A stretch of DNA of 64,000 nucleotides, from NCBI RefSeq assembly GCF_001806325.1, contig NZ_CP017580.1:3162001-3226000 (forward strand), in the 5' to 3' direction. The notes beneath the pieces are model-generated. The model had not been told where the DNA came from. It saw only the letters and a list, made by a program, of their open reading frames with translations, and made no database searches. The position numbers and the translations under genes were made by a program. Positions within the stretch are counted from its first letter, which is position 1; the number at the start of each line of letters is the position of its first letter. This document shows, one piece after another, positions 1 to 64,000 of this stretch. The stretch comes from Curtobacterium sp. BH-2-1-1. GTDB taxonomy: Bacteria > Actinomycetota > Actinomycetes > Actinomycetales > Microbacteriaceae.

Positions 1-202
1 AGGACGTCGATCGGCTGCGACGCACGTCCCGTTCGTGGCCGTCTGCGCACTGGTCTCCGCCTGCGCTGCTTCGGTGACCTCCGCGAAGGAGAACGGGCTT
101 CTCGCCGCTGGCCTCGACGCACTGACAGCCGGCCTCGGAGTGGTCGGCGTCCTCACCGTGGTCCTCGGGGTGACCACCCATCGAGATCGGATCGGCAGAT
201 GA
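1..202 (+). CDS. C-terminal end of a membrane protein, probably ABC permease (5' end outside window)
   Basis: The frame open from base 2 to the TGA at 200-202 encodes about 66 residues. They include two hydrophobic stretches (VPFVAVCALVSACAAS and a Gly/Val/Leu-rich stretch near the end) followed by a basic tail, HRDRIGR. That is how a polytopic permease typically ends. The stop overlaps the ATG of the ABC ATPase at 199 (ATGA), so the two are translationally coupled. This arrangement suggests it is the membrane subunit served by that ATPase. The family cannot be named from this fragment. Confidence 0.6.
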   Translation, partial: GRRSAATHVPFVAVCALVSACAASVTSAKENGLLAAGLDALTAGLGVVGVLTVVLGVTTHRDRIGR

Positions 203-849
203 CTCCTGAACCGTATGTCCGCGTCGCGGAGCTCGAGTACGGCCTCGGACCGCGAACGCTGTGGGGCGGAGTCGCGTTTGACGTCGGACCTGGCTGTTCC
301 CTCGCGCTGCGCGGCGCCTCGGGCTCGGGGAAGAGCACCCTCCTCCACTGTCTCGCCGGTATCGACCGGGGGTACAGCGGATCCGCCGTCGTCCTGGGAA
401 TGTCGCTCGCAGACGCATCGGAGCGGGTGCGACGGCGTCTTCGTCGGAGTGACGTCGGTTGCGTCGTGCAGGACCACGCCGTGGTGCCCGAATGGACGGT
501 CGAGGCGAACCTGCGCGTGCTCCAGCTGCCGGGCGTCGGGCGGGCCGAGCTCGACGCGCGGATCGGCCACGCGTTGCTGGCCGTCGGGCTCGGGGACCGA
601 CGGAGAGCAAGGGCGGGACTGCTCAGTGGTGGTGAGCAGCAGCGGGTCGCGGTGGCTCGTGTGCTCGTGCAGCGGCCGCGGGTGGTGTTGGCGGACGAGC
701 CGACGGCGTCGCTGGATCGGGAGAGCGCGGCGCGGGTGCGGGCGGGGCTCGACGTGCTTCGGGCCTCGGGGAGTGCGGTGGTGGTGGCGACGCATGATGC
801 GGAGCTCGTGGAGTGGGCGGGCGATGCAATCGAGTTGGACCCGCGGTGA
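199..849 (+). CDS. ABC transporter ATP-binding protein (MacB/LolD-like)
   Basis: This 216-aa protein is a single nucleotide-binding domain. It has Walker A (GASGSGKST, near residues 39-47), a Q-loop, the signature LLSGGEQQR, Walker B (VVLADEPTA) and the switch His in VVVATHDAE. Length and motifs match the LolD/MacB class that powers export or lipoprotein-type permeases. It overlaps its neighbours on both sides (ATGA upstream, GTGA downstream), so it is the middle gene of a three-gene membrane operon. The substrate cannot be inferred. Bacteriocin-resistance or peptide export would be typical for this class. Confidence 0.9.
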   Translation: MTPEPYVRVAELEYGLGPRTLWGGVAFDVGPGCSLALRGASGSGKSTLLHCLAGIDRGYSGSAVVLGMSLADASERVRRRLRRSDVGCVVQDHAVVPEWTVEANLRVLQLPGVGRAELDARIGHALLAVGLGDRRRARAGLLSGGEQQRVAVARVLVQRPRVVLADEPTASLDRESAARVRAGLDVLRASGSAVVVATHDAELVEWAGDAIELDPR

Positions 850-1343
850 CGTTCCGGAGTCCGGCTCCGCGCAGCATCGTGTTCTCCGTGCTCTCCTTCT
901 GCGCACCGATCGTCGTCGCGGCGACGGCGGGAGCCGCCGTGACGGGCTTCGACGGCACCTCGATCGTCGTGCTCGTGCTGCTGGTCGGCGGCGTGGGAGT
1001 CGCCATCTGCGGAGCGAGGCGGACCGCGGCGTTCGTCTCCGTCAGCGAGCACGACGTGACTCTCGGGCTCGCGCCGTTCTGGTGGACTCGACTCCCGCTC
1101 CGCGCGGTGCGTGGGGTGACGCTGGTGAACGTCGACGCGTGCGCGGCGTGGGCGGGTATCGGCATCAAGGGGCGCCAGCGTACTCGGCCCGGACGGCTCT
1201 ACTCCGTGGGCGGTGCGCACGGCGTGGCGATCATCATGGACGACGGGCGACGCGTCACGGTGGCATTTCCTCGGCGTGAGACCGCTCTGCGTGTGGTCGA
1301 GGCCATCGATGCCATGAGGAGCGCCGTCCGGTTGCAGTCGTGA
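846..1343 (+). CDS. small two-TM membrane protein of the ABC operon, PH-like tail
   Basis: The start is the GTG at 846-848, which overlaps the ATPase stop (GTGA); the open frame continues further upstream without support. The 165-aa product has two hydrophobic helices near its N-terminus (about residues 8-32 and 38-58). A soluble, beta-rich region follows (SVSEHDVTLGL... GGAHGVAIIMDDG... VTVAFPRRETALRVVEAI), reminiscent of bacterial PH-like domains that follow TM pairs. No catalytic motif is visible. Tight coupling to the ATPase suggests an accessory role in the same transporter. Family assignment is uncertain. Confidence 0.7.
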   Translation: MTFRSPAPRSIVFSVLSFCAPIVVAATAGAAVTGFDGTSIVVLVLLVGGVGVAICGARRTAAFVSVSEHDVTLGLAPFWWTRLPLRAVRGVTLVNVDACAAWAGIGIKGRQRTRPGRLYSVGGAHGVAIIMDDGRRVTVAFPRRETALRVVEAIDAMRSAVRLQS

Positions 1344-1403
1344 CGTCGTCCGTCAACCGTCGGCCGTCGGCCGTTCGCCCCAGCCGATCTGTTCGTCCGG
1401 CAG

Positions 1404-1853
1404 TTGCTCGCCGCGTCGGCGGCTGTGGTCGACGAACTCCTCCGACGCGGAATCGTTCGGACATGGAACTCGCCGCTCGGCGACCTCGACGGATGGATCG
1501 CATTCCGCGCGTCCGGAGGCGGGCTCGCGTCCAACTCCGAGAAGGGCTACGACCTCTCGTGGAACGATGGCGAGCGCGTTCAGGTCAAGGGCCGCCTCGT
1601 CGACCGCGCTGATCGACGCCTACAACCGTTCTCGGCGTTCCGGTCGTGGGCCTTCGACATCGCGGTGTTCGTGCTTTCCTGTGTGCGGACCTACGACATC
1701 ATCTGGGCACGGGAGCGCATTCACTTCGAGCCGGAGCAGTTCGCGAGGCGCGTCGAGCACGCCAACCCTCGGCAGTGCTCGTCCGACGCATCGCGTCCGA
1801 GGGCCGGGACGTGTCGCATGCTGGCGTTGGACAGCCCGGACGAGCCTGGCTGA
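1404..1853 (+). CDS. restriction-like/DUF6998-type hypothetical, possibly 5'-truncated
   Basis: The open frame begins straight after the preceding stop (1341-1343), but no ATG or GTG precedes the recognisable part, so the TTG at 1404 is a best guess. The product reads LGDLDGWIAFRASGGG... NSEKGYDLSW...GERVQVKGRLV...PFSAFRSWAFDIAVFVL. The D...QVK pattern resembles small PD-(D/E)XK-like proteins of unknown role. The C-terminus (after about residue 110) is low-complexity and may be frameshifted. It is convergent with the truncated helicase at 1867. The gene may be eroding, as it sits at the edge of the accessory region. Confidence 0.45.
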   Translation: MLAASAAVVDELLRRGIVRTWNSPLGDLDGWIAFRASGGGLASNSEKGYDLSWNDGERVQVKGRLVDRADRRLQPFSAFRSWAFDIAVFVLSCVRTYDIIWARERIHFEPEQFARRVEHANPRQCSSDASRPRAGTCRMLALDSPDEPG

Positions 1854-1866
1854 GATCACGAAGCGC

Positions 1867-3522
1867 TCAGCGACCGCTCCCCGCCCCGTTCCGGACCCCG
1901 ACCCACAGCCCGTCCCGCGCCCGCGTCATCCCCACGTACAACTCCCTCCGGCCGCGCTCTCGCCGCTCCCGATCCGTCTCGGACGGCTCACCCGTCACCG
2001 GATCCAGCAGCCGACGGTCGACGTGCGCCAACAGCACCTGCTTGAACTCGAGCCCCTTCGCCCGCTTCACGGTGCCGACCCGTACGGCGTCGGACGTCCT
2101 GCCGGAGTACTCGTCGAGCATGATCACGGGGATGCCGGCATCCCGCAGGACGCCCCGGACGTCGTCCGCGTGCCGCTTCGTCGCGGTGAGGATCCCCACG
2201 TCACCGTGCCCCGTCCCGATCAGCCGGAGCACCTCGCTCAGCCGCGCGATCATCGAGCGGTCGTGCTCGGCCCGGCTCGAGAACCGGTGGAACGCCGGCG
2301 TGGGACCGGAGCGCGAGACGTCGGACACTGCATCGCCGACACCGTCCACGCCCTCGATGTCGACGAACTGGTCGTCCGCCACCATCTCCTTCGCGAACTC
2401 GAGGATCGCCGCCGTGTTGCGGTGGTTCACGTCGAGCACGACACCGCGTCCGGAGAGGCTGATGCCGACCTCGCCGAGCGTGTAGCCGCCCGGGTAGATC
2501 GTCTGCTGGCCGTCCCCGATGAGCGTCAGCCCGTCGGCTCGGTCCCCGACGAGGTGGTGCATAAGCGAGACCATCGCGCACGACAGGTCCTGCGCCTCGT
2601 CGACGATCACCGCGTCGTACCGCTCGAGCGGCACCGCCGCGACTGCATCGCGCGCGAGCAGGACGATGTCCTCCCAGTCGTGCGCGCGCCGCTCGCGCAG
2701 GCCGCGCGAGTACGCCTCGTAGAGGTCCCACACCGCCTGCCGCGTCTCCACGGGCAGCGCGTGCTTGCGCCCGACGCGCGCCAGGTCGGCGTACTCGTCG
2801 AAGCGCGTCAGGCCGCGCCCCTTGATGACGTGCTTGATCTCGTCCTCCCAGTAGGAGCGCGAGAAACGCGAGGACCGCAGTGGACTGGAGGCGCGGATCG
2901 CGTTCCAGGCGTCGTCGAACGCGAGTCGCGCCTCCCGTCCGGGCGTGCGGAACGCGATCCCGCGTTCCTTCAGCAGGCGCGTGGCGAACGCGTGGACGCC
3001 CATGAAGTCGACGCGACCGACCATGTCGGGCGCGAGGCGCTCGAGGAGTGACTCGAGGACTCGCGGCAACGTCTTGATGTAGGTGGTGAAGAGGACGCGG
3101 CCGCCGGTCGAGCGTGCAAGGTAGGCGGCGCGGTGGAGGCCGACGACGGTCTTGCCTGTGCCGGCGGCGCCGCGGATGCGTGCCGGGCCGTTGAAGCTGC
3201 GGCGGACGAGCTTCGCTTGGGCGGGGTCGAGGAAGGCCATCCAGTCCTCGATGGGCGCTTCGAGGACGCCGTCGAGGAGCTGGTCCGTAAGCTCGTCGTC
3301 GAGGGTGATGATCGTTGGGTCGGGTTCGCGGGGGAGGACGGCAGCAGGGACGACGATCTGCGGCGGGGTCGCTGCCTCCTCGCCGATCACGGGGAAGTGG
3401 GTGAGCATCGCGGCGAGGACCTCGTCGACGCGTGATGCCGAGAGCCGGGCGCCGCGCTTCGTGATGTGGCCGACGAGGTCGTGCGCGCCGATGACGTCGA
3501 CGGACGCTATGCGGGCGTGCAT
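1867..3522 (-). CDS. UvrD/Rep superfamily I helicase lacking most of its NERD domain
   Basis: The 551-aa protein has the full SF1A motif set: Walker A GAAGTGKT (about residue 118), DEAQD, GDGQQTIY, VNHRN, RAKGLEF and YVGMTRARDGL. It should be a 3'-5' DNA helicase or translocase. The first 60 residues (VDVIGAHDLVGHI...LSASRVDEVLAAMLTHFP) match the end of a NERD nuclease-related domain. The same frame stays coding-like for 28 codons before the ATG (GEVHAVAALAGQKR) but has no start codon before a stop at 3601-3603. The upstream neighbour (3604) begins right there. I infer a NERD-helicase whose 5' part was lost when the TIR-like gene was joined here. It may still be translated from 3522, or may be a decaying gene. 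Confidence 0.75.
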   Translation of the reverse strand: MHARIASVDVIGAHDLVGHITKRGARLSASRVDEVLAAMLTHFPVIGEEAATPPQIVVPAAVLPREPDPTIITLDDELTDQLLDGVLEAPIEDWMAFLDPAQAKLVRRSFNGPARIRGAAGTGKTVVGLHRAAYLARSTGGRVLFTTYIKTLPRVLESLLERLAPDMVGRVDFMGVHAFATRLLKERGIAFRTPGREARLAFDDAWNAIRASSPLRSSRFSRSYWEDEIKHVIKGRGLTRFDEYADLARVGRKHALPVETRQAVWDLYEAYSRGLRERRAHDWEDIVLLARDAVAAVPLERYDAVIVDEAQDLSCAMVSLMHHLVGDRADGLTLIGDGQQTIYPGGYTLGEVGISLSGRGVVLDVNHRNTAAILEFAKEMVADDQFVDIEGVDGVGDAVSDVSRSGPTPAFHRFSSRAEHDRSMIARLSEVLRLIGTGHGDVGILTATKRHADDVRGVLRDAGIPVIMLDEYSGRTSDAVRVGTVKRAKGLEFKQVLLAHVDRRLLDPVTGEPSETDRERRERGRRELYVGMTRARDGLWVGVRNGAGSGR

Positions 3523-3603
3523 GCGCTTCTGTCCGGCGAGGGCTGCGACGGCGTGGACCTCGCCCGGCGCGAGACCAATAGGTCGGCGAGGCGGGCACTT
3601 GGG

Positions 3604-4608
3604 TCACCCTTGAATCAGACCAGCAGCGACCAGTTCAGTGCGGAGCGCATCTTTCCAGTTCAGGCCCGGGTACTCGACGTAGCTGAGCCCAGCCAAGTCG
3701 GAGGGCCGCTCCACATCAGCATCGACCACGACGACGTTCTTGCGGCCGATCTTGCCGATGAAGTAGCCCAGTTCGAGGACTACGTTCTGACGTGCACGCG
3801 GATTCGGTTCGGTACCCGCTTGGTGATTCCCGATGGTTTGACCCACATCGTCAGGCGTGAGCAGAACGATCACGAAAGAAGTGGCGTCTCCGTAGGTCTC
3901 GAACTTCTCGATGATCGTCTGCCCGCGGCCGGCTTCCTCCGCAAGCGAAGTAGGCATGATGCCCGTGTGCTTATGAACGAAGATTCGGATCGAGTTCAGC
4001 GCTGCATCGTCGTGGCCGTGAACGATGAAGATCGAATCTGGCTGCTCAGCCGCATCTGCAGGCGAGAGGGTTTCTAAGGGAGTCGACTCGGCCGCGGGCG
4101 AGGGGTTTGCCGACGGAGTCGACTCGGTTACGACCCATGGCAGCACCGGGTCAGGCCTCGGATCCCGGTCACGCCACTGAGCAAAACGTGCCCGGGCTTC
4201 CCACTCCTCGTCTTCCTCGTCGAAGGCGGAGGTGTCCCGCCAAGCAGCGGGGATTTCCGATTGATCCCGCGATTGCAGGTAGTCCTTGAAGAGCTTCCTG
4301 GTCCGGGTCGGCGCGTGCTCCTGCACCCACGTCACTAAGTCCGGCATGGAATCGGCGAAGAGTTCCATTCGGCCCGCTTCGCCTGACTCGTCTTCCACAG
4401 CTTCGGAGGCGAAAAGCTGGCCGACCACCTCGATCGCAGCATCCGGGTAGTCGTCATCCCCGAAGCCCAGGGAGCGGTACAGCCGCGGGTGACGGCTGAT
4501 GATATCGCTTGTCCCGGTCTCGCGACCTAGCGCACGCCAGTTCGAGTCGTTCCAGTTGTCGGCCGCGTAAGCAGCAATAGCGTTCTGCAGGGGGTCCACA
4601 CGAGCCAT
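3604..4608 (-). CDS. TIR-like domain (CAP12/Pycsar-effector type) nucleotide-binding protein
   Basis: The 334-aa start is the ATG at 4608; longer versions of the frame are not coding-like. Residues 1-185 form an acidic region of no recognised family. Residues 191-334 are the predicted nucleotide-binding TIR-like domain (PF10137 type): SIFIVHGHDD, AEEAGRGQTIIEKFE (E234 is the likely NAD-cleaving Glu), FVIVLLTPDDVG, RARQNVVLELGYFIGK. Known members degrade NAD or act as effectors of cyclic-nucleotide anti-phage systems. No cyclase gene is adjacent, so a stand-alone defence protein is more likely than Pycsar or CBASS. Base composition is lower in GC than the core genes, consistent with transfer. 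Confidence 0.8.
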   Translation of the reverse strand: MARVDPLQNAIAAYAADNWNDSNWRALGRETGTSDIISRHPRLYRSLGFGDDDYPDAAIEVVGQLFASEAVEDESGEAGRMELFADSMPDLVTWVQEHAPTRTRKLFKDYLQSRDQSEIPAAWRDTSAFDEEDEEWEARARFAQWRDRDPRPDPVLPWVVTESTPSANPSPAAESTPLETLSPADAAEQPDSIFIVHGHDDAALNSIRIFVHKHTGIMPTSLAEEAGRGQTIIEKFETYGDATSFVIVLLTPDDVGQTIGNHQAGTEPNPRARQNVVLELGYFIGKIGRKNVVVVDADVERPSDLAGLSYVEYPGLNWKDALRTELVAAGLIQG

Positions 4609-4614
4609 GCTCAG

Positions 4615-4620
4615 AGTATA
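4615..4620 (-). promoter_or_regulatory. -10 box (TATACT) of the TIR-like gene, leaderless pattern
   Basis: On the minus strand TATACT lies exactly 6 nt before the ATG at 4608, the spacing of leaderless actinobacterial transcripts. No Shine-Dalgarno is present. The -35 region (TGCGAT at 17 nt) is weak. Confidence 0.5.
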
Positions 4621-4750
4621 TGAGGTGGCCGCTAGCGATCGCATATGAGCAGGTGTGCATGCGCGGCCTTTGGAGGACTGTCGCGGTGCGTTCCGTGATC
4701 TCGGAGCGAGCCGCGCGCTGCTCGGCGGCGTGGTTCGACACCTGCTCTCG

Positions 4751-4794
4751 TTCCTCGGGAAGTGGACGAGAGTTCCTCGGGAAGTGTACGAGAG
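4751..4794 (+). repeat. tandem 22-bp direct repeat (two copies, one mismatch)
   Basis: Two adjoining 22-bp units (4751-4772 and 4773-4794) begin TTCCTCGGGAAGTG and end ACGAGAG, differing at one base. They lie between the divergent TIR-like gene and the McrB-like remnant. No gene covers 4621-4955. The repeat could be a duplicated binding site or slippage product. Confidence 0.7.
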
Positions 4795-4955
4795 CGGTAC
4801 GGATCTCATTCATCTCCTGTTCGGGGGAGTTGCGGCATGGCGCACGAATCTGCGGCGGAGAGGCGTCGCCGCGCGCCGGTCGGGAAATTACCGTGATGCC
4901 CTAGCATCTGGAACGTGAGGACCCCTCCCGAAGGTCCGCAGATCAGGAGCATCCC

Positions 4956-5717
4956 GTGTCAGTCCAACAACTGCAGGACGAGCGACTGCTAACGGGGCTG
5001 CGCTTCCTCGTCGAGCACCCCGAGCCGTTTCGTCGGCGAGCCCTGTGGGAAGCCGTCGTCGCTGACATCCCCGACCGGCGCCGAGGCGACATTCGTCGCG
5101 TCACGGCCTGAGCCCCGTGGACGGAACGCTTTCTGGTTCGGCACCTCGATGCTCGGCCGCGCGGGCCTACTGCAGAAGGCCGGTGACGGCCGCTGGAAGA
5201 TCACAGGGACGAGCCGTCGCGCAGTAGCAGGATCCCGATCCGACGGAGTTCCGGAAGGAAGCCGCTCGATCCACGCGTGCGACGACAAAGACGCTGATGG
5301 CCGATCGCGCAGCTCGACTTGGTGTCGCGATCCTTCCACCGGACTCAGGCGCGGAGCGGGTCCGCGAAGCGTCCGAACGATTCCGAGAGCGTGGTCTCGT
5401 CGGCTGGAATCTGTCGAGCGGACGTCAGTGCCGAGCTCATCCGTTGCTTCGTCAATCGCGAGGAAGTCGCGGGTGAAGCCTTCATCGACAAGCTCCGCGA
5501 GCAGTTCGTGGATGCGACTGATGATGCGCGACTGCTCATGGCAGAGCTGGTCGCGTGGCAACTCCTCCCGTTGCAGACTCCGGGCGAGCGGAGAAAGCGC
5601 GAAAGCGTGGAAGTCCTGCTGAGCCTCATGCGCGAGCCGGTCGTCATCCCGCCCGAAGTCGACCAGGTATTCCGCTCGGGATCGTTCAATCCCGGCCAGG
5701 GGACGGCGCGGAGAGTT
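4956..5717 (+). pseudogene. McrB-like N-terminal remnant with at least three frameshifts
   Basis: Translation would start at the GTG at 4956 with a good AGGAG 6 nt upstream, giving DERLLTGLRFLVEHPEPF...LWEAVVADIP. The frame then breaks at a CCCC run (5069-5072) and ends at 5109. Coding sense continues in frame +1 (GRNAFWFGTSMLGRAGLL...GDGRWKITG). From about 5225 it is in frame +2 (DPDPTEFRKEAARS...ERFRERGLVGWNL). From about 5425 it is in the first frame again (SAELIRCFVN...FIDKLREQF...ARLLMAELVAWQLLPL...FNPGQGT). The last segment resembles the region before the AAA domain of McrB-type restriction NTPases. Homology stops near 5717 and no Walker motifs follow, so the gene is both frameshifted and truncated. 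The McrB assignment rests on pattern memory only. Confidence 0.6.
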
Positions 5718-6058
5718 TACAACGCACTCTCGATCCGAATTGTTCCTTTTAACGAGACGCATGTCACTGCCGCCCTGACTCGGGCTGACGGCGATCCAGA
5801 TTCTGTAGCGCACTGGGTTGTTCAGAGAGATGTTCACTGCCACCTCCGGTTGAGCAGCGCATGGGCACAGGATCTCGACACCTGTGGCTTTGGGCTCCGC
5901 TTGACCGCAGGACCGCTCCACCTTCGCTTACGGTTCCGCGTGCGACGGATCAGGAGCGATAACTCCCGTCGAGTCCATGGAAACAGTGTTAAGCAGCCGC
6001 AGTGAGAAGACGGTTGAATCCATCGGTCGGCGCTCAGCTGACGTTATGAGCCGGGACG
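5718..6058. other. 341-bp gap with no supported gene
   Basis: The stretch follows the point where the McrB-like remnant loses coding sense and ends at the stop of the DUF3883 gene. Open frames on both strands here look like shadows: no known motif, no ribosome site, biased composition. It is probably scrambled island DNA. Confidence 0.5.
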
Positions 6059-6976
6059 TCACTGCGACTCGCGAATTGACGTCGCCTCGGCGGCTAAATA
6101 AGTCAGGGCGGGAAGCGTGACCCGCATTTCGGTGCCCGGTAGCCAAGGCCTCCAGCAGGCGGTCGGTGGGTGAAAACGTGCGCTCTCTTCCCATCGGAAC
6201 ATCCCCGCCTCCTTGGGAGCGATTCGTTCGATATCGACGGCCATCAACACCCAAAGACCGGCGACATCGGCGCCGGTGATTGTGTCCGACATTAGAATTG
6301 AGGATCGAAACTCCACCTGGAGAAGCTTCCACTCATCGTGATTATGGCACGCAACGTCGTATTCGTTACGTGACAAGTGAAACTCTCCGCGAGTCTTAGA
6401 AGTGCACCCCTTGATCTCCCAAAAGCGGGTGTCGCCTTGGTCGCATGCAATATCGTATCCAGCAAAACCAGCTGAATCGGCGACCAGCGTAGGCATACGA
6501 TGCTCAATCCGGAGGGCTTCCATTGCGACCAACTCCGCAGCGCGCCCAATCCCTAGCTCCCGCGCGCGATCTCCTTCGGTTTGAAGCCGGCGATAAGCGC
6601 CAATCAGAATCAGATCGAGATGCGGCTCCATCCAGGATAGCTGTCGGAGGTCTGCATGGGGAATTAGCTCGCGACTCACAGTCACGCCCCGTACAGCCGC
6701 CCACAACCAACTAGGTGGTTCTGCTTCAATCAGAATGGCAGCGAGTTGTAGCAGGGTGCCTTTGTCTGCCCGCTTGCCAACAGAAGCAAGCTTTGAGCTG
6801 GGGATAAACTCCCCAGCTTCCATCACAAGATTACTTCTCAACAGGTGCATGGCGACAGGGTGATGACTAATTGCGCTGGAGAGGAAAGCACTGGCTTCAC
6901 TCGCGCGCCGAACCCAGTCGGCCCTGTCGATGATCCTGGAATAGCGCAGAGACGACAGAAGCAGAAACGCACTCAT
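6059..6976 (-). CDS. DUF3883 (NO VEIN C-terminal) domain protein, candidate nuclease
   Basis: The 305-aa protein starts at the ATG at 6976; a GTG at 7000, 4 nt after the helicase stop, is an alternative. The N-terminal 130 residues are helical with no known motif. The C-terminal half carries the DUF3883 signature: GRAAELVAMEAL (E149), GYDI (D175), FWEIKG (E187 and K189), then LSRNEYDVA. E...D...ExK is the residue order of PD-(D/E)XK nucleases, so DNA cleavage is a reasonable inference. It is the last gene of the four-gene operon facing the methyltransferase and is much less GC-rich than the core genome. It would be the natural effector if this is a restriction system. Confidence 0.75.
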   Translation of the reverse strand: MSAFLLLSSLRYSRIIDRADWVRRASEASAFLSSAISHHPVAMHLLRSNLVMEAGEFIPSSKLASVGKRADKGTLLQLAAILIEAEPPSWLWAAVRGVTVSRELIPHADLRQLSWMEPHLDLILIGAYRRLQTEGDRARELGIGRAAELVAMEALRIEHRMPTLVADSAGFAGYDIACDQGDTRFWEIKGCTSKTRGEFHLSRNEYDVACHNHDEWKLLQVEFRSSILMSDTITGADVAGLWVLMAVDIERIAPKEAGMFRWEESARFHPPTACWRPWLPGTEMRVTLPALTYLAAEATSIRESQ

Positions 6977-7004
6977 CGTGGCGCCGTGTGTCGGCAGCAC
7001 TAGC

Positions 7005-8879
7005 TTAGACCGCCATGATGTGTTGGGACACAGCAGACCTGTCGTCGAGCTCGGCAGGCAGATTGTAGGTGCTTTCATCCGGAAGCGCCACCTGGACGAG
7101 CCCGTCGTCGTTCATCAGTACACTAAGGGCCTTCACCTTTTCTGTCATGCGCTCAGATACAACCTCGTCAATCGTACCTTTAGACACTAGGACGGTGAAA
7201 TTCGTGGTCGTCGAAGACGCCAAGCCTAAGCGATGGATTCGATCCTGGCTTTGAAGGAATTGCCCTGCATTGAAGGTGCGATCCAGGTAGATTGCGTAAT
7301 GGCACCAATGATGCAAGCTTATTCCCTCGCCGGCCGCCGCGGGATTCGCTAATAGAACCGAGCAAGAATCGTCGAACCGGAATCGCTCGAGCTCGTCGTC
7401 TCGGTTCTGCTCACCACTTTGAGCGCCTTCTCTCGTCGGAACGCCGCCGTGGACGATTGCGGGATTGTATTCTGCTAGAAGTTGCTGCAGAAGGCGGATA
7501 TTGCGTACAAAAGCGGACCAAACAAGCACCTTCCTTCCATCACGAGCGGCTTGGCGCACTTCATTGAGAACGTACTCGTACTTCCACGGCAACTCATACC
7601 GAGCGTAACTCGCAAGTAGCTGTTTGAGGGACTCGTTTCCCGCCAGCTCGAGCGGGCCGTGAGACACGCCGCTCTCGTCTGCCTCGTCCGACCCTGCTGT
7701 CAGAAGTGAAGGGTTGGTGGCCGCCTCGAGTAGATACATGGTTATTCGGCCAAGTCGACGTAAGTCTCGCTCGGACTGTCGCTCTAGCTGGAAGCTCCCC
7801 CGGTACTCACCGAGCAGGGATGCGTAAATCGCTGCCTGAATCGGCCCCGGATCACGACGTTCGACGTGCCATTCTGGATCAGGGATTTCCAGTGCCGCTT
7901 TGGTCGTGCGTACGAAGAATTGACGAACGGCCATGCTAGTGTCGCGAACCACATCTTCGTCTCGCGACCTCGCTTCTTCGTAGGCCGCAGGCGGGAGAAT
8001 CTGATGATCCTGTCCGGGATACAAGAACCGAATCGGAGCGATCAAGTCAGATGCGCCTTGTGGCGCCGGAGTTCCCGTCAGAACATCCCGACGATGAGCG
8101 GTATAGGCAAGGTCTATGACGGCGCGGCCGTGGACACCGCTAGACCCTCGCTTGATCCGGTGTGCTTCGTCGAGGATAACTTGAGTGCGAGTCGAGCCGA
8201 CGAAACTTCTAATTCTCTCGTAGTCGGAAGCTACCCGATTGTAGTTGCTCAGAAGTAGATCGGTGTCGACAGGGATGATTCCGGAGGTGCCCTGGTGAAT
8301 CTCGATTTTTGGCGCAGGGAACATTGAGTCAGCACTATCCATTCGCCAAGCCTCAAAAGAAGATAGTGGCCCGATAACGAGGAGCTTAGCGACTGTTCCG
8401 CGAGCCCGCTGAATAGCGAAATTCGCGAGAGCCACTGTGGTCTTACCGGCTCCGGGCACAGAAAAATCCGCCCCGTGAGGAAGGGAAAGAAGCTTCGCGA
8501 GGTTGTCCAGTTGGAAGGATTTCAGCTTCCGCCTGAACCCTGCTGCCTCAAGCTCAAGCGTGAGGCTTTCGACGTTCTCCTTGATCGCCCCCTGCCCAAC
8601 GGCTTCTCGCGCCCGACGATCAATAGACAGTCGTCGCAGATGAATCGCGAGCTGGTCATCAAACTCGAGCTCTTCCTTGTAAAGGCGCTTAGCATCACGT
8701 ACACCCGCCAGTCTGTCGAAGAAGACCTCAGCAAGGACCTCCATATTCAGACTATCGCCAGCCACGACGCCGCGGGAGAGTTCGGATTGGAGATGCGCCC
8801 ACGCACCCCTGTTCGCGTGTTCGCGTTGTCTCACTGCAACGATGGGGCGCGATCCGTTGAGTAGACTGAAGCTGATCAT
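7005..8879 (-). CDS. SNF2-like DEAH-box helicase/translocase of the island operon
   Basis: The 624-aa SF2 ATPase starts at the ATG at 8879, overlapping the stop of the ParB-like gene (ATGA). Visible motifs are Walker A in SVPGAGKTT (about 140-148), ILDEAH (235-240), LTGTPAPQ (motif III), an NPAAAGEGISLHHW stretch (motif V) and QSQDRIHRLG (motif VI, SNF2/Rad54 style). The first 110 residues have no recognised domain. Such proteins typically translocate on double-stranded DNA without unwinding it, as in type I restriction, DISARM and related systems. Its position between a DNA-binding-like and a nuclease-like protein fits a motor subunit. Confidence 0.85.
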   Translation of the reverse strand: MISFSLLNGSRPIVAVRQREHANRGAWAHLQSELSRGVVAGDSLNMEVLAEVFFDRLAGVRDAKRLYKEELEFDDQLAIHLRRLSIDRRAREAVGQGAIKENVESLTLELEAAGFRRKLKSFQLDNLAKLLSLPHGADFSVPGAGKTTVALANFAIQRARGTVAKLLVIGPLSSFEAWRMDSADSMFPAPKIEIHQGTSGIIPVDTDLLLSNYNRVASDYERIRSFVGSTRTQVILDEAHRIKRGSSGVHGRAVIDLAYTAHRRDVLTGTPAPQGASDLIAPIRFLYPGQDHQILPPAAYEEARSRDEDVVRDTSMAVRQFFVRTTKAALEIPDPEWHVERRDPGPIQAAIYASLLGEYRGSFQLERQSERDLRRLGRITMYLLEAATNPSLLTAGSDEADESGVSHGPLELAGNESLKQLLASYARYELPWKYEYVLNEVRQAARDGRKVLVWSAFVRNIRLLQQLLAEYNPAIVHGGVPTREGAQSGEQNRDDELERFRFDDSCSVLLANPAAAGEGISLHHWCHYAIYLDRTFNAGQFLQSQDRIHRLGLASSTTTNFTVLVSKGTIDEVVSERMTEKVKALSVLMNDDGLVQVALPDESTYNLPAELDDRSAVSQHIMAV

Positions 8880-10186
8880 TCTTTGCCAGTGTAGTAGGAA
8901 GCTATCAGTTTTTTCAAAGTGCTAACTCGTTGCTCCATCGCTGGCTCGTCAAAACCTTCGAATGCGCGGGCCCTCCGAAGCGCTGACAACGCTCGTTCAA
9001 ATTCTGTAATAGCTTTGTCCGCCCGCGCGATGGGGTCCATCTGGGTGCGTTGATCGCGCGCGTCTTCCTCGGCTTCGGCGGCAGCAGCATCGACTGCCCC
9101 CCGGACCGTTTCCAGTAGCTGTCGCACCTCGATAGTTTCCCCGGTAGGAAGGGAGATTACGTCCTCCGATGAGCGAGTTGCGAGCGTGCGGAGCATCGTC
9201 TCGATTGGTCGAGGCGCTTGTGATTCGCCAAGAACATCGTCGAGGGGGTCAGTTCCTATGGTCTCGTCGGCGGCATCATCGACCATCAACGCTGCGATTT
9301 CCGGAGTCCGGCTCAGTTCGTTTTCCACTAAGGACTCTGCGTCCGCACGACGCAGGTGTCGCAGGCGCCGATACTGAACATTTGCGAGTGTTCCGAGGAA
9401 GTATACGGATCGGACGGCCTCGGCCTCGGCATTCTGCTTACCACGAATATGTTTTGTTAGCTCGTCAAAAGCGGACTCATTCTCATTGAATTCAAGCAGC
9501 TGTTTCGAGCCACCAGAGATTGCAACGAGCTGATGAACTTGTTGAAGCTTCTCATATTGGGTCCGCACATCGTTCAACTCGCGATGCATTCGATTTGCTA
9601 CTCGTGCGAAATCTCGATTTTCGCGTTCATAAAGCTCCTCGATGAGAAGAGCCTCGTTGATCCATCCGTACCCCTGCTTGAAATCCCTGGCAATCTGGAG
9701 CTCGGTCTCGAGGTCGACGAGCTCATCGTTTGTTGCGTCACTGGGCAGCAATAGGCATTTCACATACTTTGCAGGAAGATGGTTATCCTGGAGGAAGAGG
9801 CTTCGAAGAGCTGCAGCTCGACGATTCCCATTAATCAGGATACCGTCAGCAGTGATTACGGCGGGTTCTTGCTGGCCACGGGCCGCAAGGTCGGATTTCA
9901 GTTCTTGGAAACCGTCTTGCGTTGAGAGGATTTCGAATTGGGCTTCTTGAGCTACGGGGCCAAGGGGATCTGTTCCGAACAGGTCCTCGTCGATCCTTGC
10001 GACGCGAGCCCGTTGCTCGGCTCTAGTCCGATGGTTAAGAGTCGAGAACCTAACCCATTCGACGTCGAGTTCTACAACATCGAGCCTCTTCTGAGCCCTC
10101 GGCCAGGCGGGGAGTTCTGCGTCCCCGACCCGCACCCGTGCCTGCAGGAAGTCAAATCGTTGTCCGTCGAGATATGCGTTTATCAA
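8876..10186 (-). CDS. ParB/Srx-like N-terminal domain protein of the island operon
   Basis: The 436-aa product starts at the TTG at 10186, 3 nt after the previous stop. The frame stays open upstream to 10310 but has no ATG or GTG there, and a GTG 17 codons further in is another option. Residues about 85-130 (FEILSTQDGFQELKSDLAARGQQEPAVITADGILINGNRRAAALRSL, split here by key blocks FQELKSDLAARGQQEP and ILINGNRRAAALRSL) match the ParB/sulfiredoxin-like fold, with ING-NRR as the ParB box II motif. The rest is alpha-helical and charged, with likely coiled coil near the C-terminus. ParB-like domains bind CTP or act as nucleases or ATPases in phosphorothioation-linked and other defence systems. It is not a partition gene: there is no ParA partner. 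Confidence 0.75.
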   Translation of the reverse strand: MINAYLDGQRFDFLQARVRVGDAELPAWPRAQKRLDVVELDVEWVRFSTLNHRTRAEQRARVARIDEDLFGTDPLGPVAQEAQFEILSTQDGFQELKSDLAARGQQEPAVITADGILINGNRRAAALRSLFLQDNHLPAKYVKCLLLPSDATNDELVDLETELQIARDFKQGYGWINEALLIEELYERENRDFARVANRMHRELNDVRTQYEKLQQVHQLVAISGGSKQLLEFNENESAFDELTKHIRGKQNAEAEAVRSVYFLGTLANVQYRRLRHLRRADAESLVENELSRTPEIAALMVDDAADETIGTDPLDDVLGESQAPRPIETMLRTLATRSSEDVISLPTGETIEVRQLLETVRGAVDAAAAEAEEDARDQRTQMDPIARADKAITEFERALSALRRARAFEGFDEPAMEQRVSTLKKLIASYYTGKE

Positions 10187-10188
10187 TT

Positions 10189-11040
10189 TCAGGTCCGATG
10201 TGTACTGGATAGGGCCGGGCCGGCGTTGTTTGAAATGACGGTGCTTATAGTTCCGTCGCTTCGTTGACGGAAGCCTATCTGGCTGGTGAATGAGGGTGTC
10301 GATGTCGCCTCAATAGAGAAGGCCGCTAGGAGCACGCGTGGGAAGTTTGGTCTCGCATTGCGCTCCCAGTTCCAGGATGCGGATTCTGCTTTCCTCGACG
10401 TGGGCATGGCCCAGACGCACGGGGGAGGAACCATTTGACCATCGATATCGATCGCTTGGGCCTGTTTTGGGCAAAGGCGCTCTTGAGTGCCACAAAGATC
10501 ATTGTGGAATACCACGCCCGACAGGGTGCCCGGAGAATCGCTAAAAAACCGGCGGCGTAAACGACTCACTCCACGAGCAACGTGTTCTCCGGGATGTGCT
10601 TTTTTGCTTGAGCAAAGCCACCAGAGGTAGGTCTCAATTGCCCACGAGGGCTCCTGCCAGAGAACACTGCTGTGTACGCCGTCAGGACAACCCTTTTGGA
10701 TGATCGCCACGCTTCCAAGCTGAGGAACCTCCAGGCGGTAGACCGTATCATTCCCGTACTGGGGGATTGTGAACGAATCTATGAGTCCCCGGCGCTGCAG
10801 TTCATAAAAGATGCTTGCCAAGAAATTTCTGCGGCGGCCATTATCTGCGCTCGTTCGGCCTCGTAGGGTTTCAATCGCTGCAGGAAGTGCCCGAGCGTAT
10901 TCGTCGGACGACAGGCCCGCTCGCGCGAGAGTCTCTTGATCTGTAGCCAACGTCTGCACGAGCTCGGCGACTCTGTCCACTACTGAGGCGGGTACATCTG
11001 ATGCATGCCTGCACGGTGCGGCTTCCGCAGCTTCGGTCAT
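10189..11040 (-). CDS. unknown 283-aa protein, first gene of the island operon
   Basis: The start is the ATG at 11040 (MTEAAEAAPC), preceded by a GGGAA-like ribosome site. I do not recognise the family. The C-terminal half is notable: ETYLWWL, RRRFFSDSPGTLSGVVFHND, LCGTQERLCPK, VPPPCVWAMP and a final SQIGFRQRSD region. The Cys residues in LCGT...LCPK...PPPC with the preceding His could bind a metal. It sits next to the methyltransferase gene and 3 nt before the ParB-like gene, so it could be a target-recognition or restriction subunit; that is inference from position only. Composition is island-like. Confidence 0.65.
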   Translation of the reverse strand: MTEAAEAAPCRHASDVPASVVDRVAELVQTLATDQETLARAGLSSDEYARALPAAIETLRGRTSADNGRRRNFLASIFYELQRRGLIDSFTIPQYGNDTVYRLEVPQLGSVAIIQKGCPDGVHSSVLWQEPSWAIETYLWWLCSSKKAHPGEHVARGVSRLRRRFFSDSPGTLSGVVFHNDLCGTQERLCPKQAQAIDIDGQMVPPPCVWAMPTSRKAESASWNWERNARPNFPRVLLAAFSIEATSTPSFTSQIGFRQRSDGTISTVISNNAGPALSSTHRT

Positions 11041-11146
11041 TCGGTCACTTCCCGGTACCTTGATGCCATGTGTCCCCCAAGCTGGGCACAAGTCGAGTGA
11101 TGCGTGCAGGCTTGATTACCTCGATGACCATACTTGCGGACGGATG

Positions 11147-11169
11147 CTTCGCGCGCAAGGCGCGCGAAG
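11147..11169. promoter_or_regulatory. perfect 10-bp-stem hairpin in the divergent intergenic region
   Basis: CTTCGCGCGC and GCGCGCGAAG flank an AAG loop. The element lies in the 239-bp gap between the divergent operon (start 11040) and the methyltransferase (start 11280). It has no T-tract, so it is more likely an operator, or a site acting in the leader of one transcript, than a terminator. Confidence 0.5.
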
Positions 11170-11267
11170 TGCTTCAACTCCGTGTAGCTCCGGGCGGAGG
11201 GTGGATGCTAGAGCGGAGGGGCACTGCGACCCGCCGTTTGTTGGCGTAGCGCGTCGGCGGCGTGGCG

Positions 11268-11273
11268 TAGGGT
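11268..11273 (+). promoter_or_regulatory. -10 box (TAGGGT) of the methyltransferase gene, leaderless pattern
   Basis: TAGGGT ends exactly 6 nt before the GTG start at 11280 and no Shine-Dalgarno precedes the start. No convincing -35 was found. Confidence 0.4.
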
Positions 11274-11279
11274 GGTTGG

Positions 11280-12383
11280 GTGGCGTCAGATCAGGAGAAC
11301 TCCCCGCAAGCGCTTGAGTTTTTCGCCGGCATTGGGCTTGCGCGCATTGGGCTTCAGCAAGCAGGGATCGGTGTTTCATGGGCGAATGATTATGAGCCTG
11401 CCAAACGTCAGATGTATGAGCGGCAGTTTGGAGCGGGCCACTTTCATTTAGGTGATGTCGGTAAGGTTGCCGCGGCTTCATTGCCGAAAAACACGGCACT
11501 TGCTTGGAGTTCTTCGCCGTGTACCGATCTTTCCTTGGCAGGTTCGCGGGGAGGCTTGTCATCCGGGGAGTCAAACGCGTTTTGGCAATTCATTCGCGTA
11601 TTAACCGACTTGGGCGTTGATCGTCCTGGAATGGTAGTTCTCGAGAATGTTGTCGGTCTCGGGACTTCCCATGGCGGTGATGACATTGCCGCTGCTATCC
11701 GCGCTTTCAACAACCTTGGGTATTCCGTTGACGTCCTTATGATCGACGCTAGAAGGTTCTTGCCCCATTCGCGACCGCGCCTGTTTATAGTTGGTTCAGT
11801 ATCGGTGCCCGTTTGTGTTGAAGAAGGAGAATCGGTCCTCCGGCCGAGCTGGTTGAATTGGATATACGCTGACCCTACTCTGCGTACGCATAGGATGCCA
11901 CTTCCGACTGTCCCCGACTTGCTATCTACCGGCTTTTCCGAACTAGTGAGCTCTTCGGCGGGTGCTGTGGTCGATTGGTGGAACCAGGAACGCATCTCGG
12001 CATTCGAGGACTCGCTATCTGCGATTCAACTTGAACGGATGATTCTTCTGCGCCAGCGTGAAGAAGTGGTTTATCGTACGGCGTATAGGAGGACACGCGG
12101 TGGTGTTGCAACCTGGGAGATGCGACCTGACGACATCGCTGGGTGCCTTCGGACGGCGCGTGGGGGGTCTTCGAAGCAGGCGGTCGTTGAGCTCGGCCGC
12201 GGAAGGATGAGAGTTCGTTGGATGACTCCGAAGGAATGCGCCGCTCTCATGGGGGCCTCGGAGTTCAACTTGGGTGATGCGCGAGTTAATCAGGCATTGT
12301 TCGCGTTTGGCGATGCGGTTGCGGTCCCGGTGGTTCGCTGGCTAGCTGAAAACTATCTCCGTCCCTTGATGACTAGTAATTGA
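11280..12383 (+). CDS. DNA (cytosine-5-)-methyltransferase
   Basis: The 367-aa enzyme transfers a methyl group from S-adenosylmethionine to cytosine in DNA. Motif I is LEFFAGIGLARIG (about residues 12-24), the catalytic Cys is C81 in SSPCTDLSLAG (motif IV), ENV is at 122-124 (motif VI), HSRPRLFIVG is motif VIII, and AFGDAVAVPVVRWLAENY is motif X. The target-recognition region is short (about 175-290), and the recognition site cannot be predicted. It is divergent from the four-gene operon at 6059-11040 and shares its low GC. It is probably the modification (self-marking) arm of that system; an orphan or phage-derived enzyme is the alternative. Confidence 0.92.
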   Translation: MASDQENSPQALEFFAGIGLARIGLQQAGIGVSWANDYEPAKRQMYERQFGAGHFHLGDVGKVAAASLPKNTALAWSSSPCTDLSLAGSRGGLSSGESNAFWQFIRVLTDLGVDRPGMVVLENVVGLGTSHGGDDIAAAIRAFNNLGYSVDVLMIDARRFLPHSRPRLFIVGSVSVPVCVEEGESVLRPSWLNWIYADPTLRTHRMPLPTVPDLLSTGFSELVSSSAGAVVDWWNQERISAFEDSLSAIQLERMILLRQREEVVYRTAYRRTRGGVATWEMRPDDIAGCLRTARGGSSKQAVVELGRGRMRVRWMTPKECAALMGASEFNLGDARVNQALFAFGDAVAVPVVRWLAENYLRPLMTSN

Positions 12384-12612
12384 ATGGTATCCGGCTTAGC
12401 CGGCCGACTGTCGTGTTCCTCACTGGAGAACCGGTGCGGGCGAGCGGAGCTGCGGTCGAGCTTGCTCCCCATCGGCGTCGCGGCTTCCGCAGTACCTTCT
12501 CGCTTCCGCGAGCGCCGTCGCTCCGATTCCGGTCCGATTGTTGCCCGGCCCGGGAACGGAGGTGATTACGTGAGTCGGTCCTCGGGACACGACGGTGCGG
12601 CGGAACAGCGGA
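12384..12612. other. 229-bp intergenic stretch at the right edge of the island
   Basis: It lies between two convergent genes. A short hairpin (CCGGC-TTA-GCCGG) just after the methyltransferase stop may be a weak terminator. No coding potential or attachment-site repeat was found. Confidence 0.4.
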
Positions 12613-14121
12613 TCAGCGTAGATTCGTTCCCGTCCGTCCAGGCGGCATAAAGGCAACATCGAGAGATGCTCGCAGGGCCACGGTGTCATCGGTCGACGTC
12701 GCCGCCTGCGCCTCGAGATCAGCCCGCACCGACGCCGACACGCCAAAGAACATCGTCGCCACGAACCCCACGACGTACGCCACCACGAGCCCCGACCCGT
12801 ACCCGAGCAACGCCCAGCCGTAGCCGGAGGACCCGTTCAACAGCGGGATGAGCGACAGATCCGACGCCCCGATGGCGATCGCCCCCACGGAGTGCCCGAG
12901 CTGGTCGAACAGCCCGACGACCCCGCCACCGAACGCCCCACCGATGCACGCCGTGATGAACGGCCGCCCGAGGGGGAGCGTCACACCGTAGATCAGCGGC
13001 TCGCCGACCCCGAGGAACCCTGCCGGCAGCGCCCCGCGGATCGTCCGCACGAGCGGGGCGTTCGACCGGAACCGCACCCACAGTGCGATGCACGCACCGA
13101 TCTGCCCGGCACCGCCCATCGCCAGCACGGGCAGCAGCACGGTCCACCCGGTCTGCTCGATGAGCGTGGCGTGGATCGGGATGAGCCCCTGGTGCATCCC
13201 GGTCATGACGAGCGGCAGGAAGAGCCCGCCGAGGATGAACCCGGCGAAGGCCCCGCCGTTCGCGAGCAGCCACGTGGCAGCCGTACCGATGGCGACCGAG
13301 ACGACGCCGGCGACGGACATCAGGATGCCGAGCGTCACGGAGCCGGCGACGAGGATGGTGACGGTCGGCACGACGATGAGCGCGATGACGTCGGGCGTGA
13401 CCTTCCGCATGAAGCGCTCGACGTAGGCCGCGAGGATGCCGCCCGCCAGCGCTCCGAGCACACCGCCCTGCCCGGGCGCCAGGGTCTCACCGAACACGGT
13501 GACGTTCGCGACCCCGGCCGCGACGATGATGCCGCCGACGGCACCACCGAGGATGGGCGTCCCGCCGAACTCCTTCGCGGCGTTCATCCCGACGAACACG
13601 GCGAGCAGGGACAGGAACCCGGAGGACAGCACGCCGAGGAACGGCGTCGCCCCGGGCAGCCACCCGAGGTTCGTCAGGATGCCGTTGATCCCGGCGATGA
13701 GCCCACAGGCGATCAGCGCGGGGATGAGCGGGATGAAGATGGCCGAGATGCGACGGATGGCACGCATGGTGCGGCCGTCGGAACGGGCACGGGCGGATGC
13801 CTTGATCGACGCGCCCCGCGCCGCCAGCTCCTCGGGCGACACCGAAGCCGAGGACGCACCCGGAACAGGAGCATCACGCAAGGACTCGAGCGAATCAGCC
13901 ACCCGGTCCACCAACCCCGGCCCGAGCACGATCTGCAGGTTCGAGCCGGCCGCGATGGCGGCCATGACGCCCTCGGTGGCCTGGAGAGCGGGCAGATCCA
14001 CAGAGGAAGGAGAAGCCACCTCGACCCGCAGCCGGGTCATGCAGTTCTCCACGTCGGCGATGTTCGAGGACCCGCCGACGGTGTCGAGGATCTGTTGTGC
14101 GAGTTGCTGTGCATCGGTCAT
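12613..14121 (-). CDS. murP: PTS IIBC component, N-acetylmuramic acid type
   Basis: The 502-aa product is a fused EIIB-EIIC. The EIIB domain is residues 1-90 with the phosphorylated Cys in NIADVENCMTRLRV. The EIIC domain (about 120-480) has roughly ten membrane segments and the GVGEPLIYGVTLPLGRPF motif of the glucose/sucrose superfamily. It imports and phosphorylates a sugar at the membrane and needs EIIA from elsewhere, since none is fused. The gene follows murQ by 41 nt in the same operon, which points to N-acetylmuramic acid as substrate, giving MurNAc-6-phosphate for MurQ. Sequence alone would also allow another amino-sugar or beta-glucoside. Confidence 0.85.
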   Translation of the reverse strand: MTDAQQLAQQILDTVGGSSNIADVENCMTRLRVEVASPSSVDLPALQATEGVMAAIAAGSNLQIVLGPGLVDRVADSLESLRDAPVPGASSASVSPEELAARGASIKASARARSDGRTMRAIRRISAIFIPLIPALIACGLIAGINGILTNLGWLPGATPFLGVLSSGFLSLLAVFVGMNAAKEFGGTPILGGAVGGIIVAAGVANVTVFGETLAPGQGGVLGALAGGILAAYVERFMRKVTPDVIALIVVPTVTILVAGSVTLGILMSVAGVVSVAIGTAATWLLANGGAFAGFILGGLFLPLVMTGMHQGLIPIHATLIEQTGWTVLLPVLAMGGAGQIGACIALWVRFRSNAPLVRTIRGALPAGFLGVGEPLIYGVTLPLGRPFITACIGGAFGGGVVGLFDQLGHSVGAIAIGASDLSLIPLLNGSSGYGWALLGYGSGLVVAYVVGFVATMFFGVSASVRADLEAQAATSTDDTVALRASLDVAFMPPGRTGTNLR

Positions 14122-14162
14122 TGATGGTGCTCCTCGGGGGAAGGAAGGACGAACGAGAGAAA

Positions 14163-15077
14163 TCAGGAAAGGACGGCGCGCAGGGAACCGTCAGCAGCAG
14201 CGAGCCGAGAACGGACGACGGAAGCGGACGACCCGGTGAGGATCATCGCGATGGCCGTCTTGACCTCGCCGTCCGCGGCATCGAGGGCTGCGGCGACATC
14301 GGCCGGAGCAGCCCCGGTCACGTCCTGCACGAGCGAGAACGACCGTGCGACGAGCTTCTCGTTCGTCGCACGCACGTCGACCATCCGGTTGCCGTACGTC
14401 TTGTTGCTGCGCACCATCGCCAGCGTGGTGAGCATGTTGAGGACGAGCTTCTGTGCGGTCCCCGCCTTCAGGCGGGTCGACCCGGCGATGAACTCGGGAC
14501 CGACGACCACGTCGATGGCGATGTCGGCTTCCCGCCCCGCGGCCGAGTCGGGGTTGCACGCGACGGAGACGGACAGGGCGGACCTGCGCCGCGCCTCCAG
14601 GATGGCCGCGATGACGTAGGGCGTCCTGCCGGACGCGCTGATCCCGACGACCACGTCGTCGGCCGTCAGGCCGAGCGCGTCGAGGTCGCGGACGGCGGCT
14701 GCTTCGTCGTCCTCGGCGCCCTCGACGGCGGTGGTGAGGGCGACGGAACCGCCGGCGATGACGCCGACGACCTGCGAGGGGTCGGTGCCGAAGGTGGGCG
14801 GGCACTCGCTGGCGTCGAGGACGCCGAGCCGGCCCGGCGTGCCGGCGCCGACGTAGATCAGGCGGCCGCCGCGCGAGAACGCTGCGGCGATCGAGTCGGC
14901 AGCGAGGGCGATGGCCGGGAGGCACGGCTCGAGCGCCGCGGGCACGCTGCGGTCGAGCGCGTTCATGCGCTGGGCAGCCTCGAGGGTGGAGACGAGGTCG
15001 ATGTCGTCGAGGGACGAATCGGTGGCCTCGGTCGCGAGGTGCTGCAGCTCCTCGCGGAGGTCGTCGTGGTGGTGCAT
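14163..15077 (-). CDS. murQ: N-acetylmuramic acid 6-phosphate etherase
   Basis: The 304-aa SIS-domain lyase removes lactate from MurNAc-6-phosphate to give GlcNAc-6-phosphate in cell-wall recycling. It has GGRLIYVGAGTPGRLGVLDASE near residues 70-90 (key part YVGAGTPGRLGVLDASE), PPTFGTDP, GISASGRTPYVI and GSTRLKAGTAQKLVLNM, all typical of MurQ, and the usual length. The start is the ATG at 15077, 10 nt after the regulator stop. It is the middle gene of regulator-murQ-murP, so its expression should follow MurNAc availability. Confidence 0.95.
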   Translation of the reverse strand: MHHHDDLREELQHLATEATDSSLDDIDLVSTLEAAQRMNALDRSVPAALEPCLPAIALAADSIAAAFSRGGRLIYVGAGTPGRLGVLDASECPPTFGTDPSQVVGVIAGGSVALTTAVEGAEDDEAAAVRDLDALGLTADDVVVGISASGRTPYVIAAILEARRRSALSVSVACNPDSAAGREADIAIDVVVGPEFIAGSTRLKAGTAQKLVLNMLTTLAMVRSNKTYGNRMVDVRATNEKLVARSFSLVQDVTGAAPADVAAALDAADGEVKTAIAMILTGSSASVVRSRLAAADGSLRAVLS

Positions 15078-15087
15078 GGTGCTCGAT

Positions 15088-15975
15088 TCAGGAACGGTGG
15101 TGCGTGCGGACCGCGTGGCGGCTGCGCGCGAGGAGCGGGCGGGAGCGTTCGTCGGTGCGCTGGGCGACGACGATGAACAGGGCGTCGACGATGGCGAGCT
15201 GGCTCATCCGGCTGCCCATCGCGGCGGGGCGCAGATCGCTCTCGGCGCCGGCCACGCCCAGCAGGACGTGGTCGGTGTGGTGGGTCAGCGGCGAGGTGGC
15301 GTGGCCGGTGATCGCGACGACGGTGGCCTCGTGCATCTTGGCCTCGGTGGCCACCTCGAGCGCCTCGACCGTGGTGCCGGAGTGGCTCGTGATGACGAGG
15401 ACGTCCTTCGGGCCGAGGACGCTCGCGAGGGTCAGGGCGTTGTGCGGGTCGTCCGCGATCGAGCTCGCGATGCCGATGCGTTCGAGCTTGAGGTGGAGGT
15501 CGCGGGCGACGATGCCGCTCGCGCCGACGCCGTACAGGACGACCCGCCGGGCCTCGCTGATGCGGACCGCTGCGGCTTCGAGGGTGAACGGGTCGAGCGT
15601 GGCGCGCGTGTCGCTCATCACGGCGCGGACGTCCTCGGTGACCTTCGCGATCACGGTGGTGACGTCGTCGTCGACGCTGACGCCCGCGTGGATCTCGGTT
15701 TCGCGCCGCTCATGGATGCCCCGCTCGACGGCCCGGGTCATGCTGCGCTGGAGTGCGGCGAAGTTCGCGAACCCGAGGTGCTGGGCGAAGCGGGAGACGG
15801 TCGCGGGGGACACCCCGGCGCGGTCGGCGAGTTCGGCGGCGCTCGTGGTGGCCGCGGTGCCGGGGTCGTCGAGGACGGCATCGGCGATCGCGCGCATGCT
15901 CGTCGGCATCGAACCGGACTGGGTCCGGACGAGGGCGAACGCGTCGGCGCGGTCGGTACGGTCAGCGATCGTCAT
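15088..15975 (-). CDS. RpiR/MurR-type transcriptional regulator
   Basis: The RpiR architecture is clear: an N-terminal HTH (AAELADRAGVSPATVSRFAQHLGF, key block GVSPATVSRFAQHLGF) followed by a SIS sugar-phosphate-binding domain (VVLYGVGASGIVARDL, DVLVITSHSGTTVE). The chosen start is the ATG at 15975 (MTIADRTDR); ATGs at 15984 and 16020 are also in frame, so the N-terminus is uncertain by up to 15 residues. It leads the operon with murQ and murP. By analogy with MurR it probably senses MurNAc-6-phosphate and controls the operon. Confidence 0.9.
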   Translation of the reverse strand: MTIADRTDRADAFALVRTQSGSMPTSMRAIADAVLDDPGTAATTSAAELADRAGVSPATVSRFAQHLGFANFAALQRSMTRAVERGIHERRETEIHAGVSVDDDVTTVIAKVTEDVRAVMSDTRATLDPFTLEAAAVRISEARRVVLYGVGASGIVARDLHLKLERIGIASSIADDPHNALTLASVLGPKDVLVITSHSGTTVEALEVATEAKMHEATVVAITGHATSPLTHHTDHVLLGVAGAESDLRPAAMGSRMSQLAIVDALFIVVAQRTDERSRPLLARSRHAVRTHHRS

Positions 15976-16049
15976 GCGCTCCATGAAAGCGCATTGCACC
16001 GACAGTCGCCAGTGCTGCAAGTTACTTTCGTGTTTCGTCGACGCGTTCC

Positions 16050-16100
16050 GTGAGCAGAAAGTGTCGGGTCGGCGCCTCGGACCCGACCGTTTCTGCTCAC
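16050..16100. repeat. 51-bp imperfect palindrome (21-bp arms), probable terminator/REP-like element
   Basis: Arm 16050-16070 begins GTGAGCAGAAA and pairs with 16080-16100 at 19 of 21 positions across a 9-base loop. It lies just beyond the stop of the Nudix regulator (16114, minus strand) and before the RpiR gene. It could end the former transcript. The stem is longer than usual terminators and has no T-run. Confidence 0.6.
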
Positions 16101-16113
16101 CAAGCAGGCGACC

Positions 16114-16764
16114 TCAGGCGCGCCGGTACCGGGTCGCCGGCTTGCCCGGGCCCGCGGCAGCGCGCGACCCCGTGTCGACCAGCAGCGGCAGCATCGCCCG
16201 GCGGAACGAGTCGGGCAGGAGCCGCTCGCCACGGACGGCCTCGTGCGCGTGCCGCAGCTCCGACATCGTGAATGGCTCGGCCAGGAGGCCTCGCGGATCG
16301 GGTGCCGCAGCGTACGACGCCCGCAAGGAGGCCACCGCGAACGCCACGATGTCGTCGTGCCCGTGCACCATCCCCGTCGCGGTGTCGACCGGGACCAGCC
16401 GCGCCTGTGACGGGTTCAACGACGACGACAGCGCTGAGAAGGGCACCACGTCGAGGTGCGCCACCGACAGCACCCATCCCCGGTCGTCCCGCGCGGGGTC
16501 GTCGAACACGTGCAGCTGCGTCGGCGCCAGCCCCGTCACGCCGGCCTTGTCGGACAGTGACCGCAGGACCGCCGCCGCCAACCGCTCGCCCTCGTGCACG
16601 AACGTCCCCGGCAGCCGCCAGTCGCCGTCGGTCGCGTCGCACACCTGCAGGACGGAGAGATCGCCCCCGGTCGGCACCGTCAGCACCGCGGTGTCGACGG
16701 CGACGGACGGCCGCGGGTAGTCGGTCAGCCGCTTGCCGCTTGCGTCGCGGTACTGGTTCGCCAT
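16114..16764 (-). CDS. NrtR-type transcriptional regulator with a dead Nudix domain
   Basis: The 216-aa product starts at ATG 16764 (MANQYRD). An N-terminal Nudix fold (about 20-150) is followed by a winged helix (FTMSELRHAHEAV... DSFRRAML... GKPATRYR), the NrtR layout. The Nudix box (GTFVHEGERLAAAVLRSL then SDKAGV) has lost the metal-binding glutamates: RExxEE has become RSLSDK. It should bind but not hydrolyse its ligand, usually ADP-ribose. It is divergent from an ADP-ribosylglycohydrolase, and two matching operators lie between them. A -10 TAAACT lies 7 nt before its ATG and overlaps operator 1, implying autoregulation. Confidence 0.85.
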   Translation of the reverse strand: MANQYRDASGKRLTDYPRPSVAVDTAVLTVPTGGDLSVLQVCDATDGDWRLPGTFVHEGERLAAAVLRSLSDKAGVTGLAPTQLHVFDDPARDDRGWVLSVAHLDVVPFSALSSSLNPSQARLVPVDTATGMVHGHDDIVAFAVASLRASYAAAPDPRGLLAEPFTMSELRHAHEAVRGERLLPDSFRRAMLPLLVDTGSRAAAGPGKPATRYRRA

Positions 16765-16772
16765 GGCAGCGA

Positions 16773-16794
16773 GTTTACGCACACTTGCGCAAAC
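16773..16794. promoter_or_regulatory. predicted NrtR operator 1
   Basis: GTTTACGC-N6-GCGCAAAC, an inverted repeat with 7 of 8 paired positions. It overlaps the -10 (16772-16777, minus strand) of the regulator and the likely -35 (TTGCGC, 16785-16790) of the ADP-ribosylglycohydrolase gene. Confidence 0.75.
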
Positions 16795-16816
16795 TGCGAC
16801 GATCGTGCAGACTCGG

Positions 16817-16838
16817 GTTTACGCAATTCCGCGCAAAC
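16817..16838. promoter_or_regulatory. predicted NrtR operator 2
   Basis: This has exactly the same arms as operator 1, GTTTACGC-N6-GCGCAAAC, with a different 6-base centre. The centres are 44 bp apart, about four helical turns. It lies just before the GAGGAGG ribosome site of the ADP-ribosylglycohydrolase. Confidence 0.75.
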
Positions 16839-16852
16839 CTGAGGAGGCGGCC

Positions 16853-17797
16853 ATGCTGACCACCGAACAGACCGACCGGGCGATCGGCGCCGTCATCGGC
16901 TCCGCCGCGGGCGACGCGCTCGGCGCGGGCTACGAGTTCCGCCCCGCCGTCCCCGAACCCACCCCGATCCGGATGGCCGGCGGCGGCTCGTTCGGCTGGG
17001 CTCCGGGGGAGTGGACGGACGACACGAGCATGGCCGTCCCGATCCTCCGCACGCTCGCGCGCGGCGGCGACCCGGCATCCGAGGAAGCGCTCGACGGCCT
17101 CGTCGCGGCCTGGGCAGCGTGGGCCGTCACCGCGCCCGACGTCGGCATCCAGACGCGCAACGTCCTCACGGGTCTGGAGGCGCGGGTCGCCTCCCACGCA
17201 CGCGCTGCGGCCCGGCAGGAACACGAGTACAAGGGGCAGTCGGCCGGCAACGGATCGCTCATGCGGACGGCACCGCTCGTGCTCGGGTACCTGACCGGTG
17301 CGGCCGACGAGGAACTGCGGCTCGCCGAGGCCGCCCGGGCGATCAGCGACCTCACGCACTACGAGTCGGACGCCGGGGACGCCTGCGTGCTCTGGTGCGT
17401 GGCGATCCGGCACACGGTGCTCACCGGCGAGCTCGACGTGCTGCGGGGCCTCGACCTGCTCGACCTCGAGAAGCGTCGGCTGTGGGTGGACCGGCTCGTC
17501 ACGGCGGAGCACTCCGAGCCGGTCGACTTCACGGACTCGAACGGGTGGGTGGTGTCCGCGATGCAGGCCGCGTACTCGGCGGTCAAGCGGAGTTCGTCGC
17601 TCGAGGACGCCCTCGTCCGCGCGGTCCGAACCGGGAACGACACCGACACGGTGGCTGCGATCGCCGGCGGGCTCGCGGGTGCGCTGTACGGCGCGGCTGC
17701 GCTGCCGGCCGAGTGGCGCGAGCTCTTGCACGGGTGGCCGAGCCTCCGCGCGGACGATCTGGTCGCGCTGAGCGAGCAGGCGCTCGCGACGCACTGA
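16853..17797 (+). CDS. ADP-ribosylglycohydrolase (DraG family)
   Basis: The start is the ATG at 16853 with GGAGG 5-9 nt upstream; the open frame further upstream crosses the operators and is not coding. The 314-aa protein has the DraG-type metal and substrate motifs: AIGSAAGDALGAGYEF-like start (key block AAGDALGAGYEF), EWTDDTSMAV, GNGSLMRTAPL, HYESDAGDACV and GNDTDTVAAIAGGLAGALYG. It removes ADP-ribose from proteins or small molecules using two Mg ions. Control by the neighbouring NrtR-type regulator would link it to NAD/ADP-ribose levels. Confidence 0.92.
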   Translation: MLTTEQTDRAIGAVIGSAAGDALGAGYEFRPAVPEPTPIRMAGGGSFGWAPGEWTDDTSMAVPILRTLARGGDPASEEALDGLVAAWAAWAVTAPDVGIQTRNVLTGLEARVASHARAAARQEHEYKGQSAGNGSLMRTAPLVLGYLTGAADEELRLAEAARAISDLTHYESDAGDACVLWCVAIRHTVLTGELDVLRGLDLLDLEKRRLWVDRLVTAEHSEPVDFTDSNGWVVSAMQAAYSAVKRSSSLEDALVRAVRTGNDTDTVAAIAGGLAGALYGAAALPAEWRELLHGWPSLRADDLVALSEQALATH

Positions 17798-17816
17798 GCC
17801 GTCGCGCTCTCGAGTC

Positions 17817-17857
17817 GTGGCGGCGGAGGATGTCGTGGGGGGATCCTCCGCCGCCAC
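17817..17857. terminator. 15-bp perfect stem terminator-like hairpin
   Basis: Arms 17817-17831 (GTGGCGGCGGAGGAT) and 17843-17857 pair perfectly around an 11-base loop, 20 bp after the ADP-ribosylglycohydrolase stop, between convergent genes. There is no T-run. Confidence 0.7.
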
Positions 17858-17867
17858 CTGTGGGGCG

Positions 17868-17887
17868 GGGGCGAGCCGCGCCTCCAG
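17868..17887 (+). repeat. dispersed 20-nt repeat, copy 1
   Basis: GGGGCGAGCCGCGCCTCCAG, identical to 34829-34848 and to the reverse complement of 45943-45962. Here it sits between convergent genes. Confidence 0.8.
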
Positions 17888-17896
17888 TCCGTCCGT

Positions 17897-18265
17897 TCAG
17901 AGCGCGCTGCGCGCCCGCTCCACCGCCTCGATGAACCGGGGGATGCCCCACATCAGGAAGGTCGGCTCGATCCCGCTCCGCAGGGTGATCCGGACCTTCT
18001 TCCGCAGGCCGCTCGACACGTCGTCGAGTCGGGCGATCTCCTCGACGGGGATCCCGAAGTCGGAGCGGGCGAAGTTGAGCGGGTGGGCGTGGAACCAGAT
18101 GACCTCGGGCGTGAGGGTGAGGCGTCCGCCGACCTCGATCCGGCGGCTCGGGCGGGAGCTGGTCGGGGGCGCGTAGCCGGGGATGATGTCGGCCGCGCCG
18201 GAGTTCTCGTGGTCGGCGAGGTAGGTCGCGACCTTCTTGAGCAGTGGTGTGGTGTGGTCCCCCAT
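17897..18265 (-). CDS. conserved hypothetical with GRAM/PH-like fold features
   Basis: The 122-aa soluble protein has no signal peptide or membrane segment. The central part (RRIEVGGRLTLTPEVIWF, then PVEEIARLDDV, VRITLRSG, FLMWGIPRFIEAVERA) has the strand pattern of PH/GRAM-like domains: a region with its own surface turn, then a C-terminal helix. No function is known to me. It is transcribed alone, downstream of the hairpin at 18295. Confidence 0.75.
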   Translation of the reverse strand: MGDHTTPLLKKVATYLADHENSGAADIIPGYAPPTSSRPSRRIEVGGRLTLTPEVIWFHAHPLNFARSDFGIPVEEIARLDDVSSGLRKKVRITLRSGIEPTFLMWGIPRFIEAVERARSAL

Positions 18266-18294
18266 GCGGTCAGCCTACGAGACGGGGCACGGAT

Positions 18295-18359
18295 GCCAGG
18301 AGGCGCGGATCACCTCGACGACGCGACCTGCGTCGCGGAGGTGGGTCGCGCCTCCTGGC
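18295..18359. terminator. terminator-like palindrome with GGAGGCGCG arms
   Basis: Arms 18295-18315 (beginning GCCAGGAGGCGCG) and 18339-18359 pair at about 17 of 21 positions. It lies just after the DUF4395 gene stop on the minus strand, so it probably ends that operon. Confidence 0.6.
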
Positions 18360-18365
18360 CCGTGA

Positions 18366-18842
18366 TCAGACCGCGGATCGCTGCCGGAAGACGCCTGCGC
18401 GGACCAGCCACACGTAGAGGAGGCAGCCGATGCAGACGTCGAAGACGGCGTTGAGGAACGCGGCGACGAGCGCGATCGCCGCACCGACGGGGGCCGCGTA
18501 CGGGACCCAGACGAGCGCGAGCACGAGGGCGAGGGCCGTGATGACGAGGCCGACCTGCTGGGCGAAGGTCGGGGGTTCCGGGGCCTCGAGCTCGGCGGGC
18601 GGGCCGAGCTTCGGGCGGACGAGCCGCCGGAACAACGCGCCGTAGGGGTGGCGGCGGATGCCGGCGATGCCGCCGATGGCGAAGAGCACGACGATGACGG
18701 CGAGCAGTGCGATACCGATCGGCCACGTCGTGGGGATCAGGGTGAGGACGACCGTCGCCGCGAGGAGGACGGTCGTGATGGCGGCGCCGAACCTCGGGGA
18801 ACGGGGGTCGATGCCGCGGGCGGGGTCGTTCGTGGCGGTCAT
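18366..18842 (-). CDS. DUF4395 integral membrane protein
   Basis: The 158-aa product has four hydrophobic segments (about 20-37, 41-58, 95-113, 118-145) and the typical DUF4395 features FGAAITTVLL, a basic loop (RRHPYGALFRRLVRPKLGPP) and DVCIGCLLYVWLV near the end. The conserved CIGC pair may be redox-active. It overlaps the stop of the thioredoxin-like gene by 4 bp (ATGA). This pairing is common in Actinobacteria and suggests a membrane thiol-redox unit. Confidence 0.85.
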   Translation of the reverse strand: MTATNDPARGIDPRSPRFGAAITTVLLAATVVLTLIPTTWPIGIALLAVIVVLFAIGGIAGIRRHPYGALFRRLVRPKLGPPAELEAPEPPTFAQQVGLVITALALVLALVWVPYAAPVGAAIALVAAFLNAVFDVCIGCLLYVWLVRAGVFRQRSAV

Positions 18843-19330
18843 GGGGACTCGTCTCCGGGAGTCGTTGCTGGTGCTGCTGCTGTTGGTGCTGGCAGGACGG
18901 CGTCGAGGGCTGCGGTGAGCTCGGCGGGTCGTGGCGGACCGCCGAACCGGGTGTGCACCGCGCGGCCTCGGTCGAGGAGCAGGACCGTGGGGGTCTGCAT
19001 GACGGCGAAGCGTCGGGCGAGCTCGGGGCGTTCCGCGAGGTCGATCTCGAGACGGGTGACTCCGGGGTGCTCGGCGGCGAGGGTGTCGAGCTGGCGACGG
19101 GTGGCCGGGCAGCGGGCGCAGGTCGGCGTGGAGAACTGGACGAGGGTGGCCTCGGTGCCGAAGGCCTCGGCGGGGGCGAGGTCGGCGGTCGTCGGATCGG
19201 TGGTGGTGGTGCGGGTGTCCTTCGTCCGCGTGGGGCGGGCTCGGCCGGTCCGGGCGCGCAGGAGCAGGCCGATAACTGTGGCGAGTGCGAGGACTCCCAC
19301 GAGGACGGCGACTGCTGCGGCGACGGTCAT
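18839..19330 (-). CDS. membrane-anchored thioredoxin-like protein
   Basis: The start is the ATG at 19330 (MTVAAAVAVLVGVLALATVIGLLL); the 22 extra upstream codons are not coding-like. The N-terminal helix anchors the 163-aa protein, and a Thr-rich linker follows. The thioredoxin domain has an active site of FSTPTCARCPATRR (CxxC = CARC) and the cis-Pro region MQTPTVLLLDRG. It probably reduces disulfides at the membrane face. It is coupled to the downstream DUF4395 gene. Confidence 0.88.
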   Translation of the reverse strand: MTVAAAVAVLVGVLALATVIGLLLRARTGRARPTRTKDTRTTTTDPTTADLAPAEAFGTEATLVQFSTPTCARCPATRRQLDTLAAEHPGVTRLEIDLAERPELARRFAVMQTPTVLLLDRGRAVHTRFGGPPRPAELTAALDAVLPAPTAAAPATTPGDESP

Positions 19331-19421
19331 GTCGTGACGGTACGTCCTCGGACGCTCGGGAGCGCCGACATGACCGCGTGTGACGAGCCGCGGCATCCGG
19401 GCGGCGTCCGGTCCGGTCGGG

Positions 19422-20027
19422 TCAGGTGCGGGGCTTCGGCAGCAGTCGGCCCAGCGTGCCCTGCAGGACCAGGAGGAGCACCCAGTACAGGCCGATCGAC
19501 GGGAAGATCATCGAGAGGACGAGCGCGAGGGCGAGCAGCACGGCGGCGATCGGACCCTTCCGCCAGTCGCCGAGCGGCGAGGACAGCAGCTCCGGGGAAC
19601 GGCGGAGCTCCCACTCGATCGCAGTCAGCGTGAGGCTCGTCACGACCATGCTGCCCAGGTAGAGGGCGTGTGCGACCCGGTCGCCCTCGACCTCGGTGTT
19701 GAGCAGGTTCGCGGCGAAGGGCAGGAACGCGATGCTCACGAGCCACACGAAGTTGAGCTGCATCACGCGGATGTTGTACGAGCGGACGTGCTCGAACACC
19801 TGGTGGTGCAGCGTCCAGAAGCGGGCGATGACCCAGAACGTGATGAAGAACTCGAGGAGCGCCGGCCAGTGCTCCTGCAGGAGGTCTCCGGCGCCCCGAC
19901 CCCCGCTGAGTTCGCCGGCCAGGTCGACGAGCGGGAGGATCAGGATCGTGATCGCGATGGCGACGGTCGCGTCGGAGAAGTTCACGAGGCGGTCGAGGCC
20001 ACGTTCGGTGCGTGCCGGCTCGGTCAT
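19422..20027 (-). CDS. TMEM175-family (DUF1211) potassium channel
   Basis: The start is ATG 20027 (MTEPARTERGL). The frame remains open for over 3 kb upstream only because it runs antisense to the next gene. The 201-aa protein carries the hallmark RLVNFSDATVAIAITIL in its first helix (FSD motif) and about six hydrophobic segments, the size of single-repeat bacterial TMEM175 channels, which form tetrameric leak K+ channels. It is monocistronic. Confidence 0.88.
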   Translation of the reverse strand: MTEPARTERGLDRLVNFSDATVAIAITILILPLVDLAGELSGGRGAGDLLQEHWPALLEFFITFWVIARFWTLHHQVFEHVRSYNIRVMQLNFVWLVSIAFLPFAANLLNTEVEGDRVAHALYLGSMVVTSLTLTAIEWELRRSPELLSSPLGDWRKGPIAAVLLALALVLSMIFPSIGLYWVLLLVLQGTLGRLLPKPRT

Positions 20028-20069
20028 GGAGCCGAGTCTAGGGACCGCGACGGCCCTAGCATCGGGAGG

Positions 20070-20303
20070 ATGGTCGACGATGTGACGCCTGGACGGTACC
20101 GGCACTTCAAGGGCGGCGAGTACGAGGTGGTGCTCGTGGCGCGGGACGTCGAGACCGAGGAGCCGGTGGTCGTCTACCAGGCGCTGTACGGGGAGCGCGG
20201 GCACTGGGTGCGGTCGCTCGCGGACTTCACGGCGTGGGTGTCGCGTGACGGGTATGAGGGTCCGCGCTTCGTGCGGACGGACGGTGTCGGCGGGCGGGCC
20301 TAG
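20070..20303 (+). CDS. DUF1653 small protein
   Basis: The 77-aa protein starts at ATG 20070, right after GGGAGG, with TAGCAT at 20056-20061 as a plausible -10. PGRYRHFKGGEYEVVLVARDVETEEPVVVY (key blocks GRYRHFKGGEYEVV, YQALYGERGHWVRSL, PRFVR) is the DUF1653 signature, found alone or next to nucleases and acetyltransferases. The function is unknown. It lies 33 bp before the nuclease-helicase gene and may share its promoter. Confidence 0.88.
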   Translation: MVDDVTPGRYRHFKGGEYEVVLVARDVETEEPVVVYQALYGERGHWVRSLADFTAWVSRDGYEGPRFVRTDGVGGRA

Positions 20304-20336
20304 GCTCGCAGGGCACCGAGGAGACGGGGGAGACGC

Positions 20337-23300
20337 ATGCAGATCGGCGGCGACGGGCAGGTCCTGCTCAGCCCGAGCGACCTCTCGACGTGGGCGGCCT
20401 GCGAGTGGGCGTTCCTCCGGCGCATGGACGTGAAGCTCGGCCGGGGCGAGCCCCTGCCCGAGTCGCACGACGACATGCTCGAGCGCACCGCACGCCTGGG
20501 GGACCAGCACGAGCTCGACTACCTCGCCATCCTGAAGGACACGCGGGACGTCGTCGAGTTCGACCGACCGGCGCCGGCCGAGTACCCGTCGGCAGCGGCG
20601 GCCGCGCTGGACGCGATGCGCACCGGCGCGGACGTCCTCTACCAACCGACCTTCTTCGCGCCGCCGACGGCAGGGGCGCCCGGCTTCATCGGCTTCGCGG
20701 ACTTCATCATGCGGAACGAGCGCGGCCGGTACGAGGTGTACGACACCAAGCTCGCGCGCCACGCCAAGATCAGCGCCCTGCTGCAGCTGGCCGCGTACGC
20801 CGAGCAGATGCAGGCGCACGGCATCCCCACCGGCGAGCAGGTCCACCTCGTGCTCGGCGACCGGACGACCACCACGCACGACCTCGCCGACATCGCGCCG
20901 GTGTACCGGACGCAGCGCGCCGAGCTGCAGCGGGTGATCGCTGAGCGCCTGACCGAGACCGAGCCGCTGCAGTGGGCCGACCCGCGGTACTCGTCGTGCG
21001 GCCGGTGCGACGTGTGCACGACACAGGTCGCCGAGCACCGTGACCTGGTCCTCGTCGCGGGCATGCGACTCGACCAGCGGACGAAGCTCATCCGGCAGGG
21101 GGTGCGGACGATCGACGAGCTGGCTGACCGGACCACGGCCGTGCCCGGTCTCCCGCGCGGGACGCAAGCGCGGCTGGTGCGTCAGGCGCGCCTCCAGGTC
21201 GACACCGAGCACGCGCGGACCGCAGCCGACGGTGCCCAGGCGACCGGGACGACCAAGCCGCTCTTCGAGGTGCTCGACGCCCGCGCGCTCGACGCGATCC
21301 CGACGCCGGACCCGGGCGACGTGTTCTTCGACTTCGAGGGGGACCCGCTCCACACCGAGGACGGCGTCCACTGGGGACTCGACTACCTGTTCGGGCTCGT
21401 CGACCCCGATGCACGCTTCACGGCGTTCTGGGCGCACACGATCCGCGACGAGCGCCAGGCGCTGCTGGACTTCCTCGCCTTCATCGAGGTTCGGCGGCAG
21501 CAGTACCCGGGGATGCACATCTACCACTACGCGGCGTACGAGCGGACGCACCTGCTGTCCCTCGCTGCCCGGCACGGCGTCGGGGAAGAAGCCGTCGACG
21601 ACCTGCTCCGCGCCGGGGTCCTCGTCGACCTGTACCCGATCGTGCGCAAGGCGCTCGTGGTCGGCAGCCGCAGCTACTCCATCAAGAAGCTCGAGCCGCT
21701 CTACATGGGTTCGGACCTGCGGCTCAGCGATGTGACGAACGCGGCGGACAGCATCACGGCGTACGTCGACGCGATCGAGGAGCTCCGGAACGGCGACGCC
21801 GTCGCCGGGCAGCACATGCTCGACGAGGTCGCCGACTACAACGCCTACGACTGCCGGTCGACCCTCCGTCTGCGCGACTGGCTCCTGTCGCTCCGAGCGA
21901 CAGCTCGCGCGTCCTCGTCCGCGCCCGTCGCTGCCGAGCCGGACGAACTCCTCCCGCCGATCCCGGTCGACCGCGAACCGAACCCCGTGTACACGGCGCT
22001 CGCCGCGCAGCTCGACGGGGTCGACGCCCTCGACCGGACGCCCGACCAGACGGCGTTGGCGCTCGCCGCAGCCGCGATCGACTACCACCGGCGCGAGGCG
22101 AAGACCTTCTGGCAGGACCACTTCGACCGCCTGCGGAACCCGGTGGACGAGTGGGCGGACACCCGCGACGTGCTGGTCGTCGAGCGGGCGTCGGTCGAGC
22201 GCGACTGGGACACGCTGCCGCGCGCCCGGTCGCAGTCCCGAGAGATCCGGCTGTCGGGGACGCTCGCGCCCGGTTCGCGGCTCCGTCCAGGAGGCACGCC
22301 CCACCTCGTCTACGACGACCCGCTCCCGCCGTCGATCGCCGCTCCGGCGCCGGGTTCGAAGGGCGCGTCGGCCCGCGCGGTCGTGCTGGACGCGTTCGAG
22401 GACGGTGACGGCTTCGAGGTGCTCATGAAGGAGAGCCTGCCGGTCGGCGGCTCGCCGCACGAGGACTTCCCGGCCGCCCTCGCGCCGGCAGCACCACCGC
22501 GAGCGAAGCCCCAGCCCGAGGCGATCGCGGAGTGGGGACAGGCGGTCCTCGACGCCCTGCCCGCGATGCTGCCCGATCCGGCGCTCGACCTCCTCCGCCG
22601 GGTCCCGCCGCGGGGGCCGATCGTGCCCGTGCAGGGGGACGACACGGTGTCGGCCGTGGTCGCGACGCTGCTCGGCCTCGACCGGTCGTACTTGGCGATC
22701 CAAGGCCCTCCGGGGACGGGCAAGACGTACGTCGGGTCGAACGTCGTCGCGCGGCTGGTGCGCGAGTACGGCTGGCGCGTCGGGGTCGTCGGGCAGTCGC
22801 ACGCGACCTCGGAGAACTTCCTGGCGTCGGTCGTGCAGGCCGGGGTGCCCGCCGACCGCGTGGTGAAGGTGCCCCGGGCGGGAGCGGACCCGGACGACGT
22901 CGAGTCGGCACCGTGGACGCCCGTGAAGAACAACGCCGCCGTGGCTGCGTTCCTGTCGTCCTGCGCCGAGACCGGCACGGGCGGGGTCGTCGGCGGGACC
23001 GCGTGGACCTTCGCGAACGAGGGCACGATCCCGCGCCGCTCCCTCGACCTGCTCGTGGTGGACGAGGCCGGGCAGTTCTCCCTCGCGCCGACGATCGCGT
23101 CCTCGATCGCCGCGACGCGCCTGCTCCTCCTCGGGGACCCGCAGCAGCTGCCGCAGGTGTCGCAGGGGTCCCACCCGGAGCCCGTCGACGAGTCGGCGCT
23201 CGGCTGGCTCGCCGACGGCCAACACGTGCTGCCGGAGGCGTTCGGCTACTTCCTGGCGCGGACCCGGCGGATGGAGCCGGCACTCACGGCGTCGGTGTCG

Positions 23301-23855
23301 GCGCTGTCCTACGACGGGCAGCTCGCGTCGATGGTGTCCGGGCGACACCTCGACGGCATCGGCGCGGGCGTCCACCCGGAGCCGATCGTGCACGCCGGCA
23401 ACACCACGTCCTCGGCGGAGGAAGCGGCTCGGGTCGTCGCCCTCGCGCAGGACGTCGTCGGTCGGCGGTGGGTGGACGGTGACACCGAACGCGTGCTCAC
23501 GGACGAGGACGTGATCGTCGTCGCGCCGTACAACGCCCAGGGAGCGGTGATCCGTGACGCCCTGGACCGTGCAGGACTGCGGGGGACGCAGGTCGGCACG
23601 GTGGACCTGTTCCAGGGGCGCGAGGCCGTCGTGTCGATCGTGTCGCTCGCGGCGTCGAGCGCAGCCGACATCCCGCGTGGGCTCGACTTCCTGCTCATGC
23701 CGAACCGGTTGAACGTGGCGTTGTCGCGGGCGAAGTGGGCGGCGTACCTCGTGTACTCGCCGGCGCTGGCGACGGGCCTGCCGCCCTCGATCGCCGGGCT
23801 GTCGCTGCTGTCCCGGTTCATCGAGCTCGTCGAGCCGGGTCCGAGCGGCCGCTAG
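20337..23855 (+). CDS. TM0106-family RecB-like nuclease fused to SF1 helicase
   Basis: The 1172-aa protein has an N-terminal RecB/Cas4-like nuclease with C22 and the CGRCDVC triplet (about 222-228), which could hold a Fe-S cluster. A predicted RNase H-like region follows (VFFDFEGDPL, about 328, then YHYAAYERTHL and YNAYDCRSTLRL). The C-terminal DNA2/NAM7-type helicase has GPPGTGKTYVGSN (about 789), VVDEAGQFSLAP (about 909), GDPQQLPQVSQG and LFQGREAVVSIVSLA. It is likely a DNA repair or processing enzyme; the family is widespread in Actinobacteria but little studied. It starts 9 nt after a GGGGGAGA-like site. Confidence 0.88.
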   Translation: MQIGGDGQVLLSPSDLSTWAACEWAFLRRMDVKLGRGEPLPESHDDMLERTARLGDQHELDYLAILKDTRDVVEFDRPAPAEYPSAAAAALDAMRTGADVLYQPTFFAPPTAGAPGFIGFADFIMRNERGRYEVYDTKLARHAKISALLQLAAYAEQMQAHGIPTGEQVHLVLGDRTTTTHDLADIAPVYRTQRAELQRVIAERLTETEPLQWADPRYSSCGRCDVCTTQVAEHRDLVLVAGMRLDQRTKLIRQGVRTIDELADRTTAVPGLPRGTQARLVRQARLQVDTEHARTAADGAQATGTTKPLFEVLDARALDAIPTPDPGDVFFDFEGDPLHTEDGVHWGLDYLFGLVDPDARFTAFWAHTIRDERQALLDFLAFIEVRRQQYPGMHIYHYAAYERTHLLSLAARHGVGEEAVDDLLRAGVLVDLYPIVRKALVVGSRSYSIKKLEPLYMGSDLRLSDVTNAADSITAYVDAIEELRNGDAVAGQHMLDEVADYNAYDCRSTLRLRDWLLSLRATARASSSAPVAAEPDELLPPIPVDREPNPVYTALAAQLDGVDALDRTPDQTALALAAAAIDYHRREAKTFWQDHFDRLRNPVDEWADTRDVLVVERASVERDWDTLPRARSQSREIRLSGTLAPGSRLRPGGTPHLVYDDPLPPSIAAPAPGSKGASARAVVLDAFEDGDGFEVLMKESLPVGGSPHEDFPAALAPAAPPRAKPQPEAIAEWGQAVLDALPAMLPDPALDLLRRVPPRGPIVPVQGDDTVSAVVATLLGLDRSYLAIQGPPGTGKTYVGSNVVARLVREYGWRVGVVGQSHATSENFLASVVQAGVPADRVVKVPRAGADPDDVESAPWTPVKNNAAVAAFLSSCAETGTGGVVGGTAWTFANEGTIPRRSLDLLVVDEAGQFSLAPTIASSIAATRLLLLGDPQQLPQVSQGSHPEPVDESALGWLADGQHVLPEAFGYFLARTRRMEPALTASVSALSYDGQLASMVSGRHLDGIGAGVHPEPIVHAGNTTSSAEEAARVVALAQDVVGRRWVDGDTERVLTDEDVIVVAPYNAQGAVIRDALDRAGLRGTQVGTVDLFQGREAVVSIVSLAASSAADIPRGLDFLLMPNRLNVALSRAKWAAYLVYSPALATGLPPSIAGLSLLSRFIELVEPGPSGR

Positions 23856-23864
23856 GCGACGGGG

Positions 23865-24293
23865 TCAGCCCTGGTCGGGGTCCTCGTCGAGCTGGACACC
23901 GCTCTGCATCTGCGCGCGCATGCCCGCGAGGACGTCGGCGTGCAGGAAGTTCGCCTCGGCGGCACTCGTGGGGTCGACCACGATGCCGAACTCCTCCGGC
24001 AGCGCCGTCACGAGCTCGGACATCGACACCGGACGGCCCTCGGTGTCGGGCAGGCCGGCGGCGAGTTCGGCGGGGTCGGTGAACACCGGGACGAACGGCT
24101 TCTCGCGGATGACCACGTGCGCGACGCTTCCGCCGTCCGGAGCGTCCGCGGGTCGCCACGGCACCCACGCGGCGCTGCGGAGGAAGCCGGCCGGCGAGGT
24201 CGCCATGCGCCGCCGGAGTTCGGCGGCGGCGGTCGGCGGGGTCTTGTCGACGCCGCGGCCGAAGGCGGATCCGGTCTGGTCGTTGGTGCTCAT
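23865..24293 (-). CDS. SseB-like N-terminal domain protein
   Basis: The 142-aa soluble protein has the SseB-type order: ELRRRMATSPAGFLRSA, AAWVPWRP, FVPVFTDPAELAAGLP, MSELVTALPEEFGIVVDPTS. The family is often found as an accessory of type VII secretion or as orphans of unknown role. It is convergent with the nuclease-helicase gene, 9 nt away. Confidence 0.75.
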   Translation of the reverse strand: MSTNDQTGSAFGRGVDKTPPTAAAELRRRMATSPAGFLRSAAWVPWRPADAPDGGSVAHVVIREKPFVPVFTDPAELAAGLPDTEGRPVSMSELVTALPEEFGIVVDPTSAAEANFLHADVLAGMRAQMQSGVQLDEDPDQG

Positions 24294-24379
24294 GCGGTTC
24301 CCTCCCGGGGGTCGTCGACCATGCTGTCACGGCCGGCGGGGTCGTCACGACGTCGCAGCACGGACGTCGGCGGTCGGGC

Positions 24380-25048
24380 TCAGCTCGAGGAGATCGTCGC
24401 CGTCGTCGCCGCGGTGCTCGCCGCCACCGTCGCCATGATCGCCGCCGTCTGGATGTCCTCGAGCACGGCCTTGACCGCGGGGCTGGCCCAGCCGCCCGAG
24501 GTGACCTCCTTCACGAGGGCCCGGTCGACCTTGCCGAACTGCTTGCGGAGCGTGCTGGTCGCGTCGAGCAGGCCGATGACGGCGGCGGCGAACGGCGTGG
24601 GTTCGGCGCGCCCGGCGAGGACGTCGCCGATGCCGGCGCGGAGGAGCGCCTCGGGGCCACCGTCGCGCTCCGGGTACTTCGTCGTGGGGAAGATGCCGAG
24701 CGTCTTGCCCTGTTCGAGCGTGATGAGGCCACGTGCGATGAGCCCGGCGAACACGTCGTCCCGCAGCGGTCGCTTGCCGATGCGGGTGATCCACCACTTC
24801 GCCTTGCGGGGCTTGTCGGCGGCCGCGATGGTGCCGACGACGCCGTCGAGGACCGGGTCGCCGGTGGCCGCACCGTTCACGACGGTGACGAAGCCGTCCT
24901 GCAGCGAGACGACGCCGCGCAGGGCGAGGTCCGCGAGGACGGCACCGGCGAGCCCGGCGTCGAGGGTCTGTACGTCCGTGGACTTCCGCCCGTCGGACTC
25001 GATCTGGAGGAGCGCGAACGCCTGCGGGACCGTGAGTTGCTCAGCCAT
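24380..25048 (-). CDS. GOLPH3/GPP34-family phosphoprotein
   Basis: The 222-aa protein matches GPP34 along its length: LTVPQAFALLQIESDGRK, a LAGAVLADLALRGVVSL helix pair, KPRKAKWWITRIGKRPLRDDVFAGLIARGLI (key block GLIARGLITLEQGKTLGIFP). In eukaryotes this fold binds PI4P. In Actinobacteria several copies are usual and the role is unknown, possibly membrane association or development. No partner gene is next to it. Confidence 0.88.
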   Translation of the reverse strand: MAEQLTVPQAFALLQIESDGRKSTDVQTLDAGLAGAVLADLALRGVVSLQDGFVTVVNGAATGDPVLDGVVGTIAAADKPRKAKWWITRIGKRPLRDDVFAGLIARGLITLEQGKTLGIFPTTKYPERDGGPEALLRAGIGDVLAGRAEPTPFAAAVIGLLDATSTLRKQFGKVDRALVKEVTSGGWASPAVKAVLEDIQTAAIMATVAASTAATTATISSS

Positions 25049-25140
25049 GTCCGCAGCCTGCCACGCGGGGCGGGGGTGCGCCGCGCCTCCAGGCCGATGC
25101 CCAGCGCACGTCGAGGTGGCCGCGCGCCGGGCTGCGTGAC

Positions 25141-25944
25141 TCAGTACGCGGCGGACTGCCCGCCGTCGATCGGGACGACCGTGGCGTTGACGTACGAGGC
25201 GTCGTCGGACAGCAGGAAGGCCACCACGGCGGCGATCTCGGGCGCCTCGCCGTAGCGCTTGGAAGGGTTGACCTGGATGAACTCCTCGGCGGCCTTGCGG
25301 GGGTTCTCCGGGTCGAGCTGCTTCATCGAGTTCTCGACCATCGGCGTCCAGATCGCGCCGGGGGCGATGGCGTTGATGCGGATGCCGTAGCGGCCGTACT
25401 CGATGGCGGAGTTGCGGGTGAGACCGACGACCCCGTGCTTGGCGGCGGCGTAGCCGGACTGGTTGCCGATGCCGCGGATGCCGCCGACGCTCGCCGTGTT
25501 GACGACCATGCCGGAGCCCTGCTCGCGCATGATCTTCAGGACCTTCTCGAGGCCGAGGAACACACCGCGCAGGTTGATCGAGACGACCTTGTCGAACTCG
25601 GCGGCGGTGAACGACTCGGTCGGGTTCTGCTTGCCTTCGATGCCGGCGTTGTTGAAGAAGCCGTCGATGCGGCCGAAGCGCTCGGTGGTGGCGGTGACGT
25701 AGGCCTCGACCTGGGCCTCGTTCGAGACGTCGGCGACGGTGGTGAGGACCTCGGCGTCGGGAGTGGTCTCGAGCACGGCGGCCTTCGAGGCCTCGAGTCC
25801 CTCGGCGGAGACGTCGACGAGGGACAGCTTCGCGCCCTCGGCGGCGAGACGGACGGCGGTCGCACGGCCGAGGCCGGAGCCGCCGCCGGTGATGAGGACG
25901 ACGCGGTCGCTGAAGCGTGCCGTGGGGGAGCTGGTTGCGGTCAT
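25141..25944 (-). CDS. short-chain dehydrogenase/reductase
   Basis: The start is the ATG at 25944, preceded by an AGGAGG ribosome site. The 267-aa classical SDR has the NAD(P) motif TGGGSGLG (about 16-23), NNAGIEG, catalytic SVGG...YAAAKHG (Tyr-xxx-Lys) and a C-terminal VVPIDGGQSAAY. A SLVDVSAEG acidic residue after beta-2 suggests NAD preference. The substrate is not deducible. The 5' leader carries a CGATGC-GAAT-GCATCG inverted repeat at about 26011-26026 that might be an operator. Confidence 0.9.
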   Translation of the reverse strand: MTATSSPTARFSDRVVLITGGGSGLGRATAVRLAAEGAKLSLVDVSAEGLEASKAAVLETTPDAEVLTTVADVSNEAQVEAYVTATTERFGRIDGFFNNAGIEGKQNPTESFTAAEFDKVVSINLRGVFLGLEKVLKIMREQGSGMVVNTASVGGIRGIGNQSGYAAAKHGVVGLTRNSAIEYGRYGIRINAIAPGAIWTPMVENSMKQLDPENPRKAAEEFIQVNPSKRYGEAPEIAAVVAFLLSDDASYVNATVVPIDGGQSAAY

Positions 25945-26065
25945 GGGGGAGGCCTCCTGAGGTCTTCGACGGTGAAGGGCTCGGGGTCCGCGGTGGAGCA
26001 GCGAGTCCGAACGATGCATTCGCATCGACGGGAGATAGGCTACACCTGTTGTCTTGCGGCCGCGC

Positions 26066-26887
26066 TCAGCAGGTCCGCAGGATCCGCACCATCGCGTCGT
26101 GCTCGGCCGGGGCCACCCACAGGCGGTACTTCGTCTTCACCGCCACCTGGTGCTCGATGTACGTGCACCGGAACGACTTGTCCGCCGGCAGCCAGGTCGC
26201 GGCGTCGCCGGAACGCTTCTGCGCGTTCGAGTGCTGGTCCACTGCGAACAGGTTCGCCGGATCGTTGGCGAGTGACTCCCGCTCACGCTGCGAGAGCTGC
26301 TGGGCCCCGGTCCGCCAGGCGTTCTCGAGCGCGACGACGTGGTCGATCTGCACGAGGGTGGAGGTCGTCTCGCCGCGCACGAAGCCGATCGTCGCCCCGG
26401 TGTACGGCGACACGAGCGTCCCGGTGAGCACCCGGCAGGGGCCCTGGCGAGTGGTCGCCGAGAGGTCCCGCGCCAGCACGTCGTTCCGCGTGTCACAGCC
26501 GTTCCGGTCGACGTCGAGCCACGCGGTGCCGAAATCACCGACCCGGTCGTACCCGGTGGCGGGGGCCTTGCCCTTGACCGGCAGGGCGGCGAGTTCGGCC
26601 CGCGCGGTGGCTGCTGTTGCGGCGTCGGCGTCGGTCGCGCTCGGCGCGGTCGTCGCGCTCGGCGCGTCGGTTCGGGAGGCGCGGGTCGTCCCCGGCGCGC
26701 CCGGTTCCGTCTCGATGGTGGGGGCGTCGGTCCCCGTGGGCGCGCTGGTCGTCGCCGGTGCGGCTTCGGCGTCGGGCGCGATGATGCCCGCGGTGTGCAG
26801 GGCGTACCCGCCGACGGCGAGTGCGAGGACGACGAGGACGGACGTGAGGCTGGTGCGGGTGCGGGTGCGGCGTCGGCGGGACGTCAT
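26066..26887 (-). CDS. exported HNH-family endonuclease
   Basis: The start is the ATG at 26887 (MTSRRRRTRTRTS). The 273-aa protein has a basic N-terminus and one hydrophobic segment (LTSVLVVLALAVGGYALHTAG), then a Thr/Ala-rich linker and a nuclease domain of the GmrSD/DUF1524 HNH type: VDRNGCDTRNDVLARDL, TLVQIDHVVALENAWRTGA, NDPANLFAVDQHSNAQKRSG. It probably acts outside the cell as a DNase or RNase. It is encoded alone, divergent from the isochorismatase-like gene. Confidence 0.88.
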   Translation of the reverse strand: MTSRRRRTRTRTSLTSVLVVLALAVGGYALHTAGIIAPDAEAAPATTSAPTGTDAPTIETEPGAPGTTRASRTDAPSATTAPSATDADAATAATARAELAALPVKGKAPATGYDRVGDFGTAWLDVDRNGCDTRNDVLARDLSATTRQGPCRVLTGTLVSPYTGATIGFVRGETTSTLVQIDHVVALENAWRTGAQQLSQRERESLANDPANLFAVDQHSNAQKRSGDAATWLPADKSFRCTYIEHQVAVKTKYRLWVAPAEHDAMVRILRTC

Positions 26888-27012
26888 GCGTGGGTGGAGC
26901 TCCTGGTGGTGCGGTGGTGCGGTGCACCGACGATGATGCCGGACACGTCGGACATCGCCCCGGACCCCGGCGGAGGGTCGGCCTCCCGGCCAGCCGGAGT
27001 AGCGTCCACGAG

Positions 27013-27558
27013 GTGGGCACCGCACTCCTCGTCATGGACTACCAGAACAGCATCGTCGAACGACTCGGCACGGACGAGGCCCTGGCTGCAGCGACGGCAG
27101 CGGTCTCGGCCGCCCGGGAGCGCGGCATCCCCGTGGTCTTCGTCCGCGTGGCGTTCCGGCCGGGCGCCCCCGAGGCCGCGCGCACGAACAAGATGTTCGG
27201 CGGGATGCGGGAGCGCATCGGGTCCCAGACTCCGGGGTCGACCGACGTGCACAGCGCGTTCGGGGTCGGGGACGACGACCTCGTCGTGACGAAGCTCCGC
27301 GTCAGTGCCTTCGCCGGGTCCGACCTCGAGGTGCTGCTCCGCGGCCTCGAGGTCCGCGACCTCGTGCTCGCCGGGATCGCCACGAGCGGCGTCGTCCTCT
27401 CGACGCTGCGCCAGGCGGCCGACCTCGACTTCGGGCTGACGGTCCTCTCGGACGCATGTGCCGACGGCGACGCGGAGGTCCACCGAGTCCTCACCGAGAA
27501 GGTGTTCCCGCGGCAGGCCGAGGTCGTCACCGTCGCCGAGTGGACCGCCTCGCTCTGA
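27013..27558 (+). CDS. isochorismatase-like hydrolase fold protein without the catalytic Cys
   Basis: The start is the GTG at 27013. The 181-aa protein has LLVMDYQN (D9) and VVTKLRVSAF (the triad Lys). At the nucleophile site, however, the sequence is GIATSGVVLSTLRQAAD: Val stands where the usual Cys of GxCVxxTxRxA would be. This Cys-less subgroup exists, but its reaction is unknown. It probably shares a promoter with the aldo/keto reductase 33 bp downstream. Confidence 0.85.
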   Translation: MGTALLVMDYQNSIVERLGTDEALAAATAAVSAARERGIPVVFVRVAFRPGAPEAARTNKMFGGMRERIGSQTPGSTDVHSAFGVGDDDLVVTKLRVSAFAGSDLEVLLRGLEVRDLVLAGIATSGVVLSTLRQAADLDFGLTVLSDACADGDAEVHRVLTEKVFPRQAEVVTVAEWTASL

Positions 27559-27591
27559 ACCGTTCCGCGGGCACGGCGTAGACACGGGTGC

Positions 27592-28371
27592 ATGACCGAT
27601 TACGCGAACCCGTCCGTGTCCGTCACCGGTGGGTCGATGCCGCTCCTCGGCTTCGGCACCTGGCAGATCCCTGACGCCGAGGCGCCCGCCGCCGTCGGCG
27701 AAGCACTGGCGGCCGGGTACCGCCACATCGACACCGCCACCGGGTACCGCAACCAGCGCGGCGTCGGGAAGGCCGTCGCCGAGTCCGGACTCGCCCGCGA
27801 CGACGTCTTCGTGACGACCAAGCTGCCGCCGGACAACGCCGACCGCGTGCGGGAGACCATCGAGGAGAGCCTCGACCAGCTCGGCCTCGACCACCTCGAC
27901 CTCTGGCTCGTGCACTGGCCGCCGAACGGCGAGGCACGCCCGGACGTGTGGGAGCAGGTCGTCCAGGCGCAGTCCGACGGCCTCACGAAGGCGGTCGGGG
28001 TGAGCAACTACTCCCTCACGCAGATCGACGAGATCACCTCTGCCACGGGGACTGCCCCGGCCGTGAACCAGATCAAGTGGAGCCCCGTCGAGTTCGACCG
28101 CGCCGTGGCCGACGGGCTCGCGTCCCGCGGGGTCGTCCTCGAGGGCTACAGCCCCTTCAAGGCGAGCAACCTGCAGGACCCGACGCTCGTCGACATCGCG
28201 ACCGCACACGACGCGGACAGCGCGCAGGTCATCGTTGCCTGGCACGTCGCGCACGGGTTCGTCGTCATCCCGAAGTCGTCGAACCCCGAGCGCATCCGGT
28301 CGAACGCCGCCGGTGCCCGGATCGAGCTGTCGTCCGACGAGGTCGCCGCGATCGACGCCCTCGCCCGCTGA
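27592..28371 (+). CDS. aldo/keto reductase
   Basis: The 259-aa AKR5-like enzyme reduces carbonyl compounds with NADPH. It has GYRHIDTATGYRNQRGVG (Asp and Tyr), VFVTTKLPPDN (catalytic Lys), LWLVHWP (His), AVGVSNY and VIPKSSNPERIRSN (cofactor Lys/Ser/Arg) in the expected order. Length is a little under the AKR norm of about 275-280. It is downstream of the isochorismatase-like gene. Confidence 0.93.
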   Translation: MTDYANPSVSVTGGSMPLLGFGTWQIPDAEAPAAVGEALAAGYRHIDTATGYRNQRGVGKAVAESGLARDDVFVTTKLPPDNADRVRETIEESLDQLGLDHLDLWLVHWPPNGEARPDVWEQVVQAQSDGLTKAVGVSNYSLTQIDEITSATGTAPAVNQIKWSPVEFDRAVADGLASRGVVLEGYSPFKASNLQDPTLVDIATAHDADSAQVIVAWHVAHGFVVIPKSSNPERIRSNAAGARIELSSDEVAAIDALAR

Positions 28372-28383
28372 CCCTCGGCCGCG

Positions 28384-31300
28384 TCAGGCCAGCAGGGAGC
28401 GGATGTCGTCGGCCGTGAGGTCCTCGGCGAAGAGGGCGTCGTCGTCGATCATCGTCGCGAACAGCTCGACCTTCTTCGCCGCGAGCGCGAGGACCTTCTC
28501 CTCGATGGTGTCCTCGGCGATGAACCGCTGCACGTTCACCGAACGGGTCTGGCCGATGCGGTGCGTCCGGTCGACCGCCTGGTTCTCGGCGGCGGGGTTC
28601 CACCACGGATCGAGCACGAACACGGTGTCCGCCTCGGTCAGGGTCAGCCCGAAGCCACCGGCCTTGAGCGAGATGAGGAACGCCGGGGCGGTGCCGTTCC
28701 GGAAGCGGTCGATGACCTCGGGACGGCGCCTCGTCGAGCCGTCGAGGTACTCGTAGCCGACGCCCCGGTCGTCGAGGGCGCTGGCCACCATGCGGAGGAA
28801 CGAGGTGAACTGGCTGAACACCAGGGCGCGGCGACCCTCGGCGGCGAGCTGTTCGAGTTCGTCGAGCAGCAGGTCGAGCTTCGCGGAGGACAGGTCCTCT
28901 CGCGAACCGTCGACCAGCGCCGGCGACAGCGCGAGCATCCGCAGCAGGGTCAGCGACCGGAACACGATCATCCGGTTCTTCGCGAGGTCGTCGATGAGGT
29001 CGAGGACCTTCAGGCGCTCCCGGTTCAACGTCGTCTCGTACAGGGTCCGGTGCGCGGGATCGAGCGTCACCCGGACGACCTGCTCCTGCTTCGGCGGGAG
29101 GTCGGCGGCGACGCTCTCCTTCGTCCGCCGGAGCATGAGCGGCCGGATCCGCCGTCGGAGCCGCGCGGTGAGCTCCTGACGGGCGGCGCCGCGGAGGTCC
29201 GGCGAACCGAGCGGCTTCACGTAGTCGTCCCCGAACCGCGACCACGACGACAGCAGCCCGGGCGCGACGATGTGGAACAGCGCCCAGAGGTCCGTCAGCC
29301 CGTTCTCGAGCGGTGTGCCCGTGATCGCGAACTTCACCGGCGCGCGGAGGTCGACCGCCACCCGGTGCGTCTGCGACTGCGGGTTCTTCACGAACTGCGC
29401 CTCGTCGAGCACGAGGGCCGCCCACGGCAGGTCGGTGTACGCCTGCGCGTCGAGCCGGAGCAGCGCGTACGACGTCACGACGATGTCGGACGCAGCAGCC
29501 GCGCGTGCGACGAGCCCGGGGTCCTTCAGCGTCGTCGCGCCGATCGTGGTGACGCGCAGCGACGGCGTGAACCGGGTTGCCTCCGCCGCCCAGTTGCCGA
29601 CGACCGAGGTCGGCGCGACGACGAGGAACGGCGGCGCGTCCGGAGAGGACTCGCGCGCGGCGGCGATCGTCGTGAGGACCTGCAGCGTCTTGCCGAGACC
29701 CATGTCGTCCGCGAGCACCCCGCCGACCCCGTGCGACAGCAGGAACGACAGCCAGGCGTACCCGGTGTGCTGGTACGGCCGGAGCTCGGCGTGCACCGAG
29801 TCCGGCACGAGCACCGACTCCGGTGGCGTCGCCCCGAGCAGCCCCGCCGCGATCGCCTCCCACCGCTCGTCGTGCGAGGTCTCGTCGGCCAGCTGGTCGA
29901 ACTCGGACCACAGCCCGGCCTGCAGCGGCGTCACGGTCATCGGCTGGTCGGGCTCCCACTCGTCGAGGTCGCGCGCCTCGTCGATGAGCTCCTTCAGTCG
30001 GTCGAACGCGGGGTCGGACAACGAGAGGTAGGAGTTGTCGATGAGCTTCATCCGCCGGTCCCGCTTCGCGAGCGCCCGGAGCAGCGGCGTGAACGGCACC
30101 TGCTTGCCGTTCACCGACACGAAGATGCCGAGGTCGAACCAGTCGTGCTTGTCCGACGGCATGGTCGTCACGCGGATGTGCGGCCGACCGGTCAGCCGTT
30201 CGTAGTCGACGCGTTCGCCCTGCACGACGGTGCGGACGCCGAGCGCCGGCAGCTCCGGCAACAGCTCGTTCGCGAACACCGCGACGTCGGCGCCGTCGAT
30301 CGTGCCGTCCTCGAACCACGCGAGTCCGCCGCCGGGTCCGGTCGGGCCGGCCGTGTCGTCGGCCGCGCGCAGCCCGGAGAGCTCCGGGAGGGGGCCGTGC
30401 AGCGCGACGGGGTCCTTCCGCCCGTCGACGTGCCAGCGCCACTGCAGGTGCACGCGGTCGTCCGTGCGGGGCGCCCGGGCCGGCTCGAAGGTCGTCGTCA
30501 GCACGAGCTCGGGCGGGGTGCGCTCGGGCAGCTCGACGGAGCCGTCGGCGCTGACGAGGCCGAGCGCGCCACGGAGTCGCGGGGACCAGTCGGCGAGGAA
30601 CTCGGCGACCTCGGGCTCCGGAACGGTGATCCGTGCGCCGTCGACGAGCATGCGCCGCTGGTCCTCCGGCACGGGGGTGACCGTCGGGGCGAACGCGACG
30701 TGGAACTCGGGGCTCTCGCGGAAGACGTAGACGCCGTGGTCGCCGATCGTCCGGGCCGTGCCGGGAGCCGCCGGTCGGCCGTCGAGGACCGCGCTCGCAC
30801 CGATCACGAGTCCGCCGTCCTGCCGGGCGACGTCGAGGAGCACACGTGCCTCGGCTCCGAGCACGGCACCGCCCTCGCGCTTGCCGGTGACGAACGCGAT
30901 GCCGAGTGCCGGTGCCTGCGTGAGGAGCGGCCAGAGCAGCGGACTGCCGAAGTCGTCGAGGTGGATCCAGTCGGCCTCGCCCGGGAGCCCGGCGAGCTGC
31001 CCGGCGCGGTGGAGCGCGGCGAACTGGACGAACCAGGCGTGCTGCTCGGGGGAGAGGCCGAGCCGGTTCATCGAGTAGGGGAGCGTGCCCCACGTCAGCT
31101 GCCCTCGCACCCAGTTGTCGGCGTCGCTGCGGGTCACCGGGCGGACGCCGAGCCGCACCGACCGCGAGGCAGTCGGCAGCGCGCGACCGGCGGCTCGCGC
31201 ACGCGAGGCGAGCCGGGCGGAGACCGCGTCACGCAACTCGAACTGCAGTCCCATGGGGGTGCCCTGCGGCTCGGCCACCTGCTCGTCGTCGCCGGCGAGG

Positions 31301-31674
31301 CGGGCGAGGTCGTGCCTCCAGTCCGAGGGCGGCGGAGCCGGCTGTTCCGGCTTCGGGCCGGCGGCTGCGGCGAGTGCGCGGGCGTTGATGGTGAGCAGGG
31401 CTGCGGCGACGTGCTTGCAGTCGCCGCCCAGCGGGCAGGTGCAGGTGCTGCGGACCGGACGGACGAACTCGCCGCGGGCCGGGCTGGTCTCGATGCGGAG
31501 TTCGTACGGGTCGTCGGCGGAGCCCGACACCGCGCCGGTGACGGTGCCGTCGTCGTCGTGCCAGACGGCGTCGTCGACGAGGCCGGCCCGGACGAGGTCC
31601 CGCGCGCGGCCGAACGCCTGTGGCCCGACGAAACGGATGACGTCGACGGCGTCGATCATCGGGGCGGCTGGCAC
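28384..31674 (-). CDS. SWIM zinc-finger SNF2-family helicase
   Basis: The 1096-aa protein has an N-terminal SWIM motif CTCPLGGDCKH (C78, C80, C86, H88). A long accessory region (bacterial SNF2-N type) follows, then an SNF2 ATPase: ADDMGLGKTLQVLTTI, VVAPTSVVGNW, LVLDEAQFVKNP, ITGTPLENGL, and C-terminal LVFSQFTSFL, KAGGFGLTLTEAD, RTHRIGQTRSV. Length and order match the HepA/SNF2 helicases common in Actinobacteria. It is a presumed chromatin or RNA polymerase recycling-type translocase; the target is unknown. Confidence 0.92.
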   Translation of the reverse strand: MPAAPMIDAVDVIRFVGPQAFGRARDLVRAGLVDDAVWHDDDGTVTGAVSGSADDPYELRIETSPARGEFVRPVRSTCTCPLGGDCKHVAAALLTINARALAAAAGPKPEQPAPPPSDWRHDLARLAGDDEQVAEPQGTPMGLQFELRDAVSARLASRARAAGRALPTASRSVRLGVRPVTRSDADNWVRGQLTWGTLPYSMNRLGLSPEQHAWFVQFAALHRAGQLAGLPGEADWIHLDDFGSPLLWPLLTQAPALGIAFVTGKREGGAVLGAEARVLLDVARQDGGLVIGASAVLDGRPAAPGTARTIGDHGVYVFRESPEFHVAFAPTVTPVPEDQRRMLVDGARITVPEPEVAEFLADWSPRLRGALGLVSADGSVELPERTPPELVLTTTFEPARAPRTDDRVHLQWRWHVDGRKDPVALHGPLPELSGLRAADDTAGPTGPGGGLAWFEDGTIDGADVAVFANELLPELPALGVRTVVQGERVDYERLTGRPHIRVTTMPSDKHDWFDLGIFVSVNGKQVPFTPLLRALAKRDRRMKLIDNSYLSLSDPAFDRLKELIDEARDLDEWEPDQPMTVTPLQAGLWSEFDQLADETSHDERWEAIAAGLLGATPPESVLVPDSVHAELRPYQHTGYAWLSFLLSHGVGGVLADDMGLGKTLQVLTTIAAARESSPDAPPFLVVAPTSVVGNWAAEATRFTPSLRVTTIGATTLKDPGLVARAAAASDIVVTSYALLRLDAQAYTDLPWAALVLDEAQFVKNPQSQTHRVAVDLRAPVKFAITGTPLENGLTDLWALFHIVAPGLLSSWSRFGDDYVKPLGSPDLRGAARQELTARLRRRIRPLMLRRTKESVAADLPPKQEQVVRVTLDPAHRTLYETTLNRERLKVLDLIDDLAKNRMIVFRSLTLLRMLALSPALVDGSREDLSSAKLDLLLDELEQLAAEGRRALVFSQFTSFLRMVASALDDRGVGYEYLDGSTRRRPEVIDRFRNGTAPAFLISLKAGGFGLTLTEADTVFVLDPWWNPAAENQAVDRTHRIGQTRSVNVQRFIAEDTIEEKVLALAAKKVELFATMIDDDALFAEDLTADDIRSLLA

Positions 31675-31718
31675 GGGTCAATCGTGCCAGGTGCCACCGA
31701 CCTCCGGCGCTCGCCGGG

Positions 31719-32399
31719 TCAGCGGATCGACCACGTGCTGCCGGCGTTCAGCTGCAGGACGGACGGGCCCTTCGACAGGGTGATCCGCTTCGAGAGGTCC
31801 TTGCCGGAGCCGTCGTCGCTGGCGGGGATGGTCTCGTAGTCGTTGCGGAGCAGGGTTTCGCGGAGCATGCACGTCGCGACACGAGTCGTCGTGCACCGGA
31901 ACTGCCGGGCGGCGGAGGAGCCCCAGTAGAGCATCACGTTGTCGCCGTGCCCCGACGTCGTCAGGGCGGGGGCGCTCGAGACCTGGCTGAACCGCAGGGT
32001 CCACTGCCCCCTGGCCTCGACCTTGAGCGCGGCGGGCTTCCGCCACGAGTCGGTGCCGTAGGCGACACGGCCCGTGTACTTGCCGCCCTGGCCGATGGGG
32101 TTCGAACCGGTCGGGCCGCCCTTGCTGTTCAGCTCGTGCACCTCGAACTCGGTGTGCTCGGCATCCGCCGGGGTGAACGTCGCGACGATGATCCCGCTGC
32201 GGGCGTTCTGCGGGAGCACGATCGTGGCGTTCCGGCTGCCCGACTTCGTGAACGGGGTGAACGTGCCGTACTGGTGGTCGTACTGCGCCTTCATCGCTGC
32301 GGGCATCCCGGCGGCCTGCGCCGGCGCGACACCGACGAGGGACGACGCCACGGCGGCGACGCTGACGACGAGTGCTGCGGTGAGGGTGGTGCGGCGCAT
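31719..32399 (-). CDS. secreted protein of unknown function
   Basis: The start is the ATG at 32399 (MRRTTLTAALVV), giving a clear Sec signal with AQA cleavage near residue 30. The mature ~196 residues are beta-rich (NATIVLPQNARSGIIVATFTPADAEHTEF, key block SGIIVATFTPADAE; WTLRFSQV). Two Cys (FRCTTT, ATCMLRE) could form a disulfide. No known domain was recognised. It is monocistronic between the SNF2 gene and a divergent small gene. Confidence 0.75.
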   Translation of the reverse strand: MRRTTLTAALVVSVAAVASSLVGVAPAQAAGMPAAMKAQYDHQYGTFTPFTKSGSRNATIVLPQNARSGIIVATFTPADAEHTEFEVHELNSKGGPTGSNPIGQGGKYTGRVAYGTDSWRKPAALKVEARGQWTLRFSQVSSAPALTTSGHGDNVMLYWGSSAARQFRCTTTRVATCMLRETLLRNDYETIPASDDGSGKDLSKRITLSKGPSVLQLNAGSTWSIR

Positions 32400-32473
32400 G
32401 GAACTCCTCCGGATCGGCGTTCCCGATGATGGCGTGCGGCACCCGCGTGCGACAGACCCTGTCCGGGGGCCGC

Positions 32474-32479
32474 GATACT
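32474..32479 (+). promoter_or_regulatory. -10 box (GATACT), leaderless pattern
   Basis: GATACT ends 6 nt before the GTG at 32486; no ribosome site is present. Confidence 0.4.
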
Positions 32480-32485
32480 GGGTGG

Positions 32486-32791
32486 GTGACGACACTGCGA
32501 GGAGAACTGCGCTCGACCGCGACGACGGAGGCCGAGGGCAGCGGCGAGAACATCGAGGCGGCGCGCACGGCGGCGGTCGAGGCCCTGGACCTGCACGGGT
32601 TCGAGCTGCAGCAGGTGAACGCGGTCACGAGCAAGGCGACCGGCGAGACCACCGTGCGTGCGATCGCCCGTTCCAAGGAGACCCGGCCGCACGAGGCGAC
32701 CGGGCAGACCTACGAGGAGGCGCTGCAGGCCTTCCGCGCATCGATCCCCGAGGGGTGGCAGGCCCAGAACATGCGCGAGATCCGGTCGTAG
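32486..32791 (+). CDS. small hypothetical protein
   Basis: The 101-aa cytosolic protein starts at GTG 32486. It has an alternating strand/helix pattern (NIEAARTAAVEALDLHGFELQQV, VRAIARSKE, TYEEALQAFRASIPEGWQ) similar in outline to double-stranded-RNA-binding or dodecin-like small folds. I recognise no family. It is followed 61 bp later by the BLUF gene. Confidence 0.7.
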   Translation: MTTLRGELRSTATTEAEGSGENIEAARTAAVEALDLHGFELQQVNAVTSKATGETTVRAIARSKETRPHEATGQTYEEALQAFRASIPEGWQAQNMREIRS

Positions 32792-32852
32792 GGCGGCCGT
32801 CGTCCCGTTCTGGGGGAGTCGCGGGCGCGCGGGAGCGGGCAGGATCGACGGC

Positions 32853-33302
32853 ATGCTGCAGTCACTCGTCTACATGAGCGCGGCCACGGAGCCGTTCGAC
32901 GACGACGCCCTCGACGAGGTGCTCGCCCACGCCCGTGCCCGGAACACCGCCGACGGTCTGACCGGGCTGCTCGTCCACCGCAACGGGCGGTTCATGCAGC
33001 TGCTCGAGGGACCGTACGAGCAGGTGCTGTCGACGTACCAGCGGATCCTCGCGGACGAGCGCCACGACGAGGTGCGGCTCCTCGCCGAGGAGTCCATCCA
33101 CACCCGGCGCTTCCCGGAGTGGTCGATGGCGTACGACCGCGACGTCGAGGGCGCTGCGACGCCGGAGGGCTTCAGTGACTTCCTCACCTCGGGCGACCAG
33201 AGCGCCGACTCCGGCCGGTCCCGGGAGCTGCTGCGGTGGTTCCGCAACCACCCGATGGCCGACCCGACGGCGGCGAAGGGAAAGCACCGCCGGGACGCGT
33301 AG
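32853..33302 (+). CDS. BLUF-domain blue-light photoreceptor
   Basis: The 149-aa protein is a BLUF domain (residues 1-95) plus a short variable tail. All flavin-site residues fall in exact AppA register (shift of 14): Y7, N31, Q49, W90 and M92 correspond to AppA Y21, N45, Q63, W104 and M106. It should bind FAD and switch on blue light. With no output domain it must act through a partner protein, which is not evident nearby. The start is ATG 32853. Confidence 0.93.
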   Translation: MLQSLVYMSAATEPFDDDALDEVLAHARARNTADGLTGLLVHRNGRFMQLLEGPYEQVLSTYQRILADERHDEVRLLAEESIHTRRFPEWSMAYDRDVEGAATPEGFSDFLTSGDQSADSGRSRELLRWFRNHPMADPTAAKGKHRRDA

Positions 33303-33311
33303 CCCGTCCGG

Positions 33312-34739
33312 TCAGACGATCGGCTTGCCCGTCGCCTCGCCGGTCGCCAGCTTGCTGTGCCGACGGGAGTAGCCGAAGTACACGCCGAGGCCGATCGCGA
33401 ACCAGACCGCGAAGCGCACCCACGTCTCCCACTGCAGGAACGTCACGAGCCACAGCGACGCGATGACGCCGATGATCGGGATCACCGGCATGAACGGCAG
33501 CCGGAACTGCCGGTCGAGGTCGGGCTGGCGGTAGCGCAGCACGATCACGGCGGAGCAGACCACCACGAAGGCGAGCAGGATGCCGATGTTCGTCAGCTCG
33601 GCCACGACCCCGATCGGAAGCACGCCGGCCAGGATCGCCGACGCGATGCCGAGGATCCACGTGACGCGGGTCGGCACGTGGCGCTTCGGGTCGGTCTTCG
33701 CGAACCACTTCGGCATGAGGCCGTCGCGGCTCATCGAGAACCAGACGCGGCTCGCACCGAGCATGAAGGTCACGAGCACGGTGATGATGCCGACGATGGC
33801 GCCGATCGCGATGATGTTGGCCACCCCGCCGAGGCCGACCGAGGCGAACGCCGACGAGAAGCCTGACGCGGGATCGATGTCGGTGTACTTCTGCATCCCG
33901 GTGAGCACCAGGGTCGCGAGGACGTAGAGGACCATCGAGATGCCGAGCGACAGCAGGATCGCCTTCGGCATGTGCTTGCGGGCGTCGGTGGACTCCTCGG
34001 CGGCGGTGGACATCGCGTCGTAGCCGAACACCGCGAAGAACACCGTCGCGGCACCGGTCATCACGCCGCCGAACCCGAACGGGAAGTACGGCGAGTAGTT
34101 CGCGCTGTTGATGTGGAACACGCCGAGCACGACGATGAGCACGACGAGGGCGACCTTGATGCCGACGGCGACGAACTCGAACCGTGCCGCGCTGCGGATG
34201 CCGCGGGTGAGCACGAACGCGGTGAGCAGGCAGAGGATGATCGCGAACACGTCGATCACGTGGCCGTCGCCGGTGCCCGGTGCGCCGAGCATCCAGGCGG
34301 GCAGGTCGATGCCGAACTGGCCGACGAGGAACCCGACGTAGCCGGAGATCCCGATCGCGACGACCGCCACGATCGCGGTGTACTCGAGCAGCAGGTCCCA
34401 GCCGATGAACCAGCCGACGATCTCGCCGAGGACCGCGTAGCCGTACGTGTACGCGCTGCCGGCCTTCGGGATGAGGCCGGCGAACTCGGCGTACGACAGG
34501 GCAGCGGCGGCGCTCGCGACACCGGCGACGAGGAAGCTGATGAGGACCGCGGGGCCGGCGACGCCGTTCGCGACCGTGCCGGCGAGGGTGAAGATGCCCG
34601 CGCCGATGATGCCGCCGATGCCGATCGCGGTGAGCTGCCAGAGGCCGAGGTGCCGTTTCAGGCCGCCGTCGCCACCGGTCTCGTCGTCGATCGTCTCGAT
34701 CGGCTTCCGTCGGAAGAGGGTGCGTGTCGTCGTCGTCAC
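33312..34739 (-). CDS. APC-family amino acid permease (CAT/YfnA-like)
   Basis: The start is taken as GTG 34739; a GTG at 34754 adds five residues. The 475-aa membrane protein has about 12 to 14 helices and APC hallmarks: GIGGIIGAGIFTLAG in TM1, AEFAGLIPKAGSAYTY, FFAVFGYDAMSTAAEES in TM6, RHVPTRVTW. This resembles the YfnA/CAT proton-coupled cationic or neutral amino acid transporters. Single gene. Confidence 0.9.
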   Translation of the reverse strand: MTTTTRTLFRRKPIETIDDETGGDGGLKRHLGLWQLTAIGIGGIIGAGIFTLAGTVANGVAGPAVLISFLVAGVASAAAALSYAEFAGLIPKAGSAYTYGYAVLGEIVGWFIGWDLLLEYTAIVAVVAIGISGYVGFLVGQFGIDLPAWMLGAPGTGDGHVIDVFAIILCLLTAFVLTRGIRSAARFEFVAVGIKVALVVLIVVLGVFHINSANYSPYFPFGFGGVMTGAATVFFAVFGYDAMSTAAEESTDARKHMPKAILLSLGISMVLYVLATLVLTGMQKYTDIDPASGFSSAFASVGLGGVANIIAIGAIVGIITVLVTFMLGASRVWFSMSRDGLMPKWFAKTDPKRHVPTRVTWILGIASAILAGVLPIGVVAELTNIGILLAFVVVCSAVIVLRYRQPDLDRQFRLPFMPVIPIIGVIASLWLVTFLQWETWVRFAVWFAIGLGVYFGYSRRHSKLATGEATGKPIV

Positions 34740-34814
34740 GCGCCCACTCTGCACCCTGCGGGCGCCGCGCGTCCGCCGCGCCCGCGCCCTGGGCGACCAC
34801 GGACGGGCCGGGCC

Positions 34815-34826
34815 GGGGGGGGGGGG
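34815..34826 (+). repeat. G12 homopolymer tract
   Basis: Twelve consecutive G lie between the divergent permease and DUF427 genes, next to the 20-nt repeat. Such a tract can vary in length by slippage; a sequencing error is also possible. Confidence 0.8.
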
Positions 34827-34828
34827 CG

Positions 34829-34848
34829 GGGGCGAGCCGCGCCTCCAG
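34829..34848 (+). repeat. dispersed 20-nt repeat, copy 2
   Basis: Identical to 17868-17887. Here it is in the divergent promoter region of the permease and the DUF427 gene. Confidence 0.8.
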
Positions 34849-34882
34849 GCCCGCGGGCAGGGAGGCGGCGTAGACGTGACCC

Positions 34883-35371
34883 ATGCGCCGACCGAACCGT
34901 ACCGAGCCCGCCCCCGGCCAGGAGTCCGTGTGGGACTACCCGAGGCCTCCCGCCGTGGAGCCGGTGCCCGAACGCGTGGTCGTGCGGCTCGGCGGCGAGG
35001 TGGTCGTGGACACGACGGACGCGGTGCGGGTGCTGGAGACCTCGCACCCGCCGGTGTACTACGTGCCGATGGCCGACCTCGACCTGCGGCCGGCCGAGGG
35101 GTCGAGCATGTGCGAGTTCAAGGGGCGCGCGCGGTACTTCGACGTGGTGGGCGGGGACGTGGTCGCTCCGCGGGCGGCGTGGAACTACCCGACGCCCGAG
35201 CCGGGCTACGAGCAGCTGCGCGACCGGGTGGCGATCTACCCGTCGGCGATGGACTCGTGCGAGGTCGGCGGCGAGGTGGTCCAGGCGCAGGAGGGGGACT
35301 TCTACGGCGGGTGGATCACCTCGCGGGTGGTCGGACCGTTCAAGGGTGCGCCGGGCACGCTCGGGTGGTGA
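34883..35371 (+). CDS. DUF427 domain protein
   Basis: The 162-aa protein carries the DUF427 signature: SVWDYPRPPAVEP, RVVVRLGGEVVVDT, LETSHPPVYYVPMADLDL, CEFKGRARYFDV, AAWNYPTPEPGYEQL, VAIYPSAMDSCEV. The fold is small and beta-rich. Fused eukaryotic and bacterial relatives hint at redox or nucleotide binding, but the function is unknown. Confidence 0.92.
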   Translation: MRRPNRTEPAPGQESVWDYPRPPAVEPVPERVVVRLGGEVVVDTTDAVRVLETSHPPVYYVPMADLDLRPAEGSSMCEFKGRARYFDVVGGDVVAPRAAWNYPTPEPGYEQLRDRVAIYPSAMDSCEVGGEVVQAQEGDFYGGWITSRVVGPFKGAPGTLGW

Positions 35372-35380
35372 GGGTCCGCG

Positions 35381-35716
35381 TCAGCGGTGGGCGTACGGCG
35401 TCCAGAACGGGGAGGGGAAGGCGCCGTCGGTCACGATGACGAGCAGCTGCCACACGAGCATCACGAGCCCGAGCACGCCGAGGACGATCCCGATCCACGA
35501 CCAGACCCGCACGCCTCGTTGGGTCCGCCGTGCGATCGACAGTGCGCGCCAGCCGCTGGCGATGCACACGATGCCGAACACCGCACCGAGCACGACGTGC
35601 CGCCCCATCGAGGCCGCGGGGACGATGAACCCCATGTAGAGCGCCATCGGACCGAGCAGCGCGGCCACGACGGCGGGTGCTGCGGGTGGCTCGTGGTCGC
35701 GGGAGGCTGTTCCCAT
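35381..35716 (-). CDS. small membrane protein (DUF4190-like)
   Basis: The start is ATG 35716 (MGTASRDHE). The 111-aa protein has three hydrophobic segments (about 15-38, 41-57, 72-95) separated by a basic loop (RRTQRGVR). Size and layout resemble DUF4190-type proteins. It is convergent with the DUF427 gene, 9 nt away. Confidence 0.7.
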   Translation of the reverse strand: MGTASRDHEPPAAPAVVAALLGPMALYMGFIVPAASMGRHVVLGAVFGIVCIASGWRALSIARRTQRGVRVWSWIGIVLGVLGLVMLVWQLLVIVTDGAFPSPFWTPYAHR

Positions 35717-35799
35717 GCGTCCGAACCTAGCGGGGCGGAGGCGGTCCGGCACGCCGTGCGGCGCGTGCGGTGGCCGTCCGGCACGGGCACGATGGAGGC

Positions 35800-36180
35800 A
35801 TGCGATCCTTCCTCCGCGTCCTGCTCGGCCTCGCGCTCGTCTTCGCCGGCACGAGCCACCTCACCTTCGCCCGGCAGGACTTCCGCGCCCAGGTGCCCGA
35901 CTTCGTCCCGCTCGACGAGGACACCACGGTCCTGGCCTCCGGCATCGCGGAGATCGGCCTCGGCAGCGCCCTCGTGCTCGCACCCCGTCGCTCGCGTCGC
36001 TTCGTCGGCACGGTGGCGGCGCTCTTCTTCACCGCGATCTTCCCCGGGAACATCTCCCAGTGGCTGAACCGTCGCGACGCCTTCGGGCTCGACACGGACG
36101 TCAAGCGCATCGGCCGCCTGTTCGGTCAGCCGGTCCTCATCGCCTGGGCCCTCTGGTCCACGCGCGGGCGGCGAGGGTGA
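35800..36180 (+). CDS. DoxX-like membrane protein
   Basis: The 126-aa protein starts at ATG 35800 after GGAGG. It has four hydrophobic segments and DoxX-like landmarks: LALVFAGTSHLTFARQDFRAQVPDFVPL (key block FAGTSHLTFARQDFRAQVPD), ASGIAEIGLGSALV, FTAIFPGNISQW. It overlaps the next gene by 1 bp (TGATG), forming a two-gene membrane operon. Confidence 0.85.
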   Translation: MRSFLRVLLGLALVFAGTSHLTFARQDFRAQVPDFVPLDEDTTVLASGIAEIGLGSALVLAPRRSRRFVGTVAALFFTAIFPGNISQWLNRRDAFGLDTDVKRIGRLFGQPVLIAWALWSTRGRRG

Positions 36181-36599
36181 TGGAAGCCCCCGTGGTCGCG
36201 GATCCGCTCGGGTCCGGTCCGGCGGCCTTCGGACGGGAGGCGCGACACCCCCTGGCAGGCGGCCGTCGCGTCGCGGACGTGGTCGCGACGGTCGTGCTGC
36301 TGGTGCTGTTGGCAGCGGAGTCGGTGGTCGCCGGCGGCGGGATCGTGTTCCTGTCGCTGGCGTTCAGCTCGTGCGGCGCTCCCGGCAACTCCTGCGACGA
36401 GACGCTCGGCGGTGCGGTCGTCTACGTCGGGCCGGTGCTCGTCGCCCTCGTGCTCGTCGCGGCGCTCGTGGTGTGCGTGCTGCGACTGGTTCGGCGGCGG
36501 CTCTCGTGGCCGTTCGCCCTCGTCGGCATCGCGGCCGTCGTGGCGGTGTTCTTCGGCGCGATCCTGCTCGTCGACAGCGCGATCACCCACGGCATCTGA
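36180..36599 (+). CDS. hypothetical three-TM membrane protein
   Basis: The 139-aa product starts at the ATG overlapping the stop of the DoxX-like gene. Three strong hydrophobic segments lie at about 33-62, 79-104 and 113-132. Two Cys in the first loop (FSSCGAPGNSCDE) face outward and may pair. The family is not recognised. Confidence 0.75.
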   Translation: MEAPVVADPLGSGPAAFGREARHPLAGGRRVADVVATVVLLVLLAAESVVAGGGIVFLSLAFSSCGAPGNSCDETLGGAVVYVGPVLVALVLVAALVVCVLRLVRRRLSWPFALVGIAAVVAVFFGAILLVDSAITHGI

Positions 36600-36694
36600 G
36601 GGTCGTTCCTCCACAGGGCGGCCCCGCGCGGCGGTCGTCCACAGATGTGCGTCTGGTCGCGGTGCGGTGCAGTGGTCTCGGCGACGCTGAGGGC

Positions 36695-37147
36695 ATGCCA
36701 GACACCGACATGCTCGACCGCCTCATCCGCACCCCTGCCCGCACCGACGACGACGTGGTGGACCTCGTGACCGCGCTCGTCGAACGCCCGATCACCCGGC
36801 AGTGCTGGGTGCTCTTCCTCGACGAACGGGCCGTGCCGGTGTCGTTCGTCATGCCGATCTCCGACCTGCCGTGGCGACCCGACGAACACGTCGAGGACTT
36901 CGCCGCGCTGGTCGGGGACGTCCTCGTGCAGGTCGGCGCGGCCGAGGTCGTGCTGGTCTGGGAGCGCCCGGGGGAGTCCCGGCTGTTCCCGGTCGACTGG
37001 GAGTGGGTCGACGCGTGCGCCTGCGCGTTCGAGGAGCACCACGTCCGGCTCCGTGCGCAGGTGGCAGTGCACACCGGCGGGGTCGCGATCGTGTCGCTCG
37101 ACGACGTCGAGCCGGTGGACGACGGTCCGCTCCCGCTCGCCTCGTGA
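36695..37147 (+). CDS. hypothetical soluble protein
   Basis: The 150-aa protein starts at ATG 36695 with GAGGG close upstream. It contains TRQCWVLFLDERAVPVSFVMPISDLPW (key block CWVLFLDERAVPVSF) and VLVWERPG...RLRAQVAVHTGGV, an alpha/beta pattern. No catalytic motif is obvious. It is convergent with the lysozyme-like gene, 8 nt away. Confidence 0.7.
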   Translation: MPDTDMLDRLIRTPARTDDDVVDLVTALVERPITRQCWVLFLDERAVPVSFVMPISDLPWRPDEHVEDFAALVGDVLVQVGAAEVVLVWERPGESRLFPVDWEWVDACACAFEEHHVRLRAQVAVHTGGVAIVSLDDVEPVDDGPLPLAS

Positions 37148-37155
37148 TGTGCTGG

Positions 37156-37776
37156 TCAGCCCTGGGGTGCGGTGTCGGGGACGGTCTCCCCGGTGAGGCC
37201 CTCGACGACGGACTTCGCCTCGGGCCAGAACTTCGCGTAGTGGTCGGGGTCCGAGTTGATCTGGACGGCGTGCGCCATCTGGGTCGGGGTCATGGTCTTC
37301 CACCCGGGGATCTTCACGAGCTTCGTGTAGAACATCGACGCCGCGGTGTACGGGTCCATCCGCTGCTCGTACGTGCCCCAGGCGCCGTTGTCCCGCTGCT
37401 GGAAGAGCCCGCGGCTGTCGGGTCCGGCAGCGTCCCCGTGGTCGAGGTTCACCAGGCTCGACTCCCCGATGGCGGTCATCACGCCGACCGCCTGGGTGTG
37501 CGGTCCGATGCCCATGGCCTGTGCGGCGCTGATGACGTACGCGGCGTTGACCAGGCGGTCCTGGCAGAACCCGCCGACGGGGCCCGCGGGGACGACGATG
37601 CCGCCGATAGTCCTCGTCGCGACGTCCGGGCAGGTGGGGGTCGGGTCCGCGACGACACCCTTGGCGGCACCCGTCAGCGAGTTCACGGCGATGACGATGA
37701 CCACCACGACGCCGATGCCGATCGCGACGACGCCCGCGCCGAACACCGACGCGAGGGTGATGCCGACGCGGCGCAT
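37156..37776 (-). CDS. membrane-anchored lysozyme-fold (transglycosylase-like) protein
   Basis: The 206-aa protein has an N-terminal helix (about 7-31) then an exported domain with VGVMTAIGESSLVNLDHGDAAGPDSRGLFQQR (key blocks MTAIGESSLVNLDHGD and DSRGLFQQR), WGTYEQRMDPYTAASMFY and AHAVQINSDPDHYAKFWPEA. This matches the lysozyme-like domain in phage-tail-like and conjugation hydrolases of Gram-positives, with the Glu of GESSL as likely acid. It probably cleaves peptidoglycan glycan strands. Confidence 0.83.
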   Translation of the reverse strand: MRRVGITLASVFGAGVVAIGIGVVVVIVIAVNSLTGAAKGVVADPTPTCPDVATRTIGGIVVPAGPVGGFCQDRLVNAAYVISAAQAMGIGPHTQAVGVMTAIGESSLVNLDHGDAAGPDSRGLFQQRDNGAWGTYEQRMDPYTAASMFYTKLVKIPGWKTMTPTQMAHAVQINSDPDHYAKFWPEAKSVVEGLTGETVPDTAPQG

Positions 37777-37892
37777 GGCGGGTCCTCTCGAGCGGGGCGG
37801 GTCAGGCGGAGCACGAAGAGGCTACGTGCGCCGCCTGGGAACCGCACCCGCCCGATCGGGGGTGTCCGAGGACCGGCTCGGTCGTTTGCGGG

Positions 37893-39368
37893 TCAGACGT
37901 CGCGGTGGTCGTGGTCGCGGGTCTGCGTCGGCTCGTTCGGGCGCTGCACCTTCGTCGGTTCGGTGACGAGGCCGGTGGGTGCCTTCTCGGTCTGCTTCCG
38001 CCCGTGGGTGAACCACGTCACGATCCACAGCAGGATCCCGAGCGCGAGCAGCGCGCCCGCGATCTGGTACTGCTGCGGGTCGCGGCCGGACGAGAACGGC
38101 AGCACGAGCCACAGGCAGGTGACGACACCGATGATCGGCACGATGACACCGGCCCGGAAGTGCTTGTGGTCGACCTTGTCGCGGCGCAGCACCAGCACCG
38201 ACGCGTTCACGACCGCGAACACCGACAGCAGCAGGAGCGAGGTGGTGCCGCCGAGCACGACGACGATGGGGGAGTCGGGGTCGAGCGAGACCCACCCGAT
38301 CAGCAGCAGCGAGATGAGCGTCGTGAAGACGATCGCGGTGGACGGGGTGCGGCGGGCCGGCGAGACCTTCCCGAGGAAGCCGGGCAGGACGCCCTGCTTG
38401 CTCATGCCGTACAGCAGCCGCGACGCCATCATCATGTTGATCAGCGCGGTGTTCGCCACGGCGAACATCGAGATGAACGGCAGCAGGTCAGCGATCGGGA
38501 AGTCCGGCGCGGCCGTCTGCACGACGGTGACGAGCGGCGTCTCGTTGCCGGCGAGCTCACCGATCGGCACGACCGCCACGGCGCAGATGGACACGAGCAC
38601 GTAGATCACGGCCGTGATGCCGAGACCCGTGAGCATGACCTTCGGGAAGATGCGGGAGGGGTCCTTCGTCTCCTCGGCCATGTTCACCGAGTCCTCGAAC
38701 CCGACCATGGCGAAGAAGGCCAGCGACGTGGCGGTCGACACCGAGAGCAGGAGCGACTTGTCCTCCGGCGTGTCGAACATGACCACGCGCGAGAAGTCCG
38801 CGTTGCCGCCGGCGATCGCCCAGAAGCCGATGAGGATCACCATCACGAGACCGGACAACTCGACCAGGGTGAGGACGACGTTCGTCTTCACGCTCTCGCT
38901 GACGCCCCGGAAGTTGATCGCCATCACCGCAAGCATGAAGCCCATCGCGATGAGCATCACGACCGCGTTCGGCAGCTCCAACCCGAAGCCGGCGCCGAGG
39001 TTCGCCGCGAACGCCCGCGAGGCCGTCGACGCCGAGGTGATCCCCGAGCACATCACGATGAACGTCACGATGAAGGTGACGAAGTGGATGCCGAACGCCT
39101 TGTGGACGTACAGCGCCGCACCGGCCGTCTGCGGGTACTTCGTGACGAGCTCGAGGTACGAGAACGCCGTCAGCAGCGCCACGGCGAACGCGATGAGGAA
39201 GGGGAGCCACGCTGCTCCGCCGACCTCTGCCGCGACCTGACCCGTGAGCGCGTAGACGCCCGTGCCGAGGATGTCCCCGACGATGAAGAGCAGGAGGAGT
39301 TTGGGACCGATGACCCGCCGGAGCTCTGGCTGCTCCTGTTGCGGGCGCTCTGTGTTGGTGGTGGCCAT
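37893..39368 (-). CDS. APC-family permease
   Basis: The 491-aa protein has twelve helices and a hydrophilic tail ending TQTRDHDHRDV. APC landmarks are LFIVGDILGTGVYALTGQV in TM1, AFFAMVGFEDSVNMAEETKDPSRIF (key block FFAMVGFEDSVNMAEETKD) in TM6, and LLYGMSKQGVLPGFLGKV. It resembles amino acid or polyamine importers. It is divergent from a small hypothetical gene. Confidence 0.88.
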   Translation of the reverse strand: MATTNTERPQQEQPELRRVIGPKLLLLFIVGDILGTGVYALTGQVAAEVGGAAWLPFLIAFAVALLTAFSYLELVTKYPQTAGAALYVHKAFGIHFVTFIVTFIVMCSGITSASTASRAFAANLGAGFGLELPNAVVMLIAMGFMLAVMAINFRGVSESVKTNVVLTLVELSGLVMVILIGFWAIAGGNADFSRVVMFDTPEDKSLLLSVSTATSLAFFAMVGFEDSVNMAEETKDPSRIFPKVMLTGLGITAVIYVLVSICAVAVVPIGELAGNETPLVTVVQTAAPDFPIADLLPFISMFAVANTALINMMMASRLLYGMSKQGVLPGFLGKVSPARRTPSTAIVFTTLISLLLIGWVSLDPDSPIVVVLGGTTSLLLLSVFAVVNASVLVLRRDKVDHKHFRAGVIVPIIGVVTCLWLVLPFSSGRDPQQYQIAGALLALGILLWIVTWFTHGRKQTEKAPTGLVTEPTKVQRPNEPTQTRDHDHRDV

Positions 39369-39493
39369 GCGTCAGCCTGTTCCGCTTCGGGTCATCCTGT
39401 CCAGTCTCACAGGCAAATCGCCGCAGATCGCAACATGCTCGTGCTCCGTCGGACACGTCCCACTGCCCCCGGGCGCTCTCGGGCGGCGACGGC

Positions 39494-39499
39494 TACGCT
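39494..39499 (+). promoter_or_regulatory. -10 box (TACGCT), leaderless pattern
   Basis: TACGCT ends 7 nt before the ATG at 39507, without a ribosome site between. Confidence 0.4.
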
Positions 39500-39506
39500 C
39501 CGAGCC

Positions 39507-39932
39507 ATGCACGACGAGACGAACACGACCGAGGAACCCGTGGAGTTCGCCGACTTCAACGCGAAGCTCCTCGTGCTCGACGTGCTCTGCTACGACCTCG
39601 ACGTCCTCCAGCCCTACGCCGGGGACGACGACGAGAGCGACGAGGACCTCGACGTCGAAGGGCAGGACGACCGTGCGCGCGAGTACTACGACGACCTCGA
39701 CCTCCTGCCGTCGCAGCTCTCGCTCGTGACGGAGCTGACGGTCGACTCGGACCTCGAGGTCCTGCAGGACGTGCACCCGGGGTGGGACGGCTCGGACGAC
39801 CGGTACGACCCGCAGAACTGGGACGACGTGCTCGACCTGCCGGCCCTCGGCACCGTGTACGCCGCGGCACCGCTGCCCGCGCACGTGGTCGAGCGGCTCG
39901 CCGCGAAGGGCGTCGAGATCCGCTCCGCCTGA
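39507..39932 (+). CDS. acidic hypothetical protein
   Basis: The 141-aa protein is very acidic (DDDESDEDLDVEGQDD around residues 41-56). It has a C-terminal region (DLEVLQDVHPGWDGSDD... VLDLPALGTVYAAAPLPAHVVERLAAKGVEIR) that looks globular. DUF6892-like proteins show such a pattern, but I do not claim a family. It is followed by a long hairpin at 39979. Confidence 0.7.
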   Translation: MHDETNTTEEPVEFADFNAKLLVLDVLCYDLDVLQPYAGDDDESDEDLDVEGQDDRAREYYDDLDLLPSQLSLVTELTVDSDLEVLQDVHPGWDGSDDRYDPQNWDDVLDLPALGTVYAAAPLPAHVVERLAAKGVEIRSA

Positions 39933-39978
39933 GCCGCGCCGAGCCGCGCCCCGCCGCGCTGCCGGTTCCGTTCGTCGC

Positions 39979-40040
39979 CGCACAACGCAAGTGCGTCCGA
40001 ACCACGCCGATCCCCGGTTCCGATGCACTTGCGTTGTGCG
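39979..40040. terminator. 62-bp hairpin (25-bp arms, 23 paired) between convergent genes
   Basis: Arm 39979-40003 (starting CGCACAACGCAAGTGC) pairs with 40016-40040 across a 12-base loop. It serves the + gene ending at 39932 and the minus-strand gene ending at 40066. Architecture resembles the hairpins at 16050, 47094 and 57409. Confidence 0.65.
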
Positions 40041-40065
40041 AACGCGCCGCGCCGCGGCCGCGCGG

Positions 40066-40683
40066 TCAGCGGCGGAGCGCCAGCACCTGCTCCGTGAACT
40101 GCGCGGCCCCGCCCTGCGCCGGGTGCCGCACCGCCACGGCGTCGATCCCCGCCAGCGCCAACGCGCCCTGCGCCTTCCGCCCCACCGCGACGACCTGGAC
40201 GTCGTCGCTGCCCGGACCCGCCCGCATCGCATCGAGCAGCGCGAGCGCGACGGGGGCACCCTCCCGGACCTCGGTCGGCCGTGGCGTTCGGTTCGTCAGC
40301 CGGTCCGGGGCGGCGAACGGGTGGTGCGGGAAGATCGCCCACGTCATCGGGAGCGCACCGTGCCACGACGCCAGGGCAGCCTGCACGACGCGGGACGAGG
40401 CCTCCCACGGGGCGGTCGGCTCCGGCGGGACGAGGTAGTCCGGCCCGAGCTCCCGCATGCTCGTGAACGGCACGCCGGTGTTCGTCATGCCGCGCCACCC
40501 CGGGGCCTCGGCGACGAGCACCGTGTCCGCCCGGGCCCCGACGGTCGAGAGGTACCGCTCGAGGTTCGCGCGACGCAGCAGCCCGGCAGGAGTCGACACG
40601 TTGTACAGCGCCTCGGCGTCGTCCGCGACCGGCACGGCGTCGAGCGCTGCCCAGAACGCGTCGAACCGCCCGCCCCCGCTCAC
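40066..40683 (-). CDS. uracil-DNA glycosylase superfamily protein
   Basis: The 205-aa protein starts at GTG 40683, overlapping the stop of the glycosyltransferase (GTGA). It has the UDG-fold motifs TVLVAEAPGWRGMTNTGVPFTS (key block LVAEAPGWRGMTNTGVPF) for motif A and VAVGRKAQGAL...VRHPAQGGAAQF for motif B. It probably excises uracil or other damaged bases. The family resembles, but is not clearly, family 4 or 5, since the 4Fe-4S cysteines are absent. Confidence 0.82.
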   Translation of the reverse strand: MSGGGRFDAFWAALDAVPVADDAEALYNVSTPAGLLRRANLERYLSTVGARADTVLVAEAPGWRGMTNTGVPFTSMRELGPDYLVPPEPTAPWEASSRVVQAALASWHGALPMTWAIFPHHPFAAPDRLTNRTPRPTEVREGAPVALALLDAMRAGPGSDDVQVVAVGRKAQGALALAGIDAVAVRHPAQGGAAQFTEQVLALRR

Positions 40684-41882
40684 GCGCGTCCCAGCACCCG
40701 GCGGTACACGTCCTCGAGCCCGGCGGCCGAGCGCTCCCAGCTGAGGCGCTCCGCGTGCTCCCGGCCGGCCGCGGCCAGCGACGCCGCGTACGCCGAGTCC
40801 GTCAGGATCCGCTCCGTCTCCGCCGCCCAGACGGCCGGGTCGCGGGACTCGAGCACGACCCCGGTCTCGCCGTCGACCACGGCCTCACGCAGTCCTCCGG
40901 CAGCGGCGGCCACGACGGGCACCCCGGACGCGGAGCCCTCGAGCGCGACGAGGCCGTACGTCTCCGAGTGCGACGGGACCAGCACGGCTGCCGCGCCGCG
41001 GAACAGGAACGCCAGGTCGGCCCGCGACTGCGGACCGACGAACGTCACGCGGTCGGCGATCCCGAGGCGGGCCGCGAGCCGACGCAGTTCGTCCACGTAG
41101 TCACCCGCCTCGCTCGAGGCGTCCCCGGCGATGACGAGGGTGGGTCGCGCCTCCTGGCTGATGCCGGCGATCGCCTCGATCGCGAGGTCCAGCCCCTTCA
41201 ACGGCTGCACCCGCGCGGCGGCGACCACGTACGGGACGTCCGCGCGGCGGGCACCGGCTGCGGACGGACGGAACACCGACCCGTCGACGCCCGGCGGCAC
41301 GATCCAGATCCGGCCGGTCTCGCCGCCGAGCCGCGTGCGGACGGTGTCGGCCTCGGCCGAGGACACGACGACGACCGCGTCGGACTCGTGCGCGAGCATG
41401 CGCTCGCCGGCCATCCGCCCGTCGGACTCCGGGCGTTCGCCCTCGGACAGGGGCGTGTCGCTGTCGGCGGCGATCGAGTGGAAGGACTGCACATGGGGGA
41501 TGTCCCGCTCACGGGCCACGGGGAGTGCGGCCGCGCCGGAGAACCAGTGGTGCGAGTGGAGCACGTCGAACGGACCGAGGTGCTCGAGCTCGCGGCGGAA
41601 CGGCTCGATGAACGCGTCGTGCTCGCCCTTGGGCACCGGCTCGGCCGGCCCCGCCGACAGGAACCGCAGGCAGACGCCCGGCACGAGCGACACCGAGTCC
41701 GGCTGCGTCGGCGACGAGCGGCGCGTGATGATGTCGACGTGGTGGCCGCGGTCCGCGAGGGCCTCGGCCTGGTGGCGGACGACGACGTTCATGCCGCCGA
41801 CCTCGCCGGAGCCGGGTTCGTCGCCGGGGGAGGTGTGCAGCGACACCAGCCCGATGCGCAGGGGTTCGGTGGTGGTGCTCAC
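40680..41882 (-). CDS. MshA-like family 4 glycosyltransferase
   Basis: The 400-aa GT-B enzyme has an MshA-type N-terminus (VSLHTSPGDEPGSGEVGGMNVVV), acceptor-side LHSHHWFSGAAA, the donor-binding region AAARVQPLKGLDLAIEA and the ESETYGLVALEGSASGVPVVA-like segment (key block SETYGLVALEGSASG). MshA makes the first mycothiol intermediate from UDP-GlcNAc and inositol-1-phosphate, and this protein could do that. Retaining a GT4 fold with similar motifs, it could also be another hexosyltransferase, and no other mycothiol gene is next to it. Confidence 0.85.
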   Translation of the reverse strand: MSTTTEPLRIGLVSLHTSPGDEPGSGEVGGMNVVVRHQAEALADRGHHVDIITRRSSPTQPDSVSLVPGVCLRFLSAGPAEPVPKGEHDAFIEPFRRELEHLGPFDVLHSHHWFSGAAALPVARERDIPHVQSFHSIAADSDTPLSEGERPESDGRMAGERMLAHESDAVVVVSSAEADTVRTRLGGETGRIWIVPPGVDGSVFRPSAAGARRADVPYVVAAARVQPLKGLDLAIEAIAGISQEARPTLVIAGDASSEAGDYVDELRRLAARLGIADRVTFVGPQSRADLAFLFRGAAAVLVPSHSETYGLVALEGSASGVPVVAAAAGGLREAVVDGETGVVLESRDPAVWAAETERILTDSAYAASLAAAGREHAERLSWERSAAGLEDVYRRVLGRA

Positions 41883-41891
41883 CGCGCAAGC

Positions 41892-42728
41892 CTATCCGCG
41901 CGTCGGCCGCTGCGACGGGCGCGCGGGCGCCACCACGACGGGGTGGCGGCCCGCCTCGTCCACAGCGTCGGACGGGAGGCGCGGATCGCCTCCCAGGATC
42001 TGCACGCGGTCGTCGCCGTGTCGCTCCCAGAACGCGGCCGTCCAGGCGCAGAGGGCTCCGTCGAGCAGGTCCTCCCGGTGCTTGTGCGTCGGCCCGTGGA
42101 TCCCGGAGGGCTCGGCGAGCGCCCGGGTGAGCGGATGCGTGTCGAGCCGGAGCGGAGGGTCCAGCGGCGTCTCGCGCAGCCGACGCACGAGCTCGTCGAA
42201 CGCCTCCGCCCGTCGTGCCCGGGCCGTCGCCGGCGCGACGTGCAGGTCGAGACGCTTGTACCGCGGCCGCTCGACGTCGTAGCCGAGCTCCTCGACCCCG
42301 ACGAGGGTCGTGTACGGGTAGCACTCGAACACCGCCGGACCGGTGCGCTCCCGCATCGCCGCCGTCGACGACACGTACCCGACGCCCAGGGCCGTCAGCC
42401 GCTCGAGCAGTCGGGCCCCGGCGCTCGCCGCCGACGCGAGGTTCGTCGGGTTCGCCGCGACCTTCCACCGGCCGTAGCGCTGTCCCACCTGCCGTTCGGC
42501 CTCGCGGATGCCGGTCGGGTTCGTCACGACGAGCGAGGCGTCCACGGCGATGAGGGAGCGCTCGCCGAGGTGTCCGGCGATCCAGTCGGTGACGGCGTCG
42601 ACGCCCCGGGCACAGCCGGCGTCGGTGACCGCTCCGTCGGGGTCCATCGCGACGAGTCCGGTCTCGTTCGGTGCGCGGGTCGCGGTGCCGAGTCCCCATG
42701 CCAGGTCCACCCCGAGGTACGCGTTCAC
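41892..42728 (-). CDS. DUF429 domain protein
   Basis: The start is GTG 42728 (VNAYLGVDLAWG). The 278-aa protein has the RNase H-like DUF429 features: GVDLAWG, LIAVDASLVVTNPTGIREAERQVG (key block AVDASLVVTNPTGIREAE), FECYPYTTLVG, KHREDLLDGALCAWTA. Acidic residues in the right order suggest a predicted nuclease. It is probably the first gene upstream of the glycosyltransferase, 9 nt apart. Confidence 0.88.
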   Translation of the reverse strand: MNAYLGVDLAWGLGTATRAPNETGLVAMDPDGAVTDAGCARGVDAVTDWIAGHLGERSLIAVDASLVVTNPTGIREAERQVGQRYGRWKVAANPTNLASAASAGARLLERLTALGVGYVSSTAAMRERTGPAVFECYPYTTLVGVEELGYDVERPRYKRLDLHVAPATARARRAEAFDELVRRLRETPLDPPLRLDTHPLTRALAEPSGIHGPTHKHREDLLDGALCAWTAAFWERHGDDRVQILGGDPRLPSDAVDEAGRHPVVVAPARPSQRPTRG

Positions 42729-42850
42729 CCGTCCATCGTGCACCCGGCGGCATGGTGTCCCCGCAGCGCGGCGATCCCGTTCTGGGGGTACGGGTGGTGT
42801 GTCCCCTTCCCGCAAACTCGGACGTCGGATCGATCGGAGAGGGACTCGAG

Positions 42851-43528
42851 ATGCGCTGGGGAACGATGACGACCAAGGCGAGGGCCACCCTGGTGGTGGC
42901 GATCGCTGCAGTCGTGTGGGTGGGCGGGGTGGGTTCCGCCGGAGCGCTGGTGAGCGCGGCGGTGTCGAACGCGCCCGCTGCCGGTCCCTCTGCGACGGCC
43001 GAGGCGCAACGCTTCGTGCAGACGCCCGCGCCGAGCCGCACGACCGAGCCGACCCGGACGCCGACCGCCATCCCGACGCCGGAGACCGTCGTCACCGAGG
43101 TCTCCGAACGGACGGACGTCCCGTTCGCGCGGACGACAGTCGAGGACGCGACGCTGCCGAAGGACGAGTCGCACGTCACGACCGCAGGGGTCATGGGCGC
43201 GAAGACCACCGTCTACCGGGTCACGACGGTCGATGGTGTCGAAACGAAGCGGGAGCAGGTTCGCGAAGCACTGAACCGGGCTCCCGTCACCGAGGTCACC
43301 ACAGTCGGCACGTACGTCGCGCCCGCCCCTGTGACCGCCCCGGTGCCCGCCCAGCAGGCTCCTGCCGCACCAGCACCGTCGACCCAGCAGCAGGGCCTGA
43401 TCACGCCGGGCGCGTTCTGCGCCGACGCGCAGAACGGCGCTGTGGCCCAGGCGGCGAACGGGCGTTCGTACCAGTGTGGCGGCAAGGGGCCGGACGCGAA
43501 CGGCCACCTGCACTGGAACACGATGTAG
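42851..43528 (+). CDS. G5-domain secreted or membrane-linked protein
   Basis: The 225-aa protein starts at ATG 42851 (an in-frame ATG at 42866 is an alternative). It has one N-terminal hydrophobic segment (about 12-36), a Thr/Pro-rich linker, and a G5 domain at about 83-155 (TEVSERTDVPFARTTVEDATLPKDES, key block RTDVPFARTTVEDATLP; TTAGVMGAKTTVYRVT). A C-terminal CADAQNGAVAQAANGRSYQCGGKGPDANGHLHW region has two Cys (key block GRSYQCGGKGPDANGHLHW). G5 domains bind cell-wall polysaccharide, so a wall-associated role is likely. Confidence 0.85.
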   Translation: MRWGTMTTKARATLVVAIAAVVWVGGVGSAGALVSAAVSNAPAAGPSATAEAQRFVQTPAPSRTTEPTRTPTAIPTPETVVTEVSERTDVPFARTTVEDATLPKDESHVTTAGVMGAKTTVYRVTTVDGVETKREQVREALNRAPVTEVTTVGTYVAPAPVTAPVPAQQAPAAPAPSTQQQGLITPGAFCADAQNGAVAQAANGRSYQCGGKGPDANGHLHWNTM

Positions 43529-43560
43529 CCGGACCTGGCGCGCCCTGCCAGCGGCCCGTG

Positions 43561-43566
43561 TACGGT
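43561..43566 (+). promoter_or_regulatory. -10 box (TACGGT), leaderless pattern
   Basis: TACGGT ends 7 nt before the ATG of the polymerase gene at 43574. Confidence 0.4.
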
Positions 43567-43573
43567 CCGCTGC

Positions 43574-44593
43574 ATGGCGAGCGAAGCGACGACGCTGACG
43601 GTCCCGGGGCCGGACGGCGACCGGGAGGTCCGGATCAGCAGCCCCTCCCGCGTGCTCTGGCCCGAGCCCGGCATCACGAAGCTCGACCTGGCGGAGTACC
43701 TCGTCGCCGTCGGCGACGCGTTCGTCCGGGCCAACGGCGACCGCCCGATCTCGCTGCAGCGGTTCCCGGGCGGCGTCGACGGCGAGCAGTTCTTCTCGAA
43801 GAACCCGCCGAAGGGCGCGCCCGAGTACGTCCGCGCGGTCACGGTCACCTACCCGAGCGGCCGGCAGCACCCGCAGCTCGTGGTGGACGAGCCGGCCGTC
43901 GCGGTGTGGGCCGCGCAGATGAACACCGTCGTGTTCCACCCGTGGGCCTCGCGCGCCGGGGACCCCGACCACCCTGATCAGCTCCGCATCGACCTCGACC
44001 CGCAGCCCGGCACCGACTTCCACGACACAGTCCCCGTCGCGCACGAGCTCCGGAAGGTGCTCGACGAGGTCGGGCTGACGGCGTGGATCAAGACGAGCGG
44101 GAACCGCGGGCTGCACGTCTTCGCGCCGATCCTGCCCGAGTACGAGTTCCTCGACGTCCGGCACGCGGTCATCGCCGCCGCACGCGAACTCGAGCGACGG
44201 ATGCCGGACCGGGTGACGACGGCGTGGTGGAAGGAGGAGCGCGGGGAGCGCGTCTTCGTCGACTTCAACCAGGCGAACCGCGACCGGACGATGGCCGGTG
44301 CCTACAGTCCCCGTGCCCTCGCGCACGCGGCCGTGTCGACGCCGATCGCGTGGGACGAACTCGACGACGCCGATCCCACGGCGTTCACGATCCGGTCGGT
44401 GCCGGAGCGGCTGCGGACCGCGGGCGACCCGTGGCAGGCGATGCACGACGAGCCCGCGAGCATCGCACCGCTGCTGGCGTGGTGGGAGCGCGACCTGGAG
44501 AACGGCGAGGGCGAGCTGCCCTTCCCGCCGGACTTCCCGAAGATGCCGGGGGAGCCGCCGCGCGTGCAGCCGTCACGCGCGAAGAAGGCCTGA
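43574..44593 (+). CDS. LigD-type primase/polymerase domain protein (NHEJ)
   Basis: The 339-aa protein is a stand-alone PolDom: SRVLWPEPGITKLDLAEYL, RFPGGVDGEQFFSKNPP, NTVVFHPWASRAGDPDHPDQLRIDLDPQPG (key block PDQLRIDLDPQPG with catalytic Asp pair), TSGNRGLHVF, FVDFNQANRDRT. These are the AEP active-site and nucleotide-binding motifs. It fills gaps with NTPs during non-homologous end joining. The matching ATP ligase is separate at 44825 on the other strand, so the NHEJ enzymes are split. No Ku gene is in the window. Confidence 0.92.
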   Translation: MASEATTLTVPGPDGDREVRISSPSRVLWPEPGITKLDLAEYLVAVGDAFVRANGDRPISLQRFPGGVDGEQFFSKNPPKGAPEYVRAVTVTYPSGRQHPQLVVDEPAVAVWAAQMNTVVFHPWASRAGDPDHPDQLRIDLDPQPGTDFHDTVPVAHELRKVLDEVGLTAWIKTSGNRGLHVFAPILPEYEFLDVRHAVIAAARELERRMPDRVTTAWWKEERGERVFVDFNQANRDRTMAGAYSPRALAHAAVSTPIAWDELDDADPTAFTIRSVPERLRTAGDPWQAMHDEPASIAPLLAWWERDLENGEGELPFPPDFPKMPGEPPRVQPSRAKKA

Positions 44594-44598
44594 ACGGG

Positions 44599-44742
44599 TC
44601 AGACGGCGGCGCAGCCCTCGGCGCGGCCCTCGGGCTCGGCGACGCGCGTGGTGTGCGTCGGGAGCGAGACGCTCGCCGTGTGCAGGCGCGTCAGCCGGGA
44701 CCAGGTCCCGCGGTGGGCGTCGCTGATGCCGTCGATGATCAT
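44599..44742 (-). CDS. 47-aa protein behind an operator-bearing promoter
   Basis: ATG 44742 (MIIDGISDAHRGTWSRLTRL...) follows a GGGAG ribosome site by 6 nt. The product is basic in the middle and has no hydrophobic segment. Coding support is modest because of its length. However, the promoter at 44786-44814 is unusually good and points straight at it. It ends 6 bp before the polymerase-gene stop in the opposite orientation. No family is recognised. Confidence 0.6.
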   Translation of the reverse strand: MIIDGISDAHRGTWSRLTRLHTASVSLPTHTTRVAEPEGRAEGCAAV

Positions 44743-44762
44743 GTCCCGCTCCCGTCTGCTCG

Positions 44763-44780
44763 ATGCGGATGCATCCGCAT
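44763..44780. promoter_or_regulatory. perfect 18-bp palindrome at the transcription start
   Basis: ATGCGGATGCATCCGCAT is self-complementary throughout. It lies 6 bp downstream of the -10 of the minus-strand promoter, at the expected start of the 47-aa gene transcript. It could be a second operator or a leader stem. Confidence 0.75.
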
Positions 44781-44785
44781 GGAAG

Positions 44786-44814
44786 AAGTTACCTAGTTAG
44801 CCTAACTACATCAA
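44786..44814 (-). promoter_or_regulatory. promoter with embedded DtxR/IdeR-like palindrome
   Basis: Minus strand: -35 TTGATG (44809-44814), 17-bp spacer, -10 TAACTT (44786-44791). The spacer contains a 15-bp palindrome TAGTTAGCCTAACTA (44794-44808) sharing GTTAGCCTAAC with the DtxR/IdeR consensus TTAGGTTAGCCTAACCTAA. A repressor bound there would cover both elements. The match is partial, so another repressor family is possible. Confidence 0.65.
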
Positions 44815-44824
44815 TCGTCGAGCG

Positions 44825-45874
44825 TCAATCGGACAGCAGCACGTTGTCGAGGTCGTACGCCGCCGGGACCTCGAGCTGGTCGAAGCCGCACGAGGCGGCC
44901 TCGCGGTCGGGACGCCACCGCTCGAACTGGACCGTGTGCCGGAACCGGTCGCCCTCCATCTGGTCGTACCGCACCTCCAGGACCAGCGACGGCGCCAGCC
45001 GGACGAACGACGTGTCGCGACCCGACGAGAACCGCGAGCGTTCCCCGTCACCGGTGACGGGCCTCCCGTCCGCATCCCGGAGGACCACCCGGTCGAGCTC
45101 GTCCACCAACTCGACCCGTCTCTTGTCGGAGAAGGCGGACACGCCGCCCACCTGCCGGAGCTCGCCGTCGTCGCCGTACAACCCGACGAGCAGCGAGCCG
45201 ACGCCGGTCCCGCTCTTGTGCACGCGGTACCCGATCGCGACGACGTCGGCCGTGCGGTGGTGCTTGACCTTGAGCATGGTGCGCTTGTTCGGCTCGTACG
45301 GCTTCGCCCGGGGCTTCGCGACGACACCGTCGAGCCCGGCGCCCTCGAACGTGGTCAGCCACTCGCGGGCGAGGTCGACGTCGAGCGTGGTGCGCGTGAC
45401 GAACAGCGGGTCGGACATGTCCTGCGACAGCGTGTCCAGGCGCGACCGACGCTCGTCGAACGGCCGGTCCAGGAGATCCGTGCCGTCCACCGCGAGCAGG
45501 TCGAACGCCACGAACTGCGCGGGGGTCTCGGCGCTGAGCTTCGCGATCCGCGAGGCCGCGGGGTGGATCCGCTGCGACAGCGCCTCCCAGTCGAGCCGTT
45601 CCGCGCCGGCGTCCCCGGAGCGCAGGATCACCTCGCCGTCGAGGACCACGGGGTGCTCGCGGCCGCCGAACTGTGCGCGGAAGGCCTCGACGAGCTCGGG
45701 GAAGTACCGGGTGAGGGGCTTCGCACCGCGGCTGCCGATCTCCACGTCGTCGCCGTCGATGGTCACGATGCCGCGGAACCCGTCCCACTTCGGCTCGTAC
45801 CGGAGTCCGCCGCGCACGCTGTCGGGTTCGGGGACGGTGGGGACGGCCTTGGCGAGCATCGGTGCGATCTCCAT
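44825..45874 (-). CDS. ATP-dependent DNA ligase (LigC/LigD-ligase type)
   Basis: The 349-aa ligase has motif I YEPKWDGFRGI (adenylated Lys), motif III VVLDGEVIL, motif IV LDGVVAKP, motif V MLKVKHHRTADVVAIGYR and an OB-fold C-terminus. It seals nicks or breaks with ATP. It lies opposite the LigD-type polymerase, with which it probably forms an NHEJ pair. The start is ATG 45874. It resembles mycobacterial LigC in size. Confidence 0.93.
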   Translation of the reverse strand: MEIAPMLAKAVPTVPEPDSVRGGLRYEPKWDGFRGIVTIDGDDVEIGSRGAKPLTRYFPELVEAFRAQFGGREHPVVLDGEVILRSGDAGAERLDWEALSQRIHPAASRIAKLSAETPAQFVAFDLLAVDGTDLLDRPFDERRSRLDTLSQDMSDPLFVTRTTLDVDLAREWLTTFEGAGLDGVVAKPRAKPYEPNKRTMLKVKHHRTADVVAIGYRVHKSGTGVGSLLVGLYGDDGELRQVGGVSAFSDKRRVELVDELDRVVLRDADGRPVTGDGERSRFSSGRDTSFVRLAPSLVLEVRYDQMEGDRFRHTVQFERWRPDREAASCGFDQLEVPAAYDLDNVLLSD

Positions 45875-45942
45875 GGGTCCTGTCTACTCGGGCGGCCGCG
45901 TCCGTCCGGCAGGTGTCGGTCCGTCGTCCGGTGGCCGTGGCC

Positions 45943-45962
45943 CTGGAGGCGCGGCTCGCCCC
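45943..45962 (-). repeat. dispersed 20-nt repeat, copy 3
   Basis: Reverse complement of the sequence at 17868 and 34829. It is in the divergent promoter region of the ligase and MBL-fold genes. Confidence 0.8.
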
Positions 45963-45982
45963 GGTCGCGACGGGCACCTCGG

Positions 45983-45988
45983 TAGAGT
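45983..45988 (+). promoter_or_regulatory. -10 box (TAGAGT), leaderless pattern
   Basis: TAGAGT ends 6 nt before the GTG start at 45995; no ribosome site is present. Confidence 0.45.
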
Positions 45989-45994
45989 GGTCGC

Positions 45995-47038
45995 GTGACG
46001 ACCGTGCCCCCGCCGGCAGCGCCGGCACCGGAACCGATCAGCCCCGTGCAGGCCGCCGCGCTCCGCGACGGCGTCCTGCCGCCAGTCGAGGAGATCCGCC
46101 CGGGCATCTGGACCCTCGCCGTGCCCTTCCGCTTCGGGGTGCCCAACGCGACGCTCGTGTACGTCGTCGAGGGCTCCGACGGCTCGCTCGCGCTGATCGA
46201 CCCCGGGTGGACCGCCGACGGCGGTCTCGACGTGCTCCGCGACGGCCTCACGGCGATCGGGCGGTCGCTCGACGACGTCGGGCTGGTCGTCGTGACGCAC
46301 CTGCACGCGGACCACCTCGGCGCCGCGGCGGCGATCCGACGGTCCACCGGCGCCCGGGTCGCCATGCACCGGCTCGAGGTCGAGGCGCTGCACCGGGAGC
46401 GGGCGGACGCCGCGGTGAACGACGCCGACATCGCGACGTGGGGACTGCCGGAGCACCTGCGCGCCGGCGTGGTCGAGGCCTGGGGGAGCGGACGACGGAT
46501 CGGGCTCGGTCGGACGGCGGAGCCCTTCGCGGACCTGCTGCTCGAAGACGGCGACGTGCTGCCGGTCGCCGGTCGGACGATCCGGACGCTGTGGACCCCC
46601 GGGCACACCGCCGGGCACTGCTGCTTCGTCGACGCGGAGGACGGCCTGCTGTTCACCGGCGACCACGTCCTGCCCCGCATCAACTCCGGGATCGGGCTCG
46701 GGGGCCGAACCGCCACGAACCCGCTCGGCGACTACCTAGCGTCACTCGGGCGGCTCGACGGCTACGCGGACCTCGAGGTGTGCCCCGGCCACGAGTACCG
46801 CTTCCGCGACGTCGTCGGTCGTGCCCGCACCCTGGCGCGGCACCGCGAGGAACGGTCGCGGCACGTCGCCGAGGCACTCGACGCCCTGTCCTCGCCGACG
46901 CTCTACGAGGTGGCGTCCCGGGTGCCGTTCAGCGGGGGCATCGAGTCGATGACGGGGTTCCTGCTCGCCAGTGCGCTGACGCAGACGGCGTTCCACGCGG
47001 CGCTGCTCGGTCGCGCGGACGAGGTCCGCCCCGCCTGA
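45995..47038 (+). CDS. MBL-fold metallo-hydrolase
   Basis: The 347-aa protein starts at GTG 45995. It has the metallo-beta-lactamase fold motifs VVVTHLHADHLGAAA (HxHxDH), TPGHTAGHCCFV, and LLFTGDHVLP (Asp), then a late CPGHEYRF His. Two zinc or iron ions are expected. Such proteins hydrolyse thioesters, lactones or glyoxalase-type substrates. The substrate is unknown. Single gene. Confidence 0.9.
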   Translation: MTTVPPPAAPAPEPISPVQAAALRDGVLPPVEEIRPGIWTLAVPFRFGVPNATLVYVVEGSDGSLALIDPGWTADGGLDVLRDGLTAIGRSLDDVGLVVVTHLHADHLGAAAAIRRSTGARVAMHRLEVEALHRERADAAVNDADIATWGLPEHLRAGVVEAWGSGRRIGLGRTAEPFADLLLEDGDVLPVAGRTIRTLWTPGHTAGHCCFVDAEDGLLFTGDHVLPRINSGIGLGGRTATNPLGDYLASLGRLDGYADLEVCPGHEYRFRDVVGRARTLARHREERSRHVAEALDALSSPTLYEVASRVPFSGGIESMTGFLLASALTQTAFHAALLGRADEVRPA

Positions 47039-47093
47039 CCCGGCCGGTCGCGGCGGCCTCGGCGGTTGGGCCGGTCGTACCGCCGAACGGCTT

Positions 47094-47156
47094 CGAACCA
47101 CGTTCCCGACGTCGAACCAGGCAGCGGCGGTGGTTCGACGTCGGATTCGTGGTTCG
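47094..47156. repeat. 63-bp hairpin, family A copy 1
   Basis: Arms 47094-47119 and 47131-47156 pair at about 23 of 26 positions around an 11-base loop. The right arm (TGGTTCGACGTCGGATTCG and onwards) differs at one base from that of the element at 57409. It lies between convergent genes (47038 and 47194), so it can terminate either transcript. Confidence 0.75.
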
Positions 47157-47193
47157 GTGAGGTGCGGGCCGCCGCGGCCGCCGGCGCCCCGCG

Positions 47194-47826
47194 TCAGCCG
47201 AGCGTCGCGGCGAGGCGCTCCAGCGTCGTCTTCGCGTCGGCGAACTCGGCGGCGGCGTGGTCGGCGAGCGGCGCGAGGTCGGGCAGCCGGTCCGCCAGGG
47301 TCGCACTCACGGTGATCGGGTACGGCTTCATGCCGAGCGCGGTCCCGAGGATGAGGTGCAGGACCGGGGAGCCGTGGTCCCAGCCCTCCGTCGGGGTCCC
47401 GGCGTCGTACGTGGCACCCCGGCTGACGACGGTGACGACCGGACGCCCGGCGAGCGGCTGCACGGCACCGGCGAGGACACCCGGCACGTGGATGCGGTCG
47501 ATCCACGCCTTGAGCGTCGACGGCACCGTGTAGTTGTAGAGCGGCGCGCCGACCACGACGACGTCGGCGCCGAGGAGTTCGTCGATCACCTCCTGCCGGA
47601 GCGCGTCGGCCTCGGGGGCCACGACCTCGTCATCCGTGCGGTCGGCGGCGGCCCAGTGCAGCGCCGAGGTCTCGAGGTGGGGGAGCTGGTCGACGTGCAG
47701 GTCGCGGCGGACGACCGTGTACTCCGGGCCACGTGCGCGCCAGGCGTCCGCGAAGGCCGCGGTGAGGGCGCGGGAGCGGGAGTGCGCGAGGTCGGCCGAG
47801 GAGTCGATGTGCAGGAGCGTGGGCAT
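47194..47826 (-). CDS. FMN-dependent NAD(P)H azoreductase-like flavoprotein
   Basis: The start is ATG 47826 (MPTLLHIDSSADLAHSRS). The 210-aa flavodoxin-like protein has LLHIDSS...SRSRALTAAF (phosphate loop), VVVGAPLYNYTVPSTLKAWIDRI (key block GAPLYNYTVPSTLKAWID) and VSRGATYDAG, matching AzoR. It probably reduces quinones or azo compounds with FMN and NAD(P)H. Confidence 0.9.
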   Translation of the reverse strand: MPTLLHIDSSADLAHSRSRALTAAFADAWRARGPEYTVVRRDLHVDQLPHLETSALHWAAADRTDDEVVAPEADALRQEVIDELLGADVVVVGAPLYNYTVPSTLKAWIDRIHVPGVLAGAVQPLAGRPVVTVVSRGATYDAGTPTEGWDHGSPVLHLILGTALGMKPYPITVSATLADRLPDLAPLADHAAAEFADAKTTLERLAATLG

Positions 47827-47910
47827 GGTCCCCACGCTACCGACCGACACCCGCCGGATGACGGGAACGGCCCCGCCGCGCCGGTGAGGGGCGAGGCGGG
47901 GCCGAGGTGG

Positions 47911-47950
47911 GCCTCCCGTCAGTCACGCGGGCACGCGACTGGCGGGAGGC
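47911..47950 (-). terminator. hairpin terminator of the first surface protein
   Basis: Arms 47911-47924 and 47937-47950 pair at 13 of 14 positions, 10 bp downstream of the stop at 47960. Confidence 0.65.
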
Positions 47951-47959
47951 GTCTGGGCG

Positions 47960-49591
47960 TCAGCGCTGGGCGTGACGGCGGCGCAGCGTGCGCACACCGA
48001 TCAGACCGGCGCCGGCGATGACGAGTGCGAGGGCCCAGGGGAGGGCACCCGTCGCGTCGGAACCGGTGTAGGCGAGCTGGCCCTTCGCGGTGGTGGGCGT
48101 GACGACGGCCACCGTCGGGGTGGTCGGACGCACGTCGACCGCGAACGAGAGCGGCTGCAGCGCGCCGCTCGCGACCGTGAGGGTGTGGATCGACGCGTGC
48201 GGGAACGTGACGCCGAAGACGCCCTGCCCCTCGGCACCGTTCTCCTCGTACGGCGCGACCACGTCGGTGGCGACGTTCGAGGTCACCGTCGGGACGAACG
48301 TGGGGTTGCCCTCGTCGTCGAAGTCCGACGCGTCGTTGCCGAAGCGGTCGACGGGCGAGCCCGACACGATGAGCGTGCCGCCCTGCGCCACGGTGGGACG
48401 GCCGGTCGGCGTGAGGGTGAGCTCCTCGGGGAAGCCGTCCTCGTCGGTCGACAGGTCGACGGTGTAGATCGAGCCGTCGGGCTGGATGAGCCAGATGCGC
48501 TTGTCCCGCGCGGTGATCGACTTCTCGTCGGTCGTGAACGCGGTGATGCCGAACGCGGCGGCGTGGTCGACGGTCAGCTCGACGTACTGCGTGGTCGAGA
48601 CGTCACCGCTCGTGGCCGTGACGGCGAAGTCGTAGAACGACGCGAGGGTGGCGGTGCCGCTCAGCTCGCCCGTGGTCGGGTCGAACGTGATGCCCTCGGG
48701 GAGCTGGTCGTCGACGGTGAAGTCGTCGTCCTCCTCGAAGCCGTACCCGATCGCGATGGAGTCCGCCTGCGACTTCGACTCGACGATCGAGTCGGCGGAG
48801 TCCTCCTCGTCGCCGTAATACCAGTCGAGTTTGTAGGTCGGCGCCGGGTACCCCTGGGCGCGGAACGTGTACGAGAACGGGTCACCGGCGGTGGCCTCGA
48901 GGGGCAGCACGTCGACGTCCGCCTCGGTGCCCTCGGTGATGGGCTTGCCGTCCGCGTCGACGAACACCGGGTCCTGCGTGATGACCGCAGAGGGGTCCGA
49001 GGTCACGGTCTCCTTGCCGCCGCCCGGCAGGTCGCCGGTCACGGTCACGACGAGCTGCTTGCCCGCCTCGGTCTGGTCGACCGTGAAGGTCTTGGTCTTG
49101 GCGATCGTCGTCGGCGTCGGGCCGGCGTCGGCTTCGGTCCAGACGTACTTGAACGAGCCGTCCTCGTCGAACCCGGTCGTGTCCGCCGTGAGCTGCGAGC
49201 CCACCTTGGTGTCGCCGGAGACGGTGACGGCGGGGTCGGCGGCCAGCGGCGTGACCGGTGCGTCCGTCGACGCGGCCGACGGCGTCTGGTTCCGTGCGGG
49301 AGCGGACGGTGCCGTGGTGCTCGTCGGCGTGCTCGTCGGCGCGTCCGTCGCGGTGTCGGTCGGCGCGTCCGTCGGTGCCGGGTCGGTCGGCGCGTCCGTC
49401 GGCGTGGTGTCCGTCGGCGCGTCGGTCGGCGTCGGGTCGGCCGGCGCGGTCTGCGTCGGGACCGACGTGTCGGCGCCCTCGGCGTGTGCTGCCGTCGCGG
49501 TCGCGATGCCGAGACCGGTCGTCAGCGCGATGAGCGCGGCGGTGGTCCCGAGCGCGCAGGCGCGTCGGACGGTGGAAGTGCTGCGGCGCAC
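47960..49591 (-). CDS. LAYTG-anchored surface protein with Ig-like (He_PIG) module
   Basis: The start is GTG 49591, preceded by GGGGGAA; longer frames are not coding. The 543-aa protein has a signal peptide (VRRSTSTVRRACALG... AHAEG), a long PTDAPTD-type Thr/Pro/Asp spacer, Ig-like repeats including LPEGITFDPTTGELSGTAT and LTVASGALQPLSF, and a C-terminal sorting signal (LAYTG, hydrophobic segment, RTLRRRHAQR). LAxTG is the class E sortase motif of high-GC Gram-positives. It is likely an adhesin or wall protein. Confidence 0.87.
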   Translation of the reverse strand: MRRSTSTVRRACALGTTAALIALTTGLGIATATAAHAEGADTSVPTQTAPADPTPTDAPTDTTPTDAPTDPAPTDAPTDTATDAPTSTPTSTTAPSAPARNQTPSAASTDAPVTPLAADPAVTVSGDTKVGSQLTADTTGFDEDGSFKYVWTEADAGPTPTTIAKTKTFTVDQTEAGKQLVVTVTGDLPGGGKETVTSDPSAVITQDPVFVDADGKPITEGTEADVDVLPLEATAGDPFSYTFRAQGYPAPTYKLDWYYGDEEDSADSIVESKSQADSIAIGYGFEEDDDFTVDDQLPEGITFDPTTGELSGTATLASFYDFAVTATSGDVSTTQYVELTVDHAAAFGITAFTTDEKSITARDKRIWLIQPDGSIYTVDLSTDEDGFPEELTLTPTGRPTVAQGGTLIVSGSPVDRFGNDASDFDDEGNPTFVPTVTSNVATDVVAPYEENGAEGQGVFGVTFPHASIHTLTVASGALQPLSFAVDVRPTTPTVAVVTPTTAKGQLAYTGSDATGALPWALALVIAGAGLIGVRTLRRRHAQR

Positions 49592-49740
49592 GTGTTCCCC
49601 CAGGTGTTCAGGTCCGGTCGGGTGCCGGATCGTAAGAATCTGCCGAGAATCCTCGGCCTGATCGGATCGTAGGGGTACGCGCGCGTGATCGGGAGCACCG
49701 AGCACGGAATGTGACCTGGGTTGGGGGTGAGTGCGGGAAA

Positions 49741-49776
49741 CCGCGGGTGGCGTGCTGCTCAGCGCGCCAGCCGCGG
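49741..49776 (-). terminator. hairpin terminator of the second surface protein
   Basis: Arms CCGCGGGTGGCG (49741-49752) and 49765-49776 pair at 11 of 12 positions, 15 bp after the stop at 49792. Confidence 0.6.
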
Positions 49777-49791
49777 CTCCCCGTGGTCGAC

Positions 49792-50625
49792 TCAGTGCGC
49801 GGCGTGCGCCACCGAGACCGTGAACGACGTGTGCGCGTGCTCCTGGGTCACGGTGAGGCGGTGCGACCACGCACCGCTGATCGTGATCGTGTCCTGGGCG
49901 CCGGTCCGGGTGACGTGGTCCGACGTGACGTTGCTCGTGACCGTGGACACGTCGCCGCCCTCGTCGGGAGCCTTGATGACGTTGCCCTCGGCGTCGACCG
50001 CGACCCCGGTGACGATGAGCTGCTCGAGCCGGACCGCCGGGACGGTCTTGACGACCGTTGCCTTGCTCGTGGGGGTCAGCCGCTGCCGGATGACACCGTT
50101 CGGCGCGATGTACCAGATCGGCGCGGTCGTGTTCGGCTGCGAGACGTACGTCCGCACGCCGACTGCCGCCCCCGGGAGCACGGTGAGCTGCACGTACGCG
50201 TGGGCCTCGACGCCGTTGCGGAGGGCGACGACCTGGAAGTCCCAGATACCGCTCTCGACCCCCGTGCCGGACAGGACGCCGGTGTTCGTGTTCACCGAGA
50301 AGTGGTCGGACGCGCGCGGCGAGTCCGGCGTCAGCCCGGCCGGCTCGTCCATCGCGTAGGCGACCGACCCCGCCTTCGCGTTGGTGGTGAAGGTGTGCGC
50401 GAACGCCTTGCCGGCGGTCGCGGTCAGCGCGATCGGGTGGGCGGCGGACGAGCTCTGCGTGAAGGCGAGCGGCGCCGGCGTCGCCGCGGCGTGCTGGCTC
50501 GTGACCGTGGTGCTGGCGGATGCGGCGTCGACGCCGAGGACGGCGGTCGAACCGGCTGCGGCGACGGCGACCGCGACGGCGGTGACGATGGCCGCGCGAC
50601 GGCGCGACGGAGTGGTGGCGTTCAT
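49792..50625 (-). CDS. secreted Ig-like protein without anchor
   Basis: The 277-aa protein starts at ATG 50625 with a Sec signal (AIVTAVAVAVAAAGSTAVLG...ASAS). The mature part has one He_PIG-like module (NTGVLSGTGVESGIWDFQVVALRNG) and an invasin-like strand region (VTSNVTSDHVTRTGAQDTITISG, key block TSNVTSDHVTRTGAQ). It resembles its neighbours but ends in VSVAHAAH with no LPXTG motif or hydrophobic tail, so it should be released or held non-covalently. Confidence 0.82.
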   Translation of the reverse strand: MNATTPSRRRAAIVTAVAVAVAAAGSTAVLGVDAASASTTVTSQHAAATPAPLAFTQSSSAAHPIALTATAGKAFAHTFTTNAKAGSVAYAMDEPAGLTPDSPRASDHFSVNTNTGVLSGTGVESGIWDFQVVALRNGVEAHAYVQLTVLPGAAVGVRTYVSQPNTTAPIWYIAPNGVIRQRLTPTSKATVVKTVPAVRLEQLIVTGVAVDAEGNVIKAPDEGGDVSTVTSNVTSDHVTRTGAQDTITISGAWSHRLTVTQEHAHTSFTVSVAHAAH

Positions 50626-50736
50626 GAGATCCCCTGGTCGTTCTGTGCAGGGCGGCGATCCGCTCCTGTCAGTGACGACGGTACGACCGCAGGCGTCCCC
50701 GGGGCATTCCGGTTCGCTCAGGCACGCCGACGATGA

Positions 50737-50772
50737 CGGGAGGCGCGGTGCCAGCTGGCACCGCGCCTCCCG
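50737..50772 (-). terminator. 36-bp perfect palindrome, family B copy 1
   Basis: CGGGAGGCGCGGTGC arms flank a CAGCTG centre; the whole 36 bp is self-complementary. It follows the third surface protein (stop at 50793). The same arms occur at 63879. Confidence 0.75.
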
Positions 50773-50792
50773 GTCCGCCGGACGGTCGCGGC

Positions 50793-52691
50793 TCAGGCGC
50801 GACGGCGACGCAGCCGGTGGACCAGCAGTCCACCGCCGGCGGCGAGCAGTCCGAGCGCCCAGGCGAGGGGACCCGAGGTCTCCGCGCCGGTGTAGGCGAG
50901 ACGGCCGGAGCCCGTGTTCGTGGTGGCTCCCGCCGTCGCCGCGGTCGGGGTGACGTCGAACCGGATGTCCTGCGTGCGGTCCTGGTACGCGACGGTCACG
51001 ACGTGCGGCGAGGCGTGCTCGAACGTGACCCAGGTCGCGGCGGTGCTCGGGTCGTAGGCGATCCGGTCACTGGCGACGTCGCTCGTGATGGTCAGGTCGT
51101 CGTGGTCGGCGACCGCGTTCCCGTAGGCGTCCACCGGCACCGCGAGCACGAGCATGCGCTGCCCCTGTCGTGCGGGGACCGCGTCGACGACCTCCGAACC
51201 GCCGTCCGGGTTGATGTGCGTGATCGTGTCGCCGTCGACCGACCAGGTCTCCGACTCCGGGTCCCGGTCGGACGGCAGGACCGCGACGACGAGCTTCGCG
51301 AAGGCCGCGGGCGAGACGGTGACCTCGACGTTCGCGACGGCCTCCTGCCCGCCGCTCGTCGCGACGACCTGGAAGCGGAACGACGTGGCTGCCGTGCCGG
51401 TCCCGGTCAGCACGCCCGTGGTCGGGTCGATGGCGAGGTCGAGCCCGTTCCGGGCGTACGTCTCGTCGAAGGGTTCGCCCTGGACCCCGCGGAGCTCGTA
51501 GCGGAGGTCCGACGGGTCGGTCGCTCCCGACACGTCGAACGTCCGCGTGAACTGCTCGCCCGCGGTCGGGGCGATGGCGATCGGGGCGTCGGCGGACGAC
51601 GGGTCGACGAACGCGAACGGCTCGTCGGTGACCACGACCGTGAAGGACGTGGACACGCCGCCCTCGGAGACGGTCACCGTGCGGGTGCCCGCCTCGGTGA
51701 AGGTCACGAGGTTCGCACCCGCCGGGTCCCACACCGCACGGTCGGACGCCACGGTGCTCGTGACGGTCGACCGGGGGTAGTCGTCGTCCTGGTCGCTCCC
51801 GGTCACGCGGTTGCCGTAGGCGTCGACCGCGAGACCAGCCAGCGAGAGTGTCGTCCCGGTCGCGACGGGGACGTCGGAGACGATGCGGACTCGTCCCTTG
51901 CCGGCTGCTTCCTCCCAGATCGTGCCGTCCGGCTCGACCTGCCACAGGCCAGCGGTCCCCGGCGCGGCGACCGAGAAGGTGACACCGACCGGGGCACCGG
52001 GCTTCACTGTGAGCTCGACGTACTCGATGGCGGTCTCGGAGCCGCTCGTCGCGATGACCTGGAACGTGTAGGTCCGCAGGGCGTACCGAGGCGAGCCGGA
52101 CAGCGTGCCGGTGGTCCCGTCGAACGAGAAGTCGCTGTTGAAGTCGCCCTGGCCGATGACGGGGCTGCCGTTCGCGCCGCGCACCTCGTACGTCACGGTG
52201 CCGGACCCGCCCGTCGCGGTGAACGTCCGGGACACGGTGTCGCCCACCGTCGCGGTGAGGACGAGCGGGGCGTCGGCGCTCATGCCCTCGGGGAAGGCGA
52301 GGGCCGCGGCGGCGGACTGCTCCGGAGCATCTTCAGCCGGCGCGCTCGCCGCGGGTGCGATGGCGGGAGCGGACGGCTCCGGTGCCGCTGTGGGGTCCGT
52401 GGTCGGGTCGGACGTCGGGACCGGCTCGGGCGACTCGGCGGGGTCGTCGGTGACCACGGGGGGAGTCGTCCCCGTCTCGTCGGCGGTGGCCGACGTCAGG
52501 TCGCTCGCCGCGCCTCCCGAGCCGTCGGACGTGCCGGTCGTGACGGTGGTGGCGGGCGTGAGCTGTGTCGGAGCCTCGTCGGCCATCGCGCTCGTCGCGC
52601 CGATGCCGAACGCCGAGGACGCGGTCACGATGGCGACGGCTGCGCCGATGGCGGCGCCGCGTCGGACACTGGCGGTGCAGGACTGCTTCAT
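50793..52691 (-). CDS. LAYTG-anchored surface protein with two Ig/invasin-like modules
   Basis: The start is ATG 52691 (MKQSCTASVRRGA). The 632-aa protein has a signal peptide, an Ala/Pro/Thr/Ser-rich stalk, and two similar blocks. Each has a He_PIG-type TTGTLSG/TTGVLTG motif, a YGNRVTG/YGNAVAD motif and a VASDRAVWDP/VASDRIAYDP segment. It ends in LAYTGAETSGPLAWALGLLAAGG and RRRRA, a sortase signal. The internal duplication shows growth by module copying. It is the largest of three linked exported proteins. Confidence 0.87.
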   Translation of the reverse strand: MKQSCTASVRRGAAIGAAVAIVTASSAFGIGATSAMADEAPTQLTPATTVTTGTSDGSGGAASDLTSATADETGTTPPVVTDDPAESPEPVPTSDPTTDPTAAPEPSAPAIAPAASAPAEDAPEQSAAAALAFPEGMSADAPLVLTATVGDTVSRTFTATGGSGTVTYEVRGANGSPVIGQGDFNSDFSFDGTTGTLSGSPRYALRTYTFQVIATSGSETAIEYVELTVKPGAPVGVTFSVAAPGTAGLWQVEPDGTIWEEAAGKGRVRIVSDVPVATGTTLSLAGLAVDAYGNRVTGSDQDDDYPRSTVTSTVASDRAVWDPAGANLVTFTEAGTRTVTVSEGGVSTSFTVVVTDEPFAFVDPSSADAPIAIAPTAGEQFTRTFDVSGATDPSDLRYELRGVQGEPFDETYARNGLDLAIDPTTGVLTGTGTAATSFRFQVVATSGGQEAVANVEVTVSPAAFAKLVVAVLPSDRDPESETWSVDGDTITHINPDGGSEVVDAVPARQGQRMLVLAVPVDAYGNAVADHDDLTITSDVASDRIAYDPSTAATWVTFEHASPHVVTVAYQDRTQDIRFDVTPTAATAGATTNTGSGRLAYTGAETSGPLAWALGLLAAGGGLLVHRLRRRRA

Positions 52692-52811
52692 GGGATCCCC
52701 CTGGACGCTGTGCGGGGCACCGGGAGGTGCCCTCATCCTGGAGGTGTCGCGGCGCCGACGATCCTGACGACCCGGTACGTCTCGGTCCGGTAACGGCGAC
52801 GGAGCGACCGG

Positions 52812-52886
52812 TCGGTCGCGATCGGGTCGGCCGCGCTCGAGTCGGTCGCGTTCGGGTCAGTCGCGCTCGGGTCGGTCGCGCTCGGG
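52812..52886. repeat. five tandem 15-bp repeats after the LysR gene
   Basis: Units such as TCGGTCGCGCTCGGG run from 52812 to 52886, then two 14-bp relatives (52887-52914) that enter the LysR stop region. In the frame of the LysR gene past its stop, the minus strand reads repeated DPSAT. Confidence 0.8.
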
Positions 52887-52900
52887 TCAGTCGCCGACGG

Positions 52901-53803
52901 TCAGTCGCCGACGGTCGCGGCAGCGCGCTCGAGGGCCGAGCGGAGGGCGCGGACCGCCGGCGACGAGGACCCGGCCGCGCGGACCACCGTGAAGATCGTC
53001 CGCCGCGGGTGCTCCGGCAGCTCCACCAACCGGCACGTCGTGGTCCGGCCCGTCCACATGAGGTCCGGCATGAGGCTCGCGGCGTTGCCGGACTCGACGA
53101 GCCGGATCTGCGTCTGCAGGTCGGCGGTCTCGTACCGCACGTCGGGCTCGAAGCCCCAGCGACGGCAGACCTGCTCGGCGAAGTGCCGCGACGCGGTCCC
53201 TCGAGGCTCCATCACCCACGGCAGCGCCGCGGCGTCCTCGATCGACGACACCGGTGCGAGGGCCGTGTCGACCGGGGGCAGCGCCAGACGGACGGCGTCG
53301 GTCGTGAGGTCCTCGCGCTGCAGTCCGGGGAGCCTCGGTGCCGCGTGCGCGGGGTACTGCTCGGCGATGACCATGTCGAAGTCCCGGATCCACGTCTCGT
53401 GCAGTGCGGTCTCCGGCTCGCGCTGCACCATCTCGATGCGGACGTCCGGGTGCTCCGTCGCCATCGCGTGCAGGGCGTTCGGCATCAGGGCGAGCGCCGC
53501 GGACTGGAACACCGCCACCCGGATCCGACCCTGCACGGTCGGCATGGTCTCCTCGACCTCGGACTGCGCCCGCTCGAGGACGTCGAGCACGTGCCCCGCG
53601 GCCTGGACGAGCACCTCGGCCTGCGGGGTGAGCTGGAGCCGCCGTCCGGCCTTGCGGAGCAGGGGCACGCCGGCCTCGCGTTCCAGGGCGGAGAGCTGCT
53701 GCGAGACGGCCGACGGCGTGAAGTTCACGGCCTCGGCCACGGCGGCGATCGTGCCACGGATCGAGAGCTCCCGGAGGAGGACCAGGCGGCGGACGTCGAG
53801 CAT
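52901..53803 (-). CDS. LysR-family transcriptional regulator
   Basis: The 300-aa regulator has an N-terminal HTH (TIAAVAEAVNFTPSAVSQQL), wing, and a periplasmic-binding-like effector domain (from IRVAVFQSAALALMP). It is divergent from putA, with 81 bp between starts, so it is probably its activator or repressor with proline-related effectors. TAAAGT (53810-53815, minus strand) is 6 nt before the ATG (leaderless). The last codons lie within a tandem repeat (see 52812). Confidence 0.9.
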   Translation of the reverse strand: MLDVRRLVLLRELSIRGTIAAVAEAVNFTPSAVSQQLSALEREAGVPLLRKAGRRLQLTPQAEVLVQAAGHVLDVLERAQSEVEETMPTVQGRIRVAVFQSAALALMPNALHAMATEHPDVRIEMVQREPETALHETWIRDFDMVIAEQYPAHAAPRLPGLQREDLTTDAVRLALPPVDTALAPVSSIEDAAALPWVMEPRGTASRHFAEQVCRRWGFEPDVRYETADLQTQIRLVESGNAASLMPDLMWTGRTTTCRLVELPEHPRRTIFTVVRAAGSSSPAVRALRSALERAAATVGD

Positions 53804-53805
53804 GC

Positions 53806-53821
53806 CGACACTTTAGTGTCG
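53806..53821. promoter_or_regulatory. 16-bp palindrome CGACACTTTAGTGTCG over the LysR promoter
   Basis: Seven-bp perfect arms around TT. It overlaps the LysR -10 (53810-53815), so it is a candidate autoregulatory site. Confidence 0.6.
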
Positions 53822-53884
53822 CTGATGGGTACCCGTCACGAAACGTTGCTTCCGCTTCAGCATGGCGGGCTCCACACTGATGCC

Positions 53885-56800
53885 ATGACGACCCTGCACG
53901 AGCACCCCGCCACCGACCACGACGCCCTCGCGGACCAGTCCGTCGCGCTCGTGCGACAGTGGCTCGCCGAAGCCGAGACCTACCCGGTCGACGGCTCGGC
54001 GAAGCAACTCGCCGGAGTGCTCGCCGACCCCGCCGGCCTCGACTTCGCCGTCGGGTTCGTCGACGGCGTCGTCCGCCCCGAGGACCTCGGCGTCGCCGCA
54101 CGCAAGCTCCGTGCGATCGCGCCCGGTGCGCCCGGCTTCCTGCCCGCCGCACTCCGCGGGCTCGTCCGACTCGGCGGCGGGATGGCACCGGCACTGCCCG
54201 GCGTCGTCGTCCCGATCGCCCGCCGCGTGCTCCGCGACATGGTCGGCCACCTGATCGTCGACGCGACCGACGCCAAGCTCGGGCCGGCCATCGCGAAGAT
54301 CAAGCGCGACGGCGTCCGGCTCAACGTCAACCTGCTCGGCGAGGCCGTCCTCGGCGAGGGTGAAGCAGCTCGCCGACTCGAGGGCACGCACAAGCTCCTC
54401 GCCCGCGACGACGTCGACTACGTGTCGATCAAGGTCTCCTCCACCGTGCACCCGCACTCCCCGTGGGCGTTCGACCACGCGGTCGAGGACATCATCGAGA
54501 AGCTCCGCCCGCTGTTCCGCCGGGCCGCGTCGGCGTCCCCGGCGAAGTTCATCAACCTCGACATGGAGGAGTACAAGGACCTCGACCTCACCATCGCGGT
54601 CTTCACGAAGCTCCTCGACGAGCCGGAGTTCCTCGGCCTCGAAGCCGGCATCGTGCTCCAGGCGTACCTGCCCGACGCGCTCGCCGCGATGGAGCACCTG
54701 CAGGAGTGGTCCGCCGCCCGCCGTGCCCGCGGCGGCGCCGGCATCAAGGTCCGCCTCGTCAAGGGCGCCAACCTGCCGATGGAGCAGGTCGAGGCGTCGG
54801 TGCACGGCTGGCCGCTCGCCACCTGGCACACCAAGCAGGACTCCGACACCAACTACAAGCGCGTGCTCGACTGGGCGCTGACGCCGTCGCGCATCGAGAA
54901 CGTCCGCGTCGGGGTCGCCGGCCACAACCTCTTCGACGTCGCGCACGCCTGGCTGCTCGCCGGGGAGCGCGGCGTCCGGGACGGCATCGAGTTCGAGATG
55001 CTGCTCGGCATGGCGCAGGGGCAGGCTTCTGCGGTCAAGAACACCGTCGGATCGCTCCTGCTCTACACGCCCGTCGTGCACCCGCAGGAGTTCGACGTCG
55101 CGATCGCGTACCTGATCCGCCGCCTCGAGGAAGGCGCGTCGCAGGAGAACTTCATGTCCGCGGTGTTCTCCCTGGTGTCCTCGCCCGCCCTGTTCGCCCG
55201 CGAAGAGGAGCGCTTCCGCACGTCGCTCGCCCCCCTCGCACAGCCCGGTGGGCTCGATGCCCCCGCATCGCACCGCGTCGCCGACCGCTACGCCGCCGTC
55301 GGTCGCCCCGGCCCGGGGCACTTCGAGAACACGCCGGACAGCGACCCGTCGGTCGCCGCGGTGCGATCGTGGGGTGCGGCCATCACGGACCGGGTCGCCT
55401 CGTCGACGCTCGGCGTCCGTGCCGTCCAGGAGGCGCGGGTCGACTCCGCCACGGCGCTCGACACCGCGCTCGGTCGCGTCCGGGACGCCGGTGCCGTCTG
55501 GGGGACCTGGTCCGGTGCCGCGCGTGGCGCGGTGCTCCACGCCGTCGGCGACGCCCTCGAGGCGAACCGGGCGGCCCTCGTCGAGGTGATGGCGTCGGAG
55601 ACCGGCAAGACCATCGACCAGGCCGACCCCGAGGTGTCCGAGGCGATCGACTTCGCGCACTTCTACGGTTCGCTCGCGTCCGAGCTCGACGAGGTCGACG
55701 GTGCGTCCTTCACCCCGGCCGCCCTCACGCTCGTCGCGCCGCCGTGGAACTTCCCGGTCGCGATCCCCGCCGGGTCCACCCTCGCCGCGCTCGCCGCCGG
55801 GTCCGCCGTCGTGCTGAAGCCCGCGCCGCCCGCCGAGCGCTCCGGTGCCGTCCTCGCGTCGATCATCGAGACCGCGCTCGACGCCATGGGCGCACCGGCC
55901 GACGTGCTCGCGTTCCTGCAGGTGTCCGAGAACGACCTCGGGCAGCAGCTCGTCGCGTCGCCGCTCGTCGACCGGGTGATCCTCACCGGGGCGTACGAGA
56001 CCGCTTCGCTGTTCCGGTCCTTCCGGCCCGACCTGCCGCTGCTCGCCGAGACCTCGGGCAAGAACGCGATCATCGTCACCCCGTCCGCCGACCTCGACCT
56101 GGCCGTGAAGGACGTCGTCGCCTCGGCCTTCGGGCACGCCGGTCAGAAGTGCTCGGCCGCGTCCCTCGTCGTGCTCGTCGGCTCCGTCGCCACCTCGCGG
56201 CGCTTCCGCTCGCAGCTCATGGACGCGGTGTCGTCGCTGACCGTCGGCTACCCGACCGACCCCACGACGCAGATGGGCCCGGTCATCGAGCCCGCCGCCG
56301 GCAAACTCCTGGACGGCCTGACGACGCTCGGCGCGGGGGAGTCGTGGGCCGTGCAGCCCGCGAAGCTCGACGACTCCGGCACGCTCTGGAGCCCCGGCGT
56401 CCGTGACGGTGTCCGCCGCGGGTCGGCGTTCCACCGCACGGAGTACTTCGGGCCGATCCTCGGCATCATGACCGCGCGCACGCTGGACGAGGCGATCGAC
56501 ATCGTCAACGAGGTCGACTACGGCTTGACATCCGGCCTGCACTCCCTCGACCGCGCCGAGATCGGCACCTGGCTCGGGCGCATCGAGGCGGGCAACCTCT
56601 ACGTCAACCGTGGCATCACGGGCGCGATCGTCCGACGCCAGCCGTTCGGCGGGTGGAAGAAGTCGGCCGTCGGTGCCGGGACGAAGGCCGGTGGGCTGAA
56701 CTACCTGCTCGGGCTCGGGTCGTGGGCGCCTGCTCCGGCCGTGTCCGGTTCGTCTCCGTCGTCTGCGGTCGCCGCGTTCGTCCGTGCCGCGGGGGTGGAG

Positions 56801-57343
56801 TCGCCGTCGCTCGACCGGGCCGTGGCGTCCGACGAGCAGGCGTGGGCGTCGCTGTTCGGCACGGCGACCGACGTATCCGCGCTGACGGCGGAACGGAACA
56901 TCGCGCGGTACCTGCCGTACCCGGCGGTGCGGGTGCGCCTGGCATCGTCGTCGGCCGACGGGGTCGCCGATCTCGTCCGTGTGATCGCAGCGGCGGTCCG
57001 AGCCGGCACCACGATCGACGTCTCGACCGTGTCGACCCTGCCGACCGGTGTCGCATCGGCCGTCCGGGCGCTGCCGAGCGTCCGGTCGCTGACGCAGTCG
57101 CACTCCGACGCGGCGTTCGCCTCGGCGGTGGCGAGTGGTCCGTCCGGGCGCGTGCGGCTCATCGGTGGCGACACGTCGGCGCTGTACACGGCGATCGGTG
57201 GTCGGCCGGACGTGGCCGTGTACGGGGAGCCGGTGACCGAGGCCGGGCGCCTCGAGATCTTGCCGTTCGTGCGGGAGCAGGCGGTGTCGATCACGGCGCA
57301 CCGCTTCGGCACGCCGAACCACTTGACGGACGACCTGATCTAG
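53885..57343 (+). CDS. putA: bifunctional proline dehydrogenase/glutamate-semialdehyde dehydrogenase
   Basis: The start is ATG 53885; the very long frame before it is antisense. The 1152-aa protein has a proline dehydrogenase barrel (about 80-460: VRLNVNLLGEAVLGEGEAARR, key block LNVNLLGEAVLGEGE; MEEYKDLDLTI; GIKVRLVKGAN) and an aldehyde dehydrogenase domain (about 500-990: LVAPPWNFPVAIPAGS; LLAETSGKNAIIV with the general base; AGQKCSAASL with C756 as nucleophile). It oxidises proline to glutamate. About 150 C-terminal residues lie beyond the usual end. No DNA-binding RHH domain is at its N-terminus, so control is probably by the LysR. Confidence 0.95.
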   Translation: MTTLHEHPATDHDALADQSVALVRQWLAEAETYPVDGSAKQLAGVLADPAGLDFAVGFVDGVVRPEDLGVAARKLRAIAPGAPGFLPAALRGLVRLGGGMAPALPGVVVPIARRVLRDMVGHLIVDATDAKLGPAIAKIKRDGVRLNVNLLGEAVLGEGEAARRLEGTHKLLARDDVDYVSIKVSSTVHPHSPWAFDHAVEDIIEKLRPLFRRAASASPAKFINLDMEEYKDLDLTIAVFTKLLDEPEFLGLEAGIVLQAYLPDALAAMEHLQEWSAARRARGGAGIKVRLVKGANLPMEQVEASVHGWPLATWHTKQDSDTNYKRVLDWALTPSRIENVRVGVAGHNLFDVAHAWLLAGERGVRDGIEFEMLLGMAQGQASAVKNTVGSLLLYTPVVHPQEFDVAIAYLIRRLEEGASQENFMSAVFSLVSSPALFAREEERFRTSLAPLAQPGGLDAPASHRVADRYAAVGRPGPGHFENTPDSDPSVAAVRSWGAAITDRVASSTLGVRAVQEARVDSATALDTALGRVRDAGAVWGTWSGAARGAVLHAVGDALEANRAALVEVMASETGKTIDQADPEVSEAIDFAHFYGSLASELDEVDGASFTPAALTLVAPPWNFPVAIPAGSTLAALAAGSAVVLKPAPPAERSGAVLASIIETALDAMGAPADVLAFLQVSENDLGQQLVASPLVDRVILTGAYETASLFRSFRPDLPLLAETSGKNAIIVTPSADLDLAVKDVVASAFGHAGQKCSAASLVVLVGSVATSRRFRSQLMDAVSSLTVGYPTDPTTQMGPVIEPAAGKLLDGLTTLGAGESWAVQPAKLDDSGTLWSPGVRDGVRRGSAFHRTEYFGPILGIMTARTLDEAIDIVNEVDYGLTSGLHSLDRAEIGTWLGRIEAGNLYVNRGITGAIVRRQPFGGWKKSAVGAGTKAGGLNYLLGLGSWAPAPAVSGSSPSSAVAAFVRAAGVESPSLDRAVASDEQAWASLFGTATDVSALTAERNIARYLPYPAVRVRLASSSADGVADLVRVIAAAVRAGTTIDVSTVSTLPTGVASAVRALPSVRSLTQSHSDAAFASAVASGPSGRVRLIGGDTSALYTAIGGRPDVAVYGEPVTEAGRLEILPFVREQAVSITAHRFGTPNHLTDDLI

Positions 57344-57408
57344 TGCGGCGGCCGCGTGCCGCCGGGCGCCGCCGGCCGCACTCGGTCGTCGTGCGGGCGA
57401 TCTCGCTT

Positions 57409-57471
57409 CGAACCACGGAACCGACATCGAACCAGGGCACTGGCCTGGTTCGATGTCGGATTCGTGGTTCG
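57409..57471. repeat. 63-bp hairpin, family A copy 2
   Basis: Arms 57409-57436 and 57444-57471 (28 bp each, about 26 paired) around a 7-base loop. Right arm matches that of the 47094 element with one change. Here both neighbours are on the plus strand, 66 bp after putA. Confidence 0.75.
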
Positions 57472-57581
57472 ACGCGGCGCGCTGTCCGGTGGCCGCACGG
57501 CCGGGGCGTCCGGTCAGGTTGGGCGCGTTGCGTCGGGGTGGTGCCGGACCCTGCCGGCCCCTTCCCTGAGGAGCACTCCCC

Positions 57582-58022
57582 GTGACCGAACCGTTCGCCC
57601 GACCCACCGCACTCGCCCACGTCCGTGTGACCGTGACCGACATCCACCGCAGCAAGGCCTTCTACCAGCAGCTGCTCGGGACCGACCCGGCGATCGACTT
57701 CAGCGACCAGGTCGACGAGCCGGGCGTCCGCGAGGACCGGGAGCGCTTCTACGGCGGCAGCGTCTTCCGGCTCGGCGACCAGGTGTTCGGGCTCCGTCCA
57801 GTCGCGCCGGCGGGCCAGCGGTTCGACTCGGAGACGGTCGGCCTCGACCACGTGAGCTTCGTCGTCGGGTCGGTGGACGAACTCCACGAGGCGGCCGCGC
57901 GACTCGATGCGGCGGGGGTGGAGCACGGCGAGGTGACCGACCTCGGTGACGCGGGCATGGTCATCCTGTCGGTGCAGGACCCCGACGACATCAACCTCGA
58001 GCTGGCGGCGCTGAAGGGCTGA
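57582..58022 (+). CDS. VOC (glyoxalase/dioxygenase fold) protein
   Basis: The start is GTG 57582 with GAGGAG upstream. The 146-aa protein is a two-module VOC fold: ALAHVRVTVTDIHRSKAFYQQLLG with His as first ligand (key block LAHVRVTVTDIHRSKAFYQQ), GLDHVSFVVGSVDEL, and DINLELAALKG with the last Glu. Metal-binding residues are present. Members include glyoxalases and fosfomycin-type resistance proteins; the substrate is unknown. Confidence 0.88.
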   Translation: MTEPFARPTALAHVRVTVTDIHRSKAFYQQLLGTDPAIDFSDQVDEPGVREDRERFYGGSVFRLGDQVFGLRPVAPAGQRFDSETVGLDHVSFVVGSVDELHEAAARLDAAGVEHGEVTDLGDAGMVILSVQDPDDINLELAALKG

Positions 58023-58029
58023 CGCGAGC

Positions 58030-58035
58030 TATCCT
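58030..58035 (+). promoter_or_regulatory. -10 box (TATCCT), leaderless pattern
   Basis: TATCCT ends 6 nt before the ATG at 58042. Confidence 0.45.
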
Positions 58036-58041
58036 CGACGC

Positions 58042-58191
58042 ATGCGCATCGTGCGGGTCATCGGTCGGGGGATCGGCTTCGTGCTGTCGACCATCGTGAA
58101 GGTGATCGGCACGCGCAACGGCCACGACCCGGCCGGTGACGACCTCGCGGTGCGGCTCAACAACCCCCGCCGCGAGGACTACCGCCCCTGA
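58042..58191 (+). CDS. 49-aa small protein
   Basis: ATG 58042 encodes MRIVRVIGRGIGFVLSTIVK and 29 more residues ending REDYRP. It has a basic N-terminus, an amphipathic or weakly hydrophobic helix (about 6-22) and a charged tail, suggesting membrane association. It has its own -10 6 nt upstream and overlaps the end of the convergent thioesterase by 13 bp. No family is recognised. Confidence 0.6.
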   Translation: MRIVRVIGRGIGFVLSTIVKVIGTRNGHDPAGDDLAVRLNNPRREDYRP

Positions 58192-58637
58192 GGCTCGGGC
58201 TCGGGTGACGGCGCGGGCGTCGCCATCGTGGCGGTGACGAGCTCGCGCAGGTCGTTCGGGAGGGGGATCGGCCGACGGGCGCCCTCGCGGTCGATGATGA
58301 CGTGCGCGAACTCCCCGGTCGCGAGCAGCGCGCCGTCGGACTGCCGGAACAGGCCGAACTCCCACGACAGGCTCGTGTTCCCGAGGTGCTTCGACCGCAT
58401 CCCGACCTCGATCACGTCGGGCCACACCGCCGACTCGACGAACCGGCAGCTCGATGACACGAGCACGGCGATCCACTCGGACGCGAACGGGTCGAGGCCG
58501 GCTTCCTCGCGGAACCAGTACGTCGCCGCGTTGTCCATCGCGCTGTAGTAGATCGTGTTGTTCACGTGCCCGAACATGTCGTTGTCGTTCCACCGGGTGG
58601 GGTAGAGCCGGACGAAGGGGTAGTCGGCGATGGTCAT
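58179..58637 (-). CDS. 4HBT-type acyl-CoA thioesterase
   Basis: The 152-aa hotdog-fold enzyme has RLYPTRWNDNDMFGHVNNTIYYSAMDNAATYW (key blocks RWNDNDMFGHVNN, the Asp-His thioesterase site) and HLGNTSLSWEFGLF. It cleaves acyl-CoA thioesters. It is coupled to the TetR gene (ATGA overlap) and near a divergent acyl-CoA dehydrogenase, so it probably serves fatty or aromatic acyl-CoA metabolism. Confidence 0.92.
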   Translation of the reverse strand: MTIADYPFVRLYPTRWNDNDMFGHVNNTIYYSAMDNAATYWFREEAGLDPFASEWIAVLVSSSCRFVESAVWPDVIEVGMRSKHLGNTSLSWEFGLFRQSDGALLATGEFAHVIIDREGARRPIPLPNDLRELVTATMATPAPSPEPEPQGR

Positions 58638-59209
58638 CGGACTCCTGTCGTGGTCGGTCGGAGGACGTACTCGAACGTGGCTCGTGCGCGCTCGGGGTCC
58701 GGCGTCTGGCCGGAGATGAGGTCGGCGTACGTGAAGGACTCGGAGATCCGGACGAGCAGCCGGGCGAGCTCCTCGGCGGAGAGTGGCGTCGGGTCGAACG
58801 CACCGGCGACGCGTTGCTCCTCGACGAGGGCGGTGACCCGGCCGACGAACCGGCTCTGCACGTCGCTCTCGGTGGTGGTCAGCAGACGGAGTGCCCGTGC
58901 GGGCTCGCGGGTGAGGAAGGACCGGAAGTAGGGCGCGTCGATCAGGTCCGCCGTGAACCGGTCGAGCACGTCGATGATGCGCGGGGCTCCGGCGGGAGCA
59001 GCCGCGGCGGCGGCCGCGTCGAACGTCGGCACGGCGAGGGACCAGAGGACCTCGGACAGCAACCGGTCACGGTTGCCCACCCACCGGAACAGCGACGTGC
59101 GGTCCACGCCGAGCGAGGTGGCGAGCGCGCCCATGTCGATGCGTGAGCCGGCGATGAAGGTGTGTCGCGCCTCCCGGAACGCGCGCAGCGCAGAATCCGA
59201 TGTGTACAC
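58634..59209 (-). CDS. TetR-family regulator (QsdR-like C-terminal domain)
   Basis: The start is GTG 59209 with a good GGGAGGAG. The 191-aa product has an N-terminal HTH (MGALATSLGVDRTSLFRWVG) and a TetR_C-type ligand domain. It is divergent from the acyl-CoA dehydrogenase with only 46 bp between, and translationally coupled to the thioesterase. It probably represses both transcripts until an acyl-CoA or acid is present. Confidence 0.88.
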   Translation of the reverse strand: MYTSDSALRAFREARHTFIAGSRIDMGALATSLGVDRTSLFRWVGNRDRLLSEVLWSLAVPTFDAAAAAAAPAGAPRIIDVLDRFTADLIDAPYFRSFLTREPARALRLLTTTESDVQSRFVGRVTALVEEQRVAGAFDPTPLSAEELARLLVRISESFTYADLISGQTPDPERARATFEYVLRPTTTGVR

Positions 59210-59255
59210 GCGCTCCTCCCTTGCAACGTTTCGCAGAATGATGCACGATCAGTGT

Positions 59256-60449
59256 ATGTCACTGACGACGGCCATCCCCGTGCTCCTCGAGTCCGACTTC
59301 TACCGGTTCCAGGAGGGGTTGACCGACCAGGAGCGCGAGTCACTCGGACGGCTGCGCACGTACCTCGAGTCCGACGTGCGCCCGATCGCGGACGAGTACT
59401 GGGCGCGCGCCGAGTTCCCGATGCAGGTGATCACGCCGCTGTCCGAGCTCGGCATGTACGGGCCGGGCATCCCGCTCGTCCGGCAGTTCGAGAACTCGGC
59501 CGTCTACCGCGGGTGGGCGGCGCTCGAGCTCGGGCGTGTGGACGCCAGCGTCGCGACGTTCATCGGGGTGCAGTCCGGGCTGGCGATGAACTCGATCGCG
59601 GTGGCCGGCAGTGACGAGCAGCAGCAGGAGTGGTTGCCGCGGATGGCCTCCGGCGAGCTCGTCGGGGCGTTCGGGCTGACCGAGCCGCTGTCCGGCAGCG
59701 ACTCCGCTCGGGGGCTCCGTACGACGGCCCGGCGCGAGGGCGACACGTGGGTGCTCGACGGCGAGAAGCGCTGGATCGGCAATGCGACCTTCGCGGACGT
59801 CGTCGTGATCTGGGCGAAGGACGTCGCCGATGGTCAGGTGAAGGGCTTCCTCGTCACGACGGACACGCCGGGGTTCACGGCGACGAAGATCGAGGACAAG
59901 ATCGCACTCCGCGGGGTGCAGAACGCCGACATCGTCATGACCGGCGTCCGGGTGCCGGAGTCGCGCCGGCTGCAGCACGCCGACTCGTTCCGCGCGACCG
60001 CCGAAGTGCTCCGCCTGACCCGCACCGAGGTGGCGTGGCAGGCGATCGGCATCGCGGTCGGCGCCTACGAGGCCGCGCTCGACTACGCCCGCTCCCGCGT
60101 GCAGTTCGGCAAGCCGATCGCAGCGCACCAGATGGTGCAGGACCTGCTCGTGAAGTCCCTCGCGAACATCACCGCGTCGATCGCACTGTGCACGCAGGCG
60201 TCGGCGATGCAGGACGCCGGCACCGGTGCCGACGAGCACTCGGCGATGGCGAAGGCGTTCGCGACGGCGAAGATGCGCGAGACCGTGGGGTGGTGCCGCG
60301 AGGTGCAGGGCGGGAACGGGATCGTGCTCCAGAAGGGTGTTGCGCGGTTCTTCGCCGACGCCGAGGCGATCTACTCGTACGAGGGGACGCGCGAGGTGAA
60401 CACGCTCATCGTGGGGCGGGCGATCACGGGGCAGGCTGCGTTCGTCTGA
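59256..60449 (+). CDS. acyl-CoA dehydrogenase (glutaryl-CoA dehydrogenase-like)
   Basis: The 397-aa FAD enzyme starts at ATG 59256. It has GAFGLTEPLSGSDSARGLRT, the FAD/substrate region DGEKRWIGNATFADVVVIWA, REVQGGNGIVLQKGVARFF and a YEGTREVNTLIVGRAITG end holding the catalytic Glu, all as in GCDH-type enzymes. It probably works on a dicarboxylyl or short acyl-CoA. Regulated with the TetR and thioesterase pair. Confidence 0.93.
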   Translation: MSLTTAIPVLLESDFYRFQEGLTDQERESLGRLRTYLESDVRPIADEYWARAEFPMQVITPLSELGMYGPGIPLVRQFENSAVYRGWAALELGRVDASVATFIGVQSGLAMNSIAVAGSDEQQQEWLPRMASGELVGAFGLTEPLSGSDSARGLRTTARREGDTWVLDGEKRWIGNATFADVVVIWAKDVADGQVKGFLVTTDTPGFTATKIEDKIALRGVQNADIVMTGVRVPESRRLQHADSFRATAEVLRLTRTEVAWQAIGIAVGAYEAALDYARSRVQFGKPIAAHQMVQDLLVKSLANITASIALCTQASAMQDAGTGADEHSAMAKAFATAKMRETVGWCREVQGGNGIVLQKGVARFFADAEAIYSYEGTREVNTLIVGRAITGQAAFV

Positions 60450-60552
60450 GGGCCGGTCCGGGCGGGGCTGGGCCGGGCCGCAGCGGGGGAAGCGTTCGGG
60501 TGCCGCTGCGGAACGACACGATCGTTGTCGTGCGACAGCGGACGTGTCGCTG

Positions 60553-60696
60553 GTTGCGCGTGCAACGGTTGCGGGCGCGCGAGTGCGACATCGCCGAGGT
60601 CGTACGACAGCGACGATGTCGTTCGTTGCGCGTGCAACGGTTGCGGGCGCGCGGGTGCGACATCGCCGAGGTCGTACGACAGCGACGATGTCGTTC
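60553..60696. repeat. two tandem 72-bp repeats (71 of 72 identical), partial third upstream
   Basis: Units 60553-60624 and 60625-60696 each begin GTTGCGCGTGCAAC (a short palindrome) and end with a CGACATCG...CGATGTCG inverted repeat. A partial, diverged unit precedes them (about 60513-60552). They fill the gap between convergent genes. The frame is open through them on both strands only because the unit length is a multiple of 3. Confidence 0.85.
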
Positions 60697-60738
60697 CGGC
60701 TCGGCGCCCTCCCACTGACGCCGCGCGCCAGGGCCCCG

Positions 60739-62850
60739 CTACCCGAGCAACTCCGGCCGCCGCCACTCGCCCCCGAGCACGTGCTGCTCGAGGAACGCGA
60801 ACACCGTCTCGTACCAGACCACCGAGTGTTGTGGCTTGAGCACCCAGTGGTTCTCGTCCGGGAAGTACAGGAACCGGTGCGGCATCGTCCCGTCGTCCGC
60901 CGCGTGGTGCTCCGCCAACTCCGACCAGAGACGCAGCCCCTCGCCGATCGGCACCCGGTAGTCCTTGTCGCCGTGGATCACGAGCATCGGTGACGTGATG
61001 TCCGCGACGAACCGGTGCGGGTCGTTCTCGTGCAGCCCGGTCTCGTCGAAGATCGACTGCCAGTACTGCGACATGTCCGTCGTGCCGTTGAACTGGTCGA
61101 GCGCCCAGAGGCTGGCGTGCGTGACGATCGCCCGGAACCGGTCGGTGTGCCCGGCGACCCAGTTCGCCATGTAGCCGCCGAAGGACCCGCCCATCGCGGC
61201 CGTCCGGGTCTCGTCGACGTCGTCACGGGCGACGACCACGTCGGTGATCGCCATGAGGTCGGTGAACGGCGCCTGCCCCCACGCGTTCCAGCCGCGGTTG
61301 ATGAAGTCGAGTCCGTACCCGGTGGACAGTGCGGGGTCCGGCAGCAGCACGGCGTACCCGCGGGCTGCGGCGAGCTGCGGGTTCCACCGCCAGGACCACT
61401 GGTTCCACGAGTTGAGCGGACCGCCGTGGATCCAGAGCAGCAGCGGGTGCGGGGCGGTGCCGGCGTCGTCGTTCGGCAGGAGGAGCCAGCCGCGGACGCG
61501 GGAGCCGTCGGCCGCGGTCGTCTCGACCTCTTCGAGGTGGCCGGGCACCTCGGGCAGCTGCGCCGGGGTCGCCAGGGTCGTCACGGTGCCGTCGGCCTCG
61601 ATCCGGACGGGGTGCAGCGGCGCGGCCCAGGAGGCACGGAGCGCCACCACGGTCCCGCTCACCGCCGCCACGCGCAGGCTCGAGTACGCCCAGTCGTCGT
61701 GGGTGAGCTGTTCGACGGCGCCGCCGTCGAGCGGGAGCCGGAACACCGGCGCGCGACCGTCGTGGTCCGCCGTCGCCAGGAGCGCACCGTCGTCGCGCGC
61801 GAACACGAGCTCGTTCGGCCAACGGTCCCACTCGACCGCGATACGCCGCGCGTCGGACAGCGCGGACCCCTCGAGCCGGGCGACCCAGATCTCCTGCTCG
61901 GTCGCACCGCGGGGTGTGAACCGCTCGGTCCGGACCCACGCCAGCGTCCGGCCGTCGTGGCTGATCGTCGGCATCTCGTGGTCGACATCGGGGTCGTCGA
62001 GCAGCACGGTGCGCGTGCCCGTCGCGACGTCGAACGCGACGATCGTCGAACGGGACCCGCGGGCTTCCTGCACGCCGACCGTGGTCACGACGACCGAGCC
62101 GTCCGGCGTGACGACCCCGTCGACGTGTTCGAGCGAGCGGCCCGGAGCGGGGGTGAGGTCGGTGAGCACGGGGAGGTGCGTCGGGTAGGACGGCCCGGCC
62201 TCGTCATCGGAGGGATCGGCGGCGGTCGCTGACGGTGTGGTCGCCTTCTCCTGCAGCGTCCCGAGGTCGAGCGTCAGCACGTGCGTCTCGTCGGGGCCGA
62301 GGTCGTGGTCCCAGAACCGGACCGGGTACGTCTCGTGCAGGATCGCCTGCACCTTCCGGTCCTTCCGGCGTCCGCGCAGCTCAGCGTCGGCGGCGACCAC
62401 GCCGGTCCGGTCCGTGCCGGCACCCGGCAGCAGCCCGGCCGTGACCGCGACCGTGTCCGTGTGCGATGCGGCGCCGAGGACCCCACCGACCCCGCCCGCG
62501 AGCTTCGTGACCGGACGTGCCTCACCACCGGCGGCGGGCAGGACCCAGAGCTGCGCGGCGTCGCTGTCCTTGTCGCCGTCGCCGTCTGGGCGGCCGGAGA
62601 CGAACAGCAGGTCACCGGTGCGCGTGAACGAGACGCCGCCTTCGCCCTTGGCCGAGCGCGTCAAGCGCACCGGAGCGGCCGCAGCGTCGGAGGTTCCGGG
62701 GACCGCCCAGACCGACCGCCGGTAGCCCGTGCCGTCGGCGTCGAGCACGCTGACGGTCAGCGCGACCCGGGAGCCGTCCGGACTCACCGCGATCCCGTCC
62801 ACGCGGGGGAGGGCTGTGTACTGGTCGAGGTCCGAGAACGGCGTCGTCAT
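60739..62850 (-). CDS. S9-family (prolyl oligopeptidase-type) peptidase
   Basis: The 703-aa enzyme has an N-terminal beta-propeller (residues about 1-440) and a C-terminal alpha/beta hydrolase. The nucleophile is S556 in MGGSFGGYMANW, the Asp is in HGDKDYRVP, the His in PDENHWVLKP, and LLLWIHGGPLNSWNQW forms the oxyanion side. It is cytosolic, with no signal. It resembles acylaminoacyl peptidases that clear short or modified peptides. Confidence 0.93.
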   Translation of the reverse strand: MTTPFSDLDQYTALPRVDGIAVSPDGSRVALTVSVLDADGTGYRRSVWAVPGTSDAAAAPVRLTRSAKGEGGVSFTRTGDLLFVSGRPDGDGDKDSDAAQLWVLPAAGGEARPVTKLAGGVGGVLGAASHTDTVAVTAGLLPGAGTDRTGVVAADAELRGRRKDRKVQAILHETYPVRFWDHDLGPDETHVLTLDLGTLQEKATTPSATAADPSDDEAGPSYPTHLPVLTDLTPAPGRSLEHVDGVVTPDGSVVVTTVGVQEARGSRSTIVAFDVATGTRTVLLDDPDVDHEMPTISHDGRTLAWVRTERFTPRGATEQEIWVARLEGSALSDARRIAVEWDRWPNELVFARDDGALLATADHDGRAPVFRLPLDGGAVEQLTHDDWAYSSLRVAAVSGTVVALRASWAAPLHPVRIEADGTVTTLATPAQLPEVPGHLEEVETTAADGSRVRGWLLLPNDDAGTAPHPLLLWIHGGPLNSWNQWSWRWNPQLAAARGYAVLLPDPALSTGYGLDFINRGWNAWGQAPFTDLMAITDVVVARDDVDETRTAAMGGSFGGYMANWVAGHTDRFRAIVTHASLWALDQFNGTTDMSQYWQSIFDETGLHENDPHRFVADITSPMLVIHGDKDYRVPIGEGLRLWSELAEHHAADDGTMPHRFLYFPDENHWVLKPQHSVVWYETVFAFLEQHVLGGEWRRPELLG

Positions 62851-62910
62851 GCATCCACGGTAGCGGCGCTCCCGGGACCCGACACGGTCACTCGGCGGTC
62901 TGTGGAGAAC

Positions 62911-63783
62911 TCACGCCCAGAACGCGGCGATGCCCTCGGCCACGGCAGCGCCCTGCGTCCGTCCGGCATCGGCGGCGGGTGCCTGAGTCGACAGCGAGAG
63001 CGAGTTCGTGCCGAAGGCCTGCTGCGAGGTGCTGTCCGCGACGACGACCTCGACCGAGCTGCCGGCCGCCCGGAGCCCCTCGACCGCGACGTCGAGCCAC
63101 GGCCCGAGCGGCGACGGCCCCTCGGGACCGCACGCGATCACGAGGACGCGTTCGTACCCGGCGGCGACGTCGGCGTTCGTGGCGGAGCGCATGCCCCCGT
63201 CGACGTAGGGACGGCCCTCGATCCCGACCGGCGACCAGACGAGCGGCACCGAGCAGCTCGCGGCGACGGCGCGGGGGAGCGGCACGGCGTCGGTCGCGGT
63301 GAGCACGCGGAAGGTGCCGTCGGTCGCGTCGATCGCGGTGAGGGCGAGCGGCTTCGCCGGCCACTCCGTCGACGGGAGGGTCTCGGTGAAGGTGGCCGTG
63401 CGCTCGTCGTCGGTCTGCCCGTCCGTGGTGCGCTGGGCGAGGAGGCCCAGCCGGGCGCGGGCGTCCTGGTCGGACGAGGCTCCCTCGAGCACGGCGCCGA
63501 TGCGCTGCTGGAAGTCCTCGCCGTCGATGGGGACGGGCTCCTCGTAGGTCGTCGGGACGGCTGCGTGCTGCTGGTCGTACGCCTGCTGCACCGCGCCGTA
63601 CCGGACGAAGGTGCCGACGACGCTGCCGGCGCTGGACCCGACGACGAGGTCCGCGGCGTCGAGGTCCACCCCGGCGTCCTGCAGGGCGGACAGCACCCCG
63701 AGTTCCCAGGCGATGCCGGCGACGCCACCACCGCCGAGGACGAGTGCTCTGGTTCCGGGCGCAGGCGTGGAGACGTCGGTCAT
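62911..63783 (-). CDS. patatin-like phospholipase
   Basis: The 290-aa protein has the oxyanion loop ALVLGGGGVAGIAWE, the nucleophile elbow GSSAGS (S51) and YVDGGM for the catalytic Asp (about 200), in family order. It is a lipid acyl hydrolase without a signal peptide. The start is ATG 63783. Its stop is 60 bp from the S9 peptidase start, so the two may be co-transcribed. Confidence 0.92.
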   Translation of the reverse strand: MTDVSTPAPGTRALVLGGGGVAGIAWELGVLSALQDAGVDLDAADLVVGSSAGSVVGTFVRYGAVQQAYDQQHAAVPTTYEEPVPIDGEDFQQRIGAVLEGASSDQDARARLGLLAQRTTDGQTDDERTATFTETLPSTEWPAKPLALTAIDATDGTFRVLTATDAVPLPRAVAASCSVPLVWSPVGIEGRPYVDGGMRSATNADVAAGYERVLVIACGPEGPSPLGPWLDVAVEGLRAAGSSVEVVVADSTSQQAFGTNSLSLSTQAPAADAGRTQGAAVAEGIAAFWA

Positions 63784-63878
63784 GCGCCTTGCTTACCAGG
63801 TGCAGACGACGCGCAGGGGCGCGCAACGCGACCTGTGGAGAGCGACCGGGCGCGGCACCGGTCGTGCGCACGGGAGGA

Positions 63879-63914
63879 CGGGAGGCGCGGTGCGGGCCCG
63901 CACCGCGCCTCCCG
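63879..63914 (-). terminator. 36-bp perfect palindrome, family B copy 2
   Basis: CGGGAGGCGCGGTGC arms around GGGCCC, identical arms to 50737-50772. It sits 22 bp after the stop at 63936, so it ends that transcript. Confidence 0.75.
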
Positions 63915-63935
63915 ACCCGTGGTGGGTGCGCTGGG

Positions 63936-64000
63936 TCAGACGCCCGCGGTCGAGCGGATCCAGCTGGCGGACTGGGTGAGGACGGCGTAGTTCGAACCGG
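63936..64000 (-). CDS. C-terminal end of a probable trypsin-like serine protease (5' end outside window)
   Basis: The last residues, SNYAVLTQSASWIRSTAGV, followed by a stop, resemble the closing helix of trypsin-like proteases (...SWI). Only about 20 residues are visible, so the assignment is tentative. Confidence 0.4.
   Translation of the reverse strand, partial: GSNYAVLTQSASWIRSTAGV

What the first reader, a model, noticed from the sequence alone, without database searches (positions are those of the whole stretch)
6059..12383. Candidate undescribed restriction/anti-phage system: C5 methyltransferase facing a four-gene ParB-like/SNF2/DUF3883 operon
Seen: a complete C5-MTase (11280-12383) divergent from four genes in one operon (gaps of 3, overlap of 4, and 28 nt): a 283-aa unknown, a ParB-like protein, an SNF2/DEAH motor and a DUF3883 protein with D175...E187-x-K189. 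All are much lower in GC than the rest (43-52% in hand-counted lines against 77%). Known: MTase plus SNF2-like motor plus PD-(D/E)XK nuclease is the logic of type I, DISARM and related restriction. Inference: a mobile defence system with self-marking by 5mC and a translocating nuclease. I cannot match this gene set to a named system (it lacks the DUF1998/PLD genes of DISARM and the PglZ of BREX).
Basis: partly seen in the sequence, partly recalled or inferred. Interest (0 to 1): 0.88.

Follow-up and report, generated by a model that had tools for sequence, protein, structure and literature searches.

The report
Dead restriction enzymes steering a nuclease
Bacteria from several phyla carry a DNA-marking enzyme together with a restriction enzyme that has lost its cutting residues, a ParB-type DNA-binding protein, a DNA motor and a second nuclease; this looks like a new kind of ATP-powered restriction system in which a former cutter has become the part that recognises the site.

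Summary
The five genes are real. The four-gene cassette recurs in Actinomycetota, alpha-, beta- and gammaproteobacteria and a Verrucomicrobia MAG. In the cassette its PD-(D/E)xK site is lost in 31 of 31 members (D to V/I, E to I/V); 8 of 8 two-gene-type relatives keep the D and 7 of 8 the E/D. The ParB-like protein folds like ParB/Noc/KorB, 44 of 44 SNF2 motors keep their motifs, and NOV_C/DUF3883 keeps an intact nuclease site (25 of 25). More distant ParB-SNF2 modules carry two other degenerate REase families, HNH-like (12 of 12) and BglII-like (6 of 6), each beside a methyltransferase. Best reading: an ATP-dependent restriction engine that uses dead Type II enzymes as site readers, with methylation protecting self. 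Function is untested. Its proteins do not show the signature genes of a named PADLOC system, and I found no description in the papers searched.

The parts
6059..7000 (-). NOV_C/DUF3883 protein, likely PD-(D/E)xK nuclease (GTG start at 7000; ATG at 6976 is the alternative). E156, D183, E195-x-K197 and Q228 (313-aa numbering)
   Evidence: Pfam NOV_C 1.3e-10; these residues invariant in 25 of 25 aligned homologues
7005..8879 (-). SNF2-family motor (624 aa), likely dsDNA translocase
   Evidence: Pfam SNF2 4.1e-12 and Helicase_C 8.2e-8; Walker A, DEAH, TGTP and DRIHR motifs present in 44 of 44 homologues
8876..10186 (-). ParB-like protein (436 aa): ParB N-domain with NGNRR motif, HTH domain, long C-terminal helix
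10189..11040 (-). Degenerate Type II REase relative (283 aa), proposed site reader; catalytic D and E replaced by V100 and I114, K116 kept
   Evidence: PADLOC REase_II 5.8e-15 (scanned as the 300-aa ORF); alignments; AlphaFold pLDDT 82 with strands 100-105 and 109-116
11041..11279 (.). Divergent intergenic region with a perfect inverted repeat (arms 11147-11156 and 11160-11169); possible operator or terminator
   Evidence: promoter- and terminator-like sites not above shuffles
11280..12383 (+). C5 cytosine methyltransferase (367 aa), proposed self-marking enzyme; the only PF00145 match in the genome
   Evidence: Pfam 9.3e-36; PADLOC MTase_II PDLC03243 5.7e-152 and DruM2 2.1e-100; own-genome search

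Best explanation
It is an ATP-dependent restriction-modification system. Step 1 (inferred): the methyltransferase marks the host's sites. Step 2 (inferred from homology): the 283-aa protein, related to the restriction enzyme that partners this methyltransferase subfamily elsewhere, still recognises the unmethylated site but cannot cut, because both catalytic acids are gone (the loss is shown in sequence). Step 3 (inferred): it hands the DNA to the ParB-like protein and the SNF2 translocase. Step 4 (inferred from intact motifs): the NOV_C protein, the only one of the four with a recognised intact PD-(D/E)xK site, cuts the foreign DNA. The ParB-SNF2 pair, often with NOV_C, is a portable engine that has taken on inactivated REases of at least three families (at least two folds).
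For: (1) REase-like, ParB, SNF2 and NOV are together in that order: SNF2 in 30 of 31 loci and NOV in 27 of 31, with 4 of the 5 absences at a contig end. (2) An MTase of the same subfamily is in 29 of 31 loci (28, Kozakia); the other two are cut by a contig end. Background in the window's class is 1.08 PF00145 matches per genome (160 in 148 genomes, fragments counted). (3) In two-gene systems the same MTase subfamily sits next to a REase with D...ELK; in the cassette D is V/I and E is I/V in 31 of 31. (4) The dead clade of 31 is monophyletic, support 0.969 (FastTree, midpoint root), and under purifying selection: dN/dS 0.038-0.259 in nine pairs. (5) NOV catalytic residues are invariant in 25 of 25. 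(6) Replacement in progress: two-gene-type REases inside cassette loci are intact in L010 and L040, have A for the catalytic E in L043, are split in L018 and truncated in L035 and L036, while the MTase stays. (7) Recurrence with HNH-like (12 of 12 lack His and Asn) and BglII-like readers (6 of 6 have Q for E).
Confidence: 0.6

Rival explanations
1. Two neighbours only: an orphan (ex-Type II) methyltransferase, kept for example by Vsr, lies beside an independent ParB-SNF2-NOV defence operon, and the REase-like gene belongs to the operon without using the methyl mark.
For: The MTase is not in fixed order or strand and is swapped or diverges faster than the cassette; a Vsr gene was found in 25 of 31 loci, though not in the window, and Vsr can stabilise solitary C5 MTases (PMC12907096, abstract and outline read). 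L103 and L016 have ParB-SNF2-NOV with no MTase found.
Against: One MTase subfamily in 29 of 31 loci against about one C5 MTase per genome in the window's class; in L025 and L027 a decayed MTase copy lies beside an intact one of the same subfamily; other reader types come with other MTases.
Confidence: 0.15
2. The degenerate REase is a sensor of modified DNA or of a nucleotide, so the system is Type IV-like or signal-activated, and the MTase does something else.
For: [quoted passage not shown] both catalytic acids are lost, and 29 of 90 columns invariant in two-gene relatives differ in every dead member.
Against: This would have to arise at least three times from different REase families, each beside a methyltransferase; 30 of the same 90 columns are kept in at least 90% of dead members.
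Confidence: 0.13
3. The cassette is an accessory to a still-active Type II system, for example a booster, controller or plasmid-maintenance device, rather than its replacement.
For: L010 and L040 keep an intact two-gene-type REase; NaeI genes lie near four HNH-type loci without NOV; L100 carries the ParB-SNF2 pair behind a Type III mod-res pair.
Against: 27 of 31 loci show no REase of the two-gene type at 150 bits or more in the stretch examined; Kozakia's is split. In the window's genome a search with the two-gene REase finds only the dead one; other REase families were not searched for.
Confidence: 0.12

Closest known systems
CglI / NgoAVII ATP-dependent RM systems
   Same: A methyltransferase plus a separate endonuclease protein and a helicase-like ATPase thought to translocate from the site (PMC5737866 abstract; PMC4267653 search listing).
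   Different: Two restriction proteins, R (endonuclease) and H (ATPase), in an R2H2 complex; no ParB-like protein, degenerate Type II REase or NOV_C is mentioned in the abstract (domain details recalled).
Classical two-gene Type II RM of the PDLC03501/PDLC00028 kind (e.g. Phaeobacter pP14_g)
   Same: Same MTase subfamily and a homologous REase.
   Different: Its REase keeps D...ELK and has no motor gene beside it; here the REase has lost the site and ParB, SNF2 and NOV are added.
Type I RM
   Same: Separate recognition, motor and nuclease functions plus a methyltransferase.
   Different: Type I has R, M and S subunits (PMC3874165, search listing); here the proposed reader is an ex-REase and the MTase is a separate C5 enzyme.
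DISARM class 2 (DrmMII, DrmD)
   Same: C5 MTase and SNF2-like motor; weak DrmMII and DrmD hits.
   Different: No DrmB or DrmC hit in the rows shown for the seven proteins scanned; DrmD equivalog score 27.9 against a cut-off of 610.
Druantia type II (DruM2)
   Same: The MTase matches the DruM2 model (2.1e-100).
   Different: No DruE, DruF or DruG hit in the rows shown.
BREX type 3 / BREX-related helicases with an inactive REase domain
   Same: SNF2 motor combined with an inactive REase fold (PMC12839542, passages).
   Different: There the dead domain is inside the helicase; here it is a separate protein, homologous to an active-type site-specific enzyme.

Membership tests
Type II restriction endonuclease (the 283-aa protein) | Sequence homology to a Type II REase family | tested here: met
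   PADLOC REase_II 5.8e-15; 25-26% identity to two-gene-type REases
Type II restriction endonuclease (the 283-aa protein) | Intact catalytic D...(E/D)xK | tested here: not met
   V/I and I/V at the two acid positions in 31 of 31
ParB family (fold) | ParB N-domain followed by HTH | tested here: met
ParB CTPase clamp | GERR and ENxQR-type CTP motifs (recalled) | tested here: inconclusive
   NGNRR in near types, GNTR in HNH types, ExxLQ-like motif conserved in the rows aligned; CTP use cannot be tested
PD-(D/E)xK nuclease (NOV_C/DUF3883) | Conserved E, D, ExK, Q | tested here: met
   Invariant in 25 of 25; the frame-broken Kozakia copy and L036 left out
Type II RM system as a whole | Active site-specific REase with cognate MTase | tested here: inconclusive
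   No other member of this REase family in the genome; other REase families not searched for
Type I RM | HsdS and HsdM subunits | tested here: not met
   No such Pfam match among the seven proteins scanned
CglI/NgoAVII-type ATP-dependent RM | One R protein that reads and cuts (partly recalled), plus helicase-like ATPase | tested here: not met
   The proposed reader lacks the catalytic acids; the nuclease motif is on a different protein
DISARM | DrmB and DrmC | tested here: not met
   No such row in PADLOC for the seven proteins (the lists of the MTase and the UvrD-like protein are cut at 25 of 49)
Druantia type II | DruE/F/G with DruM | tested here: not met
   Only DruM2 among the rows shown (same limit)
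Zorya II | ZorA, ZorB and ZorE with ZorD (recalled) | tested here: not met
   Only partial ZorD matches, best 8.4e-15, from the SNF2 core
ATP-dependent restriction system | NTP-dependent cleavage blocked by methylation | not testable with these tools
   Needs biochemistry

The most novel reading that the evidence does not exclude
A ParB-type nucleotide-gated DNA clamp has been taken out of chromosome and plasmid partition and put into restriction. A catalytically dead Type II REase plays the role of parS: it loads the clamp at unmethylated sites, the clamp spreads and recruits a SNF2 translocase with a NOV_C nuclease, and Type II RM pairs of different families (PDLC03501, HNH or BglII type) can be converted into this ATP-driven form by killing their cutter.
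Probability: 0.35. Interest if true: 0.92.

Novelty: new variant of a known kind. Interest (0 to 1): 0.8.

Why it matters
If true, restriction enzymes of different families have repeatedly been turned from scissors into addresses, which is a general route from simple Type II systems to motor-driven restriction. It would give a function to a group of ParB-like proteins that Pfam does not recognise and to DUF3883 nucleases next to SNF2 motors, and would put a ParB-type protein into a new job. It also warns that annotation may call such loci ordinary Type II RM, because the dead enzyme still matches a REase model.

Tried and rejected

Rows dropped before counts: L001 (a copy of the window); from A7 L009, whose NOV is frame-broken, and L036, a near-duplicate, of 27 loci with NOV; from A6 L007-L010, L036, L039 and the partial L044; the row L018_5676 has no letters at the active site, so the two-gene-type denominator is 8; one search left out both L018 fragments (7 references); one search used the 26 of 31 loci that hold all five proteins. 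In one search a strict GNRR pattern missed the HNH-type ParBs (which have GNTR) and one row (L007) that matched upstream of the gene; one search shows aligned motifs for 15 selected ParBs instead. A strict ExK pattern missed L068 and L070, which have EAK. In one search one ratio is above 1: NOV in the pair L008-L038 (1.22, dS 0.04), where L008's NOV is shortened behind an IS.
Full report
Observation. The five ORFs, their strands and the operon layout are as reported. Corrections: the 283-aa gene is 10189-11040; the ParB-like gene starts at TTG 10186, a 2-nt gap; the DUF3883 gene likely starts at GTG 7000. Genes are 55-57% GC in a 70-72% GC setting. In 12-kb stretches of four congeneric genomes, alignment with the first 20 kb of the window starts at 12,701-12,706 and runs rightwards; one stretch also matches 3242-3576 in the UvrD-like gene. 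So the block is an insertion whose right edge lies near 12,701. The gene to its right (12613-14121) reads as a PTS transporter (my reading, not scanned); in one congener it is followed by a MupG gene, where the window has the MTase.

Conservation. tblastn on plasmids found the same four genes in Azospirillum, Mesorhizobium, Kozakia and Rhizobium, and a pattern-based scan of one genome per species gave 26 more loci in Actinomycetota, alpha-, beta- and gammaproteobacteria and one Verrucomicrobia MAG. Of 31 loci including the window, all have the REase-like and ParB genes (ParB was the search handle for the 26), 30 have SNF2 and 27 have NOV; 4 of those 5 absences are at contig ends and one (L042) has full flanks. 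Kozakia's NOV is frame-broken. An MTase scoring at least 300 bits against the subfamily profile, where other C5 MTases score about 20-45 bits, lies in 28 of 31, plus Kozakia on the other side of its plasmid: 29 of 31. The two without one (L020, L039) end 2.1-2.7 kb downstream of ParB. C5 MTases average 1.08 matches per genome in the window's class (160 in 148 genomes), and the window's genome has exactly one. A viral contig, L093, holds the same set. Vsr, a companion expected of C5 methylation, was found in 25 of 31, not in the window. Within the genus 1 of 65 other genomes has a ParB relative, 32% identical and of another subtype: the system is patchy and probably mobile.

The dead restriction enzyme. 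Two-gene systems on plasmids pair a homologue of the 283-aa protein with the same MTase subfamily (Phaeobacter, Methylomonas, Xanthomonas; Desulfosarcina with Vsr). The two-gene type has xD(Y/F)...(E/D)LKG. The 31 cassette members have (V/I)Y...(I/V)QKG, one of them RKG: the D is V/I and the E is I/V in 31 of 31, while 8 of 8 two-gene-type homologues keep the D and 7 of 8 the E/D; the exception, L043, sits in a cassette locus. In the model (pLDDT 82) these positions lie on strands 100-105 and 109-116. Of 90 columns invariant in 7 two-gene-type homologues, 30 are kept in at least 90% of dead members and 29 differ in all of them, so the change is wider than the two acids. The dead clade is monophyletic (0.969), and its dN/dS is 0.038-0.259 in nine pairs, so it is a maintained protein.

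Replacement in progress. The MTase is present in all six. In L025 and L027 a decayed MTase copy lies at the cassette edge beside an intact one. Against simple co-divergence, MTases differ far more than the cassette in 5 of 9 pairs (dN 0.33-0.50 against 0.05-0.19), and rank correlations of distances are lower with the MTase (0.40-0.56) than within the cassette (0.59-0.75; 0 of 300 permutations reached any of them, 26 loci).

Nuclease and motor. NOV_C keeps E156, D183, E195-x-K197 and Q228 in 25 of 25 aligned, of 27 loci with the gene (L009 and L036 left out). SNF2 motifs are intact in 44 of 44 near and distant members.

Other readers on the same engine. Searching with a distant ParB gave 8 further genomes besides the window's (9 of 394), adding to five loci found before. 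Of these 13 HNH-type ParB-SNF2 loci, 12 carry a small HNH-like protein and a C5 MTase, and 6 carry NOV. The HNH family matches a PADLOC REase_II model (PDLC03478: L046 1.4e-5, L050 8.8e-10). The one reference with HNH catalytic residues (Rhodococcus pROB02, L050, next to a C5 MTase, NaeI and Vsr; Pfam HNH 6.4e-6) has GHLIP...NNL; 12 of 12 cassette members lack that His and Asn but keep both CxxC pairs. NaeI genes lie near four HNH-type loci without NOV (scores 342-709), with a weak match in a fifth. A third type in Paracoccus (L015), four viral contigs close to it and a more distant one (L097) has an N4/N6 MTase, a BglII-like protein (Pfam PF09195 1.5e-5, just below its cut-off), ParB, SNF2 and NOV (in L090 SNF2 is partial and NOV not held); 6 of 6 have QLQ or QIQ where BstYI has EVQ and BamHI EFE (that these E are catalytic is recalled). 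L015, L089 and L092 are near-copies, so the independent sequences are fewer than six. BglII-type enzymes probably share the PD-(D/E)xK fold with the first family (recalled), so these are three REase families of at least two folds. Still wider, a Lacticaseibacillus plasmid has Type III mod-res followed by a ParB-like protein and SNF2 (L100), and Exiguobacterium has ParB-like, SNF2 and dcm (L099). L016 and L103 have ParB-SNF2-NOV with no MTase found.

Mechanism. Shown: gene association, loss of catalytic residues in readers, intact nuclease and motor motifs, ParB fold in the model. ParB-family CTP-dependent clamping is recalled knowledge; the motifs here (GNRR or GNTR, and an ExxLQ-like motif) are similar but not identical to the canonical ones, so nucleotide use is open.

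Literature. Searches: ParB+SNF2+restriction-modification+DUF3883 (1 paper), MutL/MORC/ParB/Vsr (2), CglI/NgoAVII (6, 5 listed), ParB-like+SNF2+anti-phage terms (3), ParB+CTPase+restriction-modification+anti-phage (0), inactive REase and specificity subunit terms (11; listing only), ParB+SNF2+type III (1), DUF3883+restriction (3), ParB-like+Vsr terms (3). PMC3710099 (passages) calls DUF3883 a novel REase domain fused to SNF2 in RM operons, and notes ParB-like endoDNases in RM contexts. PMC12839542 and PMC10853773 (passages) describe inactive REase or SNF2 domains in BREX-related and Dnd systems. PMC8011034 and PMC6098607 (passages), PMC5737866 and PMC12907096 (abstract and outline) and PMC4267653 (listing) do not describe this gene set in what I saw. 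Most subscription papers and all preprints are outside that library.

Verdict. A conserved, probably mobile, restriction-type system without a match to a named PADLOC system in the proteins scanned, in which a Type II REase relative has lost its catalytic site next to a ParB-SNF2-NOV engine and a methyltransferase.

Noticed in passing
window 3604-4809 (-) and 1867-3522 (-): An AbiJ_NTD5 + CAP12/TIR protein and a UvrD-like helicase lie left of the cassette; the stretch between the UvrD-like gene and the gene at 12613 does not align with the congeners fetched, which suggests a defence hotspot.
   Followed up: partly
L100 4338-7503; L099 3717-7488: ParB-like (GNRR) plus SNF2 pair directly behind a Type III mod-res pair in Lacticaseibacillus, and in an Exiguobacterium locus with dcm: the engine may serve Type III systems too.
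   Followed up: partly
L103 5719-11832: A same-genus genome has ParB-SNF2-NOV with a DUF4238 protein upstream and no MTase found.
   Followed up: partly
L025 14197-14460; L027 14230-14692: Decayed copies of the MTase at the cassette edge beside an intact second MTase of the same subfamily.
   Followed up: yes
L008 12191-13138: An IS481 transposase sits between SNF2 and a shortened NOV gene in Mesorhizobium R31.
   Followed up: no
L042 11299-15291: A Streptomyces cassette with full flanks and no NOV gene found; its nuclease is unexplained.
   Followed up: no
L007 2520-2789: PLSDB lists a 'baeS' resistance gene over a short hypothetical protein; looks like a spurious call.
   Followed up: no
window 11147-11169: Perfect 10-bp inverted repeat between the divergent MTase and cassette genes, a possible operator.
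   Followed up: no
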